Shown here in pieces: positions 1 through 64,000 of a stretch of DNA of 64,000 nucleotides (position 1 is its first letter; the number at the start of each line of letters is the position of its first letter). Source of the DNA: Bacteroidales bacterium. GTDB taxonomy: Bacteria; Bacteroidota; Bacteroidia; Bacteroidales; Tenuifilaceae. The notes beneath the pieces were generated by a model. The model ran no database searches, was not told where the DNA came from, and was given only the letters and a program-made list of their open reading frames with translations. Position numbers and translations under genes: made by a program. Location of the stretch: NCBI GenBank assembly GCA_016931855.1, contig JAFGDZ010000003.1:1-64000 (forward strand), read 5' to 3'.

Positions 1-1685
1 GAGGTGGCGCCTGTGGCTGCGCTCCAGCTTAGCGTAGCGCTGCTGCTGGTTATGGCTGAGGTTGATAGGCCACTTGGGGTTGATGGAGGATTGGTTGTAC
101 CACCACCCATAAAGCTAAACGAAACAGTTTTAGCCGTTGCATTACGCGCAATATTGGTAATAGGCTTACCAGTATTTGCTCCTGCCCATGATTTCATGTT
201 AGGTGTAGTAGCATCGGTAAACGATGTTTTATTGCTAGTACCTGGCCAAGGGCAACCTGCAGAGTTAATAGAACCGTAGGTTGATGATGTAGAACCAGGA
301 TTAGTAGTAGCACTAGCACATACTGGATACATCTTTTGTGGATAAGTAGCGTTGATGTTATTTGACGACGCAGCAGACATAACACCACTATGTACATGGT
401 AAATCATCATACCACTACCAGGAACATACGCATCAAACTTATGCTTTTCGCGATTTTCAATTATGTAATACTCACCGCTGGTTGTAGTGTTAATACGGTA
501 GAAGCTATTGCTATACTCCGCAGCGTTATTAAGCGTAACATTAGTAGCAGAAGTAAGCGTTGTTGGAGTTGCCCAACCATATATCATACACTTAGTAAAT
601 GCATTATGATGAGCAGGAGTTACTCCATTGTTGTTCCAAGAACCAGAGGCCATCATATCCCAAGAGCCAGTACCTTGAAACTCACCACCCGTTGCATAGT
701 TTGTATCGTAGTAATCGGGAGCACCAAGTACGTGACCAAATTCGTGGCAAATAACGCCAATAGCAGTAAGAGTGCTACCAGAGTTACCCCTTAGCTCTGC
801 AGAGCAAGAGTACTTAGAGATATATTTTCCGTCCTTAGTAAGGGTAGGAATACTCCATGCGTGAGCCCAGATACAATTGGTACCACCACCAGCTTCTTCG
901 CCATAACCCGCATAAATAACGTAAACGCCATCAACAGAACCGTCGCCGTCGTTATCGTAATTTGCAAAGTTAGCAGAACCGTCTGCCATATTAATGGCCT
1001 CGGTAACAAGCTCGCGGGGACGAGCATCGTTGCCATAAGAGTCGTTTCCACCGTAGTACGACATGTTTTGGCTTGCTGTATATGGGCCAAACACATCAAC
1101 GGTAAGGTTAAACTGTCCGTACGAGTTCTCGTTGTAGTAATCCTTAACACTACCAGTGGCACCACCAGTACTATAACCAACCTGATTAAAGAGGTTGTTT
1201 ATCTCTGCTTGTGTTTTGGTAAAGGCTTTATCCTTAAAGCCAACAAGAATACAAACAAGCTTGCGGTTACCAGTGGTAGGGAACGCCTTTTGGCTCTCCT
1301 TAACTCCTGTTTCCCACATACCCTTCATAATAGCAACTTGGCTATCGCTATACAATAGACCTTTTGATACACCTGCTATAAAACTTTTCTCAGCAAAAGC
1401 ACGCTTATCAACATCGCTAACACGAATACCAGAAGGCACTAAATCGCCCTTGCTATCCAATCTTGCATACTCATAAAAACCATCTTTTGTGGTCATTACA
1501 GTATACCCATCAATGGTCTGAGCCCACTTAACGCGCTCATCACCCTGCATCACTATGGTTATAACAGAACCATCGGGTTGTTTGTACTTAATCGGCTCTG
1601 GATAGGCCGATACAGCCATAGATTCCTTTACGGGCATCGCTGCCAACAGGAGGAACACCAAAAGTAGGCGGTAGAAATTTCTCAT
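1..1685 (-). CDS. M6-family secreted metalloprotease, 3' end beyond the window
   Basis: Reading the minus strand from ATG at 1685 gives about 561 codons without a stop, running off the window edge. The product has a signal peptide (about residues 1-22), a propeptide-like region and an M6 (immune inhibitor A-like) metallopeptidase domain with the zinc motif HEFGH at residues 314-318 (bases 732-746), preceded by a DNDGDG-type calcium-binding-like stretch. The catalytic domain is followed by a Ser/Thr-rich linker and the start of what looks like a fibronectin type III repeat (PSGLS... SATLSW). The family comprises secreted zinc endopeptidases; Bacteroidota members often end in a T9SS sorting domain, which would lie outside this window. 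It is divergent from the S9 peptidase gene at 2143. Confidence 0.9.
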   Translation of the reverse strand, partial: MRNFYRLLLVFLLLAAMPVKESMAVSAYPEPIKYKQPDGSVITIVMQGDERVKWAQTIDGYTVMTTKDGFYEYARLDSKGDLVPSGIRVSDVDKRAFAEKSFIAGVSKGLLYSDSQVAIMKGMWETGVKESQKAFPTTGNRKLVCILVGFKDKAFTKTQAEINNLFNQVGYSTGGATGSVKDYYNENSYGQFNLTVDVFGPYTASQNMSYYGGNDSYGNDARPRELVTEAINMADGSANFANYDNDGDGSVDGVYVIYAGYGEEAGGGTNCIWAHAWSIPTLTKDGKYISKYSCSAELRGNSGSTLTAIGVICHEFGHVLGAPDYYDTNYATGGEFQGTGSWDMMASGSWNNNGVTPAHHNAFTKCMIYGWATPTTLTSATNVTLNNAAEYSNSFYRINTTTSGEYYIIENREKHKFDAYVPGSGMMIYHVHSGVMSAASSNNINATYPQKMYPVCASATTNPGSTSSTYGSINSAGCPWPGTSNKTSFTDATTPNMKSWAGANTGKPITNIARNATAKTVSFSFMGGGTTNPPSTPSGLSTSAITSSSATLSWSAATGAT

Positions 1686-2142
1686 GGTAAATTTTAAGTT
1701 TAGTTAAATTGGGTTAAAATTCCTGCGCAATTTACGTGGGTAAGCAACCCGTGTCAAGTTATGACACATCATTTTTTTAATTTATAATCATTCTAAGGCA
1801 ACTCCAAACTAGTAGCCTCCGTTGGGTACTTAATAATATAAAAGCCTATTTATCTTAAGTTTAAAAATCAACTTTCGTCAAAAAAAAGATGCCACCCATA
1901 GAAACTGCTGCATTATTCCGTATATTTTATGTTTATGCCCATTTTTTTGCAGCGTATTAATCAATCTCATCACAAAATTGGTCATCAGATACTTATAGCG
2001 CACAAAAAGGAGCAGACCCCATTTATGCAAATTCCATCCAAATTTAAACACCCGTTTAACGCCAAATTGCATTTAAACCTGCACCAAAACATTGTATCTA
2101 AGAGAATATTTACAATATCCTACTCTCTTAAATTGTAACTGC
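1686..2142. other. Intergenic region between divergent peptidase genes
   Basis: This is an AT-rich spacer with no convincing coding sequence. It should hold the promoters of the M6 gene (minus) and the S9 gene (plus). No clear TAnnTTTG box was assigned. A near-palindrome (TTTAAACACCC followed by GTTTAAC, 2043-2060) resembles the phage-dispersed motif but has one extra spacer base. Confidence 0.4.
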
Positions 2143-4644
2143 ATGAAAAGATTTCTTGGTATTGCACTGGCTACATGGCTACTATGGGGTGGCACTATAG
2201 CAGCGCAAAACGCTCCTATTACGCAGGCAAACTACCAGCTGCCTTCGCAATTCTCCCCCAACAAGCTTCGCACAATGGTTTTTAGTACCGATGTTGATGC
2301 GCACTGGCTAAAATCGGGCGATAGGTTCTGGTACGAATACGAAACCAGCCAAGGTAAAACCTACTACATTGTTGATGCAGCAAAAAAATCGAAGCGTGTA
2401 CTTTTCGACAATGTGAAGATAGCCGCCGAAGTATCGAAGCTAACTGGCGATCCATTCGATGCAAAGCATCTACCCATAAAAAACATCAAGTTCCTTGATG
2501 GTGAGAACACCATCCGCTTTGAGGTGAAAAGCACCCTTGTTGATGAGGATAAGAAGGACGACGAGGAAGGCGACATGACCGAAAAAGGGAAGAAGGGAAA
2601 GAAAAACGGGAAGCCCGATAAAAAAACCTGGTTCTTTGAGTACAACATCGCAACAGGTAAGGTTGTTAAACTTGACGACTACAAAAAACCTAAGGAGCGC
2701 CCTGAGTGGGCAAACATTTCTCCCGATGGCGAGAAGGTTGTTTTTTCTAAAAACGACAACCTATTCTGGATAAACAAGACCGATTACGAGAAGGCACTAA
2801 AAAACGAGAAGGATACCACTATTGTTGAGCACCAGCTAACCTTTGATGGTGAGCTAGACTACAGCTATGGGGTTGGTCGTGAAGGCGACAACGTAGAGCA
2901 GGAGAAAACCAAAAACGACCGCAAAAGGGCTTGGATTCTTTGGTCGCCCGACTCTAAAATGTTCACCCTAACCCGCAGCGACGAGCGCAAGGTTAAGGAG
3001 CTATGGGTAATCAAAACCCTTTCTACACCTCGCCCAACAATTGAAAGCTACAAGTACCATATGCCCGGTGAGAAGGAAGCTCCCATTTACGAGCAACTTG
3101 TAGTACACATAGACAAGGATACCATAATTAAGGTTGATGCGGCCGCATTCCCCGACCAAACCATTTATGCACTATCTGCTCCTTGGAAACAATCGGATAG
3201 GGACGAGGATTATGTTGCCCGCCGTTGGCTATCGGAAACAGCAGATAAGTTCTACATCTCACGCACATCGCGCGACCTTAAGCGTATTGACATTTGCGAG
3301 GTAGATCCATACACTGGTAAAGTAACCACCCTAATAGAAGAGCGCCTAAACACCTATGTTGAAACCCGCCCACTAGGACTAGTTAACAACGGCAAGGAGC
3401 TTATTCACTGGTCGGAGCGCGATGGCTGGGCTCACTTTTACCTATACGATGGCAACGGCAAGCTAAAGAACCAAATTACCTCTGGCCCATTCCACTGCGA
3501 GAGCATTGAGGGTATTGATGAGGCTAACCGCGTGCTATACTTCACCGCCAACGGTCTTGAGCCAAACGAGGATCCATACTACGAGCACCTTTACCGCATT
3601 AACTTTGATGGAACAGGCTTAAAGCTGCTTAACCGTGGCGATTTTAACCACAGCATATCACTTGCCGATAGCAAGCGCTTTTTTGTGAACAACTACTCAA
3701 GGGTAAACACTGTCCCAAAATCGGACTTAATGGATGCGCAGGGAAACGTAGTGCTTAAGCTTGAGGAGGCCGATTTTAGCCAGCTGTTCCAAGCAGGTTA
3801 CAAGTTCCCAGAGCCATTCAAGGTTAAGGCTGCCGATGGCATTACCGATATTTACGGCGTAATGTACAAGCCCTTTAACTTCGACTCAACAAGGCTTTAC
3901 CCCATTATTGAGTACGTTTACCCAGGCCCACAAACCGAGGCTGTAAACAAAGCGTTCTCGGCACGTATGGATAGGGTTGACCGCCTTGCCCAGTTTGGCT
4001 TTGTGGTTATTACACTAGGTAACCGCGGGGGACATCCAAGCCGCTCCAAATGGTACCACAACTATGGCTACGGTAACCTACGCAACTACGGTATTGCCGA
4101 TAAAAAAGCGGCTGTTGAGCAATTGGCTTTCCGCCACAACTACATCGATATAAACAAAGTGGGTATTACAGGCCACTCGGGTGGCGGATTTATGTCAACC
4201 GCAGCAATGCTGGTTTACCCCGATTTCTTTAAGGTTGCCGTATCCAACGCGGGTAACCACGAGAACAACATTTACAACCGCTGGTGGAGCGAGAAGCACC
4301 ATGGGGTAAAGGAGGTTGTTGATACCGCAGGTAAAGCGTCGTTTGAGTACAGCATTGCCACCAACTCCGAACTGGCTAAAAACCTAAAGGGACACCTGTT
4401 GCTAACTACTGGCGAGATTGACGATAACGTGCATCCAGGAAACACCATCCGCATGGCAAATGCGCTAATACGCGCCAACAAGCGTTTCGACTTCTTTATG
4501 TTCCCTGGCCAGCGCCACGGCTATGGCGACATGACCGAGTACTACTTCTGGCTAATGAGCGACTACTTTTGCAAGCACCTAATTGGCGATTACTCCAATA
4601 GCGTTGACATTATGGAAATGAACCGCGATATTGAACGCAGATAA
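2143..4644 (+). CDS. S9 family (DPP-IV-like) peptidase, secreted
   Basis: This is an 834-residue prolyl oligopeptidase-family serine peptidase: an N-terminal beta-propeller (DPP_IV_N) followed by an alpha/beta hydrolase domain. The catalytic triad can be placed at Ser679 (in GHSGGG), Asp760 (in DDNVH) and His792 (in QRHGYG). I start at ATG 2143 rather than the in-frame codon 51 bases upstream, because 2143 begins an ordinary signal peptide (MKRFLGIALATWLLWGG...AQ). Residues about 135-162 form a highly charged Lys/Glu/Asp insertion in the propeller. Family members release dipeptides from the N-terminus of peptides, usually after proline or alanine, in the periplasm or at the surface. It is monocistronic, with a terminator immediately downstream. 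Confidence 0.93.
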   Translation: MKRFLGIALATWLLWGGTIAAQNAPITQANYQLPSQFSPNKLRTMVFSTDVDAHWLKSGDRFWYEYETSQGKTYYIVDAAKKSKRVLFDNVKIAAEVSKLTGDPFDAKHLPIKNIKFLDGENTIRFEVKSTLVDEDKKDDEEGDMTEKGKKGKKNGKPDKKTWFFEYNIATGKVVKLDDYKKPKERPEWANISPDGEKVVFSKNDNLFWINKTDYEKALKNEKDTTIVEHQLTFDGELDYSYGVGREGDNVEQEKTKNDRKRAWILWSPDSKMFTLTRSDERKVKELWVIKTLSTPRPTIESYKYHMPGEKEAPIYEQLVVHIDKDTIIKVDAAAFPDQTIYALSAPWKQSDRDEDYVARRWLSETADKFYISRTSRDLKRIDICEVDPYTGKVTTLIEERLNTYVETRPLGLVNNGKELIHWSERDGWAHFYLYDGNGKLKNQITSGPFHCESIEGIDEANRVLYFTANGLEPNEDPYYEHLYRINFDGTGLKLLNRGDFNHSISLADSKRFFVNNYSRVNTVPKSDLMDAQGNVVLKLEEADFSQLFQAGYKFPEPFKVKAADGITDIYGVMYKPFNFDSTRLYPIIEYVYPGPQTEAVNKAFSARMDRVDRLAQFGFVVITLGNRGGHPSRSKWYHNYGYGNLRNYGIADKKAAVEQLAFRHNYIDINKVGITGHSGGGFMSTAAMLVYPDFFKVAVSNAGNHENNIYNRWWSEKHHGVKEVVDTAGKASFEYSIATNSELAKNLKGHLLLTTGEIDDNVHPGNTIRMANALIRANKRFDFFMFPGQRHGYGDMTEYYFWLMSDYFCKHLIGDYSNSVDIMEMNRDIERR

Positions 4645-4663
4645 GCTGCTAAACGCTAAAAAG

Positions 4664-4696
4664 AAAACGGGCTGCTTTGGTAGCCCGTTTTTTTTG
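4664..4696 (+). terminator. Rho-independent terminator after the S9 peptidase
   Basis: The 10-bp stem AAAACGGGCT / AGCCCGTTTT (4664-4673 with 4682-4691) is followed by a T-run, 20 bases after the S9 peptidase stop codon. Confidence 0.9.
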
Positions 4697-4780
4697 TAAA
4701 ATGCGTTTGAGTACAGAACAACATCTTTTGATTATAGAAAATTTGAACTTTCGTCAACATATCATAAGAACCCTTGAATT

Positions 4781-5488
4781 ATGGATAATAAGCATAGAAA
4801 ACAGATACTAGAAAACGCAAAATCCTTTTTTAGAGAAGAGATAGTACAAAACCACATTGACAAAGCATGCAAAAAAGCAAGCCACCTATCGGAATACAAT
4901 GTAAACCCATTTCTTTTCAAGTATTTGGCAAACTTCCTTACAGGTAACGACAACCCAGAGAGCATTGCAAAAGCTTTAGTTCTTCCCAGGGTATTAGGGT
5001 CATCAATAACCACATCGTTTGGCATGAAGATTCAAAGCCTAATAAGCAGCCTATTCCAAGGACTAGGTTCTACAACACAGGGCATTGACATTGAGTTTAT
5101 TGATGCAATAGATGGAAGAAAAAAGTACTGTCAGTTAAAAGCAGGTCCAAATACAATAAATTTTGATGATGTAACCACAATCATCAATCACTTTAACGGA
5201 GTAAGAAACCTTGCCCGAACCAACAACCTTAACATAGGCATTAACGATATGATTGTTGGAGTTATTTATGGCGACGAAGCAGAGTTAAGCTCCCACTACA
5301 AGAAAATAAGCAACAACTACCCTGTTTATATTGGGCAAGATTTTTGGCATAGGCTAACTGGCAAAGAGGATTTCTACTTTGAGCTAATTGATGCCATTGG
5401 TGAGGTTGCCCTTGAGGTTGATGCAAGCAAAGTTGTTGAGAATACTATTAAAGAACTAGCCAAGGAAATTGAGCAGAAGTACAAATAG
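4781..5488 (+). CDS. Type II restriction endonuclease, EcoO109I/PmeII-like family
   Basis: The 235-residue protein resembles the EcoO109I/PmeII group: an N-terminal helical part with an NPF motif (42-44), LPRVLG (68-73), then a PD-(D/E)XK-type core, seen as D103-x-E105 in a beta-strand and Q118-L-K120 after the next strand, followed by AGPNTIN. The acidic residue usually found two before the Lys is Gln here. It would cut unmodified double-stranded DNA. Its partner methyltransferase is convergent with a 4-bp gap between stop codons, a normal R-M layout. By analogy with EcoO109I the site may be GGNCC-like, but that is inference. Confidence 0.85.
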   Translation: MDNKHRKQILENAKSFFREEIVQNHIDKACKKASHLSEYNVNPFLFKYLANFLTGNDNPESIAKALVLPRVLGSSITTSFGMKIQSLISSLFQGLGSTTQGIDIEFIDAIDGRKKYCQLKAGPNTINFDDVTTIINHFNGVRNLARTNNLNIGINDMIVGVIYGDEAELSSHYKKISNNYPVYIGQDFWHRLTGKEDFYFELIDAIGEVALEVDASKVVENTIKELAKEIEQKYK

Positions 5489-5492
5489 AAGG

Positions 5493-6725
5493 TTAACTCT
5501 GCCTATAACACTTATTTAGAAACTTAACTATTGAATACCCAACTTCCTGAGCCAGATTAACAGGCACAGCATTACCTATTTGCTTATATTGCTGCGCCAT
5601 AGGCCCTGCAAAAGTCCAATCATCGGGAAATGTTTGTATGCGGGCATACTCTCTAACCGTAAAAGGGCGCGTTTCATCAGGATGACACCTCTCCGTTTGC
5701 TTTTGTGCAGGGCTACAGGTTAGGGTTAATGATGGCTCATCCCATCCAATTCTACGAGCCATACCCGTTTTGCCTCCTCCCAAATAATAGCTTCCGCCCA
5801 TATACTGCTTTTGCAGATCAACAGGTAAATCGCGCCAGTAGCCTTTTGGTGGAACTAAATCGAGAACATCCTTTTTATATTTCGGATATTTTGCCCCAAC
5901 AGATTCAGGAACATCTGTATCAAACAAATCGCCCTTTTTTAGAGCATCTGCTAGATTGTAAATTCGATTATGAGGCTTAGGGTATTCAAAATCAGCAGTA
6001 ATATCCTTACGAATACCTACGAGTATTAGCCGTTCACGTTTCTGAGGCACCCTAAACTGAAGCGCTTTTAGCACCCTAACAGGCACAACTCTATAGCCAA
6101 TTTCATCAAGAATAGATATCATACCCTCTAAGGTTTTCCCCTTTTCGTGACTCAAAAGACCTCTTACGTTCTCACCAATGCAAATAAGTGGCTTAACCTC
6201 TTTTACTACCCTAGCAAACTCATAAAACAGAGTCCCTCTGGCATCATTTAGCCCCAGTTTTTTTCCAGCATAGCTAAATGCCTGACATGGAAACCCACCT
6301 GTAACAACATCAACCTGATTGCTATACTTAGTAAAATCAAAATCCTTTACATCTCCCTCCAAAACGTTCCAATGCGGCCTGTTAACACGAAGGGTTTGAC
6401 AAGCCCACTTATCAATCTCATTTAAAGCCACACACTTTAAACCTGCTTTTTCTAACCCAACAGCCAAACCGCCCGCACCTGCAAATAGTTCAAGAACGGT
6501 AAACTCCCTTTCGGTTTTTTCGAAATTTGGCTTTTCATCAACCTCTTCCATAAAAAACGAACCTAAAAACAATTGAACATCAGAGCGCTTGTATAAACGA
6601 TAGTTAGAACCAGGCTCTCTGGCAGCAACTAAAATACCTTCCCTATCCCACCTTCGTAGGGTTTCCTTGCTCTTTCCTATAACTTCTGCGGCTTCGGATA
6701 GGGACAGATAATCTTTCATAACCAT
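5493..6725 (-). CDS. DNA (cytosine-5) methyltransferase with N-terminal MerR-type HTH
   Basis: This 410-residue C5-methyltransferase has all core motifs visible: FAGAGG (81-86, SAM binding), the catalytic PCQ (146-148, Cys147), ENV (185-187), QKRER (228-232) and GNAVP (384-388), with the target-recognition region between the last two. Residues 1-58 form a separate MerR/excisionase-type helix-turn-helix (LSLSEAAEVIGKSKETLRRW...RLYKRSDV). It protects host DNA against the neighbouring endonuclease. The fused HTH is the unusual part: in several C5-MTases an N-terminal HTH represses the MTase's own promoter, so autoregulation is plausible but unproven. The ATG at 6725 is used; an ATG at 6719 is equally possible. 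Confidence 0.95.
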   Translation of the reverse strand: MVMKDYLSLSEAAEVIGKSKETLRRWDREGILVAAREPGSNYRLYKRSDVQLFLGSFFMEEVDEKPNFEKTEREFTVLELFAGAGGLAVGLEKAGLKCVALNEIDKWACQTLRVNRPHWNVLEGDVKDFDFTKYSNQVDVVTGGFPCQAFSYAGKKLGLNDARGTLFYEFARVVKEVKPLICIGENVRGLLSHEKGKTLEGMISILDEIGYRVVPVRVLKALQFRVPQKRERLILVGIRKDITADFEYPKPHNRIYNLADALKKGDLFDTDVPESVGAKYPKYKKDVLDLVPPKGYWRDLPVDLQKQYMGGSYYLGGGKTGMARRIGWDEPSLTLTCSPAQKQTERCHPDETRPFTVREYARIQTFPDDWTFAGPMAQQYKQIGNAVPVNLAQEVGYSIVKFLNKCYRQS

Positions 6726-6839
6726 CTTATTAAACCTTACACAATGGTTACAAATTTACTGGAAAATATTTCATAACTACACCTTGATTTCTTTTTTTTG
6801 AAAGGAAAATCAATGCAAAAACATTTAGACCAAACTTAT

Positions 6840-7700
6840 CTACACCCCATTCCCCCTAGCCACCTCAGCCCAATGGCTTGCTAGTGTAGCGGGGTTTGCG
6901 CCTACTGCGCGGGAAAGGTGCAGTGCTAGTGCCATGGTATGCACACAAGCTGACTGAACATCGGAGATGCTTTGTAGCTCACCAAATTGCTGCTGCGCCT
7001 TTTGCTGTAGCAGGGTATTGTGAGCTTGCACAAACTCCATGGGATTGTTTAGACTAGCCCCCATGGAAGGCAATTGTAAAAGGGTTAGCCACTCCTCGCC
7101 AATGCGCTCTGCCAATAGTTGAGGATCTTCGCCTCCCATCTCCAGCCACAAGGCAATGGTTTGGGAACCAGCCGTTGCAGCTAGATCGGTTTCGAGTAAC
7201 AGCACAAAGGCCATATCGGCAAGGTTCTGCGCCACCTCAAGGTAGCCATCCTGCGCCTGTTCAAAGCTAAGGGTTTGCTGACCTTGTAGGTAGTCGGAAA
7301 CGGTTATATGGGGCAACGAGGTAACCTCTGGACATCCGCTTAAACAGGGAAACTGGCGCCCCTCGTACATGTAATGCACCTGAGCGCTCTGTATTTGGCG
7401 GCCAATGGGGTAAAGCCTACATGCCAATGGGCGCGCCACGTGCAAGCTACAACCAAAGTTGTGAACGTACATACCACAAGCCTTTTTCCCCATCCAACCC
7501 ATATCGCCATTAAACATTAAGCAAGTGCCACCAAAGTCGCAGAAGCTATCGCGAAACTGACGCGGGGAAATCCCCTTCTCGGCCGCAAGGCAAGCCAGTT
7601 CCCAAGGATTTAGCAGCACTTGATTGCCAAAGCAACAGGTGCCCCGGCGAGAGCAGGTAAGGGGTAGTGTATCGGAGAGTTCAACTCTGGTGGTTTGCAT
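6840..7700 (-). CDS. YkgJ-family cysteine-cluster protein
   Basis: The 286-residue protein has the cysteine pattern of the YkgJ/UPF0153 zinc- or iron-chelating family: CSRRGTCC near residue 16, then CDFGGTC, CGMYVHNFGC and a late Cys in ACRLYP. The function of the family is unknown; metal binding is predicted from the cysteines. I start at ATG 7700, not at the start upstream near 7838, because the latter would run through the C69 terminator hairpin and into the C69 coding region. No signal peptide is evident, so it is probably cytoplasmic. Confidence 0.82.
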   Translation of the reverse strand: MQTTRVELSDTLPLTCSRRGTCCFGNQVLLNPWELACLAAEKGISPRQFRDSFCDFGGTCLMFNGDMGWMGKKACGMYVHNFGCSLHVARPLACRLYPIGRQIQSAQVHYMYEGRQFPCLSGCPEVTSLPHITVSDYLQGQQTLSFEQAQDGYLEVAQNLADMAFVLLLETDLAATAGSQTIALWLEMGGEDPQLLAERIGEEWLTLLQLPSMGASLNNPMEFVQAHNTLLQQKAQQQFGELQSISDVQSACVHTMALALHLSRAVGANPATLASHWAEVARGNGV

Positions 7701-7720
7701 GGCGTAAACGGTATGGGTAT

Positions 7721-7760
7721 AAATAAAAAAGCTGACAGAACGTATAGAACTGTCAGCTTT
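7721..7760 (-). terminator. Terminator after the C69 dipeptidase gene
   Basis: The perfect 11-bp stem AAAGCTGACAG / CTGTCAGCTTT (7728-7738 with 7750-7760) is followed on the minus strand by a T-run. It lies 17 bases past the C69 stop codon and separates that gene from the YkgJ gene. Confidence 0.9.
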
Positions 7761-7776
7761 ACGGCACAAAGGTATC

Positions 7777-9414
7777 CTAAAAATTGATACCCTGTTTATT
7801 GTTGGTGTACTTAACCAGAATCTCGTTGCGGAGGTCAAGGTAAACCTTCATTGCCTCGTCCATCTTCTGCCAGCTCCAATCGGTAAGCACCTTACGCCCC
7901 TTGTCTGGATTCTTTGAGTACAGCTCAAGCGCCTTTTGGTCTATTGCGGGTAGCTGCTCAAAGTAGCTTGCCTCAAGCGGATCGCGTTTGGCACGTACAT
8001 CCTTCATGGCATCCTGCCACCTAAGGTACAGTAGGTTATCTACAAAATCTATTGCCCAGCGAAGCGATTTGTCTGAGTACTCATTAGGATTATAGGTGCT
8101 AAAAACTGGGTTGATATCGGTAACACCAGCGTAAATTGGCTGGTAAATTCCTGGGTACTGATTATCCTGATAAACCCAGTAAACCCCACCAATAGCTGCA
8201 GGCAACCAGCTTCGGAGCTGTGCCACCATACCATAACCACCACGAGCCACATTACGACGCCAATTCAAATCAAGCAGCTTCCGCATTTCACGGGTTGGGA
8301 ATGGAGTAGCCAAAGGCGATTTGTACATTTTACCATCGGCATCGGGAATGTACCAGTCGGGATCCTCGCTCATATCGTAAATAGTACCCTCGAACACAGA
8401 GCGTTGGTAGGCAATAACATCCTGAACCGAAAGGTTCATCTCTGGCTTAACCGAGAATGGGTATATTGATATTGGCTCAACAAACTGAACGTATGGGTTC
8501 TGAGTATCGAAAGGAGTTTTAAGAGATCTATCGGGCCAAGGGTAAAACCCTGGTGCAACCTGCTTGTAGAAAAGCCAAAACCGACCAGTAGCCCACTCGC
8601 GGGGTATTGGCGCATAAATATCTTGCCAAACAAATGGTTTGCTACCATTGGGGTTGTACCAACCTTTTTCTATGGCAAAGTTCTTGTAGTTTGGTGAGAA
8701 GAGGAAGTTTGCAGGATCGTTCTCGTCAATCTCCTTAACAACGCTCCAGTTGGGGATAATGGCCACATGATCGTCGGGAACACGCTGCGCCACCCATATT
8801 GCGCCAGGTTTGCCGCTATCCTTTTTCCATCCAGCACCAACGGCCATAACCTCAAAAATCCAAGCCTCATTGGCATCGGCAATGGCTAGCGATTCCGACT
8901 CGCCAACACACGATGGAAGAAACCCGTAGGTCTCCATTAGCCCACCAATAAACACAACCGCTTCGCGAGCCGTTTTAAAGCGCTGCAGCGCAAACATCTG
9001 GGCTTGCTCTATGGTCATAATCTGATCGCCCTGACCACGCTCAAACTTAAGCTCATCGCGCATGCTGGTTGTACTCTCGGCCAGCGCCAATTGATGCTCG
9101 TTCATATGCGGATAAGCCGACATAAAGAACTGGTAGGTCTCCTCAACCTGAGGAATATAGCCAATAACCTCGCCCAAATCGTTAAGCGGACGGTTCACAT
9201 CCTGAATACCGAAGTAAACAGGAGCCATTTCGCCGGCCTTATACTTCATGCGTGGGTAAACGCGGATGCGGCTATCGTCGCCATTATCGGTTTGCGATAC
9301 TATAACCGAACCATCCTTACTAACCTTTTTGCCAACCACTATAACGGTGCAGGCAAAGCTGTTAGTAACCAGCATTGCTGCTGTAAGTAAGGCTGATAAG
9401 AAATACTTATTCAT
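7777..9414 (-). CDS. C69-family dipeptidase (Ntn hydrolase)
   Basis: This 545-residue member of peptidase family C69 (PepD-like) has a signal peptide (MNKYFLSALLTAAMLVTNSFA) ending exactly before Cys22, which begins CTVIVVGKKVSKDGSVI. In this family that Cys becomes the N-terminal nucleophile after processing, so the signal-peptide cut and maturation coincide. It hydrolyses dipeptides, fitting the neighbouring aminopeptidases. It has its own terminator and forms part of a run of minus-strand peptidase genes. Confidence 0.93.
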   Translation of the reverse strand: MNKYFLSALLTAAMLVTNSFACTVIVVGKKVSKDGSVIVSQTDNGDDSRIRVYPRMKYKAGEMAPVYFGIQDVNRPLNDLGEVIGYIPQVEETYQFFMSAYPHMNEHQLALAESTTSMRDELKFERGQGDQIMTIEQAQMFALQRFKTAREAVVFIGGLMETYGFLPSCVGESESLAIADANEAWIFEVMAVGAGWKKDSGKPGAIWVAQRVPDDHVAIIPNWSVVKEIDENDPANFLFSPNYKNFAIEKGWYNPNGSKPFVWQDIYAPIPREWATGRFWLFYKQVAPGFYPWPDRSLKTPFDTQNPYVQFVEPISIYPFSVKPEMNLSVQDVIAYQRSVFEGTIYDMSEDPDWYIPDADGKMYKSPLATPFPTREMRKLLDLNWRRNVARGGYGMVAQLRSWLPAAIGGVYWVYQDNQYPGIYQPIYAGVTDINPVFSTYNPNEYSDKSLRWAIDFVDNLLYLRWQDAMKDVRAKRDPLEASYFEQLPAIDQKALELYSKNPDKGRKVLTDWSWQKMDEAMKVYLDLRNEILVKYTNNKQGINF

Positions 9415-9494
9415 GTGTTCATTTTTTAGTGATGCGGTTGGCTGGCACGTACATTACCTAACCAACTTAATTTTGATAAGCTTAACCAAATGGA

Positions 9495-10853
9495 TTACAA
9501 CACCTCAAACATATAGCTTGCAGCATCTTTTGGTTTCCCTCCCCCGCTACAGGGAAGTTCTATTTGTAAATTGAGCCATCGCTCTAAGGTATGCACAATG
9601 CTATCGCGCATGGGCGCTGGAAAACTTTTAATACGAGTAGTGTGATCGCCCCCGGGATTAACCATTTTAACGGCATTGGTACCATTGCCCGTTACCACAG
9701 AAGTGGCGCTCCAAGGATCGTTTTGCCCATAAATGTAAAGCATATTATTACCCCGCTCCTTTAACCAACGATCGATGTTAAGCATGGTCTCTGGATGAAA
9801 AACAGCCCGATGCCCTTTAGGCATGGTAAAATCGAACTTTAAATTATTGGGATAGTCAATGTAATTGGCCCAAGGCTTAACCCTGTAGCCATACATCCCT
9901 ATCTCGGTCATTGCCTGATAGAAGAAGGGACGAATATCTTCTACACCCTGATCGGCAAAGAAATCGAATGGTGCAACACTAACCCAATGCTTAAAAACAA
10001 CTTCGTTTGATGCTTTTGCTGTTGGGATGCTTTCGCTTGAAACACCACCCCATTGCCAAAACGCAAACTGGTACTCAAGAACATTCAGGTCGTAAGCTTT
10101 TTCAATTCCCATTACAAAGGAATAGCCTCTATTAGCTACAAACGTATCTAGCATTGGCATTAGGGCCTCTTTACGTTTAAATAGCTCTGTTTGAAATGCG
10201 GCAATGCGCTGTCGACACTCAGGTGTTCCTACGCTATCAAGAAACGCATATATGCGCTCGTCCTCGTTAGAGAAGTTTAAAGGTGCAACGTATGGCACGC
10301 TTACATCAACATCATCGGGATAAAAGTACCTATGGAAAATGGTGGTTTGCCCACCCTTGCTTATACCTGTTGATATCCACTTGCCCTTGTAGAATGGTTT
10401 AAACGCCTGAATTATGGCATGCTGATCGGCTGCGGCTTGCTTAACAGTTAGCTGTGCCCAAGGAATGCTATCCTTTGGGCGGCTCTGCTCAAAAAATCTA
10501 TGCTCAACCACAATTTGATTGGCATTTAGCAGCTTAGTAAGCTCATTAGCACTGGGTGAGTATGCCTTATACCCCTCAAGTACCACTACAGTTGGCCTAT
10601 CGAAACCCTTATGCGAGTAGAACACGCGCTGAGGGAAAAAGGCCTCGTTGGGATTGCTGTGATTAACGGGCTGTGCAAACCATAGCTCATAGGTTGCTGT
10701 AAAAAAGGTATCGCCCTCTATTTTCCGCATGCTATCAACCAGCGATATGCTACCTACCACATCTGCTGCACTTTGAGGCTGTACCCTACAACTGCACAAA
10801 GCCAAAAACGCAGCAGCAATAATTACAAGATGTTTAAACCGCATCATTACCAT
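9495..10853 (-). CDS. S37-family (PS-10-like) tripeptidyl peptidase, putative lipoprotein
   Basis: The 452-residue protein matches the S37 serine peptidases (PS-10/Mtp type): an early YELWF..QPVNHSNP segment, the nucleophile motif GISKGG (Ser165) after WIST, a FDFFADQG region, and NMLYIYGQNDPWSAT followed by HTTRI as candidates for the Asp and His sites. The hydrophobic start ends in LCSC with Cys22, so it may be lipid-anchored. The family removes tripeptides from polypeptides. The start is ATG 10853, with ATG 10844 as an alternative. Confidence 0.85.
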   Translation of the reverse strand: MVMMRFKHLVIIAAAFLALCSCRVQPQSAADVVGSISLVDSMRKIEGDTFFTATYELWFAQPVNHSNPNEAFFPQRVFYSHKGFDRPTVVVLEGYKAYSPSANELTKLLNANQIVVEHRFFEQSRPKDSIPWAQLTVKQAAADQHAIIQAFKPFYKGKWISTGISKGGQTTIFHRYFYPDDVDVSVPYVAPLNFSNEDERIYAFLDSVGTPECRQRIAAFQTELFKRKEALMPMLDTFVANRGYSFVMGIEKAYDLNVLEYQFAFWQWGGVSSESIPTAKASNEVVFKHWVSVAPFDFFADQGVEDIRPFFYQAMTEIGMYGYRVKPWANYIDYPNNLKFDFTMPKGHRAVFHPETMLNIDRWLKERGNNMLYIYGQNDPWSATSVVTGNGTNAVKMVNPGGDHTTRIKSFPAPMRDSIVHTLERWLNLQIELPCSGGGKPKDAASYMFEVL

Positions 10854-11040
10854 CCTTTAAATGAAAACTACATAGTAACCAATGTACCAAGTTAATACAA
10901 TCGATTCTTTTAGGGTATATGGTACCCCATTATTTTTATGAGAAACAGGCACATTGCGGGACAAAGTGTATCAACAGAACAAGTACCATTGCCTGCCATT
11001 GCTACTTTGTCCCAACTTGCCCAACCCATGCACCATTTTG
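10854..11040. other. Intergenic region, nothing recognised
   Basis: About 190 bases lie between two minus-strand peptidase genes. No coding sequence, clear terminator or repeat was recognised. It should carry the promoter of the S37 gene. Confidence 0.4.
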
Positions 11041-12426
11041 CTACAATAAAAACGACCGCTCCTGCTCAACCTCATCAATGGTTTTTGCAAGGGGATTTCC
11101 AAGAATTCTGTGCCCAGTGTCGGTTATCAGAATATCCTCCTCGTTACGCACACCGCCAAAATCGCGGTAGCTATCAATCCTATCAAAGTTTAAGTACTCC
11201 TTGTTGATGCCCTGCTGCTGCCACATATCAATAAGCTCGGGTATAAAGTAGATACCCGGCTCGATGGTAAGCACAAACCCTGGTTTTAGCTCACGTCCCA
11301 AGCGTAGCGACTTTAGCCCAAACTGCTTGCTCTTGGGAACACCGCAGTAGCCTACCCACTGCTCGCCAAGGTTCTCCATATCGTGCACATCTAGCCCCAT
11401 TAGGTGACCCAACCCGCAGGGGAAGAAAAGCGCATGTGCGCCGTTGGCAATGGCATCGTCGGTATTTCCACGGGTAAAGCCCAGCGCCTTTAGCCCATCA
11501 AAAATGGTGCGGGCGGCCAGCATGTGCACATCGCGGAAATGCACCCCCGGCTTAAGGGCGGCAATGGCAGCCTGATGCGCAGCAAGAGCCACAGCATATA
11601 TCTCACGCTGCCTATTAGTAAAGGTTGCCGATACGGGAAAGGTGCTGCTCATATCGCCAGCATACCCCATGGGCGTTTCGGCTCCAGCATCGAGAAGGAA
11701 CAGCTGCCCCTCCTGTATGGTATTGCCGTGGTAGTGGTTGTGCAGCGTTTGCCCATTTATTGTGGCGATAATAGGAAAGCTAAGGTCGCCACCAGCAGCC
11801 AGAGCCACCTCGTGAACCTTTGCTGCAACCTGTGCCTCGGTCATTCCGGGGCGTGCGTAGCGCATTGCCGCTTGGTGCATAAGTACGGTGGTATTCACGG
11901 CGCGTTCAATCTCGGCAACCTCCTCGGCCGATTTCACGTTGCGCTGCTCGGCCACAGCGGTTATAAACTCAATGCTAGCTTGCTGCTGAGCGTTATCGGG
12001 GTGAACACCCAGCAAACGCATAAGCTTAACCTCATGCTCGGGGCGGTAGGGAGGCAGGTAGTGCACCTTACGTCCTGAGGTCTTGCTCAACATATGGGCC
12101 AGCTGCGCCAGCGTTCCAGTATTCTCAACGCCCACCATAGCGGCTCTATCGGCAATGGTAGGCTGTACACCCATCCACACAATATGGTCGATGGTAAGGT
12201 CATCACCAAAAATATAGTCGCGCCCACCATCAATATCCATCACCGCGTAAAGACCAGGAGTGTTAACCCCAAAGTAGTAAAGGAATGTGCTATCCTGCCT
12301 AAAACGGTAGGTGTTATCGGCGTAGTTCATGCCGCTCTCGTCGTTACCAACAAAAAGCAGTAGCCCCGATTTCATGCTAGCCCGCAACGTATTGCGGCGC
12401 TCTATGTAGGTTTGCTTGCTAAACAT
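11041..12426 (-). CDS. M24 aminopeptidase P family (Xaa-Pro aminopeptidase)
   Basis: The 461-residue enzyme has an N-terminal creatinase/aminopeptidase-P domain and a C-terminal pita-bread fold. Metal-site motifs are visible in order: LLDAGAE...AGDMSSTFP (two Asp ligands), HLMGLDVHD (His), IEPGIYF (Glu) and RNEEDILIT (Glu). It removes N-terminal residues preceding proline, complementing the DPP-IV-like enzymes. No signal peptide is seen, so it is probably cytoplasmic. Its start lies about 40 bases downstream of the S9 stop codon, so the two may be co-transcribed. Confidence 0.95.
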   Translation of the reverse strand: MFSKQTYIERRNTLRASMKSGLLLFVGNDESGMNYADNTYRFRQDSTFLYYFGVNTPGLYAVMDIDGGRDYIFGDDLTIDHIVWMGVQPTIADRAAMVGVENTGTLAQLAHMLSKTSGRKVHYLPPYRPEHEVKLMRLLGVHPDNAQQQASIEFITAVAEQRNVKSAEEVAEIERAVNTTVLMHQAAMRYARPGMTEAQVAAKVHEVALAAGGDLSFPIIATINGQTLHNHYHGNTIQEGQLFLLDAGAETPMGYAGDMSSTFPVSATFTNRQREIYAVALAAHQAAIAALKPGVHFRDVHMLAARTIFDGLKALGFTRGNTDDAIANGAHALFFPCGLGHLMGLDVHDMENLGEQWVGYCGVPKSKQFGLKSLRLGRELKPGFVLTIEPGIYFIPELIDMWQQQGINKEYLNFDRIDSYRDFGGVRNEEDILITDTGHRILGNPLAKTIDEVEQERSFLL

Positions 12427-12464
12427 AGGTTTGGTTTTTAAAGGTTTCTTTTTCGCAAAGCGAT

Positions 12465-14756
12465 TTACTTCTTCACCTCAATCTGAAACTCACGAGGAGG
12501 AGTTACACCCAGCAGATGCTGAACAAAGTAATCCCACCGTTTACGGGTAAAGTATAGGTTGTTGTACAAATCGTGATCGTGATTAGGGATTATCAGCAAA
12601 TCGTAATCCTTGTTGTACTTCTGGAACATGGCACCCAAGCGCAACGAGTTGGCAGGATTCACATTCTGATCCATATCGCCATGAACCAGCAGCAATTTAC
12701 CCTTAAGGTTCTGGGCGAGGTTTAGGTTAGATTGCTCATCGAAGTGCTTGCCGGGCAAGCCCATGTACTGCTCGGGCCACCAAGCCTTTGACATACGATG
12801 ATCGTGATTCCCTGCCGATGATACACCAACGCTGTAAAAATCGGGGTGAGCAAGTAGCGCATGAGCGGCATCGTACCCCCCTGCCGAATGACCGTAAATA
12901 CCCACCCGGGTTGAATCTACAAAGGAGTGCACTCGCGCCAGCTGCTTTATAAAGGCAATATGATCGGGTGCACCAATATCGCCAAGATTTTTCCACGACA
13001 TATCGTGAAAGGCCTTGGAGCGCATGGCCGTTCCCATACCATCAATAGCTACCACAATAAAGCCCAGCTCGGCCAATGGCTGATCGGAATTACGAAATGC
13101 CCTAGCAAAAGAGCGCGGGGTGCGCACATGCTGTGGCCCAGAGTAGGTACCATCAATTACGGGGTAAACCTTAGCGGTTGAAAATGTGCTAGGGTAAAAA
13201 ATTGCGCCATAAATGTCGGTTTTGCCATCGCGACCCTTTGCTACAAATTGCTGAGGGTAACGATAACCCGTGGCCAGCAGCTTGCTAACATCGGCGCGTT
13301 GCAGCTCGCCAACAAGCTTACCATCGGTAAGGCGGCGCAGCACGCTAACCGTAGGCATATCTATGCGTGAGTAGTTATCGATAAACCACTTACCGTTAGG
13401 GCTAAGCACCACCTCGTGCTCGGCATCCTCTGGAGTAAGCAGCGCAACCTTTTTCCCATCGAAACCAACGGAGTAAAGATGCTGGTAGTAGGGATTACGC
13501 CCAGCCTCTTTGCCACCCGCAACAAACCATATACGCTTGGCCTTTGCATCCACATGAGCAATGGAACGTACCACATACTCGCCCTTGGTTAGCTGGCGCA
13601 CTAGCTGCATGGTGTTTAAATCGTAAAGGTAAAGGTTGCTCCAGCCATCGCGCTCCGATGCCCAAACAAGGTGATTCCCATCGGAGGTTACCTCGCCAAA
13701 AGCCATTTGGTACTCGATATTGGTTTCCGAACGCTCCTCGAAAAGCGTTTGCGCATTACCCGTAACGGCATCAACAACATAAAAGTTTAGCCCCTGATAG
13801 CCCCTTATGAAGTGCGACAGGTAAAGGCGCTTACCATCGGGAAGCCATGCTGGTCCCATGTTTCCAAGAAAATCGGCAAAGGGAGCAATATTTACCCTTA
13901 CGCTACTTCCCTTATCAACATCAAACACAAAGTACTCCACCATTTTGGGAGTATCCTCACCAGGTAGCGGACGCTCATAGAACCAGACCTTTGCGCGGTA
14001 ACCACTGTCGGGTAGCGACTGGAAAAGGTACATGCGCTTAGCCTTGCGCCTATCGAGTTTATAGGTAACAAAGCGTTTGGAATCGGGCGACCATGTAATG
14101 TCAATCTCAGGATCGTACTGCTCTCCCTCCTCAACATCAGTAACCTGATACCATGATCCCGGCGTTGCGTAGCCATACCTATCAACACCATCGGCTGTAA
14201 GCTGGCGCTCCTCGCCTGTCTTTAGGTTTACTAGGTAAAGGTTATGATTACGAATCAGCACTTTTACGGTGCTATCGGGCGATACAGACTCGTTCTTTGC
14301 AGGCAATGCTTTAACCTCAACTCTGCTTAGAGCTTCAGACTTGAGGTTAAAGGAGTAATGATTCTCCTTTACTTTAAAACGAATGGCGCTGCGCCCATCA
14401 TCATAGGTAAAACGGGAGAAAAGAAGTGAGTCGGGACTAATGCTTTTTCCGAGTTCTGCAGATAGAGCCTTGGCAAGCACCTCATGGCTAAAGGCCTGGC
14501 TAACCTTACCGTTCTGGGGGTTAGCCGTTACGAACCGGTAACCACTATCGGTCTCGGTTTTGTACCAAAGGCCACTGTTATCCCACTGAGGCCACAGGTT
14601 AATATTTTTAACTAGCTTATCCACGTTAAGATGGAAGTAGGTTTGCGCACGTTGGTAATCGGCAAGGGTTCCCTGCGCTACAAGTTGCTGTGCGGAAAAA
14701 AGGAACATCAGGGCTACAAGGTAGCGGAACTGACGCTTTATTTTGTCAATAAGCAT
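12465..14756 (-). CDS. S9 family (DPP-IV-like) peptidase, second copy
   Basis: This is a 763-residue S9B-type serine peptidase with an N-terminal signal sequence (hydrophobic core LVALMFLFSA..VAQ), a DPP_IV_N propeller and a hydrolase domain. Catalytic residues are placed at Ser624 (GHSAGG), Asp696 (GDMDQNV) and His728 (NHDHDLY). I chose ATG 14756; the frame also opens at a TTG nine bases earlier. It is only distantly related to the S9 gene at 2143. It probably acts in the periplasm, feeding dipeptides to uptake. Confidence 0.93.
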   Translation of the reverse strand: MLIDKIKRQFRYLVALMFLFSAQQLVAQGTLADYQRAQTYFHLNVDKLVKNINLWPQWDNSGLWYKTETDSGYRFVTANPQNGKVSQAFSHEVLAKALSAELGKSISPDSLLFSRFTYDDGRSAIRFKVKENHYSFNLKSEALSRVEVKALPAKNESVSPDSTVKVLIRNHNLYLVNLKTGEERQLTADGVDRYGYATPGSWYQVTDVEEGEQYDPEIDITWSPDSKRFVTYKLDRRKAKRMYLFQSLPDSGYRAKVWFYERPLPGEDTPKMVEYFVFDVDKGSSVRVNIAPFADFLGNMGPAWLPDGKRLYLSHFIRGYQGLNFYVVDAVTGNAQTLFEERSETNIEYQMAFGEVTSDGNHLVWASERDGWSNLYLYDLNTMQLVRQLTKGEYVVRSIAHVDAKAKRIWFVAGGKEAGRNPYYQHLYSVGFDGKKVALLTPEDAEHEVVLSPNGKWFIDNYSRIDMPTVSVLRRLTDGKLVGELQRADVSKLLATGYRYPQQFVAKGRDGKTDIYGAIFYPSTFSTAKVYPVIDGTYSGPQHVRTPRSFARAFRNSDQPLAELGFIVVAIDGMGTAMRSKAFHDMSWKNLGDIGAPDHIAFIKQLARVHSFVDSTRVGIYGHSAGGYDAAHALLAHPDFYSVGVSSAGNHDHRMSKAWWPEQYMGLPGKHFDEQSNLNLAQNLKGKLLLVHGDMDQNVNPANSLRLGAMFQKYNKDYDLLIIPNHDHDLYNNLYFTRKRWDYFVQHLLGVTPPREFQIEVKK

Positions 14757-15015
14757 ATATCGCAATTATTCAAGATTCAACGTAAGTTATTACTATCCTA
14801 CGTATTTGACTATAAGAAAACTATAGTGAGATAAAAAGAAGGGGCTTAGGGAGTGAAGGCATCAGCAAATCCAGCAAGAAAAAAGTTTCTTGCCATTATT
14901 GTGATACAGAGTGGAGTGTAATATGAGGTTCACCGTGTTGAGCAGAATTTAAACGATAATTTCCAAATATACACACCACCCTCATTCTGCACCCTGATAT
15001 TAATCAGGATACAAT
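14757..15015. other. Intergenic region with one copy of a dispersed repeat
   Basis: No coding sequence is supported. Bases 14861-14910 form one copy of an intergenic repeat whose other copy is at 60121-60170. The unit contains a small inverted repeat (GCAAGAA / TTCTTGC). Confidence 0.6.
14861..14910 (+). repeat. Dispersed intergenic repeat, copy 1
   Basis: Aligned base by base with 60121-60170, 42 of 50 positions match, in direct orientation. Both copies centre on CCAGCAAGA..AAAGT..CTTGCC.TTATTGTG. Each lies in a long intergenic gap. Confidence 0.6.
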
Positions 15016-16644
15016 CTATTTTATAACAAGTTTACCAGAGTAAACCATGTTATTAACATTCACCTTTACCACATACAACCCCGCAGATATTGCGCTTGGC
15101 AGGTATAGGCTTGCCCTATCGGCAGCAAAATCAGCATTTACAGAATGTATGTAGGCTCCCTGCAAGGAGTAAATGCTAACCACGCCTGTTCCTGTTACAT
15201 TTGGGATAGCAAGTTCTAGCAGCTGCGAGCAGTTTGCAGGATTAGGGTATAAGCCCACTTTCCCCAACGTATTGCTGGAAACGCCAGATTCAACTGCCTC
15301 AACCGACATGGAAAGGGTACCCGTAATCTCAACAGATGCTGCGCTTGCCTTATGCTCGACTGGCTGCTCTGCATTTCGATAATCCATTACCGACCACGCC
15401 AGAACTTGTCCGACCCCTAAATCGCCCTCGGGAGATTGCTTTACCGTTAAGAAGAACTTCTTTGCATTGGGCATAGCCACAAGTAAATCGGAATAATCTA
15501 GCCCCAACTCTATTGTTTTATCAGACTCATCGTTACCGCCACACATAAAAAAGTCGCCGCCCTGCTTACGGAACACCTTAAGCGTTTTAGCCTTTTGCTG
15601 AGTTTGCGCCGATGCATCGCTGGCTACACCAAGAATAAACCACAAATCGTTTCGTGAGGTGTACTTTATTGTAACCTTTGCTGTTGCCAAAGGCTTATGA
15701 TCTGTAACCTTAATGCCATAAACATACTTATCGCCATTGCCAATACCGCCCGACCAATAGCCTAGGGTTAGCAGCTTGTAAGGCATGTACGCTCGCCCGT
15801 TATCGCCCCAAGCACTACCCCATGAATTAACCATAATTAGCGCACCTTTCTCATCGGATTGGATTACACCATCGCCATTAATATCAAACTCAACAGTATC
15901 GTCAAAACCAGCAATAGTCATTGCATGGTCGCCACCATCGCCAAATAGCTTAACTATCTTTTTGTAACCAGTACTGCTTGATCCGTAGTAATCTACCACC
16001 TGCCAATTGGATGTTTTGCCAGAGAAGTTTAGCAAACCGCCTGTAGCAGCGCCAGTTCCCTGATCTAATAGAACGCGTTTAATTTTACTTAGCCCATCGG
16101 CCGCATCGGCCTGAATTTTATAGTACGATTCAATACGATTGTGCATAGCCCTAAAGTAGCTATCGTACCCTGTCATCCAGGTACGCTCGTTAGTAGCAAA
16201 GGACTCATCGGGGAAATCGTCAAGGGAGGGAACACCGTTATCCTTGGCCAAATCGTACCCATCAAAGTACCAGCTACCCATATCGGTACCGTTATTTAGC
16301 ATGTTCCATGTATAATGATACGAGTACACATTAGCGGTATTGGCAGCACTTGTTCCACGCAGGGCATTCATGTGATAGCTGAAGATGTACCGTATGCCAC
16401 TGGCTTGGCTACATGAGTTACCCTGCTGATCGAAAATTGGAGGAAAGAACTCCGTTTTAGAGTTATCAACAAAGGTAACCTCAGCCTTTGATGCGCTAGG
16501 CAAGCTCACCTTTAAGGTGGGTGTTTGCTCAATACGACTAGTCACCTCGGCGGTGCGCTCTGGTTGCGACGACAGCCTAACAGCACTTTGCGACCATACG
16601 TTGCTTGCCATTATAACAAGCGCAAGTAAAAAAGTATATCTCAT
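15016..16644 (-). CDS. Papain-like (C1) cysteine protease with T9SS sorting domain
   Basis: This is a 542-residue secreted protease. ATG 16644 gives a signal peptide (MRYTFLLALVIMASNVWSQ). The C1 catalytic residues are Cys78 (QGNSCSQASG), His240 (GDHAMTIAGFDD) and Asn273 (NSWGSAWGD). An EF-hand-like loop (DINGDGVIQSDE) lies between the last two. The C-terminal ~80 residues are a typical type A Por/T9SS sorting domain (YPNPA...GVVSIYSLQG...GLYVVKV..G..VIK), so export is through the type IX system to the cell surface or medium. It lies downstream of a surface lipoprotein gene on the same strand and probably shares its transcript. Confidence 0.93.
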   Translation of the reverse strand: MRYTFLLALVIMASNVWSQSAVRLSSQPERTAEVTSRIEQTPTLKVSLPSASKAEVTFVDNSKTEFFPPIFDQQGNSCSQASGIRYIFSYHMNALRGTSAANTANVYSYHYTWNMLNNGTDMGSWYFDGYDLAKDNGVPSLDDFPDESFATNERTWMTGYDSYFRAMHNRIESYYKIQADAADGLSKIKRVLLDQGTGAATGGLLNFSGKTSNWQVVDYYGSSSTGYKKIVKLFGDGGDHAMTIAGFDDTVEFDINGDGVIQSDEKGALIMVNSWGSAWGDNGRAYMPYKLLTLGYWSGGIGNGDKYVYGIKVTDHKPLATAKVTIKYTSRNDLWFILGVASDASAQTQQKAKTLKVFRKQGGDFFMCGGNDESDKTIELGLDYSDLLVAMPNAKKFFLTVKQSPEGDLGVGQVLAWSVMDYRNAEQPVEHKASAASVEITGTLSMSVEAVESGVSSNTLGKVGLYPNPANCSQLLELAIPNVTGTGVVSIYSLQGAYIHSVNADFAADRASLYLPSAISAGLYVVKVNVNNMVYSGKLVIK

Positions 16645-16763
16645 CACAATACATTTTTGTAAACAAAAAGAAAATTGTGGGCACAGTGCGCCCACAATAA
16701 CCTAAAAACTAAACCCAATGAAAAGAACCTGTAAATCTTAGCAGCTGTTACAGGGTTTTCCAA

Positions 16764-17984
16764 CTACTCTCGCCCAACCTTTATGGTTGTCCACCATTTA
16801 TCGGCATCAATTTGAACGATAGGAGAAGGAAGATCGTCGGAATGAATCTCAATCCATAAGTCTTTTGCCTCTGCTGCAGAGAAGCCAGATTTAATAACCG
16901 TTACAGCAAGAGTGGCCTTGGTCTCGCCCGCATTAACCCTAAGGTTCTTATCGGCAATCCTAAAGTGAGTTCCCTCCTGAACGTTATACTCGTTTAAGCG
17001 TATGGGAAGCACAACACTTTCGGGAAGTGGAGTACTAGAAACAGGAATCTCAACATTAACAGTTTGCTCATCGCCAGCAAAATCGGCACCCATAAGAGCA
17101 TCATAGGTAGCAGTCTTATCAAGGAATACCGTTGGTATAGCAACACCTTCTTTGCCCACCTCAATGGTAGTCCACCAGTAGGTTTCATCAACTACGGCAA
17201 CATCGCTTTGCGAAAGATCTTCCTGATGAATCTCTATGTAGAAAGGCTTTACCTGTCCGGCAGAAAACGCAGCAGCAAAAACCTCAATGGCCAAATTAGC
17301 CATTTTGGTACCCTTCTTAATGGTCATGATTTTAGAAGGAATGCTAAAGTGAACGCCCTCTTCCATACCACCAAGGCTCACCCTAATGGGCACATTAATA
17401 TCGGCAAGAACATTAGAGCTGCTAGTCATTGGAATTGATAGGTTAAACACCTTGCTTGGCTCTGCGTATCCCAATGGTATTAGAGCGCTATACTTTTTAG
17501 TTTTATCGAGCCAAATTTGTGGAGCCACTTGCTTTGATAGCTTTATGGTTGCCCTTTTAGTTGTTGGAGCAAGATCAATTCCATCAACAGGTGTAATAGC
17601 AAGGGTAACAACAGCCTCCTGGCCTGAGCTTAGCTTTGACCAGTTTACTGAGCCCACCTTCTGATCTAACACCTCCTGACTTTTTAGCGTTACCTGATTG
17701 GCCGCAAGCGTAAATAGATCTGCGATACCCTCTGGTGATACGGACTCAACCTGAATCGAGAATGTTACGCTACCCTCAGCAGGCAAGCGGTTTGCAGAGA
17801 ATTTAAACGACACATCAACAGTTCCGTTATCAAGATAATTGGTTGCAGATATGGTTTTGCTCTGCTCATGAAATCCCACAATTGGCTTATATGTAGGCAT
17901 GCTATACTCATCCTCGTTACAAGATGCAAGTACGGCTGAGCATAATGCAATAACGCCTAATGCTTTTATAACTAGTTTGCTCAT
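16764..17984 (-). CDS. Surface lipoprotein with tandem ~115-residue repeat domains
   Basis: The 406-residue lipoprotein starts at ATG 17984, chosen because it opens a signal peptide with lipobox LASC (Cys22). An N-terminal Calx-beta-like region (about 35-150) is followed by two homologous units of roughly 115 residues. Each begins LDKT..Y.ALI/M and ends in ...WWTTI.VG, with shared EG.HF.I and A..L.V.V....FSA motifs. Catalytic function is not apparent; adhesion or substrate binding is likely. The gene lies directly upstream of the C1 protease. A similar Calx-beta lipoprotein is the last gene of the SusCD cluster on the other side of the prophage. Confidence 0.8.
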   Translation of the reverse strand: MSKLVIKALGVIALCSAVLASCNEDEYSMPTYKPIVGFHEQSKTISATNYLDNGTVDVSFKFSANRLPAEGSVTFSIQVESVSPEGIADLFTLAANQVTLKSQEVLDQKVGSVNWSKLSSGQEAVVTLAITPVDGIDLAPTTKRATIKLSKQVAPQIWLDKTKKYSALIPLGYAEPSKVFNLSIPMTSSSNVLADINVPIRVSLGGMEEGVHFSIPSKIMTIKKGTKMANLAIEVFAAAFSAGQVKPFYIEIHQEDLSQSDVAVVDETYWWTTIEVGKEGVAIPTVFLDKTATYDALMGADFAGDEQTVNVEIPVSSTPLPESVVLPIRLNEYNVQEGTHFRIADKNLRVNAGETKATLAVTVIKSGFSAAEAKDLWIEIHSDDLPSPIVQIDADKWWTTIKVGRE

Positions 17985-18026
17985 ACAATTCGAGTTAGGG
18001 CTCAACCCCTTTGCTGTGAATAGATG

Positions 18027-18057
18027 CAAATGTAGGGGGTAGTACAAATGGTGCAAA
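18027..18057 (-). promoter_or_regulatory. Bacteroidota-type promoter for the lipoprotein-protease pair
   Basis: On the minus strand, a -7 box TACATTTG (18027-18034) is preceded after 19 bases by TTTG (18054-18057), matching the TTTG-N19-TAnnTTTG pattern. Transcription would start near 18020, leaving a leader of about 36 bases before ATG 17984. The promoter is on the host side of the phage end, so these genes stay expressible after insertion. Confidence 0.6.
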
Positions 18058-18134
18058 AAAAATATTGTTGCATTTTCGGTGTAAGTGTTTGAAATTTATT
18101 TTGTTGTGATATTTATTGAGCAAATATATGTGTG

Positions 18135-18201
18135 TTTGAATCGTGCTTTGTGTTTAATTTTGCTTTAATTGGTGTTTAATTATTCATCCTATCGTTTAAA
18201 T
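18135..18201 (+). repeat. Phage right-end transposase-site candidates
   Basis: R1 is TTTGAATCGTGC at 18135-18146, an exact match in inverted orientation to the outermost site at the other end. R2 is ATCGTTTAAAT at 18191-18201, matching ATCGTGCAAAT of the other end at 9 of 11 bases. Paired sites at each end are normal for MuA-family transposases. Confidence 0.65.
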
Positions 18202-18318
18202 GGATTTAAACCATGCTTAACATAGATTTGATGGGCAAATTGGCTTGTAGGTGTTCTTTGATTGTGGTGAATGTTTCTGCTTTGGGTGTGCTGTACGTTT
18301 GGCTACTTTTTTAACCAA

Positions 18319-18354
18319 AGGTTACAATTTAGGTTACAATTTAGGTTACAATTT
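18319..18354 (+). repeat. Three exact tandem copies of a 12-mer
   Basis: AGGTTACAATTT occurs three times in a row (18319-18330, 18331-18342, 18343-18354), followed by a run of T. It lies just inside the phage right end, upstream of the first right-end gene. It could be a protein-binding array; no coding role is likely. Confidence 0.9.
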
Positions 18355-18382
18355 TTTTTTAGCGAAGCGCTTTTATCGTTCT

Positions 18383-18390
18383 TATATTTG
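18383..18390 (+). promoter_or_regulatory. -7 box for the right-end phage gene
   Basis: TATATTTG fits TAnnTTTG, 20 bases before ATG 18410. The matching -33 element is weak. Confidence 0.4.
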
Positions 18391-18409
18391 TGAAAACGAT
18401 AAATCTGAT

Positions 18410-18628
18410 ATGCGCAAGCGCGAGTTATTAAAAATAAGAGATAAGAGAATGGTTCAAAAATTCCACGAACTCTACGACATAAAGCGTATGCGGATAGATG
18501 ATGTATTGAAAGAATTGGAGGAAGAATGGTTCTTTTTGGATTCAAATTACATATACAGTCGTATTTTTTATTGCGAAGAGAACAATGCTTATTATCAGGA
18601 ATTGCTTGGCAAAAATGCAAAGTGCTAA
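18410..18628 (+). CDS. Small phage right-end protein of unknown function
   Basis: The product has 72 residues (MRKRELLKIRDKRMVQKFHE...LLGKNAKC). The upstream in-frame extension to 18251 is rejected because it would translate the tandem repeat. The pattern 'KRD.R.V..FH.LYDI.RMR.DDVL..L..E.FFL....I' recalls small conserved proteins of Bacteroidota mobile elements, with no known function. It is charged and helical, with no membrane segment. It is transcribed toward the phage interior, convergent with the tail-terminator candidate. Confidence 0.65.
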   Translation: MRKRELLKIRDKRMVQKFHELYDIKRMRIDDVLKELEEEWFFLDSNYIYSRIFYCEENNAYYQELLGKNAKC

Positions 18629-18833
18629 TTATATTTTACAGTAAACCCAGAAGATGGCGGCTATATACATAGGAAAAGAGGTTAGGTTTGCCCTATCATG
18701 TGTGCGTCCCTCTCCATGGTAGGCAAGGCTTTATTTCAGCGTTTAAAGCTAGGAAAGCGACAAAGGGCGATTCTTTTTATTATGATGCCGCGTTATGAAT
18801 GATGAAAGTCCTTGGGCTGAACCAAGGCAATGT
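18629..18833 (+). other. Transcribed gap, possible small RNA or short peptide
   Basis: About 200 bases end in a strong plus-strand terminator. They include a second hairpin, CCTTGG/CCAAGG (18810-18827). Only very short reading frames exist, none convincing. It could be a 3' untranslated region of the 18410 gene or a small RNA. Confidence 0.35.
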
Positions 18834-18866
18834 GGAGACAGGCAAAACGGCCTGTCTCCTTTTTTT
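18834..18866 (+). terminator. Terminator between convergent phage genes
   Basis: The 9-bp stem GGAGACAGG / CCTGTCTCC (18834-18842 with 18851-18859) is followed by seven T. It ends plus-strand transcription just before the minus-strand gene that stops at 18865. Confidence 0.85.
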
Positions 18867-19416
18867 ATGTTGTGATGAACAGCGGTTCTGTATCTGTTGC
18901 CGTTTCAACTCTACCTACACTTGAACTGGATGTATTTATGCTTATTTCCGATACACTTTTTTTGTTGAATACTTTTTGTGCGCTTGCATCTTCCACGATA
19001 CAACTAAATGATATGCGATAAAGATTGCCAGCACCACCGCTTTCAATAGGCTTTACAGAAACCCTTCTTAGTTCGGAAAAGTTTTTACCATATCTACCAT
19101 GAAACGTTTTGTGTATTTCTGTTAGCAAGCGCAGAAAGTTTGTAGCGCTTTCGTTATTGTATGAACCGCTAAAAGAATCACCAAAGGTTTCAAAAAAAAG
19201 ATACATGTCTATTTGCATCTCACAATTTTGCATTAGCAAGCCTTTGTCCTCGCAAGCAGTTGTTTCAAAAGAAAGGAATAATGCTGGCGTTGGAAAAGGG
19301 AGTTCTTCGGTTAAGAATGAAACTTGCTCGTGCCAAAGGTCAACCCATGGTATTTCCTGTAATTCATTGTTGACTACTAGGGCTAATTCCTGATAAAGGT
19401 CTGTAAAAGCATTCAT
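18865..19416 (-). CDS. Phage protein, tail-terminator candidate
   Basis: The 183-residue protein starts NAFTDLYQELALVVNNEL and is not recognised by strong motifs. Position (last gene of the head-completion block, right after the gpG-like gene), size and an alpha/beta appearance suggest a gp37/tail-terminator-type protein that caps the tail tube. This is an inference from gene order. A TTTAAAC-type palindrome lies 20-40 bases upstream of its start. Confidence 0.55.
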   Translation of the reverse strand: MNAFTDLYQELALVVNNELQEIPWVDLWHEQVSFLTEELPFPTPALFLSFETTACEDKGLLMQNCEMQIDMYLFFETFGDSFSGSYNNESATNFLRLLTEIHKTFHGRYGKNFSELRRVSVKPIESGGAGNLYRISFSCIVEDASAQKVFNKKSVSEISINTSSSSVGRVETATDTEPLFITT

Positions 19417-19429
19417 TTATGTGTTGGTT

Positions 19430-19963
19430 TTATGCGTTTAAACGTTGTTTAAATGCTGTGTGTAATTCAACTTCGAATTGCTCTTTAAGTATATTTAGCA
19501 GCGTTTGGCTGTTACCTATGAATTTCTTTGGTGGTATCTTTATTTTGTCTCCTTCCTTTTTTAACGCCATGGCTTTACAGAACTCTGCCTTTTTTTTGTT
19601 TTTGTCTTTGAACTCAATGTGTTTAGCCCAGAAGAAATTTTTCATTTTAAGCGTAACAACGATGTAGCCTCCGCTGTTTTGAATCTCAGCGTAGTCTGAA
19701 TCGGCTATGACTGTTACTCTTTTTGTTGTCTCTTCTGTTTTTCTTATTGATTGCATTAACTTGCCGCTTTTGTACATTGTTCGCTTACCCGCTAATGGGT
19801 TTTGTGTTTTTGGCCATGCGTCAAAAGAAGAGTCTGTAAATCCTTGCTTTACAAAACTCTCTTTAAAAAACTTTACTGATTCTGAGCCAGCAATTCTAGC
19901 GGCTTTATGCTTTAAGCTTTCTGCTAGTTTCTTAAAATCTGGAACATGGTTTTTTTTTGCCAT
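19430..19963 (-). CDS. Phage virion morphogenesis protein (Mu gpG-like)
   Basis: This 177-residue protein resembles the Mu gpG/phage tail completion family: SFDAWP followed by a short GKR.MYKSGKLMQSIR segment and then VIADSDYAEIQNSGG. These match the usual 'W..l...l...TG.L..Si........i.s...YA.iHn.Gg' signature. It completes heads or joins head and tail. ATG 19963 is chosen because the 17 upstream residues overlap the intergenic hairpin side and look non-coding. It lies between the portal-MuF gene and the tail-terminator candidate. Confidence 0.8.
   Translation of the reverse strand: MAKKNHVPDFKKLAESLKHKAARIAGSESVKFFKESFVKQGFTDSSFDAWPKTQNPLAGKRTMYKSGKLMQSIRKTEETTKRVTVIADSDYAEIQNSGGYIVVTLKMKNFFWAKHIEFKDKNKKKAEFCKAMALKKEGDKIKIPPKKFIGNSQTLLNILKEQFEVELHTAFKQRLNA
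19437..19455 (+). repeat. Dispersed phage palindrome, copy between gpG and tail-terminator genes
   Basis: TTTAAACGTTGTTTAAATG, exact 7-base arms, 3-base spacer; lies 21-39 bases before the 19416 start codon. Confidence 0.65.
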
Positions 19964-20021
19964 AATTAGCTGTATATTTGTAACTCTGATGAGAGCGACT
20001 ACGGTCAATCTCAACCAAAAG

Positions 20022-20048
20022 AAGGCAGGGCTTAGGCTCTGCCTTTTT
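20022..20048. terminator. Hairpin between the portal-MuF and gpG genes
   Basis: The stem AAGGCAGGGC / GCTCTGCCTT (20022-20031 with 20036-20045) contains one G-T pair. The T-run is better on the plus strand, so on the minus-strand message it may act as an attenuator or processing stem rather than a full stop. Confidence 0.5.
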
Positions 20049-20051
20049 GAT

Positions 20052-22556
20052 TTAACCCAAGTTGTCTATAAACGCCTTAAACTGCCCGTTATTAACCTGA
20101 CCTCTGGTTATTCTTGACACCCTACTGTTGTTAATGACTATCACCTCTTTTATGTTCCTGTTGATATTGTTTAAACCACCAACTAGACGGCGTTTAAGAA
20201 CTGTTTTGTAGTCATCGGTGTTATTACTTATATCAACAATAAGGTAGTTAGCACCCTGTTTGTTTGCGGAGCTAATTGAGTTAATCAAGAAATTTTCAAG
20301 TGTTACAATGTTGCCATCTTTTGTTGTAGGGTTGTATGTTTTTAGATCCCCTTTTCTGTTTTGCGTTCCAATGCCTAATTCGGGGTTCTTGAAACCTTTT
20401 ACATTATTAACGTGAGGCCTTATGTATATATTTGTTTTTAACTCTTTGCAAAGAATCTTGGCGGCTTCAATGTTCTGAACGGTGTCTGCGGTGTCTGAAA
20501 AATCATTTATAAAAACCTTATGGTCATTAACCTTAATGCTTCTACTGTATGGAATGTACACTTTCATCTTTTCAGCATTTGTAAGCATATTTTTGCTTTT
20601 TCTTGCTGAAACAAAGTAACTATGCTCTGGAGTGAATATTTTTCCTGTAAATGCAGGGTTATTTCCCCATTGCTGGCTTACGCCTTTAACATCCCTATCT
20701 AGTGTTGGTGGTTCGTTGGTTTGTTCAAGCCAGCACCTACAACCAGGGTCGAATGGTGGAATTACTTTCCACTGATTTACAGGCTTTATTATTCCTTCAT
20801 TTGCTCTGTGAGAGTCTCTTACATTTTCGTCGCCAAAAGTTCTGAGTTTTAGGTACTGATAAATATCAATATCTTTTATGTACTGCTCAAAGTCACGAGC
20901 AGAACTAGCGGCATTAGCTGCAAACTTTTTCTCCACATCCATCCAGGTCTCGTTGTGTATAGTAACAGTCTGCTTTGCTTTTGCAATAAAGGACTCTTTT
21001 GTTACCTCAGTAGAAGCTAAATCGTTAAGCTTTTCCATCAGGCTAAAGGCTTTTGCGCCTGAGAATTTAAACAAGTTTTCTCTTATGCTTCTTGCTGTTG
21101 TTGATTCGTAATACCCATTACCCCACCCATCGTTAGCTTCTTTATTTAGAGATGCATAGTTCTTAAGTACTAAGTCTTTGTCTAAGTCAGCTGGTTTTAC
21201 TTCGCCGTTGTATATTGCATTGGCTAGCCTTTCGATGGCAGCATCCCAAGTTGCAGCAAATAGCGTGTACTTATCAACATGCAATGCGTTTATGCTAGGC
21301 TTTTTTTTTTGAGCAGTAACATTCATTTCTTCAGGATTCTGCTGCTTTTTACCTATTACAGGTAGGCCTGTTCTCTTTTTAATCTCATCAACATCGAATT
21401 CGTAATAGGCTGATAACTCTTTTACTCCGTTAATGTATTCTTCGATGTTAAGAGTTTCTTGGTTATCCCACACCAGTTGATGAGTTGCAAATGCTGCGTA
21501 CTTACTGCTTAGCTTTGCTAATGAGTGCCTTATTTTGCTGTTAAAGTAGTACTTAAATAATAGTTTGTCGGCTTCATACCTATCTTGCGCTACCCTTTCT
21601 TGTACCTCTGCAGAACCTACGAATGATTTAACATCGGTGGTGGCTGAACCGCCAAGTACGCTTTTGCTTATTTCATTGTTACATATGTCGTTTATGAGAG
21701 CCTTGTAACTTTGGTAGCCATCTACATTGTAGTTTGCAGGTATTGTTATTGTCTCATTACCCTGTAGCACCCCAAAATGATTAGACCTAAAGTTCTCCAG
21801 CATGTCAAACAGCTCATCGCGTCTAGTAGAGTCAAGTCTATCTGTTATTACAAATAGAGGTGGAACTCCATACTTTTCAATGAATGAAATCCATGAACCT
21901 AATGCTAATTTTTTTGCCAGCACAATCATGGCTAGTTGGTTAAGTAGCCCTAGTTCCCAATCTCCTCCAACTTGTACGTAGTAATCTTTGTAGAAGCCTT
22001 CTTTGTAACTTACTCCTGTTTCATCGTACTCTTCCTTTATTATAATGCCTTTTTGCGGAATGTAGTTGCTTTGGGGAATTTCTGTTACTCTAGTTAGTTC
22101 GCCATTCTCATCAACATCAAATAGTTCTATTAGTGTAGTTCCTTGAAAGTTTTTTGATAGAACGAGTTTAACAAGATCGTCGTACCATGGCCTCTCTAGT
22201 AGGCCTTTTAACTCATCGTTTTCTACACCTTTTTCGTTTACTATTTTGAAAGAAGATCGTGTTGTTCTTAGTATTCTGGTGTTAATAACTCCAGAGAGGT
22301 GAGGGTCTAACATCAATGACTGATTAAACCTCATTAACATCCCTCTTCGTGGATTAATGGGGTCGGTTGCTGCTGTCACTGATGTGATCCAATCTCCAAT
22401 AAGCTTACGATTGTAAAACGTTGACTGCCTACTCCATTCAGCTTTTTTTGCTGTTCTGTTGTAGTATTCGTTGAATATGCTGCTGTTTTTAGCCCTGCTA
22501 ACAATGAACGATTCTGCAGCAGTTTTTATCCTATCTATAATGTTTGTTTTGGCCAT
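20052..22556 (-). CDS. Portal (DUF935)-MuF fusion with C-terminal BECR/CdiA-C-like domain
   Basis: The 834-residue protein has three parts. Residues 1 to ~400 resemble the Mu gp29-type portal (DUF935: LIGDWITSV, TSRNIL-like trimming of ...TDRLDSTRRDELFDML). Residues ~420-650 are a MuF/SPP1 gp7-type minor head domain ending in RDSHRANEG...IPPFDPGCRCW (Cys606, Cys608). Residues ~660-834 look like a CdiA C-terminal (BECR-fold) nuclease-type domain: EAAKILCKEL..NIYIRPHV, then KNPELGIGTQNRKGDLKTY, and QGANYLIVDIS...LKRRL. In Mu these first two are separate genes. MuF proteins with C-terminal toxin domains are a known polymorphic-toxin class of temperate phages. No obvious immunity gene follows. 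The start codon abuts a TTTAAAC palindrome. Confidence 0.85.
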   Translation of the reverse strand: MAKTNIIDRIKTAAESFIVSRAKNSSIFNEYYNRTAKKAEWSRQSTFYNRKLIGDWITSVTAATDPINPRRGMLMRFNQSLMLDPHLSGVINTRILRTTRSSFKIVNEKGVENDELKGLLERPWYDDLVKLVLSKNFQGTTLIELFDVDENGELTRVTEIPQSNYIPQKGIIIKEEYDETGVSYKEGFYKDYYVQVGGDWELGLLNQLAMIVLAKKLALGSWISFIEKYGVPPLFVITDRLDSTRRDELFDMLENFRSNHFGVLQGNETITIPANYNVDGYQSYKALINDICNNEISKSVLGGSATTDVKSFVGSAEVQERVAQDRYEADKLLFKYYFNSKIRHSLAKLSSKYAAFATHQLVWDNQETLNIEEYINGVKELSAYYEFDVDEIKKRTGLPVIGKKQQNPEEMNVTAQKKKPSINALHVDKYTLFAATWDAAIERLANAIYNGEVKPADLDKDLVLKNYASLNKEANDGWGNGYYESTTARSIRENLFKFSGAKAFSLMEKLNDLASTEVTKESFIAKAKQTVTIHNETWMDVEKKFAANAASSARDFEQYIKDIDIYQYLKLRTFGDENVRDSHRANEGIIKPVNQWKVIPPFDPGCRCWLEQTNEPPTLDRDVKGVSQQWGNNPAFTGKIFTPEHSYFVSARKSKNMLTNAEKMKVYIPYSRSIKVNDHKVFINDFSDTADTVQNIEAAKILCKELKTNIYIRPHVNNVKGFKNPELGIGTQNRKGDLKTYNPTTKDGNIVTLENFLINSISSANKQGANYLIVDISNNTDDYKTVLKRRLVGGLNNINRNIKEVIVINNSRVSRITRGQVNNGQFKAFIDNLG

Positions 22557-22572
22557 TTAAGTAGTGTTTAAA
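22554..22572 (-). repeat. Dispersed phage palindrome, copy at portal start
   Basis: TTTAAACACTACTTAAATG (minus strand) ends exactly in the portal-MuF start codon. It is identical over 19 bases to the copy at 46389-46407. Confidence 0.75.
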
Positions 22573-23005
22573 CAAAATTATTGTCGTTAGTGCTATTGCC
22601 CCAAAGAGGAGAGACTGGTGAGCCATCGAAGTTTATTAATAATGGGCATCCGATTAAATCCATTGCCCCGGCTTGTATCTTTTCAAGCGTTTTTATTGCT
22701 TCTTTGTACAGCTCAACATAATCGTCGGGAACTTTCCTTGCTGCATTTCTCTTTACGGCTCTATACACTACAATGCTGGATATTAGTTGAACAAGAACCC
22801 CATTCCTTATAGGAGTATCAGAAAAGATTTCAACATGATTATATCTCCTTGAGATGTAAGATATAACTAGGTCGATGGCTTTGGATTCAATGTCGATTAT
22901 AATGTCGTTGTCAGCTAAAGGTATTGCAGTGTCCATGGCAACGCTTTCGTTAATTAATCTCTCATGGATTATTGCAACAATATCATCTTTATTAATGTAT
23001 CTCAT
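22568..23005 (-). CDS. Mu gp36-like phage protein (DUF1320)
   Basis: This 145-residue protein resembles the gp36/DUF1320 family: RYI..DDI....I...L and a central AIDLVISYISRRYNH motif with a VYRAVKRNAARKVPDDYVELYKEA segment. The family is thought to sit at the head-tail connector. It lies between terminase and portal, a different position from Mu where it follows the capsid gene. There are 4 bases between its start and the terminase stop. Confidence 0.75.
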   Translation of the reverse strand: MRYINKDDIVAIIHERLINESVAMDTAIPLADNDIIIDIESKAIDLVISYISRRYNHVEIFSDTPIRNGVLVQLISSIVVYRAVKRNAARKVPDDYVELYKEAIKTLEKIQAGAMDLIGCPLLINFDGSPVSPLWGNSTNDNNFV

Positions 23006-23009
23006 ATTC

Positions 23010-24551
23010 TTATGGTATTTCGTGAGTTTTCTTCATTAATCCAGCTTTCCATGATTTTCCTCCGTCTTTAGCCCTTTTGTTTGTGCAGTAGAGCTCAAGT
23101 TTAGAAATTGCTTGCTGGTCTGCGTCGGGGCTATCATCGTGCTCAGTACTGCCTTCTTCAACAGCGCAAAGTTGCATAATGCCTATTTGGGTATCGGAAT
23201 GGCTTTTTAACTTTTCGTTGTAATAAGTGCGACCATTTTGATAGTAGGGTTGCATGGTAATCATGCGCATGGTTTTGTTGGTGCGCGGGGTATCAACCTT
23301 CATTAGATTTAAGTTAATTCCCGATTCATCCTCCACCTCATTAATGGTTCGTTCAACTTCGCCATTCCAGAATTGCGACTCGTATTGAAAAATGATGTTA
23401 ACTCCACGGTCAAGTTTCTTCTTAAAATCGCACAGCCACTCAACAGCGCGTTTCATTGTAGATTGCTTTACATAGCAATCTATTAACCAGTAGTCGGTAC
23501 CATGCAAACCCCACGCTCTGCATGCGTTGTAGTCGCTTTTTTCGTTGTCGGTATATGCTATGTCCCAGTGCACTACAATCATTTTAAACTCGTGAAGTGG
23601 CGGCATGGGCGCCCATTGTATTTGGTCTTCGGAAAATATGGTGCCTTCAATTTTTGATTCGTGCAAATACTCGGCATGTGCAGCAACTATGCCCATGTCC
23701 TTTTCTTGTTGGCGGTAGTATTCGGCTGAGTACATTGAATGCCATGCTGGTTTATGGGTAACTTTGTCGTAAGCCTTAATTTGATGCACAACGTAGTGAG
23801 GGTGCCGCTCCTGCAAAAAGGTTTGCGTCATGACCCTGGCAAATTTGTTATTGGCGTAAAGAAGTCGGCGTATTGACCCTGTCATTGTGGGAATAATGTC
23901 CCTTTCAATTTGCTCGGCCTGTTTACGCATGCGCTTGGGGTTGCTTATGGTATCTGGCGTTTCCAAATCGTCAATTGTCCAGAGATTTGGACGGCGTTGC
24001 TTAACGCGCACGCCGCGCACCTTCTTTTTTATACCGAAGGCCATACCAATAAAGCGTTGGTCTATTGTTTTGAAGTTGCCTATTTCCCAATCGCCTTCAC
24101 ACTTCTGTTGGCCAAAATCATGAACTAACAAAGGATTTCCCTCAAGCTCAGCCTGCACATCGGCTAATAGCTCTTGAGCCCTTTCCTTGCTATCACTCAT
24201 TAAGCAGAAAAACACATCTTCGCCACGAATCCATAGGTGCAGCGGTATAATCACATCGCACCAAACCGATTTAGCCAAGCCGCGCCCCCATTCTGCAAAC
24301 CCCTTAAATAGAGGATCGGCTTCTACTTTGTTGGCAAAATCTATTTGGAATGGAGCGCACTTAGCTGTAGCGTAATGAGGGAGATATGTCATTACCATAT
24401 AGGCTATATCTTTCTGAGCTCGTTCGATCCTCGCTTTTTGTTCAGCTTTTGTTTCGAACGGGTTAACCTCATTGGCTTTTCGGACTATCTCTAACTTCTT
24501 TAGATACTCCTCCGCTTTTATTTTGTCCGCTTTTGCTCTTGATGTAGCCAT
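23010..24551 (-). CDS. Terminase large subunit (Mu gp28-like)
   Basis: The 513-residue packaging motor has a Walker A-like GRGLAKS (89-95), Walker B WTIDDLE (191-197) and an RNase H-like nuclease beginning VHWDIAYTD (Asp330). The ATPase drives DNA into the head and the nuclease cuts headful packaged DNA. In Mu-type phages this takes host sequence from both sides. Its start overlaps the small subunit stop by one base. Confidence 0.92.
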   Translation of the reverse strand: MATSRAKADKIKAEEYLKKLEIVRKANEVNPFETKAEQKARIERAQKDIAYMVMTYLPHYATAKCAPFQIDFANKVEADPLFKGFAEWGRGLAKSVWCDVIIPLHLWIRGEDVFFCLMSDSKERAQELLADVQAELEGNPLLVHDFGQQKCEGDWEIGNFKTIDQRFIGMAFGIKKKVRGVRVKQRRPNLWTIDDLETPDTISNPKRMRKQAEQIERDIIPTMTGSIRRLLYANNKFARVMTQTFLQERHPHYVVHQIKAYDKVTHKPAWHSMYSAEYYRQQEKDMGIVAAHAEYLHESKIEGTIFSEDQIQWAPMPPLHEFKMIVVHWDIAYTDNEKSDYNACRAWGLHGTDYWLIDCYVKQSTMKRAVEWLCDFKKKLDRGVNIIFQYESQFWNGEVERTINEVEDESGINLNLMKVDTPRTNKTMRMITMQPYYQNGRTYYNEKLKSHSDTQIGIMQLCAVEEGSTEHDDSPDADQQAISKLELYCTNKRAKDGGKSWKAGLMKKTHEIP

Positions 24552-25105
24552 TACCCAATATCTATGGTTTTCTTTCGAATCAATATGCCTTGGAAGTCAA
24601 CTGTTTTTGCCCACAGGGATTCATCGTAGCTTCTAAGCGCGTTAAAGATTTCATCCATAACATCAATGAACACTCCCAGTGTGTAGTTTTTTGCGCTAAT
24701 TGTCATGAGCGTTTTGTTTATTTTGCTCATATCATCGGTAATGGCACTGGCTTTCTTCCGCAACCGAACTTCTTCTTCTGCGTTGTTTTCGTTAATTGCG
24801 GTTTGTATTTGAGTTTCAATAGTTAGTCGCTGCTTGGCCAATAGGCTGAGCAGTTTTTTTGTGTTCTCTACATCTACAGAACTGGTGTGCTGCCTAGACT
24901 CTCTTTCCTCTCGCCATCTGCCTTCTTTAGACCATTTAGACAGAGTTGCTTCGGAGATATTAAGCATATTGGCAACTACTTTTTGATCTAACCCCTGCAC
25001 TACAACGTACTCATAAGCTGTGCGCTTTAGCTTGTCGTAATCACTGCGCTTTAGCTGTTTCCGCTTTTCTGTCTTTTTATCGGATGTTTTTTTGATTGGC
25101 GCCAT
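24551..25105 (-). CDS. Terminase small subunit (Mu gp27-like)
   Basis: The 184-residue protein has a lysine-rich start and a helix-turn-helix (YEYVVVQGLDQKVVANMLNI.SEATLSKWSKEGRW), followed by a coiled-coil region. It would recognise DNA and load the large subunit encoded immediately downstream. It is the first gene of the leftward late block. Confidence 0.82.
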   Translation of the reverse strand: MAPIKKTSDKKTEKRKQLKRSDYDKLKRTAYEYVVVQGLDQKVVANMLNISEATLSKWSKEGRWREERESRQHTSSVDVENTKKLLSLLAKQRLTIETQIQTAINENNAEEEVRLRKKASAITDDMSKINKTLMTISAKNYTLGVFIDVMDEIFNALRSYDESLWAKTVDFQGILIRKKTIDIG

Positions 25106-25318
25106 AGCATTTGTCTTTTATGCAAAGGTGTTTGTAATAAACTGGTTTGTAAAAACTTGATTTTATCTACATGCTTTTTTTAAGGATAAAGAGTCTTGTG
25201 GGTTTATGAAAAGCACAAAATGCAAGTTGTTGAAATTGTGATTTGTAGAAGCGTGTAAAAGAGAAAACCTTTGTAACTCTTGATAGCGAAAAATCACATT
25301 AAACAAAAAGAATCATGC
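25106..25318. promoter_or_regulatory. Divergent late control region
   Basis: About 210 AT-rich bases lie between the leftward head-packaging block and the rightward capsid/tail block. Both late transcripts must begin here or nearby. No perfect TAnnTTTG box is seen in either direction (ACCTTTG near 25268 is the closest on the plus strand), which fits promoters that need a phage activator. Confidence 0.45.
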
Positions 25319-26428
25319 ATGAATAGAAAAGTGCTACAAATTAACTGCTATGCTGAAGGGCAGATAGCAAGGGTTGATATAATTGGTTCTATCTCGGAAT
25401 GGGGTAGGAACAATGCAGTTGATATGAGAACTCGTTGTCAGGAACTAAAAGATAGCGGTGCAAGCAAGTGCCATGTTTATTTAATGACAGTGGGAGGTGA
25501 TTGTTTCCAGGCAAACGAAATCGTAAACATTCTTAATGAAGTTTTTGGTGGATACACAAGTGAGGGTGGAGCGTTGGTTGCTAGCGCTGGCACTTACATA
25601 AGTGTTTGCTCTGCTTTCTCTGAACAGGCAAGAAATGGCCAGTACATGATTCATAAGCCTTCTGGTTGGATAGAGGGAAATGAACAGGATGTGGAGAATT
25701 ACCTCAAGCTTTTAAAGAACATGACGGCAACGTACTACGATGCGTATAAGGCCAGACTAAAAAAGCCAGAAGCTGATTTTAAAGCAAAATGGAATGCTGG
25801 TGATTTTTGGATGACAGCGCAAGAAGCTGTTGAGTGGGGGTTCCTTAACTCAATAAAAGAACCCGTTAGGATTGATGAAGATACGGCGTCTGCAATTAAA
25901 GAGAGCGGTTCGCCAATTGCTGTTGTTAATATTGACTCAAAACCCAATTACAAAGATGAAATGGAACTAAAAGCAATCGCTAAAAGCTTGGGGTTGCCCG
26001 AAGATGCAACACAAGAACAAGTTAACGCCAAAATAGCAGACAATGCTAAAAAGGCTGGTGAGTACGATACTCTTAAAGCCCAACAGGAGCAAAAGGAAAA
26101 GCTTGATAAGGCCTCTAAGGTAAAAGCTAAGCTTGATGAAGCCGAACTTAAAAAGATAATTAAGGCGGACTCAAGGAAGAAGTGGGAAGAGGCTTACGAG
26201 AGAGATTTTGAAGGAACCGATGCGTTACTCGCTTCGCTTTCCGTTGTTCCTGGCTCCCTATCAAGCCAACTGGTAGTTTCTACGCAATCAGGTGCTACGC
26301 TGAATGGCAAAACTTTCGAGGAGCTACAGGAAAGCGATCCTGATGCTCTTATGGAACTTCACGAAAAGGATCCTGCCGCTTACGAAGCGCTGTTTGCGGA
26401 TTGGAAGAAACGCAAAAAACTAATATAG
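25319..26428 (+). CDS. ClpP-like head maturation protease with scaffold tail
   Basis: The 369-residue protein has an N-terminal ClpP/S14-type serine protease: Ser89 in ALVASAGTYISV and His112 in YMIHKPSG. From about residue 215 it is charged and helical (coiled-coil-like), as in Mu gpI where protease and scaffold share a reading frame. It processes capsid assembly intermediates. ATG 25319 is used; 13 upstream residues are unlikely to be coding. The capsid gene's Shine-Dalgarno overlaps its stop. Confidence 0.87.
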   Translation: MNRKVLQINCYAEGQIARVDIIGSISEWGRNNAVDMRTRCQELKDSGASKCHVYLMTVGGDCFQANEIVNILNEVFGGYTSEGGALVASAGTYISVCSAFSEQARNGQYMIHKPSGWIEGNEQDVENYLKLLKNMTATYYDAYKARLKKPEADFKAKWNAGDFWMTAQEAVEWGFLNSIKEPVRIDEDTASAIKESGSPIAVVNIDSKPNYKDEMELKAIAKSLGLPEDATQEQVNAKIADNAKKAGEYDTLKAQQEQKEKLDKASKVKAKLDEAELKKIIKADSRKKWEEAYERDFEGTDALLASLSVVPGSLSSQLVVSTQSGATLNGKTFEELQESDPDALMELHEKDPAAYEALFADWKKRKKLI

Positions 26429-26433
26429 GAGGT
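26427..26433 (+). promoter_or_regulatory. Strong Shine-Dalgarno for the capsid gene
   Basis: AGGAGGT seven bases before ATG 26440 decides the capsid start. Such a strong site is rare in Bacteroidota and suits a highly made protein. Confidence 0.75.
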
Positions 26434-26439
26434 AATTTA

Positions 26440-27369
26440 ATGGCAACAATGCTTGATGGTAACTGGCTAAATCAGTACGTAGCTCCACAACTCCTTGAGG
26501 AGTTTAAAAACTTCAAGGATGATTTTATAGGTACTCTAAAAGGAGCGCCTGCATCGGCAATTACTGCTGATGGTATTAGGTTCAACAAGCTCATTAACAA
26601 CGTGGGCTTCTTGGTTAACAACACAGCCGAGCTGACTGCCAAGAAGATGAACGGGAAGAAAGCCTTTGTTGAGTGGGAAAAGTACGATACAGAGCCAACT
26701 GCAGTTGATGATGCAGAGATTAGGTCGTTGAACTACGACAAGCGTGCCGCTGTGCGAGTTAAGCACGCAGAGTCCTTTAAAATGGGAATTCGCGACCATG
26801 TTATGTGGAAACTAGCACCTGGCGATGACACTAGTACAGATATGCCAGTGATTCGAACCACAGGGGCTGATGACGGAACTGGTCGTAAGCGCTTGACTTT
26901 TGGCGATATGGTTAAGTACTTGGAGAGGGTTAAGGGTCTTAACCTTTCTGACGAATCCCAACTTTACATTATTCTATGTCCAGAGCACGAAACCGACCTT
27001 GTTTTGGATAGAGATAGTGCTAATTACTTCAGTAATCGCGAGATTTTCTTCGACACTGCCACGGGGAAGGTTAAGTCTATTATGGGCTTTAAGTTCTTTT
27101 CTAATAGCGCTGTGCTTGCGTACAACAATGCTGGAGAAAAACTGGCAAAGGGTGCAGCCTTGACTTCTACCGACAGACGCGCCTCTTTATTCTACTATGC
27201 CCCAAACACAGTTTATCATATCAATGCTGTTAAGGTGCTGTATAAGCCTGAAACCACCGATACCAAGTCGGCCGATCCTACCTCTGAATTTAGAACTCAA
27301 ACCTATGGGCTTGTAGATAGGGTTCAAGATTATGGTTTTGGCGCCATTGTATCTGGTATTGTAGTATAG
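26440..27369 (+). CDS. Major capsid protein
   Basis: The 309-residue protein follows the protease/scaffold gene and is followed by tail genes, the standard capsid position. It begins ATMLDGNWLNQYVAPQLLEEF and includes VKHAESFKMGIRDHVMWKLAPGDD and a C-terminal region rich in beta structure, compatible with an HK97-type shell. The start at 26440 is set by the AGGAGGT upstream and by overlap with the preceding stop. Confidence 0.83.
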   Translation: MATMLDGNWLNQYVAPQLLEEFKNFKDDFIGTLKGAPASAITADGIRFNKLINNVGFLVNNTAELTAKKMNGKKAFVEWEKYDTEPTAVDDAEIRSLNYDKRAAVRVKHAESFKMGIRDHVMWKLAPGDDTSTDMPVIRTTGADDGTGRKRLTFGDMVKYLERVKGLNLSDESQLYIILCPEHETDLVLDRDSANYFSNREIFFDTATGKVKSIMGFKFFSNSAVLAYNNAGEKLAKGAALTSTDRRASLFYYAPNTVYHINAVKVLYKPETTDTKSADPTSEFRTQTYGLVDRVQDYGFGAIVSGIVV

Positions 27370-27377
27370 TAAAATCA

Positions 27378-27401
27378 GGACTCACGCTATAGCGTGAGTC
27401 C
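27378..27401 (+). terminator. Perfect 24-bp palindrome after the capsid gene
   Basis: GGACTCACGCTA and its exact complement follow the capsid stop by 8 bases and precede the next gene by 17. There is no T-run, so it may be a partial terminator or an mRNA-stabilising hairpin that raises capsid over tail expression. Confidence 0.6.
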
Positions 27402-27418
27402 ATAATACTTAATAAAGC

Positions 27419-27787
27419 ATGAACACCTTAAATAAAGATGCAATAGAGGCTGTTGCTAAGGATGTGTTTAACCGATATCCTAAAGCGCAAAAAGTAGCCG
27501 TAACATCCGATGGGATGGCCTTTATTGTAGATAATGGCGATAATGCCGTTAAGAATCACGCTACAAAAAACAGAAGCGGTAAGGAGCTTAAGATATACAA
27601 CTTTACTAGAGATGAGGTAAAACAACCAAAATCTAGCGATCGTGCTGAGGATCTTATTGCCCTTATTGGCTCTTGTAACACTGTTAGTGAGGTTGAATCA
27701 ATAAAAGCCAAAGAGGCTTCGGGTAAAAACCGTTCCACGGTTATTCAAGCGGCAGAAGCCAGGGTAAACGAACTTAAAAAGGATTAG
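27419..27787 (+). CDS. Phage structural-region protein, unknown
   Basis: The product has 122 residues: an N-terminal basic segment (AVAKDVFNRYPKAQKVAVTSDGMAF) and a C-terminal helical part (IALIGSC.TVSEVESIKAKEASGKNRSTVIQAAEARVNEL). It is not recognised. Its place between capsid and sheath suggests a head-decoration or connector role. Two bases separate it from the sheath gene. Confidence 0.6.
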   Translation: MNTLNKDAIEAVAKDVFNRYPKAQKVAVTSDGMAFIVDNGDNAVKNHATKNRSGKELKIYNFTRDEVKQPKSSDRAEDLIALIGSCNTVSEVESIKAKEASGKNRSTVIQAAEARVNELKKD

Positions 27788-27789
27788 CC

Positions 27790-29013
27790 ATGAGTTTCAA
27801 TGGTGCTGATATTAACAAGTTAAATGGAGGTCTGAGCCGAAAGGTTGGCTCAGACCGAACCATTTGCCTTATTGCTGGATTGACCCTAGAGGGGTCTATG
27901 GAGTACAATAAGGCTTACGAGTTACTTTCTATTGAAACGGCTGAGGGGTTAGGTATTACGGTTAGTTCTGATGATACAAATGTGGAGCTAACTCATTACA
28001 ACCTGAGCGAAATGTTTAGGTTAAGCCCTGACACCACCTTCTACTTAATAGCCGTTGACAAAACGAAAACTGTTGCGGCTTTAGTGGCCGATAGTGCGCT
28101 TAAGGCGGCTATTAAATCTATTAAGAACATTAATGTGCTTGGGCTTATAGGTCTAGGTACAAATGTTTCAACCGCATTAGTTGATGCTGTTTCGATTCAA
28201 GGCTTGATTGCAGAATTCGCTTCGGAGCATCTTCTAATTGATGGATGGTTTGTTGAAGGCGTTGGTGCGGCTGTTCCTATTGGCGTTACCGATTACCCAG
28301 ACTTGCGTTCAGTGTCTGCTCCCAATGTAACATACGTAATAGCACAGGATCCTGCTATTGCTTCGTTGAATGATGCGAACAAGCTTAGGGCTGCTGTGGG
28401 TACCGTATTGGGTTCTGTTGGTGTTAGGCGCATACACGAAGATATAGGTAGCGTGGACATTGAGCAAAAACCTCGCTCAAGGAGAGGTGAAGAGAACTAT
28501 TCTTTGAGTAGCGAATTGCTGGGGCGATGGCTTTCTGCGGCTCTGTCGGATGGTAAGCTATTCTCTACTCTCACGCCAGCAGAACAAAAAAGTTTAACGG
28601 CCAAGGGCTATATGTATGTTGGCTCTTTTGCTGATTATGGCGGCTTTTATTTTAATGGCTGTCCAACAGCTGTAGAGGCCACTAGTGATTACGCGTATTT
28701 TAATCACAACTGCATTTGGAATAAAGGGGCTAGAATTATTCGAAGAGTCCTAATTCCACGGGTGAGGTCGAAGGCGCCAACCGACCCTGCTACGGGCTAT
28801 TTAAAAAGCACCTGGGTGTCAGGTCTGGAATCAGCGGTTCTTAGCGCACTTTCCGAAATGGAGTCTGCAGGGAATATTGATGGCAAGGATATTTACATAG
28901 ATTCTGCGCAATCACCATCGGAGGCCGTTCCCTTGCGTGTAAAGGGTCAACTGGTTGTTGGTAAGATAGTTCATGAGTTTGATGTGGACTTGGGTTTAAC
29001 TGATAAAATATAG
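27790..29013 (+). CDS. Tail sheath protein (DUF2586-like)
   Basis: The 407-residue protein fits the DUF2586 tail sheath group: repeated Ala-rich alpha/beta parts, a central RRIHEDIGSVDI...RSRRGEENYSL section, and a C-terminal segment (VLIPRVRSKAPTDPATGYLK...DSAQSPSEAVPLRVKGQLVV) resembling the conserved sheath domain. It forms the contractile tail and is followed directly by the tube gene, so the phage is a myovirus like Mu. Confidence 0.8.
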   Translation: MSFNGADINKLNGGLSRKVGSDRTICLIAGLTLEGSMEYNKAYELLSIETAEGLGITVSSDDTNVELTHYNLSEMFRLSPDTTFYLIAVDKTKTVAALVADSALKAAIKSIKNINVLGLIGLGTNVSTALVDAVSIQGLIAEFASEHLLIDGWFVEGVGAAVPIGVTDYPDLRSVSAPNVTYVIAQDPAIASLNDANKLRAAVGTVLGSVGVRRIHEDIGSVDIEQKPRSRRGEENYSLSSELLGRWLSAALSDGKLFSTLTPAEQKSLTAKGYMYVGSFADYGGFYFNGCPTAVEATSDYAYFNHNCIWNKGARIIRRVLIPRVRSKAPTDPATGYLKSTWVSGLESAVLSALSEMESAGNIDGKDIYIDSAQSPSEAVPLRVKGQLVVGKIVHEFDVDLGLTDKI

Positions 29014-29017
29014 CGCA

Positions 29018-29455
29018 ATGGCAGGTGTAAGCACGTTGATTAACAAGTTTGGCAAGTTGGCTGGATGGAATTCCGTAACAACTAATTTGCTGGGAAGGGA
29101 TGTTGAAGGCATCACTGAACTTGAGTACGATGATGAGCAGGAACTAGAGAACCAGTATGGCGCTGGTGCTTATCCTGTGGGCCGGGGTGAAGGTAATTAT
29201 GCGGCAAAAGCAAGCATTACCCTCTACTTAGAGGAGACTAATGCAATACAGCGCTCTTTGCCCCCTGGTATGAGGCTTTCTCAAATAGCTCCTTTTGATA
29301 TTGTGGTTGAGTACGAATATAACGGGTTTAAGGTTAAGGATCGTATTCATAACTGTCAGTTCAAAGGACGTGGTGTGGCTGTAAAGCAAAACGACAAGGT
29401 TATTGCTTACAAGCATGAGCTGGTTGTAAGTCACATTAGCTGGAATGTGTTGTAG
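29018..29455 (+). CDS. Tail tube protein
   Basis: The 145-residue all-beta protein sits between the sheath and tail-assembly chaperone genes. Features are VSTLINKFGKLAGWNSVTTN, ITELEYDDEQELENQYGAGAYPVGRGEGNY and a C-terminal strand pair ending in SHISWNVL. Function is assigned by position, size and composition. Confidence 0.75.
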   Translation: MAGVSTLINKFGKLAGWNSVTTNLLGRDVEGITELEYDDEQELENQYGAGAYPVGRGEGNYAAKASITLYLEETNAIQRSLPPGMRLSQIAPFDIVVEYEYNGFKVKDRIHNCQFKGRGVAVKQNDKVIAYKHELVVSHISWNVL

Positions 29456-29462
29456 TGTTTAA

Positions 29463-29969
29463 ATGCTAATTAAAAGTACAATGGAAAAATCTGTTAAGAT
29501 ATTACTTGGGGTTGTGGCTCTGCTATTGGCTGCCGTAGCTGTGGTAATTGTTGGTAGTGATGCTTGTTTAACCGCTAGTTCGGTTGACGTTGTTATAGCT
29601 TCCGCTCCTGTGGTGTTCTTTAGCAAGAACATTACGGATGAAATAATTAAAGACTTGAGGCTCAAGTTTGGAAAAATAAAGGTTATAACAATTATTGCTG
29701 AAGAGGCAGAGCTTGACGGTGAAGGAACGGAAATTACTCCAGCAGAGCAGTATCAGTTTTTGGTAAGAAGGCCTGACAGGGGGCTTATTAAAATGCTGCT
29801 TCCGTTAGTTCAACAAGGAAAGCTTGATGACTTTGCCGATAAAGCGGTAAAAAACATGGTTGTTGGTGGAGATATGGATGCCCTTGAGGACGGCATTGTC
29901 TTTATGGGCGTTGTTCAGCATTTAAAATCAATGCTTGCCCCGGCTCAAAGTTTTTTATCCAACGCGTAA
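29463..29969 (+). CDS. Tail assembly chaperone, short (zero-frame) product
   Basis: The 168-residue product has a C-terminal half (ITPAEQYQFLVRRPDRGLIKMLLPLVQQGKLDDF...) that looks like a tail assembly chaperone. The N-terminal ~35 residues are strongly hydrophobic (KILLGVVALLLAAVAVVIV), unusual for this family. It could start at ATG 29463 or 29481. It ends 10 bases after the slippery sequence at 29951-29957; shifting -1 there gives the longer G-GT type product. Confidence 0.72.
   Translation: MLIKSTMEKSVKILLGVVALLLAAVAVVIVGSDACLTASSVDVVIASAPVVFFSKNITDEIIKDLRLKFGKIKVITIIAEEAELDGEGTEITPAEQYQFLVRRPDRGLIKMLLPLVQQGKLDDFADKAVKNMVVGGDMDALEDGIVFMGVVQHLKSMLAPAQSFLSNA
29951..29957 (+). promoter_or_regulatory. 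-1 ribosomal frameshift site T_TTT_TTA
   Basis: In the zero frame the codons are AGT TTT TTA TCC AAC GCG TAA, so T_TTT_TTA is in the correct phase for -1 slippage. The -1 frame then stays open to TGA 30188-30190, entering the tape measure start. This is the usual arrangement at tail assembly chaperone genes. Confidence 0.82.
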
Positions 29970-30190
29970 AGCACTACGAGGTAAACGACCCTATTACAGA
30001 GGGCGATGCCATAATTAGAAAGAACTACCCAAGCATTGTTCCTGATAAACTTGGCGATGATGAGTGGTGTAGGCTTTACGCAGAATCTCTTTACCTAAAC
30101 AAGCTCCATTTTATGAACCTGAAAGCGGCTGTTTTGGCTGCTGCTGCTGAAATATTCAATAATGACAACAGTAACTCAGTGGATACTTGA
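29957..30190 (+). CDS. Frameshift extension of the tail assembly chaperone (T domain)
   Basis: After the slip, the -1 frame encodes about 77 residues: IQRVKHYEVNDPITEGDAII, then RKNYPSIVPDKLGDDEWCRL, then a helical segment LYLNKLHFMNLKAAVLAA. It has no good start codon of its own and covers a gap otherwise lacking a gene, so it is read as the T extension that recruits the tape measure protein. It overlaps the tape measure gene by 29 bases. Confidence 0.8.
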   Translation: MQRVKHYEVNDPITEGDAIIRKNYPSIVPDKLGDDEWCRLYAESLYLNKLHFMNLKAAVLAAAAEIFNNDNSNSVDT

Positions 30191-32147
30191 GCTGGTTGAT
30201 AAGATAACCGCTCCAATGAAGGATATTGCTGGAGCATCCGAAGAGGCCGCTAAAGGGGTTGAGGATGTTGGAGCAAAGGCCGATGAAAGCGGCAAAAAGT
30301 TAAAGGGGATGTCTGCCATTGACCTTAGGGCTATTGGTGATAGCGTAAGGGATTTGGCTGATATGTTTAGTTCTTTGAATGCGCCAGGTGCTGAGTTTGA
30401 TGCACAGCTAAAAGAGATTAAAGCAATTACTGGTGTTACAGGTGATGCGCTAGACCAATTGGGGCTTAAAGCAAGGAAAACGGCAAGGGATTTTGGTGGC
30501 GATGCATCTAAGATGATGGAGAGCTACAAATCTGTACTATCTCGTCTTGGCCCAGATATCGCATCAAGTCAGGATGCGCTAGACTTAATGGGAAGAAACA
30601 TTGCAACGCTTAGCAAAACGATGAACGATGATTCTGTTGGTGCTATGGATGCGTTAACCACAGCAATGCTCCAGTTTGGTGTTGATTTGAGCGACCCTGT
30701 TGCTGCTGCAGATGAGATGTCGAGGATGATGAATGTAATGGCCGCTGGTGCAAAGGAAGGCGCATCGGAGGTGCCTCAAATTGCGGATGCGCTTAAGCAA
30801 GCAGGGGTGCAAGCCCTTGATTCAAAAGTTTCGTTTGAGGAGACCAATGCTGCATTACAGGCTTTAGCCCAAGGTGGGAAGTATGGTAGTGAGGCTGGTA
30901 TAGCTCTGCGTAATGTTTTGGGCAAAATGGCTGGATTGGACGTTATTCCCAAAGAGGCTGTGGCTAAGCTACAGGCTCTTGGGGTTAACTACGATGTGGT
31001 TTCGGACAAAACAATCCCTTTAACAGATAGGCTCAAAGAGCTACAGAAAGCGCAAGGTGATGCAACCATTATGGCTCAGATTTTTGGAACTGAAAACGCT
31101 GCTGCAGCAAACATCTTAATTCGTTCTACCGACTATCAACTTAAGCTTACAGAGGCCATTACTGGCACTAACGTGGCCACGGAGCAGGCTGATATTATTA
31201 TGTCTGGTTACAATCAGACTATAAGCAGGGTTTCGGCGTGGTTTGATGATTTAAAGATTCGCTTTTTTGGAGTAACAAGTGCTATCACGCCCTTTGTTGA
31301 GGGTATGGCTGGTGCAGTTAGCATAATGGCGAATTTTGCCAACGCCAAGCAAGGCGTTGTATTGCTTTTTAATACCCTTAAAACAATGCCTGTTGTTGGC
31401 AGCTTGGTTAGCTGGGCTTCTGGAATTATGTCCGCTGGGTTTGCCACTGCCTCTGCAGGAGCCCATGCTCTTGGTGTTGCCATCATGAGCATTCCTATTA
31501 TTGGATGGATTGCAGCCATTATTGCCGCGTTAATAGCGGTTGGGGTTTACCTATACAAAACATCTGCTACGTTTAGAGGCGTTTTAATGGGAGTTTGGAA
31601 TTTTATAAAGGTAATGTTTACGGGGTGGTACAAGTTTATATGGGAGGTAATGCAGGCCATTCTTCATGTTATTAAGGGTGTTTTTAATCCCAAAAACTGG
31701 TTTGATCCAAACTACAAGTTTAGCGATGCCTTTGATAAGGTTGTTGGGGCTGCAAAGCAGTACGGTTCTGATTTGGCTGGTGCTTACGCGGAGGGTAAGG
31801 CTGAAGGAGAAGAAAGCTTTTATAAGGACAATCCCGACAAGAGACCAGGTGCTAAAGAGCAAAAGGCCAAAGTAGGCGCTGTTGGCTCGGAGATAAAGAA
31901 TGTTTCTCCTCGCCTATCCCAGAGCGATTTGGGTGCGCCGTCAGCATCTGGTGGTACCGTGAGCTCTGGTTTGGGTGGTTCTGGTGGAGGAGGCTCTTCC
32001 ATTAAGCATATCACCCAGAAAATAGACATGAAGAACTACTTTACCCTTAGCGCAGACTCAACAACTAGTGATGTAGATGGAATTGCTGAGCGTGTGGTGA
32101 GAGCAATAAATGACAAGTTGAGAGACGGACTAATAGCAGCCACGTAA
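30162..32147 (+). CDS. Tail tape measure protein
   Basis: The 661-residue protein has the phage-related minor tail domain (TIGR01760-like): AIGDSVRDLADMFSSL, FDAQLKEIKAITG, MMESYKSVLSRLGPDIA and ALTTAMLQFGVDL. It continues into hydrophobic segments at about 390-460 (VGSLVSWASGIMSAGF and IPIIGWIAAIIAALIAVGVY) and a Gly/Ser-rich tail. It sets tail length and is ejected during infection. At 661 residues it predicts a rather short tail. The last base of its stop is the first of the next ATG. Confidence 0.92.
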   Translation: MTTVTQWILELVDKITAPMKDIAGASEEAAKGVEDVGAKADESGKKLKGMSAIDLRAIGDSVRDLADMFSSLNAPGAEFDAQLKEIKAITGVTGDALDQLGLKARKTARDFGGDASKMMESYKSVLSRLGPDIASSQDALDLMGRNIATLSKTMNDDSVGAMDALTTAMLQFGVDLSDPVAAADEMSRMMNVMAAGAKEGASEVPQIADALKQAGVQALDSKVSFEETNAALQALAQGGKYGSEAGIALRNVLGKMAGLDVIPKEAVAKLQALGVNYDVVSDKTIPLTDRLKELQKAQGDATIMAQIFGTENAAAANILIRSTDYQLKLTEAITGTNVATEQADIIMSGYNQTISRVSAWFDDLKIRFFGVTSAITPFVEGMAGAVSIMANFANAKQGVVLLFNTLKTMPVVGSLVSWASGIMSAGFATASAGAHALGVAIMSIPIIGWIAAIIAALIAVGVYLYKTSATFRGVLMGVWNFIKVMFTGWYKFIWEVMQAILHVIKGVFNPKNWFDPNYKFSDAFDKVVGAAKQYGSDLAGAYAEGKAEGEESFYKDNPDKRPGAKEQKAKVGAVGSEIKNVSPRLSQSDLGAPSASGGTVSSGLGGSGGGGSSIKHITQKIDMKNYFTLSADSTTSDVDGIAERVVRAINDKLRDGLIAAT

Positions 32148-32866
32148 TGAACCAATTTGCAGCAAACTATAAAGCAGATTTAGGCCGCACAGCACCAACT
32201 GTGGATACGGCTTTTGTTGGCAAACTTCTTAGTGAGGTGTTTGGCGTAGAGAGCCCTATATACCTACCTACTTGGTGGAGAAAAAGGGATTATAACGCAA
32301 AGCCATACCCCAATGTTAGCGTTGAGCAGCAAACGCAACCCATTGACGGGTATATGGGCATTAATGTTCTTGAAACAGAGGATTATGGTGAAGCACCTGT
32401 AAGGTATGGGCAAAAAGTTTTTGGCGCTTTTTGGTTTAAGGGTGGTACCTATCTAAAGTACGATCTGAACGGTACTCTAAAAGGACATAAGTGCTCTGAT
32501 TTTTTAATGCCGCTTGCTACTATTGTTGATTTCTCTAGACCAAAGACTGTAAAGAAAACGCCAACAATAGGTGGGATGGGTAGCGTAAAGGAAGTCTATG
32601 CCATGGACGATTGGTCGGTGTCCATTAAGGGCATTATAATTCCAGACCAAGATAGAAGCGTTGAGTTTCAAATGAACGAAATGCAGAGGTTTCACGAGAT
32701 TGCTGGCAGCGTAGAGGTTGATGGGCTTGTTTTTGCGCGAAGGAATATTGTTAGGATTGTAACGGAGACGTTGGCTTTTAGCCCAATTCAGGGACGTCCA
32801 AATATGGTTCAGTACACAATAGATGCGGTTAGTGACGAGGATTTTCTTTTAACTGATGTGCTATGA
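32147..32866 (+). CDS. Tail protein, DUF6046-like
   Basis: The 239-residue protein is not catalytic by motif. Sequence such as YLPTWWRKRDYNAKPYPNVSV, KGHKCSDFLMPLATIVDFSRPK, VYAMDDWSVSIKGIIIPDQD and FARRNIVRIVTETLAF recalls the DUF6046 group of Bacteroidota phages, thought to join the tape measure to the baseplate. The place matches Mu gpN. It overlaps neighbours by 1 and 4 bases. Confidence 0.6.
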   Translation: MNQFAANYKADLGRTAPTVDTAFVGKLLSEVFGVESPIYLPTWWRKRDYNAKPYPNVSVEQQTQPIDGYMGINVLETEDYGEAPVRYGQKVFGAFWFKGGTYLKYDLNGTLKGHKCSDFLMPLATIVDFSRPKTVKKTPTIGGMGSVKEVYAMDDWSVSIKGIIIPDQDRSVEFQMNEMQRFHEIAGSVEVDGLVFARRNIVRIVTETLAFSPIQGRPNMVQYTIDAVSDEDFLLTDVL

Positions 32867-33819
32867 CTTTTGCTATTTGTGGAGAGCTGGTATTTCCTGC
32901 TCATAACGGTAGGCCTGCGTTTAGAATTCGCCGATTTAGTGAGGTTAAAATAGAGAGTAGCTGGCAGTCGCTTACCGATACTGCAGATATTGTTCTACCA
33001 AGAAAGGTGAAAGACTTTGACAGAATGAAGGTGTCGGAGTGGTTTAGAGAGGGGGATCCTATTGAGATATACGCTGGCTATAACGGCAACTTGTCGCTTG
33101 AGTTCTCTGGGTATGTTAAGCAGGTTCCTGCTGGAATACCGCTTACCATTACGTGTGAGGATGAGATGTACCAGCTCAAGAGGCGCGCAGTAAGCGTTAG
33201 CTTGGAAGGTTGTTCTTTAAAGGAGCTACTACAGCACGTTGCACCAGGATATAGCATTGTTTGCGATGATACCTCGTTAGGTGCGGTTAGATTTCCAAAG
33301 ATGTCTTCAGCAATGATTCTTGAGGAGCTAGCGAAAAGCGGAATTAGATGCTGGTTTGTGGGCAAAACGCTTTACGCCTTTTCTGTGTCAAGGAGCGACT
33401 GGGTGGATCCAGTAAAGGTGTTACTTGAGAAAACAGCTGGAGAATCATTAAAGCAAAAGGCTGTAGAGAATACGCTGGTAATAGTTAGGCTGCTACGTAA
33501 AATTGGCAAAAAGCTTACGGTGGAGTATGGCGATAAGGGTGCTGGTAAGATAATTACGCGAGAGTTAAGCGGCGTTGAGCGTACTATAGATGATTTGGAG
33601 AGAGAGGCTAAGCGCCTTTATGAGAGGTCTAAAATACCAGGGCTAGACGGAGACGTTACCCTTTTTGGCTTACCCTCTTTGGCTCATGGGATGAAAATTG
33701 CGCTTAGGAGCTCAATATATCCTGAAAAGAATGGCACCTATAGAGTTGATGCAATAACTAAAACCATTAACAGTGGTGGTTATAGGCAAAAGTGTAAACT
33801 AGGAGACAAGGAGCTATGA
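32863..33819 (+). CDS. Baseplate hub protein (gpP/gpD-like)
   Basis: The 318-residue protein begins with a T4 gp27/Mu gpP-type hub layout: LVFPAHNGRPAFRIRRFSEVKIESSW, VLPRKVKDFD, WFREGDPIEIYAGYNG and SGYVKQVPAGIPLTITCEDE. Late portions include GDVTLFGLPSLAHGMKIAL and TYRVDAITKTINSGGYRQ, as in late control D proteins. It would form the central baseplate ring under the tail tube. Confidence 0.8.
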   Translation: MTFAICGELVFPAHNGRPAFRIRRFSEVKIESSWQSLTDTADIVLPRKVKDFDRMKVSEWFREGDPIEIYAGYNGNLSLEFSGYVKQVPAGIPLTITCEDEMYQLKRRAVSVSLEGCSLKELLQHVAPGYSIVCDDTSLGAVRFPKMSSAMILEELAKSGIRCWFVGKTLYAFSVSRSDWVDPVKVLLEKTAGESLKQKAVENTLVIVRLLRKIGKKLTVEYGDKGAGKIITRELSGVERTIDDLEREAKRLYERSKIPGLDGDVTLFGLPSLAHGMKIALRSSIYPEKNGTYRVDAITKTINSGGYRQKCKLGDKEL

Positions 33820-34328
33820 CGCTTAAAAGTGAACTTGATGTGTTTGGAGCCTTGTTTAAACAGCACTTAAATGGCTCGTTTAAGGCAACACTTAGGTGGG
33901 TTACAGCCACTAGTGTGGATTGGGAAAATAAAACAATGACCGCTACCGATAGCGATGAGCTGCCGTACTATGGTGTGCTATTAGGGGTTGGCATGATGGC
34001 CGTAAAGCCAGTGATTAAAACAGATTGCTTAATAGCAATTGTTGAAGGAGATGAGGCTAGCGCTTTTCTGCTTTGCGCAGATGAGGCGGAGCTTATTCAG
34101 TTTAACAACGGTAGCAATGGAGGGTTGGTTTATGTCCATGAGCTAAAAGAGAACCTTCAGAAGCTTACCGCAAGGGTTGATGCTGTGATTGATGCGCTTA
34201 ACAATGCAGCCCCATCGGGAACGCCCGACGGTGGTGCAGCCCTAATTGGCACGATTAAGGCAGCGCTGGCGTTGATTACAGAAAAGGAAGATTTTACTGG
34301 CATTGAGAGTAATTCTATAACACATTAG
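33816..34328 (+). CDS. Baseplate spike-like protein (Mu gp45/gpV position)
   Basis: The 170-residue protein has an N-terminal beta-rich OB-like section (FKATLRWVTATSVDWENKTMTATDSDELPYYGVLL... IVEGDEASAFLLCADEAE) and a C-terminal helical segment. By position it is the spike, but it lacks the long Gly-rich beta-helix expected of a full spike. Bases 33855-33873 within it form a copy of the phage palindrome. Confidence 0.6.
   Translation: MTLKSELDVFGALFKQHLNGSFKATLRWVTATSVDWENKTMTATDSDELPYYGVLLGVGMMAVKPVIKTDCLIAIVEGDEASAFLLCADEAELIQFNNGSNGGLVYVHELKENLQKLTARVDAVIDALNNAAPSGTPDGGAALIGTIKAALALITEKEDFTGIESNSITH
33855..33873 (+). repeat. Dispersed phage palindrome, copy inside spike gene
   Basis: TTTAAACAGCACTTAAATG differs from the portal-start copy (22554-22572, minus strand) at two of 19 positions. 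Confidence 0.65.
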
Positions 34329-34329
34329 T

Positions 34330-34635
34330 ATGAAGGGAGTTTTACTTAATCAGGATATGGGGCTAAACATTCGCGTGGTGAAGAATAGCGAAGGGCTAAT
34401 TACATCTGGTTTGATGCTTGGCAACCCTATTTTTCAAAATGTGTTTTTGGTGCTTAAAATGAGTCAGGGCGATTTAAAGCACGATCCACTTCTTGGAGCA
34501 GGGCTTACAAAGTTTATTCGCGGAAAGTACACTAAGTCTGCTATTGATAGCAGGATTAGGCTTCACTTGACTAGAGCAGGCGTTGACTACGAAGAGTATA
34601 AGCAAATTATAAACGTAAGAATTAATGGAGAGTAA
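34330..34635 (+). CDS. Baseplate wedge protein (gp25/gpW-like)
   Basis: This 101-residue protein has the small gp25-type baseplate size and layout: GLVTSG-like LITSGLMLGNPIFQNVFLVLKMSQGDLKHDPLLGAGL followed by a helical IDSRIRLHLTRAGVDYEEY and a final strand. It corresponds to Mu gp46 by position, between hub/spike and lysis genes. Confidence 0.7.
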   Translation: MKGVLLNQDMGLNIRVVKNSEGLITSGLMLGNPIFQNVFLVLKMSQGDLKHDPLLGAGLTKFIRGKYTKSAIDSRIRLHLTRAGVDYEEYKQIINVRINGE

Positions 34636-34637
34636 CC

Positions 34638-35048
34638 ATGAGAGCAATTAACAAAATCATTATCCATTGCACCGCTACCCCCGAGGGGCGTAATGTTACC
34701 GTTGCCGAAGTGACGCGATGGCACAAAGAAAAAGGCTACAGAACAATAGGCTACCACTACCTAATTGGGCTTAACGGCGAGGTTTGGCGTGGACGTGCCG
34801 AGGCAGAGGTAGGCGCACATTGCGAAGGCGAAAACACTAACTCAATCGGTGTTTGCTACGTTGGAGGTCTAGCCAAAAACGGGAAGCAGGCAAAGGATAC
34901 TCGCACGCAAGAGCAGCGCGATGCGCTTGCTAAGCTAGTAAAGGAACTAAAAGTTAAATACCCTCTTGCCAAGGTGCACGGACATCGCGAGTTTGCCAAC
35001 AAGGAATGCCCAAGTTTTGACGTGCAAGCGTGGCTTAAAACAATATAG
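34638..35048 (+). CDS. Endolysin: N-acetylmuramoyl-L-alanine amidase (Amidase_2)
   Basis: The 136-residue T7-lysozyme-like amidase has zinc ligands seen as His10 (IIIHCTATPEG), His114/His116 (VHGHREF) and Cys124 (KECPSFD). The GYRTIGYHYLIGLNGEVW..R...E.GAHC segment is typical of the fold. It cleaves between muramic acid and L-Ala in peptidoglycan for cell lysis. There is no signal peptide, so it needs a holin or other route. It sits inside the baseplate cluster with two downstream membrane proteins, forming a lysis cassette. Confidence 0.93.
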   Translation: MRAINKIIIHCTATPEGRNVTVAEVTRWHKEKGYRTIGYHYLIGLNGEVWRGRAEAEVGAHCEGENTNSIGVCYVGGLAKNGKQAKDTRTQEQRDALAKLVKELKVKYPLAKVHGHREFANKECPSFDVQAWLKTI

Positions 35049-35050
35049 CT

Positions 35051-35389
35051 ATGACCGATATCATCTCAACTGTAATTATCTCCCTACTCACGGGTTTGGC
35101 TGGCGGATTTTCGGGCTGGTTTTTTAGCCGCAAGCGGCAGAATATAGAGAACATAGACCTTGCGCTAACGACTTGGCAAAAGGTTGTTGACTCGCTTGAG
35201 AATAGAGTTACCGTGCTGCTCTCAAAAGTTGATGCGCTAACAGCAGAAAACTACCAGCTACGTGAAGAACTGGAGCGGTTAAAGATTGAGATGCAGGCGA
35301 AACTCCGTGAAAACAAAAAAATCGAACAACTCGAAAAAAAGGTGCAGAAATATGAAAAGTTACTTACTGATAACAATATTGAGTTTTAG
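35051..35389 (+). CDS. Membrane-anchored coiled-coil lysis protein (holin or inner spanin-like)
   Basis: The 112-residue protein has one N-terminal transmembrane helix (VIISLLTGLAGGFSGWFF), then SRKRQ and a long coiled coil (LENRVTVLLSKVDALTAENYQLREELERLKIEM...). An inner-membrane anchor with a periplasmic coiled coil is the layout of an i-spanin. The opposite topology would give a holin-like or scaffold role. It overlaps the next gene by 38 bases in another frame. Confidence 0.6.
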   Translation: MTDIISTVIISLLTGLAGGFSGWFFSRKRQNIENIDLALTTWQKVVDSLENRVTVLLSKVDALTAENYQLREELERLKIEMQAKLRENKKIEQLEKKVQKYEKLLTDNNIEF

Positions 35390-35885
35390 CATCCTTGCCG
35401 GGTGCCGCTCAACAAGGGTAACAACCAAAGAGGATGTAAAGAGCAACGAGGTGGAAAGCGCGCTATCTACCTCCAACGCATCAACGCGGAGCAGTTTAAG
35501 CGTTAGCGCATCGGTTATTGATTTATCTGTGTTTACCGATAGCACAGAAAGGGAGGTTGAGGTTGTAAAATGGTCGGCACCCGATTCTAGCGGCAAGCAG
35601 TATCCAGTTGAGACAACTCGCATAACCGAAAAGGTTAGGCAAAAGAAGCAAAACAACACGGCGGCTACCAATAGCGTTAACTCGCAGCAAAAAGATACGC
35701 TAGCGGCAGCAGCGGCAACTAGTCGCAATGCCAGTAGCGAAAGGCAAACCACTAATGATGAGAGAAGGGAAGGCAGAAGCACGGCGTGGATTACCTGGGG
35801 AGCAGTAATCCTATCCCTTGGCGCTGTATTTCTGCTGTACCTTGTATTAGCCCGTTTTGGGCTAGTAAAACGCTTTTTGAAGTAA
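35352..35885 (+). CDS. Lipoprotein with C-terminal membrane helix, unimolecular spanin-like
   Basis: The 177-residue protein begins with a lipoprotein signal (MKSYLLITILSFSILAGC, Cys18). A Ser/Thr/Asn/Gln-rich, probably extended periplasmic stretch follows, and it ends with a transmembrane helix at about 145-168 (WITWGAVILSLGAVFLLYLVLA) and a basic tail. A lipid anchor for the outer membrane joined to an inner-membrane helix is the architecture of a u-spanin (as in phage T1). It lies directly after the amidase. The start is ATG 35352; the upstream frame is non-coding overlap. Confidence 0.7.
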   Translation: MKSYLLITILSFSILAGCRSTRVTTKEDVKSNEVESALSTSNASTRSSLSVSASVIDLSVFTDSTEREVEVVKWSAPDSSGKQYPVETTRITEKVRQKKQNNTAATNSVNSQQKDTLAAAAATSRNASSERQTTNDERREGRSTAWITWGAVILSLGAVFLLYLVLARFGLVKRFLK

Positions 35886-35912
35886 CACCCCCTAATTTTC
35901 TTTTACACGCAA

Positions 35913-35929
35913 TTTAAACGGCATTTAAG
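35913..35929 (+). repeat. Dispersed phage palindrome, copy upstream of the LysM gene
   Basis: TTTAAACGGCATTTAAG lies 9 bases before ATG 35939. It fits TTTAAAC-N3-RYTTAAR. Confidence 0.55.
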
Positions 35930-35938
35930 CAGCAAAAC

Positions 35939-36283
35939 ATGGCAACGGTTAAGGTACAAAACGGGCAAAGTATTTTCGATATCGCAATACAGCATTGCGG
36001 CGATGTTTCAGCCGCATTTGATATTGCGGTGCTCAATGATATTTTGCTAACCGATGCCCTTGCCGCAGGCCAAGGCCTTTCAATCCCTGCAGTTGTTAAT
36101 ACCGATGTGGTTAATTACTATAAGAGTAGGGGTATTGTGCCAGCAACTGACGATTTATCTATAGCAGAGCAGTGGCTATCTACTTTTGATTTTTCTTTTG
36201 ACACATCATTTACAGGTAATAACGACGGCTACTCATCGCCTTACGACTCAATATTCGACATAACCTTTGATCATACTTATTAG
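35939..36283 (+). CDS. LysM-like baseplate protein
   Basis: The 114-residue protein has an N-terminal LysM-like section (VKVQNGQSIFDIAIQHCGDVSAAFDIAVLN...LSIPAV) and a short Asp/Phe-rich C-terminus (SFDTSFTGNNDGYSSPYDSIFDITFDHTY). Such small LysM proteins occur in myovirus tails. The start follows a TTTAAAC palindrome. Confidence 0.6.
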   Translation: MATVKVQNGQSIFDIAIQHCGDVSAAFDIAVLNDILLTDALAAGQGLSIPAVVNTDVVNYYKSRGIVPATDDLSIAEQWLSTFDFSFDTSFTGNNDGYSSPYDSIFDITFDHTY

Positions 36284-36285
36284 CA

Positions 36286-37143
36286 ATGGCCAGAACAGTA
36301 GATGTAATATCAGCCGAAATAAAAGCCGCTTTTGTGGCCAGCGATGCACTTGCCTCCGCGTATGCGTTAGACAAGTCTAAAACATTCGATGAGCAGTTTA
36401 GCAAGGTGTCGTTAGAGGCTTTGATAATAAACGTTGTAGCCTATGCTCATTATGTTATTGAGCGCATTGTTGACTCTTTTCGTGTTGAGATTGATGAGCG
36501 CATTGCCGCTACGGCGGTTGCTACGCCGTCGTGGTACGATAAGCTAATTAGGCAGTACCAACATGGCCAGCCTGTTGTTTTTAAAGCACAAACCTACTCT
36601 TTCGGGTATAGCAGCATAAATGAGGATACTCAAATTATTAAGTATGTAGCCATTCGCGAAGTAGAAGACGAGGGTGTTACTAAGCTTCGCATATATGTAT
36701 CAAAAGCGGATAAGGTGCCGCTAACAGCCGATGAGCTTGCCGCTTTTACAGCGTACTTAAAGTACGTTTCCCCTGCAGGTATTCATTTCGATTTTGTTAG
36801 TTCCGCTCCTGACTTGCTAGAGCTAGAGGCTCAGGTAATTTACGATCCGTTGTTAATATCTAGCACTGGCGCAGCAATAGGAAGCGAGGCAAAACCTGTT
36901 AACGATGCCATTATTAATCATATTGATGGTTTAATCTATGGCGGTATTCTACAGAAAAGTAAGCTTATTGATTCAATTCAAGCCGTGAGCGGCGTGTATG
37001 ATATTAACCTAACCGCTCTTAAGCGTAGTACCGATGGAGGTACAACGTTTGAGGATGTTACGGGGCTAGAGGTTGCGGCGCTATCGGGTGCATTTAGCAT
37101 TTCGCCAGAGAGTATTAACATAACATATTCGCCTAGGGTATGA
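36286..37143 (+). CDS. Baseplate assembly protein (gpJ/Mu gp47-like)
   Basis: The 285-residue protein resembles baseplate J proteins: an N-terminal helical part (ISAEIKAAFVASDALASAYAL), KSKTFDEQFSKVSLEALIINVVA, a YVAIREVEDEGVTKLRIYVSK section, and a C-terminal ISPESINITYSPR typical of the family. It forms the baseplate wedge. It overlaps the next gene by 4 bases. Confidence 0.72.
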   Translation: MARTVDVISAEIKAAFVASDALASAYALDKSKTFDEQFSKVSLEALIINVVAYAHYVIERIVDSFRVEIDERIAATAVATPSWYDKLIRQYQHGQPVVFKAQTYSFGYSSINEDTQIIKYVAIREVEDEGVTKLRIYVSKADKVPLTADELAAFTAYLKYVSPAGIHFDFVSSAPDLLELEAQVIYDPLLISSTGAAIGSEAKPVNDAIINHIDGLIYGGILQKSKLIDSIQAVSGVYDINLTALKRSTDGGTTFEDVTGLEVAALSGAFSISPESINITYSPRV

Positions 37144-37907
37144 TAAACTTTCTACGATTAATACGGCTACTGTTGCCACCATCGCTTCGCGGCGGTGTTC
37201 TTACCGAGTTTGTAAGGGTAATGCTACAGCCTATAGTTAATCTGTACTATGCTTTGCTGGCATATATAAGTAGGTCCAGGCTATATAAGTCTGTAACCTC
37301 TCAAACTTGCTGGCTGCAGTACATTCTTGAGCGTGAGTTAGGCGTTAAGGTTTCAATTACTGAACTAGACGGAAAGCCTACCGATTTCCTAGTGCAAGCC
37401 GCTGGTGTAGTTGACGAGTCTAGGCTTATTGCACTTGTTAATAAGTACAAAATGGCTGGTAGAAGCTTCACTTTGAACCAAGCGGGTGTAGATTTTACAG
37501 CCGAGTGGAGCGATTACGTTTGCGAAAAAACACTTATAACTACATATATAGCCTCATGGGATGACTATGTGTGTGTTAAAACGCCTATTCATTTATCTGT
37601 AGTAGATGAAGAGGGTAATTTGCAAGGGCTATTAGGTTTTAGTTCATCATCTGGCGACTATAGGGATTATTTACTTATAGATCCTGACGGGCATGCGACT
37701 TTCCAACAGATATCTGCAAAGATAGGAGGCCAGCAGGTTAACACTAATACGAATTGCCAAATAAGATACTTGGAAGATGTTGGAGATTATAAAACAAGAC
37801 TTAGCATAGTTGTTACCAATAACTATGAGGGGCTATACAGGCAATGGGTGTTCAGATTTTCAAACTTGGAAGAGACTTTTGATTTAATAATAACGCAAAA
37901 CGCATAG
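37140..37907 (+). CDS. Phage tail protein I-like baseplate protein
   Basis: The 255-residue protein begins LPPSLRGGVLTEFVRVMLQPIVNLYYALLAYISRSRLYKSVTSQTCWLQYILERELG, as in wedge proteins that contact the fibres (Mu gp48 position). The C-terminal half is beta-rich and variable. It is assigned by order and partial pattern only. Confidence 0.55.
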   Translation: MINFLRLIRLLLPPSLRGGVLTEFVRVMLQPIVNLYYALLAYISRSRLYKSVTSQTCWLQYILERELGVKVSITELDGKPTDFLVQAAGVVDESRLIALVNKYKMAGRSFTLNQAGVDFTAEWSDYVCEKTLITTYIASWDDYVCVKTPIHLSVVDEEGNLQGLLGFSSSSGDYRDYLLIDPDGHATFQQISAKIGGQQVNTNTNCQIRYLEDVGDYKTRLSIVVTNNYEGLYRQWVFRFSNLEETFDLIITQNA

Positions 37908-37909
37908 TT

Positions 37910-38224
37910 ATGATAGTTGCAGTAAATACAGGTTATGAGCGCGCCCAAACACTTAACATAGATAAAAAGGTAGGAGGCGTTAGCGTGATTGGATATCCTA
38001 AGAACTATTCAATTGTCTCCGCTTTTACTATTAGTAATAGATCATACCCATCGTTAACCATGCCTGAGTTTCAACAATTAACGGGGATAGATTATTCCAC
38101 TAGGCTTACCGATTTTAAAGCCTACGTTGAAGCCGCAGAATTTGGCCTTGTGCTAGATGCTGTTACAAGCCCAAGCGCATTGCCTTACAGAGAGAATACC
38201 ACATCATGTCCAATAGGTGCATAA
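37910..38224 (+). CDS. Small tail-region protein, unknown
   Basis: The 104-residue protein (IVAVNTGYERAQTLNIDKKVGGVSVIGYPK...) is not recognised by motif. It lies between the tail I-like protein and the fibre gene, where fibre-attachment proteins occur. Confidence 0.5.
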   Translation: MIVAVNTGYERAQTLNIDKKVGGVSVIGYPKNYSIVSAFTISNRSYPSLTMPEFQQLTGIDYSTRLTDFKAYVEAAEFGLVLDAVTSPSALPYRENTTSCPIGA

Positions 38225-38239
38225 TAATAGGAGGAAAAA

Positions 38240-39823
38240 ATGGCCACACTAGAAGAACTTAACATTGTAGCTCAACGGGTAGTAGATGAGCAGCAACCAG
38301 GAGGTAATACCAAGGAGCGGGTAGGCGGATTATTTAAGGATATCATAGCCTATTTTAACGGGTTAATTACCACAATAAACCAAAATATAGCTTCATTGAG
38401 CAACAGCGTTACTTCGCTTTCTAACGATGTTAGCTTGTTTGAAACTTCCGTTGCGAATAAGCTTGACGATGCGCCAATTAACGGCGAGGCGTATGTGCGC
38501 TCTTTGGCGGACTGGGAACGGTTACGCTACTCAACAGATTATGTTGATAGCCTATCCGATGCATTTGCCCAAATTTACATTCGCAATACCCAGTTTGATA
38601 ACGTTAATAACCTAGCCACCGAAACTAAATGGCAGGTTACTGCACACGATACTGTTGGGAAATGGCTAACGCTAAACAACCCAATACCTAGAATACCTGG
38701 CTTGCTTAATATTGACGTAAACAATCAGTGGGCACTGTACTACGATTACTATAAGAGTTGCAACATTGCCGAGGTAGATTGGGTTAACAATAAAATCCGT
38801 TACACCGCCACGGATGATACTGGAGGTATTGTCAACGGTAATTACGTGGCGTTCTTTAATCCATTCCAAAGGGCATCGTTAATTAGCCGTGCCCCTCTGT
38901 TTGGCTCACTTGGGACATGGTCTAGCACTTATCTTCACTGTAATTCAGTTTGGCGCCATTCAGATGGCACATATAGAATGATTGCCAACGGCAAGGGTGC
39001 CGACAATCTGCTTAGAATTGGTATGCTGCAATCGAATAATCTTGAAACGTGGAGCTGGATAAATGGGCAGAATTACTTGTACGAAAAATTTGATACCCCA
39101 TGGAGCACTACCGCTGGTATTTACTTGACCTCTAGCCCCGTTAAATATGGCAATGATTTTATTGCGCTTGCTGCTGGATATAACTCCAACGGCTGGGCTA
39201 CTGGTTGGATTCTTTTCGACGAAGATTTTAACATTAAGGCCAAAGCCGCAACGCAGCTGCTAATACCTGGCGTGGCTACGCCGCAGGCAAATCAGGGCAG
39301 TTTGGCCTATTACAAGGGCAAGTTTCACGCCTTTGTTGTGCACCGTGACGGTGTTGTTGAGAACTGGAAGCTATACCACATTATCTATAAGGACATATTC
39401 AACTATGTTGTGGAATCGTCGCAGCTAATTGCCAGTTCAACTACAGACAAATCGTGGACGGGAAACCATATTGATACCGCAGTGGGCATTGTTTATAACA
39501 ATGAGTTGAACCTGCTTGTTGGAGGTACAGGTTTAAGAAACGACCCTGCTAACCTATTTAGCAATAAGCGAAGTCAAGGATTAATGGTATATGACCCTGA
39601 TAATAACTCATGGGCTAAAGATTATCGTAACCCAGTTATTGCAGCCCCCATTGAGGGTGAAAATTGGTGGGGTGAGGATATTTTATACACAACGGGCCAC
39701 ATGGGCGGCTATTTTGCCCACATGGTGCGTAATGGTAAACTCTTTATATTCTCTTCCTTCTCCGACGGCACCGACACTTACAAGCCTAATGGTTTCGTTC
39801 TTGACCTTAAAAAAACGCACTAA
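38240..39823 (+). CDS. Tail fibre with predicted beta-propeller head
   Basis: The 527-residue protein has an N-terminal attachment and coiled-coil part (LEELNIVAQRVVDE, GGLFKDIIAYF, NQNIASLSNSVTSLSNDVSLFETSV) and, from about residue 150, a region rich in Trp/Asp/Gly resembling GH43/sialidase-like propeller repeats (NSVWRHSDGTYRMIANGKG, SPVKYGNDFIALAAGY, GKFHAFVVHRDG). The head probably binds or degrades a surface glycan. A strong AGGAGG lies 8 bases upstream. It is the first of a row of receptor-binding genes. Confidence 0.72.
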   Translation: MATLEELNIVAQRVVDEQQPGGNTKERVGGLFKDIIAYFNGLITTINQNIASLSNSVTSLSNDVSLFETSVANKLDDAPINGEAYVRSLADWERLRYSTDYVDSLSDAFAQIYIRNTQFDNVNNLATETKWQVTAHDTVGKWLTLNNPIPRIPGLLNIDVNNQWALYYDYYKSCNIAEVDWVNNKIRYTATDDTGGIVNGNYVAFFNPFQRASLISRAPLFGSLGTWSSTYLHCNSVWRHSDGTYRMIANGKGADNLLRIGMLQSNNLETWSWINGQNYLYEKFDTPWSTTAGIYLTSSPVKYGNDFIALAAGYNSNGWATGWILFDEDFNIKAKAATQLLIPGVATPQANQGSLAYYKGKFHAFVVHRDGVVENWKLYHIIYKDIFNYVVESSQLIASSTTDKSWTGNHIDTAVGIVYNNELNLLVGGTGLRNDPANLFSNKRSQGLMVYDPDNNSWAKDYRNPVIAAPIEGENWWGEDILYTTGHMGGYFAHMVRNGKLFIFSSFSDGTDTYKPNGFVLDLKKTH

Positions 39824-40140
39824 TGGTACGAGGAAGCATAACCAAAAAGCGCCTGCGCATAACAAACAAAACAACAGGCCAGCCCGCCGCAGATGATATT
39901 GCCGAAGCGCTAGAGCTAGTGCTATACAGCAACGCCAACAACACTCCCGTGAAGCGGCTTGCTGTTGACGATGGCATACAAAAAGAGGCACCAGGCGTTT
40001 TTGTTGTAACCATTACGGCGGCTGATTCGCTGTTGTTGCCAACCAAGGGCAGAGCCTATTTAATGGGCTACATTCTACCAATTAAAAGGTCTATTAAAAT
40101 AGACCTTGGAGCCATTACCGATAACCTAGCAAACCAGTAG
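39823..40140 (+). CDS. Small fibre-region protein, unknown
   Basis: The 105-residue protein (RGSITKKRLRITNKTTGQPAADD...) is not recognised. It overlaps the fibre gene by one base (TAATG), so it is translationally coupled. A beta-sandwich fibre or chaperone function is possible. Confidence 0.5.
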   Translation: MVRGSITKKRLRITNKTTGQPAADDIAEALELVLYSNANNTPVKRLAVDDGIQKEAPGVFVVTITAADSLLLPTKGRAYLMGYILPIKRSIKIDLGAITDNLANQ

Positions 40141-40142
40141 GC

Positions 40143-40730
40143 ATGAGTTGCGACTTACTAATAGAGGTAGAAAGCATTGACGAGCTAACCATTGACGCCA
40201 CAACGTGCGATGAGGAAATTGCAATTTCCATTGCCGATGTGGAGGAGGTTGCCGTTGAGGCTTTCGACTACCCGCCAGAGATTGAGGCAATACAACAGGA
40301 GTTAGCCGCTCAGATGCAGGCAATAGCCTCTAATTCTAGTGCTATTGCTGCGCTAAATCAAAGTGTAACAGAACTTGACGAGAGGGTTGGGGTACTTGAG
40401 AATAACCCTGTTATTGTGGATTCTAAAACAAACGACCTAGGCAGCATTGCAGGGGCTGTATCCGTGAATTTGAATAACGGTACATACGTCACAGGCAAGC
40501 CAACAGGGGCTATTCAACTATCCTTTTCTGGACTTCCAGAAAATGGATATGTGAAAGACTTTACATTACTACTAGATAGTATTGTAGAGATAACTTTCCC
40601 AATCAACACAAAATTTGTTGGGGGTGTACCTCCTACCGTAATTGCTACGCCTTATCTGTTTGTTTGTCAAATAGATTCTGACGGGATTGTTACCGTTTAC
40701 TCCGTTATTGATAATATTAAAGTGCCTGTG
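40143..40730 (+). CDS. Coiled-coil fibre protein
   Basis: The 196-residue protein has a short acidic start, a heptad-like middle (AIQQELAAQMQAIASNSSAIAALNQSVTELDERVGVLEN) typical of trimeric fibre shafts, and a beta-rich C-terminus. It is a likely secondary fibre or adhesin. The LamG gene starts over its stop codon. Confidence 0.6.
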
Positions 40731-40732
40731 TG

Positions 40733-41380
40733 ATGAATAATATTTTAAAAACAGTTGGAAGAAGCGGTAATGCTGGGTCTATTAATTTAAATGGTATTGA
40801 TAATTACGTACAATTACCATTTCTTAACATTGATTCTAGTTTTACAATATTAGGTGCTGTTAATTCTCAAGGAAGTAGTAATATAGGAGCAATTTCTTAT
40901 AATACTATCATCGGTAGATCTTCAACAAAAAGATTACTTATTAACTCAGTAAACGGATTATTGTTGGCTCAGATGGGTGCTGGTAATCATTTTTCATCAT
41001 TTCCAGCTCCTTTAAAAAAATGGTTTTTTTTTGCTTATGTATATGATAGAATATTAGGTGGAAGTACTTGGTTTATCGACGGTCGAAATTCAAGTTTCAT
41101 GTCAGGTAATATATCTATTAACGATTATTTAAAGATAGGAGCTTACGATCTCATTAATTACATGCACAATGGCTTTCTTTTTAACTACTCGATTTTCAGC
41201 CGAGCGTTAACGCCTAATGAAGTGAAATTAATTCATCAGGGCTTACCAATTAGCCGAGTTGGATTAGTGGGTGAGTGGCAAATGAACGAGATGACTGGTA
41301 GTATTGCCTACGATACAAGCGGAAATGGCAACCACGCAACAATTTACGGAGCCACTTTTACAACAGATAAACCTTACTGA
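40733..41380 (+). CDS. Concanavalin/LamG-like carbohydrate-binding phage protein
   Basis: The 215-residue protein has a LamG/concanavalin-like jelly-roll: SINLNGIDNYVQLPFLNIDSSFTILG, WFFFAYVYDR..GGSTWFIDGR, LKIGAY.., FSRALTPNEVKLIHQG, and a C-terminal LVGEWQMNEMTGSIAYDTSGNGNHATIYGAT. It probably binds surface sugar. I use ATG 40733, since the frame's earlier codon is GTG inside the previous stop. Base composition is visibly more AT-rich than adjoining tail genes, consistent with recent exchange. Confidence 0.72.
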   Translation: MNNILKTVGRSGNAGSINLNGIDNYVQLPFLNIDSSFTILGAVNSQGSSNIGAISYNTIIGRSSTKRLLINSVNGLLLAQMGAGNHFSSFPAPLKKWFFFAYVYDRILGGSTWFIDGRNSSFMSGNISINDYLKIGAYDLINYMHNGFLFNYSIFSRALTPNEVKLIHQGLPISRVGLVGEWQMNEMTGSIAYDTSGNGNHATIYGATFTTDKPY

Positions 41381-41381
41381 T

Positions 41382-41744
41382 ATGCTATATATTAAGAATA
41401 ACGTAATTACAGCTAGCCCAGTCGTGCCTAACGTAGTTAACCCCAGCCATGATACCATAATTAAAGCGGGGTGGGAAGAATATATTGAACCTCCTCGGCC
41501 AATACCTGAAATTATGTGGCACGACTCAACCCGCCACCACCGCTTTTTCCTGTCATTTGAACAAGCAGCTGACATGGCGGAAATGTTTCCAGAATTTGCC
41601 CTTGATTTAAGCGCCGCACGCCTACCCGTTTATAAGGGTGAGCTAAACGGCCAGCAAGGCAAATACTACTACTTTAATGAGCTATTTCCGCATCACAAAA
41701 CAGCCATAGTTGAGGCGGGTGGGGTAATAGAGGATAAAAATTAG
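41382..41744 (+). CDS. Small protein after the fibres, possible fibre chaperone
   Basis: The 120-residue protein (LYIKNNVITASPVVPN..., IIKAGWEEYIEPPRPIPEI, FEQAADMAEMFPEFALDLSAARLPVYKGELN) lies in the place of tail-fibre assembly proteins and has the 'I..AGW..Y..P' feature of such chaperones. The start is ATG 41382, two bases after the LamG stop. The function is inferred. Confidence 0.5.
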   Translation: MLYIKNNVITASPVVPNVVNPSHDTIIKAGWEEYIEPPRPIPEIMWHDSTRHHRFFLSFEQAADMAEMFPEFALDLSAARLPVYKGELNGQQGKYYYFNELFPHHKTAIVEAGGVIEDKN

Positions 41745-41758
41745 ATTTAGCTAATAAG

Positions 41759-41792
41759 AAAAGCGGCAATTATTATAGTTGCCGCTTTTTTT
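41759..41792 (+). terminator. Terminator at the end of the rightward late operon
   Basis: The 11-bp stem AAAAGCGGCAA / TTGCCGCTTTT (41759-41769 with 41779-41789) is followed by T. It ends the 16-kb late tail transcript. Confidence 0.88.
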
Positions 41793-41797
41793 TGAAT

Positions 41798-41828
41798 AAA
41801 AAAAGGCATTGTAGTAATGCCTTTTTTG
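41798..41828 (-). terminator. Terminator for the lipoprotein gene, usable in both directions
   Basis: The stem AAAAAAAGGCATT / AATGCCTTTTTT (41798-41810 with 41816-41827) has A/T runs on both sides. It lies 17 bases past the stop of the minus-strand lipoprotein gene. Confidence 0.8.
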
Positions 41829-41844
41829 TTGTTTTGTGAGTGAG

Positions 41845-42366
41845 TTATTTATTCCAGGTTAAGCCATCAACATCAAATTCAATTATTTTACTTCCCTCGT
41901 TGTAGAATTGTGCTTCAATTTTTAGCTTTTTTGCTGTCTTTAGGTTTTCGATAAATGACTCCGCCTCGTCTATAAAAATCATATCTAGGCTTCCGTCGCT
42001 TGGTGTTTGGTATGTATAGTTTATAGGCTGATTCTCGTCGAATTTGGCTCTTATGGTAACTCCGTTTAGAGCATCGGTTAGAAATTGCCCAGAAGATACC
42101 CTTATTAAAACCTCATTGCCATAGCCCATTTCTCTTAAGGTTAATTTAAAAGAAGAGCCTCCGTTATAAGGGAATTCAAAATCTATTTTATTTATTGATG
42201 TGTTGTTGGCAAAGTGACGAGCAGTTCCATCCATGGGGTCTTTGTCTTCCATGTATGTCCAGTTCTGTTCTGTTTTACCGTTATTGCGTGTTTGTGTGTC
42301 GCATCCATACGCGGCAATTACCGCTACAGCAAACGTTAGTAGTACTAGTTTAAGTGTTTTTTTCAT
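41845..42366 (-). CDS. Phage-carried lipoprotein (accessory gene)
   Basis: The 173-residue lipoprotein has signal MKKTLKLVLLTFAVAVIAAYGC (Cys22). The body has FELTL-like segments: SFKLTLREMGYGNEVLIRVSSGQF, TIRAKFDENQPINYTY, DGSLDMIFIDEAESFIENLKTAKKLKIEAQFYNEGSKIIEFDVDGLTW. The pattern resembles small secreted domains in which a DG..DMIFI..A..FI..L..AKKL.IE sequence recurs, function unknown. The gene is isolated between terminators, pointing to expression from the prophage (moron). Superinfection exclusion or envelope modification is possible. ATG 42366 is preferred over the upstream codon. Confidence 0.72.
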   Translation of the reverse strand: MKKTLKLVLLTFAVAVIAAYGCDTQTRNNGKTEQNWTYMEDKDPMDGTARHFANNTSINKIDFEFPYNGGSSFKLTLREMGYGNEVLIRVSSGQFLTDALNGVTIRAKFDENQPINYTYQTPSDGSLDMIFIDEAESFIENLKTAKKLKIEAQFYNEGSKIIEFDVDGLTWNK

Positions 42367-42419
42367 TATTGTTATGTTTTTGTTTAACAGCATTAAAGGT
42401 AGCTTATTGTATTAAAAAA

Positions 42420-42452
42420 CAAAAGCCGCTACAAAATAGCGGCTTTTGTTTT
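42420..42452 (-). terminator. Bidirectional terminator ending the early operon
   Basis: The 12-bp stem CAAAAGCCGCTA / TAGCGGCTTTTG (42420-42431 with 42437-42448) has T-runs on both strands. It closes the leftward early transcript 9 bases after the last small gene. Confidence 0.85.
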
Positions 42453-42456
42453 TATG

Positions 42457-42636
42457 CTAGACTGGTTTAACAACCATTGCCCGTATTAGCTCTAGGTAGT
42501 AGTACCTCTCCTTTCTTTTAAGCTCATCTTCGCTCTGCAGCAAGTCTATCATGTCCTCAAGTATAAGGTTAAAATCATCCTGTGGACAGCTGCTACTTAC
42601 CGTAATGGTTATGCTGTCTTTGTTAAATTGTACCAT
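42457..42636 (-). CDS. Small 59-residue protein at the end of the early operon
   Basis: The reading frame encodes 59 residues (VQFNKDSITITVSSSCPQDD...IRAMVVKPV). A Shine-Dalgarno-like GGAGGG lies 7 bases before the ATG, and the preceding gene stops 2 bases before the start. The C-terminal half is helical and charged. The function is unknown. Confidence 0.55.
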   Translation of the reverse strand: MVQFNKDSITITVSSSCPQDDFNLILEDMIDLLQSEDELKRKERYYYLELIRAMVVKPV

Positions 42637-42638
42637 GT

Positions 42639-43472
42639 TTACGCCCTCCTCAATTCAAGTTTGATATTGTTGTCACCTTTAAGTTTCTGGCTACCGCTTA
42701 CAATGAGTCGAAGTCCATTTTTTGTGGTGAACCATGCTGGATGGGTGTTACCAAACAGCCATATTTTAATGGCTGTGGGTCGCTGGCTATTAAGTTTACG
42801 TGCTATTTGCCATGCGCCGGTGTTGGCGCCTATGGCCTGACAAAAGTCACTTATTGAGTAATAAACTGTTTCATTAATTGTGATTCGGCGTACGCCGTTG
42901 TGGTTAATTTTTGTAAAATCGTACTCTTGGTTGCGGGCATCAATGTAACTAACGGACGCAAGGGCTTGTTTTTTTTGAACAACAGATTGCTGCTCTAGTT
43001 TTGTAAGCCTCTCGTTAATGTTGTTGGTAACTTTTCCAAATGTCTCGGTAAGGCTGGTCACGGCACCTATTAGGGCGGTTATGCCGCTTTCAATGGCAGT
43101 AAGGTGCTGCATTGTGCCGTTACCATAATGGCCGTTTTTGCGGATGCTAGGCAGGACTTCAGCGGTTACCCATTTGCGGAAAGATTTCGCTTCGGGTTTG
43201 CGACTTTGGAAGATTAAGGAGTAAAGGCCGCTTTCAGTAACCAGATTTACAGAGCGTTTCTGACCTGACCTATGTAGTACGTAGGGTAGATATTCATCTT
43301 TATCCAAAGATGATTTGATTCGTTCACTTGGATTGGTCAATCCAAGTATTTCACACACCTCATATGCAATGAAGCAAGGTTGCTTATTGACAACGATTGG
43401 TGTTAATTGATGGCCTCTAAAAGCCATCGGCTGCAAGGTTTCTACTTGCTTTTCATTCTCTTTTCCAGTCAT
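42639..43472 (-). CDS. BRO-N family antirepressor-like protein
   Basis: The 277-residue protein has an N-terminal Bro-N domain (VVNKQPCFIAYEVCEILGLTNPSERIKSSLDKDEY, NLVTESGLYSLIFQSRKPEAKSFRKWVTAEVLPSIRKNG), a middle coiled coil (NNINERLTKLEQQ), and a C-terminal domain with YYSISDFCQAIGANTGAW. Bro-N proteins bind DNA and often act as antirepressors. It follows a structured non-coding element. Confidence 0.86.
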   Translation of the reverse strand: MTGKENEKQVETLQPMAFRGHQLTPIVVNKQPCFIAYEVCEILGLTNPSERIKSSLDKDEYLPYVLHRSGQKRSVNLVTESGLYSLIFQSRKPEAKSFRKWVTAEVLPSIRKNGHYGNGTMQHLTAIESGITALIGAVTSLTETFGKVTNNINERLTKLEQQSVVQKKQALASVSYIDARNQEYDFTKINHNGVRRITINETVYYSISDFCQAIGANTGAWQIARKLNSQRPTAIKIWLFGNTHPAWFTTKNGLRLIVSGSQKLKGDNNIKLELRRA

Positions 43473-43495
43473 GTTTTAAAGAATGTAATAAAACA

Positions 43496-43587
43496 GCAAC
43501 GCCCAACGTAGGTGTGACTGTCACCTATACGCTGGGCGTAAGAAGTCGTTGGGTCGTTTCCTCTCCAACCACCATGCTGGGCGTTGC
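43496..43587 (-). ncRNA. Structured non-coding element upstream of the Bro-N gene
   Basis: Bases GCAACGCCCA (43496-43505) and TGGGCGTTGC (43578-43587) form a 10-bp outer pair. Inside, TAGGTG/CACCTA (43509-43514 with 43522-43527) closes a small hairpin. A further TGGGCGT (43533-43539) can pair with the first arm instead, and GTTGG / CCAAC (43548-43552 with 43565-43569) forms another stem. The two alternative folds look like a switch. The element lies in a 200-base gap of the early operon with no gene. RNA class unknown. Confidence 0.5.
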
Positions 43588-43672
43588 CTTTTATCTTGTG
43601 AAAATAAACTTTCGATTATTTGCCCAAGATTATGTATAGATAACAGTCGAGGGCAAATCTATGAAAAGTTTT

Positions 43673-44347
43673 TTAAAGAGCCGCATTTTGGCATAAAATA
43701 TTCCAAAGGCCTAACCTAACGTCTTTATCATCGACTTTTAAAAGCAGCTCCACGGCATTGTGGTTAACGTGTACCGGCATAACTTGTGCTAGTTGGTTGG
43801 CTTTGCACTCAGCCATAATCATATTGGCAAGGCGTTTGCTTATTTCTGGTTTGTGCCTTACGCGGCGCACGGTGGCGTAGTTGGCGCCGCTTTTTATGGC
43901 GATGCGCTTAAGGTCGCCGTTTTTTAGCCAGCGGTCAAAATACTGCACCAATTGGGCATTGGTGGCGTTGGCTGCTAGCTGCTTTTCGGTTTGAATTTGT
44001 GCCTTGGCTTGGTTAACGGCTTGGTGGAATACTTGGCGGTATACTTCGAAAACTGGTTTTACGCGTTTGGCAATAAAGTATTCGAGGCATTCTGTTGTTA
44101 AAAAATAGTCGACCGGTGCGGCTGCTCCGCGTTGCGCATTTCTGCGCAACGCTTGATAATCAATATTTTCTATGAAGTCTGTTTTTAATACCCTTACGGC
44201 CTCTTGTTTTCGGCCATAGGCCAATGGCCAAACAGCTTCGAGGTTCACGGGGTATTTTTCGCCCGATTCTTTTAGTTCAAAAACCTTGGTAAAATAGACT
44301 TTTACCTGGTCCGATGTGGAGTTTTTAAGTAAGTGTAGTGTTTCCAT
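43673..44347 (-). CDS. Antirepressor-like phage protein
   Basis: The 224-residue protein has an antA/antB-type N-terminal region: YPVNLEAVWPLAYGRKQEAVRVLKTDFIENIDYQALRRNAQRG followed by YFLTTECLEYFIAKRVKPVFEVYRQVFHQA. The C-terminal half includes an HTH-like ELKRIAIKSGANYATVRRVRHKPE section. It lies 12 bases downstream of the RecA-like gene. It probably controls early/late switching; the exact role is inferred. Confidence 0.7.
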   Translation of the reverse strand: METLHLLKNSTSDQVKVYFTKVFELKESGEKYPVNLEAVWPLAYGRKQEAVRVLKTDFIENIDYQALRRNAQRGAAAPVDYFLTTECLEYFIAKRVKPVFEVYRQVFHQAVNQAKAQIQTEKQLAANATNAQLVQYFDRWLKNGDLKRIAIKSGANYATVRRVRHKPEISKRLANMIMAECKANQLAQVMPVHVNHNAVELLLKVDDKDVRLGLWNILCQNAAL

Positions 44348-44359
44348 GTGTTTTGTTTG

Positions 44360-44983
44360 TTAAAACAGAGCCCCCTGTACGTGTACAGCGGACTGCCTTG
44401 GGGTGAATATTCGGGTTTTGCGAGTCTCTGAAAGGTATCGGCTATCAACGGTTACCACTCCCTTGTCGAAGAACATTTTAATGTCGCAGGCGTGCATTAT
44501 GTCAATAGCGCAAGCGGGCTTTTTGTAGCTGCTACCAAAGCTAACCAGCACTAGAATTATCTTCCGCTTTTTGAATGTGGCATATAGCTCCTTTTGCTGC
44601 GCATAGGTAAAGTTCATGTACTGCACGGAGTCAACTACTACCATTCGGTAGTAGTTGCGCTTAATTTTATCAACCATTTCGGCAAAGCCTACAGATTCAC
44701 CAACGTATAGCTTCTTAGCCTTTATGTTGAAGTTTACTACGCGGTCGTGGATGCTTTTTTTAAGAGACTCCTCGTGCGAGTTGTATAGCGTCTTGCCCAC
44801 CTTATCGGCATAATTGGCTGCAAACTGCAGCGTAAATACAGATTTGCCGCTACCCGATGTGCCGTATATGAATATTGACGTTTTGCTCTCAATAATGCCC
44901 AGGAGTGAGTTGTAGAAATCGCCAAGGTCAAGCTCATCGTACTTCTTCTTGCGTAGCGTTTCGATGTTTACAATGCGGCTCAT
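44360..44983 (-). CDS. RecA/KaiC-like P-loop ATPase
   Basis: The 207-residue protein has Walker A GTSGSGKS (41-48) and Walker B MVVVDSV (Asp118), with the rest of a short RecA-like core (YNSHEESLKKSIHDR..). It lacks extra DNA-binding domains. It could act in replication or recombination during transposition. The start overlaps the HAD gene stop by 4 bases, so both are coupled. Confidence 0.78.
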   Translation of the reverse strand: MSRIVNIETLRKKKYDELDLGDFYNSLLGIIESKTSIFIYGTSGSGKSVFTLQFAANYADKVGKTLYNSHEESLKKSIHDRVVNFNIKAKKLYVGESVGFAEMVDKIKRNYYRMVVVDSVQYMNFTYAQQKELYATFKKRKIILVLVSFGSSYKKPACAIDIMHACDIKMFFDKGVVTVDSRYLSETRKTRIFTPRQSAVHVQGALF

Positions 44984-45354
44984 TGCTGTTCATTTTGTTG
45001 TTTATACTCGTAATCGGCTCTCATAATGGCGTCGTACGCTTCAGCCCAGCCAGGGAACCCGCCAAGGTTCTTATCGTCAATGTAGCAGTGCGCGTAAACC
45101 TTTCGGCTATTGTTGTTGTACTGCTTGGTTGTGTCTGGGTGGTTGTCGTTAACCCTGTCAAAGGGAATTTCGTGCTGAAGCAGGTAGTTTATGGCCTCAG
45201 TAAGCAAATCGCCAGAGCGGCACGTGTTAATAATTATGTAGTGCCCAGCCTTTTTTAAGCGGGGAATGTAAAGCTTTGCATCGGGTACTAGGCCATCTAT
45301 GTTTGGGAATTTGCCCCTCACAATAGTTCCATCAAAGTCTATTGCTAGTATCAT
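44980..45354 (-). CDS. Small HAD-like hydrolase/phosphatase
   Basis: The 124-residue protein begins LAIDFDGTIV, the HAD motif I (Asp5, Asp7), followed by IINTCRSGDLLTEAINYL (motif II) and HCYIDDKNLGG near the end (motif IV). There is no cap domain. Substrates might be nucleotides or phosphorylated ends. It is found in several Bacteroidota phage early operons. It overlaps the genes on each side by 4 bases. Confidence 0.82.
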   Translation of the reverse strand: MILAIDFDGTIVRGKFPNIDGLVPDAKLYIPRLKKAGHYIIINTCRSGDLLTEAINYLLQHEIPFDRVNDNHPDTTKQYNNNSRKVYAHCYIDDKNLGGFPGWAEAYDAIMRADYEYKQQNEQQ

Positions 45355-45602
45355 TGCTTTATTGTTTCAATGTTAATAACGCGATGGTTTAAAACTGTAA
45401 TTTCATCGCCATGTGCGGGTATTCTCACCTCTGGGCGTAGCCCTATGGCTAGTTCAAAAATATCAACCCAAACACCAACCCACACTTCTTGTTGGAATGG
45501 TTCTGAGCGAACTACGTAACCTTCTGCATCAATAGTCCATGTTAGAAAGTCCTGCCCGTTGTCTTCAAATTCTATCTTGAGAAATTCGTTGGAGTGTGCC
45601 AT
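45351..45602 (-). CDS. Early phage protein, unknown
   Basis: The 83-residue, mostly acidic protein (AHSNEFLKIEFEDNGQDFLTWTIDAEGYVVR...) has no known motif. It overlaps the HAD gene by 4 bases, so it is probably made with it. Confidence 0.5.
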   Translation of the reverse strand: MAHSNEFLKIEFEDNGQDFLTWTIDAEGYVVRSEPFQQEVWVGVWVDIFELAIGLRPEVRIPAHGDEITVLNHRVINIETIKQ

Positions 45603-45603
45603 T

Positions 45604-45891
45604 TTAGCTAAGTATAAAGTGGTTAGATTGTCCTATGTATTCAATGATTCCATTGTTTAGGATGTGTATGTCAAATATCTCTCCGCGCTTTGTGGCGTTG
45701 CCTATAAAGAAGTTAGCATCGCATGAGCGCTCAAAGAATATGGTGCTGTGCCCCTTTTTGGAGAGGATATAGCCGTTTTTGCCAAATTCAACAGCCCTGT
45801 TAAACCTAAGTAGGGCTTTTGCTACTATGGCACACGCTGCAATGGCTACGCATATGGTAATGATTGCGCTTAGTATTTTTACTGCTACCAT
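45604..45891 (-). CDS. Small membrane protein, early region
   Basis: The 95-residue protein starts with one transmembrane helix (VKILSAIITICVAIAACAIVAKALL), then a beta-rich, probably cytoplasmic domain. It is not recognised. Confidence 0.55.
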   Translation of the reverse strand: MVAVKILSAIITICVAIAACAIVAKALLRFNRAVEFGKNGYILSKKGHSTIFFERSCDANFFIGNATKRGEIFDIHILNNGIIEYIGQSNHFILS

Positions 45892-45893
45892 GT

Positions 45894-46391
45894 TTAGTTT
45901 TTTAGGGTTAAGTTTTTTATTTCCTTGGCCTTGGCCATCTCGTTATCCCTAATGTTTGCCAGCTGCTTAAACAGCTTAACTAGAGATTCAACGGTGTTGA
46001 ATGCGTACAGCCCTTTGTGGTTTACAAGCCCTTTGCTTCGCTGCTCTTCTGTTAGAATCCACTGGTACTGTTTCTTTTCCAGCTCCTTGTTAACTGGCGA
46101 CCAGTCCTTGGGTGTTGCCGTAATGCCCCTTTGGTTAAGCAGTAGGAGGCATTTGTTTCGCCATCTTTTTAGCTGAAGTTCATCTTCGCTTTTAGCAGCC
46201 TTTGGGCTTACCTTGGCAAGCCGTTGTTTCGCTTCGGTAATAAGAGCATCCAGCTGCGGAGCGGATAGCTCCTTTGTGCTGTTAACGTTAAACCTAGTGC
46301 TAACTATAACATCTTTGTACTTAGCCTCTCCTAGGGCCAAGAGCAAACGATGATAGTGCTGCCGCTTTTCTTTGAGTGTTGTAGTGGTCAT
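45894..46391 (-). CDS. GemA/Mu gp16-like early regulatory protein
   Basis: The 165-residue protein has the gp16/DUF1018 pattern: a helical start (EKRQHYHRLLLALGE), ..YKDVIVSTRFNVNSTKELSAPQLDALITEAKQRLAK, then a variable C-terminal part. GemA of Mu alters host gene expression and DNA supercoiling. Its start codon abuts a perfect copy of the phage palindrome. Confidence 0.7.
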   Translation of the reverse strand: MTTTTLKEKRQHYHRLLLALGEAKYKDVIVSTRFNVNSTKELSAPQLDALITEAKQRLAKVSPKAAKSEDELQLKRWRNKCLLLLNQRGITATPKDWSPVNKELEKKQYQWILTEEQRSKGLVNHKGLYAFNTVESLVKLFKQLANIRDNEMAKAKEIKNLTLKN

Positions 46392-46407
46392 TTAAGTAGT
46401 GTTTAAA
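46389..46407 (-). repeat. Dispersed phage palindrome, copy at gemA-like start
   Basis: TTTAAACACTACTTAAATG (minus strand) ends in the start codon; it is identical to the copy at the portal gene start. Confidence 0.75.
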
Positions 46408-46438
46408 TGATTATTTAGCGGTTAAAAAAAAGTTTCTT

Positions 46439-46487
46439 TGTTCCTATGGGCGGAATCGAACCGCCCCGAGAACCGTTTAGGAAGGTT
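46439..46487 (-). other. tRNA 3'-half-like sequence
   Basis: Reading minus strand: a 17-base stem-loop (46471-46487), 5-base variable spacer, T-arm with stem GGCGG/CCGCC and loop TTCGATT (46449-46465), a 7-base CATAGGA and ACA. The spacing is that of positions 27-75 of a tRNA. There is no D-arm and no pairing 5' acceptor strand; the sequence begins inside the stop codon of the upstream gene. It appears to be a relic or mimic. Confidence 0.5.
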
Positions 46488-46731
46488 ATTTGTTTTTGCT
46501 AACAGCAAAGTCAATGCGCTTGCGCTGGATTGTGACCCTGTAGGTCATTGATAGGTCTGAGTCTTGCGGGTTAAGATTTTCGTTAAGAAAGTCTTTAACG
46601 TGCTGTTCTATCAATTCGTGCTTTTCGCCATTCCCAGCAGGGTTATAAACCCCAGTAAGGTATTTTGCTTTGTACTTCTGGTTGGGGTTGGCTTTGCTTT
46701 TAGCCGTTACTTTAACTTTAACTAAGTACAT
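46486..46731 (-). CDS. Early phage protein, unknown
   Basis: The 81-residue basic protein (YLVKVKVTAKSKANPNQKYKAKYLTGVYNPAGNGEKHELIEQHVKDFLNENL...) is alpha/beta. It is probably a small nucleic-acid- or protein-binding protein. Its stop codon overlaps the tRNA-like sequence. Confidence 0.55.
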   Translation of the reverse strand: MYLVKVKVTAKSKANPNQKYKAKYLTGVYNPAGNGEKHELIEQHVKDFLNENLNPQDSDLSMTYRVTIQRKRIDFAVSKNK

Positions 46732-46743
46732 GATTTTAATGTG

Positions 46744-46932
46744 TTAGAATAGAGTTGGGTTCTGGTTCTGTTCTTTCTCTGTGGCCATTTCAAGAAGGGC
46801 TTTATCCACTTTGTTCTCAAAGTCTTTGGCATATCGCAAGCTGGTGTGCTGCCTGTTTTTAAAGTACTCCTTCTGGTATTTCCTCATTTGTTCTACAAGC
46901 TTAACAAACGATTCTATTTCTGTCTTTCTCAT
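46744..46932 (-). CDS. Small charged early protein
   Basis: The 62-residue helical protein (RKTEIESFVKLVEQMRKYQKEYFKNRQHTSLRYAKDFENKVDKALLEM...) has heptad-like spacing and is not recognised. It is in series with the DUF3164 gene. Confidence 0.5.
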   Translation of the reverse strand: MRKTEIESFVKLVEQMRKYQKEYFKNRQHTSLRYAKDFENKVDKALLEMATEKEQNQNPTLF

Positions 46933-46936
46933 GGCA

Positions 46937-47593
46937 TTAAGCTTGGCTCATGGATAGGTTAAGCCAAATATCTTGGCCATTATCCCCTTTCATTTTAGCC
47001 TTAACAAATGTTGTTGTTTTCTTAGGCCTATAGCCAGCCTTTATCTCCTCAATGGCTTCTATTAGCTCGCGGTCGCCGTGTTCTACGGCGCTGTTGTGTA
47101 ACTCAATAACTCGCGAGGCCTTTAGCACTCCGTCCTTGTTGGGCTTAAGCATATTCTTTAGGCTGTTTACTAAAAACTGATTTTGCCCTGTTAGCTGCTT
47201 GTCCACCCACGCCTTTGTTTTGCTAAGCCCTGCGGTGGTATAGTCGGGATCCCAACCATCAACAATGTTATGGCCCAGGATTATTGTTTTAGAGAAATCC
47301 TTGTTGCTCAACGAGTGCGATTGCTGAGCGTTAAAAGCCTCTTCGGACATTCCAAACACCTCTCTCTTGATGTTTAAAACGGTGTTGGCGTTTTCAAATA
47401 GTTCTGCCTTGGCCAGCGTTAGTCTTGATGCTATCTCAACTAGCTTAGGGAAGAAAGCATCAACAAACTCGTCGGTGAGCTGCTTAAGGGTTTCACGTTC
47501 TGTTCTAATTTTCTCCCTGTTGGCCTTTTCTTCGGCGTCAAGTTGCGCTCTTAGCTTTGCCTTTTCTTCGGCTGATAGTTTTGTTAAGTCCAT
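46937..47593 (-). CDS. DUF3164 family protein (Mu-type early region)
   Basis: The 218-residue protein begins with a helical charged stretch (LSAEEKAKLRAQLDAEEKANREKI...) and contains NKDFSKTIILGHNIVDGWD...GLSKTKAWVD, then ELIEAIEEIKAGYRPKKTTTFVKAKM. This resembles DUF3164 proteins, standard in Mu-like early operons, of unknown biochemical function. Confidence 0.75.
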   Translation of the reverse strand: MDLTKLSAEEKAKLRAQLDAEEKANREKIRTERETLKQLTDEFVDAFFPKLVEIASRLTLAKAELFENANTVLNIKREVFGMSEEAFNAQQSHSLSNKDFSKTIILGHNIVDGWDPDYTTAGLSKTKAWVDKQLTGQNQFLVNSLKNMLKPNKDGVLKASRVIELHNSAVEHGDRELIEAIEEIKAGYRPKKTTTFVKAKMKGDNGQDIWLNLSMSQA

Positions 47594-47604
47594 TGTTTAA
47601 AGTG

Positions 47605-47823
47605 TTAATGGTTAGTTGTTTTTTGCTCTACCTCATTCCAAACAATTTCCGATAGGTCGCATTCCCAATCGTCAACATTAGCAGCCGCCTTTATTAGCAT
47701 GATAAGGGCAATTAATGCGTTTGCGGAGGCTGGGTGGTTGCTTAAAATTTCATTCTTTTCTTCAATGGTTAGCTTATCGGCCTGCTTAACCATTTCTGCA
47801 TAATATTCGTTGTTAAAGTCCAT
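47605..47823 (-). CDS. Small early phage protein, unknown
   Basis: The 72-residue protein (DFNNEYYAEMVKQADKLTIEEKNEILSNHPASANALIALIMLIKAAANVDDWECDLSE..) is helical and acidic. A palindrome copy lies 11-27 bases upstream of its start. Confidence 0.5.
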   Translation of the reverse strand: MDFNNEYYAEMVKQADKLTIEEKNEILSNHPASANALIALIMLIKAAANVDDWECDLSEIVWNEVEQKTTNH

Positions 47824-47833
47824 CGTTTTTGCG

Positions 47834-47850
47834 TTTAAGTGGTGTTTAAA
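47834..47850 (-). repeat. Dispersed phage palindrome, copy upstream of the 72-residue gene
   Basis: TTTAAACACCACTTAAA (minus strand) differs at one position from the two 19-base copies. Confidence 0.7.
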
Positions 47851-48055
47851 TCTTTGTTTTTAGCGACTGTAATTCTACAGTGAGTTCGTTATGCTGCCAT
47901 GAAAGCTCTAGCGTATCCCTTTTCACAGCCTCGTATGTTGGCATTGACTTGTTGCTGTCGTTTTGTAGCCACTCATTACGCGCCTTAATTAGCCGCTCCA
48001 GCGCCTCTGCCTCATCTCTAATGATGTCAGCAGTTCTTTTCTTTGTTGCTACCAT
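47846..48055 (-). CDS. Small helical early protein
   Basis: The 69-residue protein (VATKKRTADIIRDEAEALERLIKARNEWLQNDSNK...) is predicted to be mostly coiled coil. It lies between the MuB-like gene and its neighbours and has no known function. Confidence 0.5.
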   Translation of the reverse strand: MVATKKRTADIIRDEAEALERLIKARNEWLQNDSNKSMPTYEAVKRDTLELSWQHNELTVELQSLKTKI

Positions 48056-48057
48056 GT

Positions 48058-48993
48058 TTAAAAGGTTATTGATGAGTAATCAATTGCTGGTAGTTCTGCC
48101 ATCTTAAGCAGATCGATACAGTCTCTAATCCCTCTAAAGGTTCTTTTGGCAAGCCATGAGTGAGGAATGAATTCGGGTTTTCTGCCAAGAAGGATATCGA
48201 GTTCTTCTTTTGAGGTAATGCCGTTTGCTCTGAATATTGCTTCGGCCTCCTCTGCAGTTGGTTTATTTAGCTGTTCGGGAAGCATGAAAATGCGATCCCG
48301 TGTTTCGGAGAATAAGTGCTTATCCCTGATTGCTCCCTTGTTTAAGTTATTTATAAAATATGGAGTTCCAGTAAATACAATGCCGCAGATGTCTTTAAGA
48401 GCGGTCATTACATCTTTAATTATGGTGATGCTATGTCCCTCCCTGGCGCTTACCTCATCAATACAAACTAGTAAGTCCTTGGAGGTAGCATAAGCCCTCA
48501 TTTCTTTTAACTGAAAAGCCATTGTGCCAGGCTTGTAGCAGTCAAGCGCTCTCATAAGCCCTTCTATGAACTGTTTGTTTGTTTTTACCATAGAGGCATC
48601 AAACAGAACAACCTTAAAGCGGCGCTGGCTCTCTATGTACTCCTTGTACTTTTCCAGTGCGGTTGTTTTGCCAAAACCACCTTCGCCAACAACAGCCATT
48701 GGCTTCTTAAGGGCGTAGGCACGCTCACATGTTTCCCACACTTTCTTTAGATTAGCAGTTGGGATAATTCTGTAGTTCTCTGTCTTTTGAACGTACTTTT
48801 CTATAACCTCCCATGTTTCTATGCCAACTAGGCCTTGTTTGTCCCAGTTGTTTCGAACGTGACTAAACTTAGAGCCGTTGGTAAACCCAAGCCGCGATGT
48901 TGCAAACTCATTGCCGCTTAAACCGCTTTGTTCCTGCAGCGCAATAATCTTGTCTCTCAGCTCTTTTTTTTGCTCTAGACTGTAATCTTTCAT
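48058..48993 (-). CDS. MuB-like AAA+ ATPase
   Basis: The 311-residue protein has an N-terminal HTH-like region (GLSGNEFATSRLGFTNGSKFSHVRNNW), Walker A GEGGFGKT (103-110) and Walker B LLVCIDE (174-180), followed by sensor-type GIVFTGTPYF. In Mu this protein binds target DNA, brings it to the transposase and gives target immunity. It is directly downstream of the transposase gene. Confidence 0.9.
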   Translation of the reverse strand: MKDYSLEQKKELRDKIIALQEQSGLSGNEFATSRLGFTNGSKFSHVRNNWDKQGLVGIETWEVIEKYVQKTENYRIIPTANLKKVWETCERAYALKKPMAVVGEGGFGKTTALEKYKEYIESQRRFKVVLFDASMVKTNKQFIEGLMRALDCYKPGTMAFQLKEMRAYATSKDLLVCIDEVSAREGHSITIIKDVMTALKDICGIVFTGTPYFINNLNKGAIRDKHLFSETRDRIFMLPEQLNKPTAEEAEAIFRANGITSKEELDILLGRKPEFIPHSWLAKRTFRGIRDCIDLLKMAELPAIDYSSITF

Positions 48994-49061
48994 ACTTTTG
49001 TGTTTTGAGTGTTAAACATTTATTTACAGAGCGTACCGTTGTAGTGGACGGTGCGCTTTTT

Positions 49062-51116
49062 TTATTTGCCAATACTTAAAATGCGACGTTGTTTGTCGGT
49101 CAATCCATCGCCTATGCCATTAGCGGCATCTTCCTGAGTGGATTGCCTGTTGTTTTCTGATGTCTTAGTTGTATCCCACCAGCCAAAACCATTTGTGCCA
49201 GTAGCTTTAAGTTCACCTAGTATTGACAGCTGCCTGTCCAGTTCCTTAAGTGCGTATTCCTGCCCAAACTCTTCTTGCTTTGCTTTAAATAGCACCTGCT
49301 TAGCCTTTTCACCATCCTTTAAGTCCGCAGCGCAAGCAGCGTATTTCTCCTTGTTGTATGCATGTGCTATAAATACCTTGTCCTTTCCTTTGCCTTTATC
49401 TGTGTATAGGGCTATCATGTCTGGCCTTTCCCTGTCCAGTTTTATTTTAAACTTCTGGCCCAGGTGTTGCGCTGAGAAAATAAAGTCGCCTACACCGTCG
49501 CCATCAGGAACGATGTAGTTCCTCTTTACCCCATTTACTTCCAACTCAATGCCGTTAACCCCATATGAGTACGGTTTGCGTTGCTCAACAAAGAATAGGC
49601 TTATGCGATCGAAGTAGTTAAGCTTTACTCGCTTCTCATGCTTCGTGTTAACATACCGTGACATCTTGCTTTCGCCTACAAATCGGCCAAGGTTGTCGCG
49701 CTTTTCACCTCTTGAGTTCCATTCGGCTATTGCATCGGCAAAGGCTTTTAAAACCTCGTCACGAGAGGGAACTTTGTTGTTTTTTGTTATTGACTCAAGA
49801 AGCTCTGGATTGGCTTTTGAGTTAAGGCTCTTTGATGTTATGTTGCCGCCTTTAAAGAATTCAAACTTGCGTAGAACCCGCTGTTGGAAGTGACCGATAA
49901 TTCCTTCCACATACTTTGAGCGTCCTTTGCGCGGTTCGCATGGAAAGTGAACGCGACTCATGTTGCTCATAACGTTTTGTATGGCAAATGAGACGTTTGC
50001 GCTACTATTATCGTATTGCAGCTGATATGGCTTGTTCTCGTGGGTGTATATTGCATTTCTAAGTGCAGCCTCTACTAGTTCGGCTGTTTCTGCAAATGCA
50101 ATGCTGTAGCCAACAATGGCGCCTGTATTGGCATCGGTGATGAAGTAAACATAAAGGTCGCTCTTAATTACTCCGTTCTCGTGATAGTACAGCTGCATTG
50201 TTGTACCATCTATTGACCATAGAGCATCAGGGAATGATGGTTTCTCTCTATTTATAAGCGGCTGTAGGTCATTGTCGGCTGCTAGCTTTCCATGCCGTTT
50301 ATAGTACCATGATCGTTTTACTGAAGGAGTGTTTAAGTACTTCTTAACTGCTGATGTGGTCAGATTTGCCAAGCCTTGCTCATCAGCCCAGTCGTTAAAC
50401 ATCATGGCAATGTCTTCAAAGCTGTATTTAACTGGATTTGATGCTAGCTGGGTTAGCTTTGCGTGAACAAGTGTGTTTGATTTTTTTCTGTTCACATTGC
50501 CAGCGCCTCCATGTATTAAGCAACTTGAGCCTTGCTCTTTGTACTTCTTTGCGTTTCTAAGCAGTACCCGCTCGCTAGTTATTATCCCTTTGCTAAACCT
50601 TACAAGGCCGCTGTTTTGTTCGTTTAAACAGCGTTTAAATAGTTCTCCACGTAGCGTTTCTATGCTGCTAAAGCCAAGTTTTCTTGCTTTTTTTACGTCA
50701 ATGCTATTTATTAATCGTAACCATGCTGCGCCTCTTGCTAGTTGATTTGCTTCAATTGTGCTATAAATACCGCTGTTTGCAAACAGTTCAATATCATCTG
50801 CACTTGTGTCTAGTAAATGCGTTATTTGGTCTGTAGATTGGCTTATTGATGCCTCGGATTCGCTCTTTCTCTTTCTTCTTACAAATTCATCAGGCTCAAT
50901 GCCATTGCATAGAATAGCCTTTATCAGAGCCTTATATTTTGTCTTTAGCGAATTGTAATGAATGTAAACCTTAGAACCCTCTTTGTGATGCTCCCAACAG
51001 TACACTTCGCCTTTGCGCTGTCCTGCTAGGGCGCGCTTTAAGTAGCCATAGGATAGACCGCATTGCTCTAGCTCTTCGGCTGTAATACAAAGTATATTGT
51101 TGTGATAGTCTGGCAT
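49062..51116 (-). CDS. MuA-like DDE transposase
   Basis: The 684-residue protein has an N-terminal DNA-binding part, then an RNase H-type DDE core with Asp303 (LWSIDGTT), Asp369 (LQYDNSSAN) and Glu404 (SKYVEGIIGHFQ), a D-D-34-E spacing; then a beta-barrel domain and a C-terminal tail for the ATPase. It cuts and joins phage ends for integration and replication. The start is set at ATG 51116; a TTG at 51128 overlapping the preceding stop is an alternative. Bases 50623-50640 within it form a copy of the palindrome. Confidence 0.93.
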   Translation of the reverse strand: MPDYHNNILCITAEELEQCGLSYGYLKRALAGQRKGEVYCWEHHKEGSKVYIHYNSLKTKYKALIKAILCNGIEPDEFVRRKRKSESEASISQSTDQITHLLDTSADDIELFANSGIYSTIEANQLARGAAWLRLINSIDVKKARKLGFSSIETLRGELFKRCLNEQNSGLVRFSKGIITSERVLLRNAKKYKEQGSSCLIHGGAGNVNRKKSNTLVHAKLTQLASNPVKYSFEDIAMMFNDWADEQGLANLTTSAVKKYLNTPSVKRSWYYKRHGKLAADNDLQPLINREKPSFPDALWSIDGTTMQLYYHENGVIKSDLYVYFITDANTGAIVGYSIAFAETAELVEAALRNAIYTHENKPYQLQYDNSSANVSFAIQNVMSNMSRVHFPCEPRKGRSKYVEGIIGHFQQRVLRKFEFFKGGNITSKSLNSKANPELLESITKNNKVPSRDEVLKAFADAIAEWNSRGEKRDNLGRFVGESKMSRYVNTKHEKRVKLNYFDRISLFFVEQRKPYSYGVNGIELEVNGVKRNYIVPDGDGVGDFIFSAQHLGQKFKIKLDRERPDMIALYTDKGKGKDKVFIAHAYNKEKYAACAADLKDGEKAKQVLFKAKQEEFGQEYALKELDRQLSILGELKATGTNGFGWWDTTKTSENNRQSTQEDAANGIGDGLTDKQRRILSIGK
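50623..50640 (+). repeat. Dispersed phage palindrome, most symmetric copy, in the transposase gene
   Basis: TTTAAACAGCGTTTAAAT: two exact 7-base arms (TTTAAAC and its complement GTTTAAA) with a 3-base spacer. Confidence 0.65.
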
Positions 51117-51124
51117 GAGTGAAA

Positions 51125-51436
51125 TCAAAAAAGGATGTAACTGCTCAACATAACGCCGATTAAACCGCCAATTGTAGCACCTGTGCTATAGGCTATTTTC
51201 TCGGAGATGCTCCCTGTCTTTATTCTTATCACATTCATAGTCCATGTGTAAGAGACAAAAAACGAAGTTGTAGCAATTCCTAACCATGATAGTTGTGATA
51301 TGAAATAGGTGTTTGCGCTTACCAATAGAACTTGAATGAACCCACCTGCAAAAAGAGGGAAAAGCCTTGCTTTTTTTGACTCAAGCAACGCTATTGGCTT
51401 TGCGTTTTCTTCTATTATTTTGCCTAGTTCTTTCAT
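51125..51436 (-). CDS. Small early membrane protein
   Basis: The 103-residue protein has three likely transmembrane helices (FPLFAGGFIQVLLVSANTYF, WLGIATTSFFVSYTW, ATIGGLIGVMLSSYIL). It lies between the HTH protein and the transposase; an exclusion or lysis-modulating function is possible but not shown. Confidence 0.6.
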   Translation of the reverse strand: MKELGKIIEENAKPIALLESKKARLFPLFAGGFIQVLLVSANTYFISQLSWLGIATTSFFVSYTWTMNVIRIKTGSISEKIAYSTGATIGGLIGVMLSSYILF

Positions 51437-51633
51437 TAGGCAACGTTTGTGGATGCACCATTGCCATGAGTTTCGGCAAGTTGCTCAAGGCGCTTTTTAA
51501 CCGCGAGTCCTTTGCCTCGAAGAGCCTTACGCTCACCTCTGGCAATCATTCCAACAAATTTTGCACTAACACCAAACTCTCGCGCAACGCGCTTGTAAGG
51601 AGTTTCTTTAATTAATTTGTCGCTTAGTCTCAT
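51436..51633 (-). CDS. Small HTH regulator, Ner/Cro position
   Basis: The 65-residue basic protein has an HTH (YKRVAREFGVSAKFVGMIARGERK). It is the first gene of the early operon, divergent from the repressor, as Ner or Cro proteins are. It probably binds the same operator region and moderates early transcription. The stop overlaps the next start by one base. Confidence 0.65.
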   Translation of the reverse strand: MRLSDKLIKETPYKRVAREFGVSAKFVGMIARGERKALRGKGLAVKKRLEQLAETHGNGASTNVA

Positions 51634-51640
51634 TTTTTTA

Positions 51641-51648
51641 TAAATTTG
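51641..51648 (+). promoter_or_regulatory. Repressor promoter candidate
   Basis: TAAATTTG (-7) with TTTG 21 bases upstream (51616-51619). This gives a leader of about 55 bases that runs over the operator. Plausible, not proven. Confidence 0.4.
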
Positions 51649-51663
51649 TTTGCTGACTTGCTA

Positions 51664-51693
51664 CAAATATATTTCACATATTGTGAATGTGCA
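51664..51693 (-). promoter_or_regulatory. Early promoter with embedded operator
   Basis: On the minus strand, -7 TATATTTG (51664-51671) is preceded after 19 bases by TTG (51691-51693). Between them is the exact inverted repeat TTCACA-TAT-TGTGAA (51673-51687). A half-site (TTCACA) recurs at 51703-51708 next to the repressor start. The repressor would block RNA polymerase by binding here. Confidence 0.68.
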
Positions 51694-51710
51694 AGTAAAT
51701 AATTCACAAA

Positions 51711-52397
51711 ATGCAAACATCCGATATATTAAATAGACTTTATGCTTATTTTCAGGTAGATAGTTCCGCTAAACTTGCGGAAAAACTTGGAGTACTCCCT
51801 TCAACTATATCGAATTGGAAGAAAAGAAACAGCATAGATTGGGAGTTAATATTCACAAAATGTAAAGATGCTGATTTAAATTGGCTTGTTTTGGGTTATG
51901 AAAAAAACCAATATGGGTCGTTTTGTGAAATTATAGCTGAGCCGCTTAATATTTTTTGGGGTGAAAGGGACGGCAAAAGAACACAACGGGTTCCTTTGTA
52001 TAGAATAGAAGCAGCGGCGGGGATTGTTTCCGTTTTTGAGACGCTGCAGAAGCAAACGCCAGTTGATTACTTGTCAATACCCAATTTACCTAAGTGCGAT
52101 GGAGCTGTTTACGTTACAGGGGATTCTATGTATCCTTTGTTAAAAAGCGGAGATATAATAGTGTATAAAGTGCTTCATGATATATCCAACATCTTTTGGG
52201 GCGAGATGTACTTGTTATCTATAGTTCACAATGGAGATTCTTATATTACGGTTAAGTATGTTCAAAAGTCAGAACAAGAAGGGTATGTTAAACTAGTCAG
52301 CCAAAACCAACATCACCAAGAAAAAGAACTACCCATTGATTCTATTCGATTTGCAGCATTAGTTAAAGCCTCTGTCCGAATAAACAGCATGGGCTAA
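51711..52397 (+). CDS. Phage repressor with S24 (LexA-type) autocleavage domain
   Basis: The 228-residue protein has an N-terminal CI-type HTH (SSAKLAEKLGVLPSTISNWKKRN) and a C-terminal S24 domain: cleavage site AAAG (101-104), Ser139 in GDSMYPLL, Lys182 in VKYV. RecA-stimulated self-cleavage would cause induction, in contrast to the temperature-sensitive Mu Repc. It is divergent from the early operon. Confidence 0.9.
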   Translation: MQTSDILNRLYAYFQVDSSAKLAEKLGVLPSTISNWKKRNSIDWELIFTKCKDADLNWLVLGYEKNQYGSFCEIIAEPLNIFWGERDGKRTQRVPLYRIEAAAGIVSVFETLQKQTPVDYLSIPNLPKCDGAVYVTGDSMYPLLKSGDIIVYKVLHDISNIFWGEMYLLSIVHNGDSYITVKYVQKSEQEGYVKLVSQNQHHQEKELPIDSIRFAALVKASVRINSMG

Positions 52398-52421
52398 AAA
52401 AGTGCTTTTTTTGCTGTTTTG

Positions 52422-52441
52422 TTGCCTTTTCTTAAAGGCAA
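52422..52441. other. Small inverted repeat after the repressor gene
   Basis: TTGCCTTT/AAAGGCAA with a 4-base loop. It lacks a T-run; could stop or protect the repressor message. Confidence 0.35.
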
Positions 52442-52490
52442 TAATACCCCACGATAACAACAAAACTATATTTACATGGCATAAATAAAA

Positions 52491-52546
52491 AATCGTGCAA
52501 ATACCAAATTTGCACGATTCGATTAGAAAAATTTGCACGATTCAAA
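52491..52546 (-). repeat. Phage left-end transposase-site cluster
   Basis: Three related sites carry the core GCACGATT: the terminal one (GCACGATTCAAA, 52535-52546), a second in the same orientation (52508-52520) and a third in opposite orientation (AATCGTGCAAAT, 52491-52502). The terminal one equals, inverted, the 12-mer at 18135-18146. Three left sites and fewer right sites is the Mu-like asymmetry. Confidence 0.7.
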
Positions 52547-52684
52547 ATCCCAAATACACAAAGGCATGAACCAGATTTTACACTAAAATCAAACAGAATA
52601 ACATGGATCCCTGCGCGAGGGTGTTTTCAGAGTTCAAACAAGATAATCTAAAGGTGCCACAGGGAATCCATGTATTCTATTTAC
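52547..52684. other. Host sequence between phage end and the SusCD lipoprotein gene, with a long stem-loop
   Basis: Bases 52595-52613 and 52660-52678 pair over 18 bp with one bulge on each side, enclosing a 46-base loop. On the minus strand this 84-base stem-loop begins 6 bases after the lipoprotein stop codon. It may be an intercistronic processing/stability structure or a small MITE-like palindrome. No T-run, so not a clear terminator. Confidence 0.6.
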
Positions 52685-53584
52685 CTAAAACTGAAACTTA
52701 AGCGTGAATAAGTAGTTATGCGCCCACGATGTATTGGTTACCGTATAAGGCAGTTCCAAGTATCGCCCGCACACGTCAATGGTTAGCGGCTCATTGTTAA
52801 CCTCTTTAACAAATACGCCCCAAGCATCGGCGTTATTCTCTTCGAAAACCTTATCGGGTGCCAGAGAATATGTTGGCGCAGCTGGATTGGATAAGTTAAT
52901 GGTTACCCTAACTGGGAGGAATGTAATTTCGCTCTCGCTGCTGTACCAGCTATTGCTACCAGAGTTTAGAGCCTGAGCATACCAGAAACCCTTAACGGTG
53001 AATACAAACACACCATTATTCTCTGATACAAACTCCCACTCGCACTTACTCTCGGCATCTTTCCACCAACCACCGGTTGTGGCATCCTCTAGTCCAGTTA
53101 TTTTTCCAGAGAACAGCTCAGGCTTTAACGCACAATCATCCTCCTTAATGGTTACAGTGCACTTGGCAAACTTGGCATCGGGACCAGGTACACCAATCCT
53201 ATAGTTCTTTGAGTTTGACACAATGGCCACCTCAATTACCTTATCGCCAGTTTCGGCTAAATCGTCAACAGGAGCAATTTGGATATACTTTACTCCCTCC
53301 TCGGGCAAAAAGGTTAGCGTTGTGCTTGAGTTTAGTACAGTAAAGTTCACCCCTTCGGTAGCACCCACTTTCCCCTCAACGGAGAAGGTAACGGTAACCT
53401 CTTCGGTTCGCTTATCGGAAACCATAACGGGGATACTAATAACTTTGGCATTCTCTTTCTCCGAAACCGATTCCGAATTAAAGGAAACAAAAAAGTCACC
53501 AGTGTACGAATGATCCATATCCTCACAGCCAAAAAGCATTGAGGCTAACAATAGCATTGAAATATATTTGAGTGTTTTCATCAT
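52685..53584 (-). CDS. Calx-beta-containing surface lipoprotein, third gene of the SusCD locus
   Basis: The 299-residue lipoprotein has signal peptide and lipobox LFGC (Cys20). An N-terminal Calx-beta-like domain (SFNSESVSEKENAKVISIPVMVS...GVNFTVLNSSTTLTFLPEEGVKYIQI) is followed by a beta-rich C-terminal domain with GGWWKDAESKCEWEFVSENNGVFVFTVKG. It is in the SusE/F place, likely a ligand-binding surface protein. It has 10 bases between its start and the SusD stop. Confidence 0.83.
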   Translation of the reverse strand: MMKTLKYISMLLLASMLFGCEDMDHSYTGDFFVSFNSESVSEKENAKVISIPVMVSDKRTEEVTVTFSVEGKVGATEGVNFTVLNSSTTLTFLPEEGVKYIQIAPVDDLAETGDKVIEVAIVSNSKNYRIGVPGPDAKFAKCTVTIKEDDCALKPELFSGKITGLEDATTGGWWKDAESKCEWEFVSENNGVFVFTVKGFWYAQALNSGSNSWYSSESEITFLPVRVTINLSNPAAPTYSLAPDKVFEENNADAWGVFVKEVNNEPLTIDVCGRYLELPYTVTNTSWAHNYLFTLKFQF

Positions 53585-53593
53585 CGTTCTGGT

Positions 53594-55018
53594 TTAAAAT
53601 CCAACATTCTGTTCAATATTCTTGTTGCGTTGAATCTCGGCAGCAGGAATAGGAAATATGTACAAGTGGCTAGGGTATGCAACCTTAGGTGTAATGCTAT
53701 TGCTCCTAACATTATCCTTCTTGCTACGGGCTAAGTCAAATACCCTATGCCCCTCGCAAGCAAGTTCCTTTCTTCTTTCAAGAGTAATGCTTACCGAGTT
53801 TATGGGAACACTAGCTAGCCCACGGGTTTGGCGCAACTCGTTAAATCGGGTTTGAGCCTGCGCTGGATCTACGTACATGTTAGCCTCGGCGCTGATTAGG
53901 TACATCTCGGCCACCCTTAACACCTTAATGTTATTCTCGTATGGGCTGGTGTTCTTTTGCTTTGGAAGGAATTTTTTAACCCTAATCTCACCGTTCACAT
54001 CGGTGTAGTACAGATTTTTCCTAAGATCATTATTGTCAAACAGGTTAAACAATTCGGGCTGAACTATTAAATCGCTATAGGGGAAATCTGTTCCAATATT
54101 GAATAGGCTTCCAAGGCTTTCGTTACCAGGAAAGTAGTCTTCGGTGCTAATGGATGGTAGCTGAAAAATAGTTTCATCTCCGTCATCTTTCACCCAAAAA
54201 TCAACTACATCATCGTTCTCAGAAAGTGGGTATTCACCAGATGCGATAACCTCCTCGGCATACTTAGCGGCATTGGCCCAATCCTCCTTGTATAGGTAAA
54301 CCCTTGCCAAAAGGGCTTTAACTGCATTAGCCGTGGCAAACGCCCTTCCCTTATCAAAAGTAATAAGCTTTTCGGCACGGGTTAAATCAGCAATAACCTG
54401 ATCGTAAACCTCTTTAACCGTATTACGAGCAGGGAAGCTAGTAATATCGTGCTTGGTTATAACGGGTACTCCAAGGTGGCCGCCTTGACCATTGGCACCC
54501 AGAGCCAGCGCGGCATCGGTAAAGGTGTAGTGATGAGCAAAGCTACGGCATAGATCGAAATGGCACAGCGCGCGAATAAAAAGCGCCTCGCCCAAAAGCT
54601 GATCGACCTGCGCGTCGGTTGCCGATCCCCTATCAAAATCACCCTTATCAATGGTGTTGATTACCTGACAAGCAGAGTTAATTATGGAGTAAGGGCGAGT
54701 CCATAGGCCAGAGTAGTAGCCAACGCTTGGCCCCATGGTTAGGTCAAACTCCTGAATGTACCGTGAAGAACTTTTCACTGATGATCGGCCAACATTATCG
54801 GCCATAACATCACCAGATATAATTAGCTGTGCACCATAGTAACTACTAGAGCGAAGAGGAGCATAAAGCCCGTTTGTTGCTTTGCTCAGGTTGGCGTACG
54901 AGCCAAGTGCAAGCTCATTGCTTATGGCATCGTACGGATCGGTTTCTAGAAAATCCTTGCAGCTTGTAGCACATACAGCCAAAAGTGCAACCGCAATATA
55001 TTTATGTAATGATTTCAT
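53594..55018 (-). CDS. SusD/RagB family outer-membrane lipoprotein
   Basis: The 474-residue protein has lipobox ATSC (Cys20), DPYDAISNELALGSYANLSKATNGLYAPL at the N-terminus, TPR-like helices (LGEALFIRALCHFDLCRSFAHHY), and the conserved C-terminal RRKELACEGHRVFDLAR and HLYIFPIPAAEIQRNKN. It is the lid of the SusC channel and binds the ligand at the cell surface. It lies 12 bases downstream of the SusC gene. Confidence 0.95.
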   Translation of the reverse strand: MKSLHKYIAVALLAVCATSCKDFLETDPYDAISNELALGSYANLSKATNGLYAPLRSSSYYGAQLIISGDVMADNVGRSSVKSSSRYIQEFDLTMGPSVGYYSGLWTRPYSIINSACQVINTIDKGDFDRGSATDAQVDQLLGEALFIRALCHFDLCRSFAHHYTFTDAALALGANGQGGHLGVPVITKHDITSFPARNTVKEVYDQVIADLTRAEKLITFDKGRAFATANAVKALLARVYLYKEDWANAAKYAEEVIASGEYPLSENDDVVDFWVKDDGDETIFQLPSISTEDYFPGNESLGSLFNIGTDFPYSDLIVQPELFNLFDNNDLRKNLYYTDVNGEIRVKKFLPKQKNTSPYENNIKVLRVAEMYLISAEANMYVDPAQAQTRFNELRQTRGLASVPINSVSITLERRKELACEGHRVFDLARSKKDNVRSNSITPKVAYPSHLYIFPIPAAEIQRNKNIEQNVGF

Positions 55019-55030
55019 TTGGTTCAGGTT

Positions 55031-58000
55031 TTAGAAAGATATATCGACACCTAAAGAGAATGACCGAGTAGCAGGGTAGGTAAATGTTCCTGTACCCCAA
55101 GCGCTTCGCTCAACATCAAGTCCATTTACCGATGCTAGAGTCCACAGGTTATTTCCCTTTGCATACACAGTTAGCCTACTCACATTAACCCTCTTGGTAA
55201 GGGCCGAAGGAAGTGTATAAGAGAGGGTAACATACTTTAACCGCAGGTACGATCCATCGTCAACCCAACGGGAGCAGCTCCAATCGTAGGCACCAGTTGC
55301 GTTGTTAACCATTGGCTTTGGAGTGTCTGTAATATCTCCAGGCTTTTGCCAACGATTAAGCTGATTCTCGTTCGCATTTGATCCCCAGTTATTCCCATCG
55401 TGCTCAGAGTAGCGACGCTCATTGTAAATAGCCTCATTACCATACATAAAGTAAAACATGAAATCGAGGGCAATCCCCTTCCACGATAGGTTGTTGGTTA
55501 CACTACCAAAGAAATCGGGCTCAGGGCTACCCACATTATACCTAGCTGCACTGCCATAATCAAAGGTGATATTTCCCTTTGCATCGTACCACATGGGCAT
55601 TCCGTTGGCAGGGTTTACTCCAGCATACTTGTACATCCAGTACTCGGCATACTTACCTCCCACTCGCTGACGATAGGTTGAGCTACCCACATACTCAGAA
55701 CCACCCAAGTCAAGAATCTCACTTGATGGAAGAGAAACGTTGATACCAGTTGACCACTTAAGCTCACCATTTAGGTTTACCGTATTAATGGCTATCTCCC
55801 AACCTGTGTTGCGTAGCGATCCTACGTTTGTCATAATGCTACCAAAGCCCGATGTGTAGGAAAGCTCCTTGCTAAGCAGCATGTCCGATGTTTTATTATT
55901 GTAGTACTCAATTGTACCGGTAATGCGGTTGTTTAGAATGGCGTAATCAATAGCCACATCAAACGATGCTGTTTTTTCCCAGCGCAAATCGGGGTTAGCA
56001 ATGGTATTGGGTTGCAAACCACTACCACCAGCGTATGATACCGATGAGTAGTTACCCTTTGACTGGTACCAGCCTATATCGCTATTACCCGTTGTACCAT
56101 AGCTTAAGCGTAACTTTAAATCGTTGATCTGATCAACCTTAAAGAACTCTTCCTGTGATATTCGCCAGCTAGCCGAGGCGGAGCCAAATACGCCATACTT
56201 ATGGTTCGCGCCAAACACAGAGGCACCGTCACGACGAACACTAGCCTGCAAGTAGTAGCGGCTATTGTATGAGTACGAAGCAAATCCGAACAGGGAGAAA
56301 CGAGTCAGATCCGATGGGTTACCGCCAATAAACTGGCCATCGGCAACAAGCGAGGTTAGGTACGGAAGCTCATGGGTAGTCCCCTTTCCGCCACCACTTA
56401 TGTAGCTATACTTATCCTTTGTAGCCTCTTGTCCGGCAATAACGCTAACCGAGTGCTTTTCTGCAAAAACCTTAGTAAAGGTTAGCAGGTTAGAGCTGGT
56501 AAGGCTAGTCATAAACCTATGGCTTTCCCAAACCGAGCCCTGATCGCCGGCATAAATTAACGCACGTGGATCCTGAAACTCATAGTTTTTGGTATAGCCA
56601 TAGTCTAAACCAAAGGTTGATTTGGCCTCAACCATATCAAAGAACTTATAGCTAACATAGGCCGATGATAGCGCCTTTGTGTAGTTCTGATACTTATCCT
56701 GGTACTTCTCAACAACAAAGGGGTTGTAGTTTCCGTGAATTCCTTTTAGATCCTGATTAACGGTTCCATCTGCATTAAAAGGCGCGTAGTACGAAGGAAT
56801 TACCATTGCGGCAAACACAGGATTTTCCCAAGGAAGCACACCATCAGAGTTATCCAAAACAAAGTTTTGGGTTGAGAATGAGCCACTAGTTTTTGCTCCA
56901 ACCTTAAACTTATTATCCTTTGAAGTATGATCAAGCTTAGCGGTTCCTGTGTAGCGCTTAAAACCAAAATTCATAATGGCACCATCGTTATTGTGGTATC
57001 CACCAGAAACAAAGAACCTGTTCTTGCTATCGCCTCCAGTTACAGAAACATTCAGGTTCTCCATTTTACCAGAGCGGCTAATCTCATCCCACCAGTTTGT
57101 ATTGGTGTTTGCAAGCGCATCGGGAAGGTAGTATTCACTAGTTGGGTTTGTCCAATCAAACTTACTGCTACCAGTCATCTGGTAGGAGTTCTGAACCGCC
57201 TCACGCTGAAGCATAAGTAACTGCTGAGAGTTCAGCATTTTGATTCCATCGTTATTTACAACAGAAACGCCATTTTCATAAGATACATCAATCTTTGTTT
57301 CGCCATCGGCGCCAGATTTGGTCTCAATAATAACAACACCATTGGCAGCACGAGCACCATAAATGGCCGTAGCACCCGCATCCTTTAGAATGGTCATGCT
57401 TTTGATATCGTTGGGGTTTAACGATGAAAGCACGCTAAAAGACTGAGCCGCACCTGTAGTTCCCGAAACAACCGGAACACCATCAATAACATACAACGGT
57501 TCTGTTCCCGCATTTATTGATGAAGCACCACGAATGCTAATGCTTGCAGCGCTACCAGGGTTTCCTCTTGAGCTAGATACTAGCACACCAGGGGCATTTC
57601 CCTGAAGCAGCTTCTCTACGTTAGAATCGGATACCTTTGTAAGCTTCTCGGCCGATACCGTTGATACCGAACTAGTAAGCGCCTCTTTGCGCTGTACGCT
57701 ATAGCCCACAACCACAACCTCATCAAGTTCTTTGGAATCGGCAAACATGGTTACTTCAACAAAGGTTTTTCCTTTGATATCAACATCCTGGGTAACCATA
57801 CCAACAAAGGTAAACCTAAGGCCAGTAGCATCGGAAGGTACCATAAGCTGGAACTTACCATCAAAATCAGTTGATGCTCCGCTTGTTTTTCCCGATGGGG
57901 AAATAGCAATAACGTTAACACCCGGAAGTGTTGAGTTGTCGTCTGCTGAACGAACAATACCAGAGACCATCCGATCTTGGGCGAAAAGGTGACTCGACAC

Positions 58001-58048
58001 CAAAAGAAGGGGGACGATCAGTAGTACATAAAGAAATTTTTGTCTCAT
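55031..58048 (-). CDS. SusC/RagA TonB-dependent outer-membrane transporter
   Basis: The 1005-residue protein starts at ATG 58048, which opens a signal peptide (MRQKFLYVLLIVPLLLVSSHLFAQ). It has an N-terminal carboxypeptidase-D-like domain (VSGIVRSADDNSTLPGVNVIA), a TonB-box-like DEVVVVGYSVQRKEALTSSVS, a plug (SISIRGASSINAGTEPLYVIDGVPV) and a 22-strand barrel ending in aromatic SFSLGVDISF. It imports oligomers with energy from TonB. Given adjacent protease genes across the phage, the substrate may be peptide rather than glycan. No glycoside hydrolase is nearby. Confidence 0.95.
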   Translation of the reverse strand: MRQKFLYVLLIVPLLLVSSHLFAQDRMVSGIVRSADDNSTLPGVNVIAISPSGKTSGASTDFDGKFQLMVPSDATGLRFTFVGMVTQDVDIKGKTFVEVTMFADSKELDEVVVVGYSVQRKEALTSSVSTVSAEKLTKVSDSNVEKLLQGNAPGVLVSSSRGNPGSAASISIRGASSINAGTEPLYVIDGVPVVSGTTGAAQSFSVLSSLNPNDIKSMTILKDAGATAIYGARAANGVVIIETKSGADGETKIDVSYENGVSVVNNDGIKMLNSQQLLMLQREAVQNSYQMTGSSKFDWTNPTSEYYLPDALANTNTNWWDEISRSGKMENLNVSVTGGDSKNRFFVSGGYHNNDGAIMNFGFKRYTGTAKLDHTSKDNKFKVGAKTSGSFSTQNFVLDNSDGVLPWENPVFAAMVIPSYYAPFNADGTVNQDLKGIHGNYNPFVVEKYQDKYQNYTKALSSAYVSYKFFDMVEAKSTFGLDYGYTKNYEFQDPRALIYAGDQGSVWESHRFMTSLTSSNLLTFTKVFAEKHSVSVIAGQEATKDKYSYISGGGKGTTHELPYLTSLVADGQFIGGNPSDLTRFSLFGFASYSYNSRYYLQASVRRDGASVFGANHKYGVFGSASASWRISQEEFFKVDQINDLKLRLSYGTTGNSDIGWYQSKGNYSSVSYAGGSGLQPNTIANPDLRWEKTASFDVAIDYAILNNRITGTIEYYNNKTSDMLLSKELSYTSGFGSIMTNVGSLRNTGWEIAINTVNLNGELKWSTGINVSLPSSEILDLGGSEYVGSSTYRQRVGGKYAEYWMYKYAGVNPANGMPMWYDAKGNITFDYGSAARYNVGSPEPDFFGSVTNNLSWKGIALDFMFYFMYGNEAIYNERRYSEHDGNNWGSNANENQLNRWQKPGDITDTPKPMVNNATGAYDWSCSRWVDDGSYLRLKYVTLSYTLPSALTKRVNVSRLTVYAKGNNLWTLASVNGLDVERSAWGTGTFTYPATRSFSLGVDISF

Positions 58049-58148
58049 ACGTTTAGGGTTAATATGAAGGTTTTTGGGGGCAGAAAAATGCCTTACCCGA
58101 AAGTATCCTTGCAACCTAATTAGCCCTAATAAAAGGTAGTCACTACAA

Positions 58149-58178
58149 CGGTACACATACCAAAAAACAGCGGTACAC
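58149..58178 (-). promoter_or_regulatory. Direct repeats upstream of SusC
   Basis: CGGTACAC occurs at 58149-58156 and again at 58171-58178, in the same orientation with 22-base (two-turn) period, 101-130 bases before the SusC start. Spacing and place fit a dimeric regulator or a two-component response regulator site. Confidence 0.45.
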
Positions 58179-58301
58179 CAGAACGTATAAAACTATGTAT
58201 CTTTAACTTAAAGTTTAAAAAAGAGTTTAAAATACCATTGAGATATAGCTCCAAAAAGTGAGTTTTTTGTGCAAGCCACATTGCATTGCAACAGTTCAAC
58301 C

Positions 58302-59933
58302 CTAAAACTGAGCAATAAATGATGCCAGTTCAACAGAGGTGCTATCAATTCCGAACTTTTTTCGCAGCCGTTTCCGCGCAACCTCTGTGCTATTAACCGG
58401 CTGATGGGTTAATGCAGCAATATCCTTACAGTTCATCCCCATTCTAATAAAAGCGCAAAGCCGCAAATCGTTGGGCGTTAGCACAGGATATGCAGCGTTC
58501 AGCTTCTGGTAAAACTCGGGGTATATCTGAGCAAACCGCACCTCAAACTCTTTAATCACATTTTCATGCGATTTTGCTCTAAGCTCCTGTATTACACCCT
58601 CAATTACTGGCTGGTTGTTCTTTTTCAGATTTGGAAGTATTAACCGCAACTTATCTATAACCTGCTTAACCAGCTCATTGCGCTCCAAAAGATTCATTGT
58701 AGTTACAACAATCTCTCGTTTTTTTGACTCCAGCTGCTCTTGCAACATCTTAGACTCCACCTCAAACTTCTCCATTCTTAGGCGTTCCTGCTTTTGCTTG
58801 CTCACAAAAATAATCCCATAAATAACGGAGCTGATTATAGCAACCGCCATAGTTACAATAAGTAGCCACAGCCTACGACGGGCTGTACGCTCTAGGTTAA
58901 GAGACTCCAACTTCTTTTCCGCAGCCAGCTTCTCGTGAAGATGCTGCAGCTCTAGGTACTTCATCTTACTCGCATTGCTTGACTCACCCAAAGAATCTAA
59001 ATAGCAGTTATAGGCCGTTTTATACTCAAAAGCCTCCTTGTAACTGCCCCTCCTAGCATAAACCTCGGCAAGCGATTTGGCTACATCCTTACTATAGAAC
59101 CAGAATTTATTTTTTATCGATATGGAATATGCCCTTATTAAATAGATTGATGCGGAGTCCAAGTTACCCACCCACAACCAGTAATCGCCAAAGTTATTGT
59201 ACACTAACGCCGTTGCCCAATTATCGTTTGCCATTGGCAACGTATTAATGGCTTCACGAAAATGATCGAGAGCAAGAGAATCCTTCAAATGCTTATACAG
59301 TAAATTCGCAATGTTATTATGCGAAACGGCAATGTCAACATAATCGCCTACGGATTTGTGAAGACTTAGGCCCTTATCATAGTAGAACCTAGCGTTTGCA
59401 ACATCCCCCCTAGACTCGGCAATATTCCCAAGATTAGTGTAGATATTCCCCAAGCCCTGCTGATCATCCAAATCCTGATAAACACTAGCACTTTGCTGAT
59501 AGTAGCCATCGGCTTTATCATAATCCTGTACCGAATAGTATATATTACCCAAATAGTTATAGCTCCAGGCAACATCTCGCTTGTAGTTTAAGGAATCATC
59601 AAAATGCACCTTGGTTAATAGAACAACAATGGCATCCTTAAAATTATTAAGGCTATAGTACCTATAGGCCAACGCAGCCAATGCTTTAGAGTAGTTGCTA
59701 GCGCTTGCCGATTTTTGTGCTATCTCTACAGCCATTTTTGCAAACTCAACCGATGTGCCCTCATTTGATTTAGCATATTGATTAGAGAGGGATAGTAAGA
59801 AATCAACGCGCTCATCCACATCAACAAACTTGGCCAACTTATTTGCAATTGTATCATTAGCATTACCAATGTCAGCAGCAAAAACATTAGCCGCAACAAA
59901 TACTTGAAGTAAAAGCAAAGCAATCCTCTTCAT
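58302..59933 (-). CDS. TPR-repeat regulator with transmembrane helix and LuxR-type HTH
   Basis: The 543-residue protein has a signal peptide (..ALLLLQVFVAANVFA), several TPR units (RDVAWSYNYLGNIYYSVQDYDKAD, QGLGNIYTNLGNIAESRGD, and so on) to about residue 330, a transmembrane helix near 350-375 (RRLWLLIVTMAVAIISSVIYGIIFV), coiled coil, and C-terminal LTPNDLRLCAFIRMGMNCKDIAALTHQPVNSTEVARKRLRKKFGI, a LuxR-type HTH. A membrane-bound TPR sensor with DNA-binding end is common in Bacteroidota. It is immediately upstream of SusC on the same strand and may control it. Confidence 0.85.
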   Translation of the reverse strand: MKRIALLLLQVFVAANVFAADIGNANDTIANKLAKFVDVDERVDFLLSLSNQYAKSNEGTSVEFAKMAVEIAQKSASASNYSKALAALAYRYYSLNNFKDAIVVLLTKVHFDDSLNYKRDVAWSYNYLGNIYYSVQDYDKADGYYQQSASVYQDLDDQQGLGNIYTNLGNIAESRGDVANARFYYDKGLSLHKSVGDYVDIAVSHNNIANLLYKHLKDSLALDHFREAINTLPMANDNWATALVYNNFGDYWLWVGNLDSASIYLIRAYSISIKNKFWFYSKDVAKSLAEVYARRGSYKEAFEYKTAYNCYLDSLGESSNASKMKYLELQHLHEKLAAEKKLESLNLERTARRRLWLLIVTMAVAIISSVIYGIIFVSKQKQERLRMEKFEVESKMLQEQLESKKREIVVTTMNLLERNELVKQVIDKLRLILPNLKKNNQPVIEGVIQELRAKSHENVIKEFEVRFAQIYPEFYQKLNAAYPVLTPNDLRLCAFIRMGMNCKDIAALTHQPVNSTEVARKRLRKKFGIDSTSVELASFIAQF

Positions 59934-60120
59934 AACAAAACCAGTAGTGATTACAACAGGATAAACAATGATAATGAAACAAACCCAACAGCTAAATTAA
60001 CCCGTTCTATTCCAACAAGAAGAGAGAGTCACAAAGTAGCATATAAGATTCCAGCAATGAAAAAGAGTAGGTATTCAGCAGAGGTAGAGGCAGCAAGCCT
60101 CATTCATGATTTGTATAGGA

Positions 60121-60170
60121 CTCAGCATATCCAGCAAGAGAAAAGTCCCTTGCCGTTATTGTGGTAAAGA
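60121..60170 (+). repeat. Dispersed intergenic repeat, copy 2
   Basis: Matches 14861-14910 at 42 of 50 bases. No open frame. Confidence 0.6.
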
Positions 60171-60500
60171 GTGGATATTGATCTATGCTCCATGCTCATT
60201 ATTGCAATACAAACTGCCACAAATTAAAAAGCTTATTTCAACCAAAACATGACAATAGTCATATCAACCCGCATGAAACATAAACAGGTTAACAAAACAT
60301 CAGAATTGGACTCAAGCAAATCAAAACTCATAATACAAGTAGATTACACAGATAACACTCTAGGACTGCAACTCTTTTACGCTAGATTCAGGGCTCCTCA
60401 ATAACTATCTTGAAATAATTAAAAATTTTGCACTACTTATATCACTGTATTTATGACACTTGCACAACCACAACGCACTTTACACGCTCATTTTTATTTT

Positions 60501-60546
60501 ATATCGCTTGCGATATTGTTTTTAATTCATACATTTGTATCGCAAA
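60501..60546 (+). promoter_or_regulatory. ohr promoter with operator-like elements
   Basis: A -7 box TACATTTG (60530-60537) overlaps TTTG-TATCG-CAAA (60534-60546), nearly the same as the palindrome before the ohrR gene. ATATCGC-TT-GCGATAT (60501-60516) covers the -33 area. OhrR binding over the start region would give peroxide-inducible expression. Confidence 0.6.
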
Positions 60547-60581
60547 CGACATACATTTACAAACACAAAACAATATAAACG

Positions 60582-61022
60582 ATGAACACTATTTACGAAA
60601 CTAAAGTAACCGCAACTGGCGGAAGAGACGGAAGAGTAACCAGCGAAGATGGAATTCTAGACCTTAACGTACGCATCCCAAACGCAATGGGCGGCCAAGG
60701 TGGAAACTACACAAATCCAGAACAGCTTTTTGCTGCAGGGTATTCCGCTTGTTTTGATAGCGCATTAAACCATGTAGCCAGATTACAGCGTCAAAAAATC
60801 ACCTCAAAAACCACAGCTAAGGTTGGCCTACAAGCCTCTGAAACCGATGGCTTCAACATAGTGGTAACGATAGACGTTGAGATTGGTGGCGTTGACACCC
60901 AAGTGGCAAACGAGCTACTAATTAAAGCTCATGCAACCTGTCCATACTCAAAAGCCATAAGAAACAATGTAGTGGTAACACTAAACCTTGTTGACTCAAA
61001 CGTGATAGTTCACAACGAGTAA
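60582..61022 (+). CDS. ohr: Ohr/OsmC organic hydroperoxide resistance protein
   Basis: The 146-residue Ohr-type peroxidase has both redox Cys (Cys57 in GYSACFDSA and Cys120 in HATCPYSKA), and TATGGRDGRV with the catalytic Arg. It reduces organic peroxides using lipoylated or other thiol partners in the cytoplasm. It is followed by ohrR on the same strand, 121 bases downstream, with similar promoter palindromes. Confidence 0.95.
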   Translation: MNTIYETKVTATGGRDGRVTSEDGILDLNVRIPNAMGGQGGNYTNPEQLFAAGYSACFDSALNHVARLQRQKITSKTTAKVGLQASETDGFNIVVTIDVEIGGVDTQVANELLIKAHATCPYSKAIRNNVVVTLNLVDSNVIVHNE

Positions 61023-61097
61023 GCACAAAAACAACTCAGAGTAGTGATGCTAATGCTGCGCCCCTACTCTGAGTTGATTATCACCAGAATGATTTGA

Positions 61098-61115
61098 TAT
61101 ATTTGTATCACAAAT
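61098..61115 (+). promoter_or_regulatory. ohrR promoter and operator
   Basis: -7 box TATATTTG (61098-61105) overlapped by the perfect inverted repeat ATTTGT-ATC-ACAAAT (61101-61115). Self-repression by OhrR is expected. Confidence 0.6.
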
Positions 61116-61143
61116 CACTGGTAGTAACCCAAAATAACTAGAG

Positions 61144-61599
61144 ATGGAATTTGAACAGCTAAAACTAAGCAATCAGCTTTGCTTTCCCGTTTACGCCGCA
61201 TCTAGATTGATTACAAGAGAGTACAAACCTCATCTCGAAAAACTTGGGATAACCTACCCTCAGTACCTTGTACTAATGGTACTATGGGAAAACGACAGCC
61301 TATCGGTTGTTGAGATAGCACACAAGCTAATACTAAACACAAATACCATAACTCCTCTGCTAAAGAGGATGGAAAGCCAAGGGATACTAACCAGAACCCG
61401 TTCCGAAACCGACGAGCGAAAGGTTATAGTCTCATTAACCGATAAGGGGAAAGAGATGCGCATTCAGGCCGCCTCCATTCCTGAAGAACTGGCCAAGAAC
61501 ATAATAAACGACTTGCTAAAAGCAGAGGATATTATCACGCTTAGGAATACTCTTAATAGCCTAATTGACATCCTAATAGAAAAGGACAGCAACTTCTAA
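61144..61599 (+). CDS. ohrR: MarR-family organic peroxide sensor (OhrR-like)
   Basis: The 151-residue MarR repressor has the Cys sensor at residue 13 (NQLCFPVYAASRLI) and the winged HTH (SVVEIAHKLILNTNTITPLLKRMESQGILTRTRSETDERK). There is no second Cys, so it is the one-Cys OhrR type, which needs mixed disulfides for inactivation. Oxidation would free the ohr promoter. Confidence 0.92.
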   Translation: MEFEQLKLSNQLCFPVYAASRLITREYKPHLEKLGITYPQYLVLMVLWENDSLSVVEIAHKLILNTNTITPLLKRMESQGILTRTRSETDERKVIVSLTDKGKEMRIQAASIPEELAKNIINDLLKAEDIITLRNTLNSLIDILIEKDSNF

Positions 61600-61654
61600 A
61601 CGGCTTAGCATCGCAGATTCAAAGAAATTAGCACATCCAGAGCATAAAAACTAA

Positions 61655-61685
61655 AGAAAAAAGGATTGCCCGTTGGGCAATCCTT
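61655..61685 (-). terminator. Terminator of the methyltransferase gene
   Basis: The 11-bp stem AAGGATTGCCC/GGGCAATCCTT (61661-61671 with 61675-61685) and following T-run on the minus strand. It may also serve ohrR. Confidence 0.85.
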
Positions 61686-61696
61686 AGTATCAGAAG

Positions 61697-62473
61697 CTAA
61701 ACCTTTTTACCGATGTAAAACACGTAGCCATAGTACTCCTTGTACTTTTGGTACAGCTCAGCCTCATGGCGTTCATTGGCTACAAGCTCCTCAGCAACCC
61801 TATTGCCAGCATGCTTGCTCAAGAAAAGCTGTTGCGCCTTAGCTTGTGGAACATAATAATGCTCGGTCCAGCAATTCTCTGGCAGAATAAATGTAGCAAT
61901 GGGAATATAACCTGCGGCTTGCAACTGAGCTACCTTGTTTTGAATGGTGTCAACTTCAGGATATGCACTATTCCAAAAATCAGCTATTTCGGTAGGGCGC
62001 TCCTGGGTAAACCACGATACTTCAGAAACAACAACGTACCCACCTCTCTTAAGGAATTGATGCCACTCAGCAAGCCCACGCTTAAAGCCAATGTTGTAAA
62101 TGGCGCCCTCGGACCAAATTAAATCTAGCTCCTCGGATTCAAAGGGAAGGCTCTCCATGGAGCCAACAACACCCTTTACCCTATTGTGGAGGTTTAGCTG
62201 CTGCGCATTGTCGCAAAATTTATCAATAAAGGCAGGGAACAAATCGATACCCGTTATACTTCCCAATGTATTCTGCGCCAAAACCATTGTTTGCCCCCCA
62301 GTACCGCAGCCAATATCGGCTATGCGCGATTCAGAGGAAAGATTATCAACAAAGCTCAGAGCCTTTAGAGTTACCTCGGGGCTACCTGGCCCTTGGCGCT
62401 CAACGCCTAAAAAGTATTCGCAGATTAGGTTAAAATCGAAATCGTGAATTGTTTTATTACTATCGTTACTCAT
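61697..62473 (-). CDS. Class I SAM-dependent methyltransferase
   Basis: The 258-residue protein has SAM motif [18 protein letters not shown] (about 55-71), followed by [12 protein letters not shown] and [14 protein letters not shown], a typical small-molecule methyltransferase. Substrate unknown. There is no partner gene; it is transcribed against ohrR. Confidence 0.88.
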
Positions 62474-62831
62474 GATGTAATACGTTTATGGCTAAGTCTG
62501 GGTAAAAACCAAGAATCAGCATACAATTAAAAAAAGTGTATAAGATATGTGTCCAACAAGAACTGCTGGGTAAGAATGAAGGGACAACCCCGATTTACAC
62601 CAAGGGTTGTTTACTTAACCGAATCCAAGTTACGTAGTAACATCCAAAAGTATTAGTGGGACAAAGATAACCATTTTCTCTCTGCAAAGTACTAGAGCAG
62701 CCTCATTCTAACACAGCACAACGTTACAACTACCAGAATTGCCAAACAAGGTTTGGCTTTGACTTTTTATCTTTAAGCAGGAATGCTAACTTTGCATACA
62801 TTGTTAAATATCAATAAAATTCATTTTGTTT
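62474..62831. other. Intergenic region with the MscS promoter
   Basis: No coding sequence. A TAACTTTG box at 62787-62794 fits the TAnnTTTG -7 element and lies 37 bases before ATG 62832. The -33 element is unclear. Confidence 0.45.
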
Positions 62832-63659
62832 ATGGAAGAGATTACATCGATGCTACCATCAACCGATTTGCTTGTAAACTACGCAATAACCTATGGCGGT
62901 AAAATTATGCTCGCCGTACTTACGCTACTAATTGGGCTTTGGCTCATAAAAAAATTCACCAAGATGCTAAGGCGCGTGTTTGAAAAGCGCTCCTTTGATA
63001 AATCGCTGCAAACTTTCCTTATTTCGTTTATTGGGATAACACTAAAGCTTCTGCTTATAATTAGCGTTATTACAATGGTAGGAGTACAAATGACCTCGTT
63101 TATTGCACTACTAGGTGCAGCAGGACTAGCCTTTGGCATGGCACTATCGGGCACGTTGCAAAACTTTGCAGGTGGAGTTATGCTTTTAATACTCAAACCC
63201 TTTAAAGTTGGCGACTACATTGAGGCGCAAGGATTTGCAGGAACAGTTAAGGAGATGCAAATTTTCCATACCATACTAAACACTCCCGACAAGAAGCTAA
63301 TAATTATTCCAAACGGAGGGCTAAGCACTGGCTCACTTATTAACTACTCCACAGAGCCAACCCGAAGGGTTGACTGGACCTTTGGCATTGGATACTCCGA
63401 TGATATTGACAAGGCAAAGAGAGTTATACTAGAGGTACTTAGTGCCGACGAAAGGATACTAAAAGACCCTGAACCATTTGTGGGAGTAAGTAGCCTTGGA
63501 GCAAGTTCTGTTGATATTGCAACAAGAGTATGGGTAAATGCAGCCGATTACTGGGATGTTTTCTTTAAAATGAACGAAGATGTTAAAAAGGCCTTCGATA
63601 AACAAGAAATATCTATTCCCTTCCCACAGCACGATGTGCACATTTACCAATCGAAGTAA
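62832..63659 (+). CDS. MscS-family mechanosensitive ion channel
   Basis: The 275-residue protein has three transmembrane helices, the third being the pore helix GLAFGMALSGTLQNFAGGVMLLI, followed by LKPFKVGDYIEAQGFAGTVKEM and the beta domain (IIPNGGLSTGSLINYSTEPTRR). It opens on membrane tension and releases solutes under osmotic downshock. The length equals E. coli MscS type. Start at ATG 62832, since the earlier in-frame codon is TTG. Confidence 0.95.
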   Translation: MEEITSMLPSTDLLVNYAITYGGKIMLAVLTLLIGLWLIKKFTKMLRRVFEKRSFDKSLQTFLISFIGITLKLLLIISVITMVGVQMTSFIALLGAAGLAFGMALSGTLQNFAGGVMLLILKPFKVGDYIEAQGFAGTVKEMQIFHTILNTPDKKLIIIPNGGLSTGSLINYSTEPTRRVDWTFGIGYSDDIDKAKRVILEVLSADERILKDPEPFVGVSSLGASSVDIATRVWVNAADYWDVFFKMNEDVKKAFDKQEISIPFPQHDVHIYQSK

Positions 63660-63684
63660 AACGGATTTTGTAGAGATTACACTA

Positions 63685-63716
63685 GGGCGCATTACTCTTA
63701 ATGCGCCCTTTTCTTT
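63685..63716 (+). terminator. Terminator after the MscS gene
   Basis: Stem GGGCGCAT/ATGCGCCC (63685-63692 with 63701-63708), extended by TTA/TAA bases, followed by a T-rich run. Confidence 0.85.
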
Positions 63717-64000
63717 GGTGTAAATACAACACAAAACAGGTAATATCCTCTTATTTTGCAACTAGGCACTTCAGCATCATGCTATGCTGTTGCCACGCTC
63801 CACACTTGCCTAGCACAACAAAGAAAAGGCACGACTGGCTCAGCAAAACAACAACTAAACCACACCAAATAAAAGCGATGCAAAGGAAAAAGTTACATTT
63901 GCGTACGAGACAATCACCCGGAAAAACATCAACAAAAAGGAATAGTGAAGTAAAATAACCTGAGTGGGAACAAGGCAACAAGGAGCATAAAAGCAAACCT
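63717..64000. other. Window end, no gene recognised
   Basis: Short open frames on both strands lack start context and protein-like composition. The sequence may hold a promoter of the next gene to the right. Confidence 0.4.

What the first reader, a model, noticed from the sequence alone, without database searches (positions are those of the whole stretch)
20052..22556. Portal, MuF and BECR-nuclease-like domain fused in one phage protein
The reading frame joins a DUF935 portal, a MuF minor head domain (ends at ...CRCW, Cys606/608) and a C-terminal domain of about 175 residues with the pattern of CdiA C-terminal (BECR) nucleases: alternating helices and strands, KNPELGIGTQ followed by D and K, then QGANYLIVDIS. 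MuF toxins of temperate phages are known, but fusion also to the portal would place up to twelve toxin domains in each capsid vertex. No immunity gene directly follows; the next gene is gpG-like. So either the immunity lies elsewhere (the early-operon unknowns or the lipoprotein at 41845), or the domain has another job, such as ejection with the DNA.
Basis: partly seen in the sequence, partly recalled or inferred. Interest (0 to 1): 0.7.

Follow-up and report, generated by a model that had tools for sequence, protein, structure and literature searches.

The report
Phage head toxin with RNA antidote
A virus built into a bacterial chromosome carries a nuclease toxin fused to its head-portal protein, and beside the toxin gene, on the other strand, lies what looks like a small RNA gene that may take the place of the usual protein antidote.

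Summary
The toxin is not BECR; it belongs to the CdiA_C (PF18451) PD-(D/E)XK family, closest solved structure 4g6v (Z 10.8). MuF toxins with this domain, and portal-MuF-nuclease fusions, are in print. New is what lies behind the gene: a predicted small RNA gene on the opposite strand (window + 19981-20049), with a Bacteroidetes-type promoter box, a hairpin, and a terminator abutting the toxin stop. In 71 MuF loci with nuclease-type tails, 61 have this convergent box, against 1 of 32 MuF genes without a toxin and 0 of 7 with metallopeptidase tails. The RNA changes with the tail even where MuF domains are 88-94% identical. Four nuclease-type loci where I saw no RNA have damaged active sites. Metallopeptidase and glutamine-deamidase tails have small proteins in the same slot. 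PBECR2-linked RNAs form a covarying family, probably with a pseudoknot, and occur in bacterial contigs with no toxin seen nearby. I read this as RNA immunity for phage-borne nuclease toxins: the RNA gene is well supported by comparison, its antitoxin role inferred. No expression was seen.

The parts
20052..22556 (-). portal-MuF-toxin fusion gene, 834 aa (stop codon 20052-20054)
21363..22319 (-). Mu-type portal domain, residues 80-398
   Evidence: PF06074 E 1.6e-54
20730..20951 (-). MuF domain, residues 536-609, ending at CRCW
   Evidence: PF04233 E 4.7e-6; phrog_19194 (residues 439-662) E 2.3e-22
20103..20522 (-). CdiA_C-type PD-(D/E)XK nuclease core, residues 679-818; predicted active-site residues E726, D737, K739
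   Evidence: model match to 4g6v Z 10.8 over 121 residues; motif columns
19973..19980 (+). TATATTTG, Bacteroidetes-type -7 promoter box (consensus recalled) reading toward the toxin gene
   Evidence: class-wide enrichment
19981..20049 (+). predicted small RNA gene (immunity-RNA candidate), transcript of about 60-69 nt; start site not known
   Evidence: RNA fold z -5.65
19990..20013 (+). 5' hairpin of the RNA (5 bp, 2x2 internal loop, 3 bp, 4-nt loop)
20019..20048 (+). 3' hairpin and T-run: intrinsic terminator abutting the toxin stop codon
19430..19963 (-). gpG-like / neck gene that follows the toxin gene (start codon chosen by me; the listed frame begins at 20014); its start overlaps the upstream part of the RNA promoter
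   Evidence: phrog_26 E 1.3e-8; sequence
22568..23005 (-). gp36-like head-tail adaptor, upstream neighbour
   Evidence: PF07030 E 1.2e-9

Best explanation
The gene is a MuF polymorphic toxin of a Mu-like prophage whose MuF carrier is also fused to the portal. Its last ~155 residues are a PD-(D/E)XK nuclease of the CdiA_C kind, probably a metal-dependent tRNase (inferred from 4g6v), placed at the portal vertex and delivered with the DNA or released on lysis (inferred). Lysogens and producing cells are protected not by an immunity protein but by a small structured RNA transcribed from its own promoter on the opposite strand, convergent with the toxin and ending in a terminator at the toxin stop. 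Tail and RNA form one exchangeable cassette in the 'immunity slot'. Nuclease-type tails (CdiA_C, PBECR2, and LPD3, the last a nuclease by fold resemblance only) have class-specific RNAs; metallopeptidase and glutamine-deamidase tails have class-specific small proteins there. The RNA most likely acts in trans by binding the nuclease as a decoy or pseudo-substrate, as type III antitoxin RNAs do. Supported by comparison: domain identity, the RNA gene's promoter box, structure, class-specificity and swapping. Inferred: expression, binding, neutralisation, delivery.
For: Toxin: 10 of 18 family members match PF18451, best E 4.6e-13; family profile hits PDB 4g6v, E 4.6e-6; window found by profiles built without it; model pLDDT 83.7 matches 4g6v at Z 10.8, next row 6.8. 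RNA: antisense TAnnTTTG box at least 35 nt from the stop in 61 of 71 nuclease-type loci (53 of 63 without the LPD3 group), 0 of 7 metallopeptidase, 1 of 32 short MuF (Fisher 1.6e-16 against short, 7.4e-6 against metallopeptidase, treating loci as independent); background 178 of 1951 windows of the same loci and 21 of 261 other gene ends. RNA fold z mean -4.19 for 68 RNAs, -0.16 for 336 control windows. Swaps: MuF domains 88-94% identical carry a metallopeptidase without RNA (L166, L169), an LPD3-type tail with RNA (L167) or an unassigned tail with RNA (L170). The 4 nuclease-class loci where no RNA was recognised (L003, L099, L113, L127) lack an aligned active-site residue or the whole segment that holds it. 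Slot: a Cys-rich protein lies behind 6 of 6 metallopeptidase tails and behind no other of 132 loci; another small protein is convergent behind 3 of 3 glutamine-deamidase-type tails (both profiles were built mostly from these same proteins), with a convergent ORF of similar start in phage p00. PBECR2 RNAs: 6 of 16 consensus pairs have compensatory changes. RNA-first: the 5 model-confirmed viral hits (2 are seed contigs, 2 carry the same RNA) are all convergent to MuF-PBECR2-type genes; 8 more lie in bacterial contigs without a MuF hit.
Against: No transcript, binding or toxicity data. The window domain alone gets no Pfam hit; membership rests on relatives. In the CdiA_C class the 5' hairpin alone is barely more stable than shuffles (mean z -1.22 and -0.46 for the two groups), so much of the signal there is the terminator, and I have no covariation test for the window's own RNA type. 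The nuclease nature of LPD3 tails rests on fold resemblance at Z under 8. Exceptions: L042 has an altered acid yet shows a hairpin RNA; L097 lacks the aligned acids, and L027 aligns poorly, yet both have the box; L075 and L112 lack the His yet have the box, and L115 lacks it yet has an RNA like that of L112. An ART tail (L135) has neither RNA nor a small ORF. L040/L042/L043 have a hairpin RNA but no TAnnTTTG box. 'Other' tails: 7 of 16 with box (L068's box precedes a protein ORF), function mostly unassigned. The loci share ancestry, so the Fisher values overstate.
Confidence: 0.65

Rival explanations
1. The RNA is a cis-antisense silencer of the late head operon (like lambda OOP RNA at the 3' end of cII, recalled): it base-pairs with the toxin-gpG messenger and keeps the toxin silent in the lysogen, without binding the protein.
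For: Convergent position at the 3' end of the gene, own promoter box and terminator.
Against: A silencer should serve any toxic tail, yet metallopeptidase tails (0 of 7) lack it while MuF genes with near-identical MuF domains but other tails have it. PBECR2 RNAs share sequence and structure between loci and occur where no toxin gene was seen. Small proteins fill the same slot for other toxins.
Confidence: 0.17
2. The domain is a structural or spent remnant with no toxic role, and the gap is only a convergent terminator and promoter for phage gene control.
For: Some relatives have broken active sites (L003, L099, L113, L127); phage Mu's own MuF tail is described as an inactive PBECR (PMC5512222, passage).
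Against: The window keeps E726, D737 and K739; both acids are kept in 36 of 37 CdiA_C-class loci with the box; the four nuclease-class loci with no RNA recognised are damaged ones; RNA form follows toxin class.
Confidence: 0.08
3. One reading: BECR nuclease with the immunity gene elsewhere (early operon or lipoprotein 41845).
For: No same-strand small protein gene follows.
Against: Fold and family are PD-(D/E)XK CdiA_C; the slot next to the toxin is occupied by the predicted RNA; no Pfam family for the lipoprotein.
Confidence: 0.04
4. The nuclease is injected to help infection (cleaving host RNA or countering host defence) rather than to kill competitors; the RNA only protects the producing cell.
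For: MuF effectors are discussed as delivered into the host at infection (PMC5512222, passages). PBECR2-type RNAs without MuF lie beside HsdR-like and Cas9-like genes in some Muricauda contigs (genes named by my reading of the frames).
Against: Not tested; compatible with RNA immunity.
Confidence: 0.3

Closest known systems
MuF polymorphic toxins of temperate phages (PMC5576092, passages seen)
   Same: MuF carrier in the packaging module, variable C-terminal toxins; cd13442, the domain of the Bp1026b CdiA tRNase, is named among them
   Different: There immunity is taken to be a small downstream ORF (89.4% of 191 toxin genes are followed by one); here the slot holds a predicted convergent RNA gene, and the carrier includes the portal
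CdiA-CT Bp1026b / PF18451 CdiA_C, PDB 4g6v (PMC9086364, passages seen)
   Same: PD-(D/E)XK fold and the NP(D/E)...(D/E) acids
   Different: CDI delivery and a protein immunity (CdiI); the Bp1026b active-site lysine K242 lies on a helix by my alignment, while here a D-x-K is kept
Portal-MuF-PBECR fusions (PMC5512222, passages seen)
   Same: Portal, MuF and nuclease in one protein
   Different: Nuclease of another fold; 'noncoding RNA' and 'small RNA' do not occur in the text
Bxa MuF ADP-ribosyltransferase of Bacteroides (PMC11699363, passages seen)
   Same: MuF toxin of a Bacteroides prophage, shown toxic, with adjacent immunity; relatives with glutamine deaminase or alarmone synthetase tails are followed by small ORFs
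   Different: Two immunity proteins; 'RNA' and 'antisense' do not occur in the text
Type III toxin-antitoxin (ToxIN and kin; recalled) and phage-encoded AbiF with RNA-based regulation (PMC12373285, listing with start of abstract only)
   Same: Toxin held by a structured RNA; probable pseudoknot in the PBECR2 class
   Different: Single, not tandem-repeat, RNA; opposite strand with its own promoter box and terminator; toxin is part of a head protein; several unlike RNA forms follow several nuclease classes

Membership tests
CdiA_C (PF18451) PD-(D/E)XK tRNase | sequence match to the family | tested here: met
   Window alone: no hit. By relatives: 10 of 18 members match, best 4.6e-13; profiles without the window match it at 1.3e-29 and 2.6e-20
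CdiA_C (PF18451) PD-(D/E)XK tRNase | fold like 4g6v | tested here: met
   Z 10.8, 121 residues, rmsd 3.1, next row 6.8; Foldseek alone gave no E under 0.001
CdiA_C (PF18451) PD-(D/E)XK tRNase | active-site acids and lysine | tested here: met
   E726, D737, K739 in the conserved columns
CdiA_C (PF18451) PD-(D/E)XK tRNase | tRNA cleavage | not testable with these tools
   needs bench work
MuF polymorphic toxin | MuF domain in the packaging module, variable toxin tail | tested here: met
MuF polymorphic toxin | small immunity ORF immediately downstream | tested here: not met
   No small same-strand protein gene in the 88-base gap (only a 28-codon TTG frame); an RNA gene is predicted there. A common, not strictly defining, feature (89.4% in PMC5576092)
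BECR nucleases | match to BECR families or fold | tested here: inconclusive
   No PBECR hit for the window at E 1 while PBECR2 tails of relatives do hit; the strong profile and structure match is to a PD-(D/E)XK enzyme
Type III toxin-antitoxin | structured RNA antitoxin next to an RNase toxin | tested here: inconclusive
   RNA gene and structure predicted; binding and neutralisation untested
Type III toxin-antitoxin | tandem-repeat antitoxin RNA upstream of the toxin in the same operon (recalled) | tested here: not met
   single RNA, opposite strand, own promoter box, downstream of the toxin

The most novel reading that the evidence does not exclude
Mu-like phages of Bacteroidota protect themselves from their own virion-borne ribonuclease toxins with small structured RNAs: a toxin-specific RNA immunity gene that swaps together with the toxin tail, is lost when the nuclease decays, is replaced by a small protein when the tail is a protease or deamidase, and is also kept alone in bacterial chromosomes, perhaps as resistance to such phages.
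Probability: 0.55. Interest if true: 0.92.

Novelty: new variant of a known kind. Interest (0 to 1): 0.8.

Why it matters
Polymorphic-toxin immunity is taken to be a protein. If nuclease-tailed MuF toxins use RNA instead, a class of immunity genes has been missed because annotation looks for ORFs. It would link polymorphic toxins with RNA antitoxins, give several RNA inhibitors of defined nuclease folds, and make the open question of what MuF toxins do testable: removing the RNA should expose the toxin. RNAs found in bacterial contigs without the toxin could be a new form of protection against phage-delivered effectors.

Tried and rejected
BECR fold for the window tail: rejected as the better reading. 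Single-protein scan of viral contigs with the whole window protein found no relative. Foldseek alone against the PDB gave no E under 0.001 and unrelated top rows; the 4g6v match comes from VIA-align and the sequence profile. Rfam: only four matches, all below their gathering scores, for the RNA region and for ten other loci. My first iterative tail classification drifted through the shared linker and was discarded; one search uses the last 130 residues. I took the CdiA_C and LPD3 RNA alignments (A6, A7) no further because they are too diverged; so covariation is tested for the PBECR2 RNAs only. The model R1 finds little else: in 295 genomes of the window's order 2 hits, one of them a seed, and in 59 genomes related to G702 only that seed. 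The LPD3-class RNA loop GGAUUGUAGUUCC resembles a tRNA anticodon loop (GUA); left as speculation. LPD3 tails look BECR-like by fold: the top eight rows, Z 4.7-5.6, are BrnT, CDI, colicin D, MqsR or RelE chains, but Z is under 8 and an unrelated protein follows at 4.5. Chance hits set aside: short-MuF loci L143, L144, L149 (box 16 nt from the stop) and L116 (24 nt), excluded by a 35-nt rule made, leaving L134; without the rule the count is 5 of 32. Pattern hits L270, L271, L321 lie inside a MuF gene, 82 nt before its end, and L179 likewise. Rows dropped before counts: 169 loci with a MuF frame, 161 closed, 132 with distinct tails, 7 with too little downstream sequence, leaving 125. Viral-contig relatives: 80 best of 116 kept. 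Genome pattern hits: 80 of 83 stretches were returned as loci and scored.

No print found for an RNA partner of MuF or polymorphic toxins in the searches (open-licence PMC library only; listings looked at, most papers not opened).

Full report
WHAT IS THERE. The frame at 20052-22556 lies on the minus strand and encodes 834 aa. Portal_Mu covers residues 80-398 and MuF 536-609. Neighbours are a terminase-like gene (weak Pfam match, E 0.008) and a gp36-like adaptor upstream, and a gpG-like gene downstream; the next gene (phrog_6911, unknown function) has the place of the gene called tail completion in phage Peternella_1. The prophage also has a GemA-like protein, an rve-type transposase and a CI/S24 repressor. 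The genome holds one copy of the fusion.

THE TOXIN DOMAIN. Relatives of the C-terminal 222 residues were found in a fecal phage contig (MT835523, E 2e-16) and in Winogradskyella phage Peternella_1 (E 0.01), and by profile in 12 of 395 genomes of the phylum, the window's own included. Ten of 18 aligned members match PF18451 CdiA_C; the window itself does not. A profile of the family finds PDB 4g6v, CdiA-CT of Burkholderia pseudomallei 1026b, at E 4.6e-6. Profiles that leave the window out find it at E 1.3e-29 and, without its four closest relatives, 2.6e-20, against 0.14 for the best of 2000 shuffles. A model from 16 sequences (pLDDT 83.7) aligns to 4g6v at Z 10.8 over 121 residues, above the next row at 6.8; Foldseek alone had not listed it among its top rows. 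The CDI review places Bp1026b in the PD-(D/E)XK superfamily, with E187, D214, D223, K242, and as a Mg-dependent tRNase (PMC9086364, passages). By the alignment the window's E726 and D737 take the places of D214 and D223, and K739 supplies a D-x-K. So the domain is best read as a PD-(D/E)XK nuclease, not BECR.

KNOWN SIDE. [quoted passage not shown] In my set 27 of 132 MuF frames contain the portal domain, five of them with CdiA_C-class tails (L001, the window itself, L002, L080, L097, L099). Tails are polymorphic in related phages: CdiA_C, PBECR2, LPD3, metallopeptidase-like (HE..H frames by eye, local profile; Pfam only weakly), glutamine deamidase and ADP-ribosyltransferase. This alone would make the finding a new member of a known kind.

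THE GAP BEHIND THE GENE. No small protein gene follows the toxin. On the plus strand the gap reads: TATATTTG (19973-19980), a 5' hairpin (19990-20013), a strong hairpin with T-run (20019-20048), then the toxin stop (fold z -5.65). TAnnTTTG with an upstream TTG or TTTG is the Bacteroidetes promoter consensus (recalled). Over 67 loci an upstream TTG is most frequent 21-25 nt before the box, apart from one directly next to it. In a first set 20 of 27 loci had the box antisense within 150 nt of the MuF stop, 3.8 expected, 0 sense.

TEST ON A LARGER SET. MuF-domain searches of 393 genomes of the order (62 with a match) and 295 of the class (15) and of viral contigs, with the earlier loci, gave 132 MuF frames with distinct tails, 125 usable. 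Without a distance rule the box is antisense in 68 of 93 long-tail and 5 of 32 short-tail loci. With the box at least 35 nt from the stop: CdiA_C 29 of 31, second CdiA_C group 8 of 11, PBECR2 16 of 21, LPD3-like 8 of 8, metallopeptidase 0 of 6 (0 of 7 with L126), other 7 of 16 (L126 among them), short MuF without toxin 1 of 32. Nuclease-type classes together 61 of 71, or 53 of 63 without LPD3; Fisher 1.6e-16 against short, 7.4e-6 against metallopeptidase; it holds within viral contigs (32 of 36 against 1 of 30) and within genomes and phages (29 of 35 against 0 of 9). Loci share ancestry, so these values overstate. In the same loci the background is 178 of 1951 windows and 21 of 261 other gene ends. 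The 68 predicted RNAs fold far better than shuffles (mean z -4.19) while 336 control windows do not (-0.16); the first 36 nt alone are weak (CdiA_C mean -1.22). 54 of 68 end in a T-run terminator by my rule.

THE RNA GOES WITH THE TAIL, NOT WITH THE PHAGE. L166 and L169 (metallopeptidase, no RNA), L167 (LPD3-like, RNA) and L170 (unassigned tail, RNA) share MuF domains 88-94% identical; L027 (CdiA_C by profile, RNA) and L054 (acetyltransferase-like by my reading, no Pfam hit, box outside the limit) 79.5%. RNA size differs by class: box-to-stop distance 36-99 nt for CdiA_C and 65-138 for PBECR2.

WHERE THE RNA IS MISSING. Of the 10 nuclease-type loci without the box, L004 and L064 carry the PBECR2-type RNA farther away (both were model seeds), L115 an RNA like that of L112 (by eye), and L040/L042/L043 share a hairpin RNA with a T-run but no such box (by eye). 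In the other four, L003, L099, L113 and L127, I saw none. L003 and L099 have lost at least one aligned catalytic acid, L113 lacks the segment with the PBECR2 histidine, and L127 lacks that histidine. Both CdiA_C acids are kept in 36 of 37 loci with the box; the PBECR2 histidine in 14 of 16. Exceptions are L097, L027 (poor alignment), L042, L075, L112 and L115.

THE SLOT IS AN IMMUNITY SLOT. Behind metallopeptidase tails a small Cys-rich protein lies in the slot in 6 of 6 loci, convergent in four and co-directional in two, and behind no other of the 132 loci; five of the six made the profile, but they also match each other pairwise. Another small protein is convergent behind 3 of 3 glutamine-deamidase-type tails (L068, L133, L154; Pfam checked for L133; profile built from them), and phage p00, whose MuF tail matches the same Pfam family (E 4.5e-10), has a convergent ORF with a similar start (21 residues, E 0.009). 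L054 has a convergent 58-aa ORF. An ADP-ribosyltransferase tail (L135) has neither. That the slot serves immunity is inference; for the ART toxin Bxa adjacent immunity proteins are shown (PMC11699363, passages).

RNA FAMILY WITH COVARIATION. Eight PBECR2-linked RNAs align around a core near CACCUYRCGGGUGAUGGGG; 6 of 16 consensus pairs show compensatory change. The loop pentamer and a 3'-tail pentamer pair 5 of 5 in 15 of 17 sequences, with changes such as CGGGU/ACCCG, CGGAU/AUCCG, GGGAU/AUCCC and GGGGU/ACCCC. Because the set is similar, swapped partners also pair fairly well (mean 4.1 of 5; all five in 19 of 56), so this supports but does not prove the pseudoknot. An outer stem of 7-14 bp with unlike sequences can be drawn in 15 of 17, 4-6 bp in L182 and L183 (no shuffle control). 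The model built on the eight found only those eight among 133 loci below E 0.4. Searching by RNA core alone (8 viral and 83 genome stretches) and scoring 88 of these 91 plus L175 with the model gave 13 matches under E 1e-5. L175 itself came from a model search of 295 genomes of the order. Five are viral, all convergent to a MuF gene with a PBECR2-type end; two are the seeds' contigs and two carry the same RNA, so two are independent. Eight are in bacterial contigs (Muricauda/Allomuricauda, a Flavobacteriaceae MAG, and L175; L203 and L213 identical) with no MuF hit in the stretch held and no convincing PBECR2 gene nearby (best E 0.023 in a tiny search). L175 ends 56 bases after the RNA, so a toxin there cannot be excluded.

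MECHANISM. I propose RNA immunity acting on the nuclease protein (65%). Against pure cis-antisense silencing: the RNA goes with nuclease-type tails, its sequence is shared within the PBECR2 class, and copies occur where no toxin was seen. Expression, binding and neutralisation are untested. Type III antitoxin RNAs are the nearest functional analogue (recalled; PMC12373285 seen in listing only), but position, strand and single-copy form differ.

Noticed in passing
L166, L169, L066, L069 (antisense) and L005, L033 (sense), just behind the MuF stop: Cys-rich 56-78 aa proteins found with all six metallopeptidase MuF tails of the set and with no other of 132 loci: candidate immunity proteins, in either orientation.
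   Followed up: partly
L332 (phage p00) 5188-5487 -: This phage's MuF has a glutamine-deamidase tail (PF15644 E 4.5e-10) and a convergent 99-aa ORF in the immunity slot.
   Followed up: partly
L195, L203, L213, L224, L231, L250, L259: PBECR2-type RNAs with no MuF hit in Flavobacteriaceae contigs, some beside HsdR-like (L203, L213, L224) or Cas9-like (L195) genes by my reading.
   Followed up: partly
LPD3-class RNAs L034, L086, L137, L165, L167: Hairpin with a loop close to GGAUUGUAGUUCC that resembles a tRNA anticodon loop with GUA; a possible substrate mimic.
   Followed up: no
L040, L042, L043 behind the MuF stop: A different antisense hairpin RNA with a T-run and no TAnnTTTG box behind CdiA_C tails of a more distant group.
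   Followed up: no
L039, just upstream of its RNA box: A perfect inverted repeat GGGTGTACGCGTACACCC lies in the promoter region, perhaps an operator.
   Followed up: no
window 18251-18628 +: Small gene with a homologue (55% identity over residues 54-118) at the matching place of MT835523, behind the tail-completion-place gene on the opposite strand; no Pfam hit.
   Followed up: no
L039, L044: CdiA_C modules in short frames (166 and 145 aa; L044 keeps a MuF-like fragment by eye), still followed by the antisense box and hairpins.
   Followed up: no
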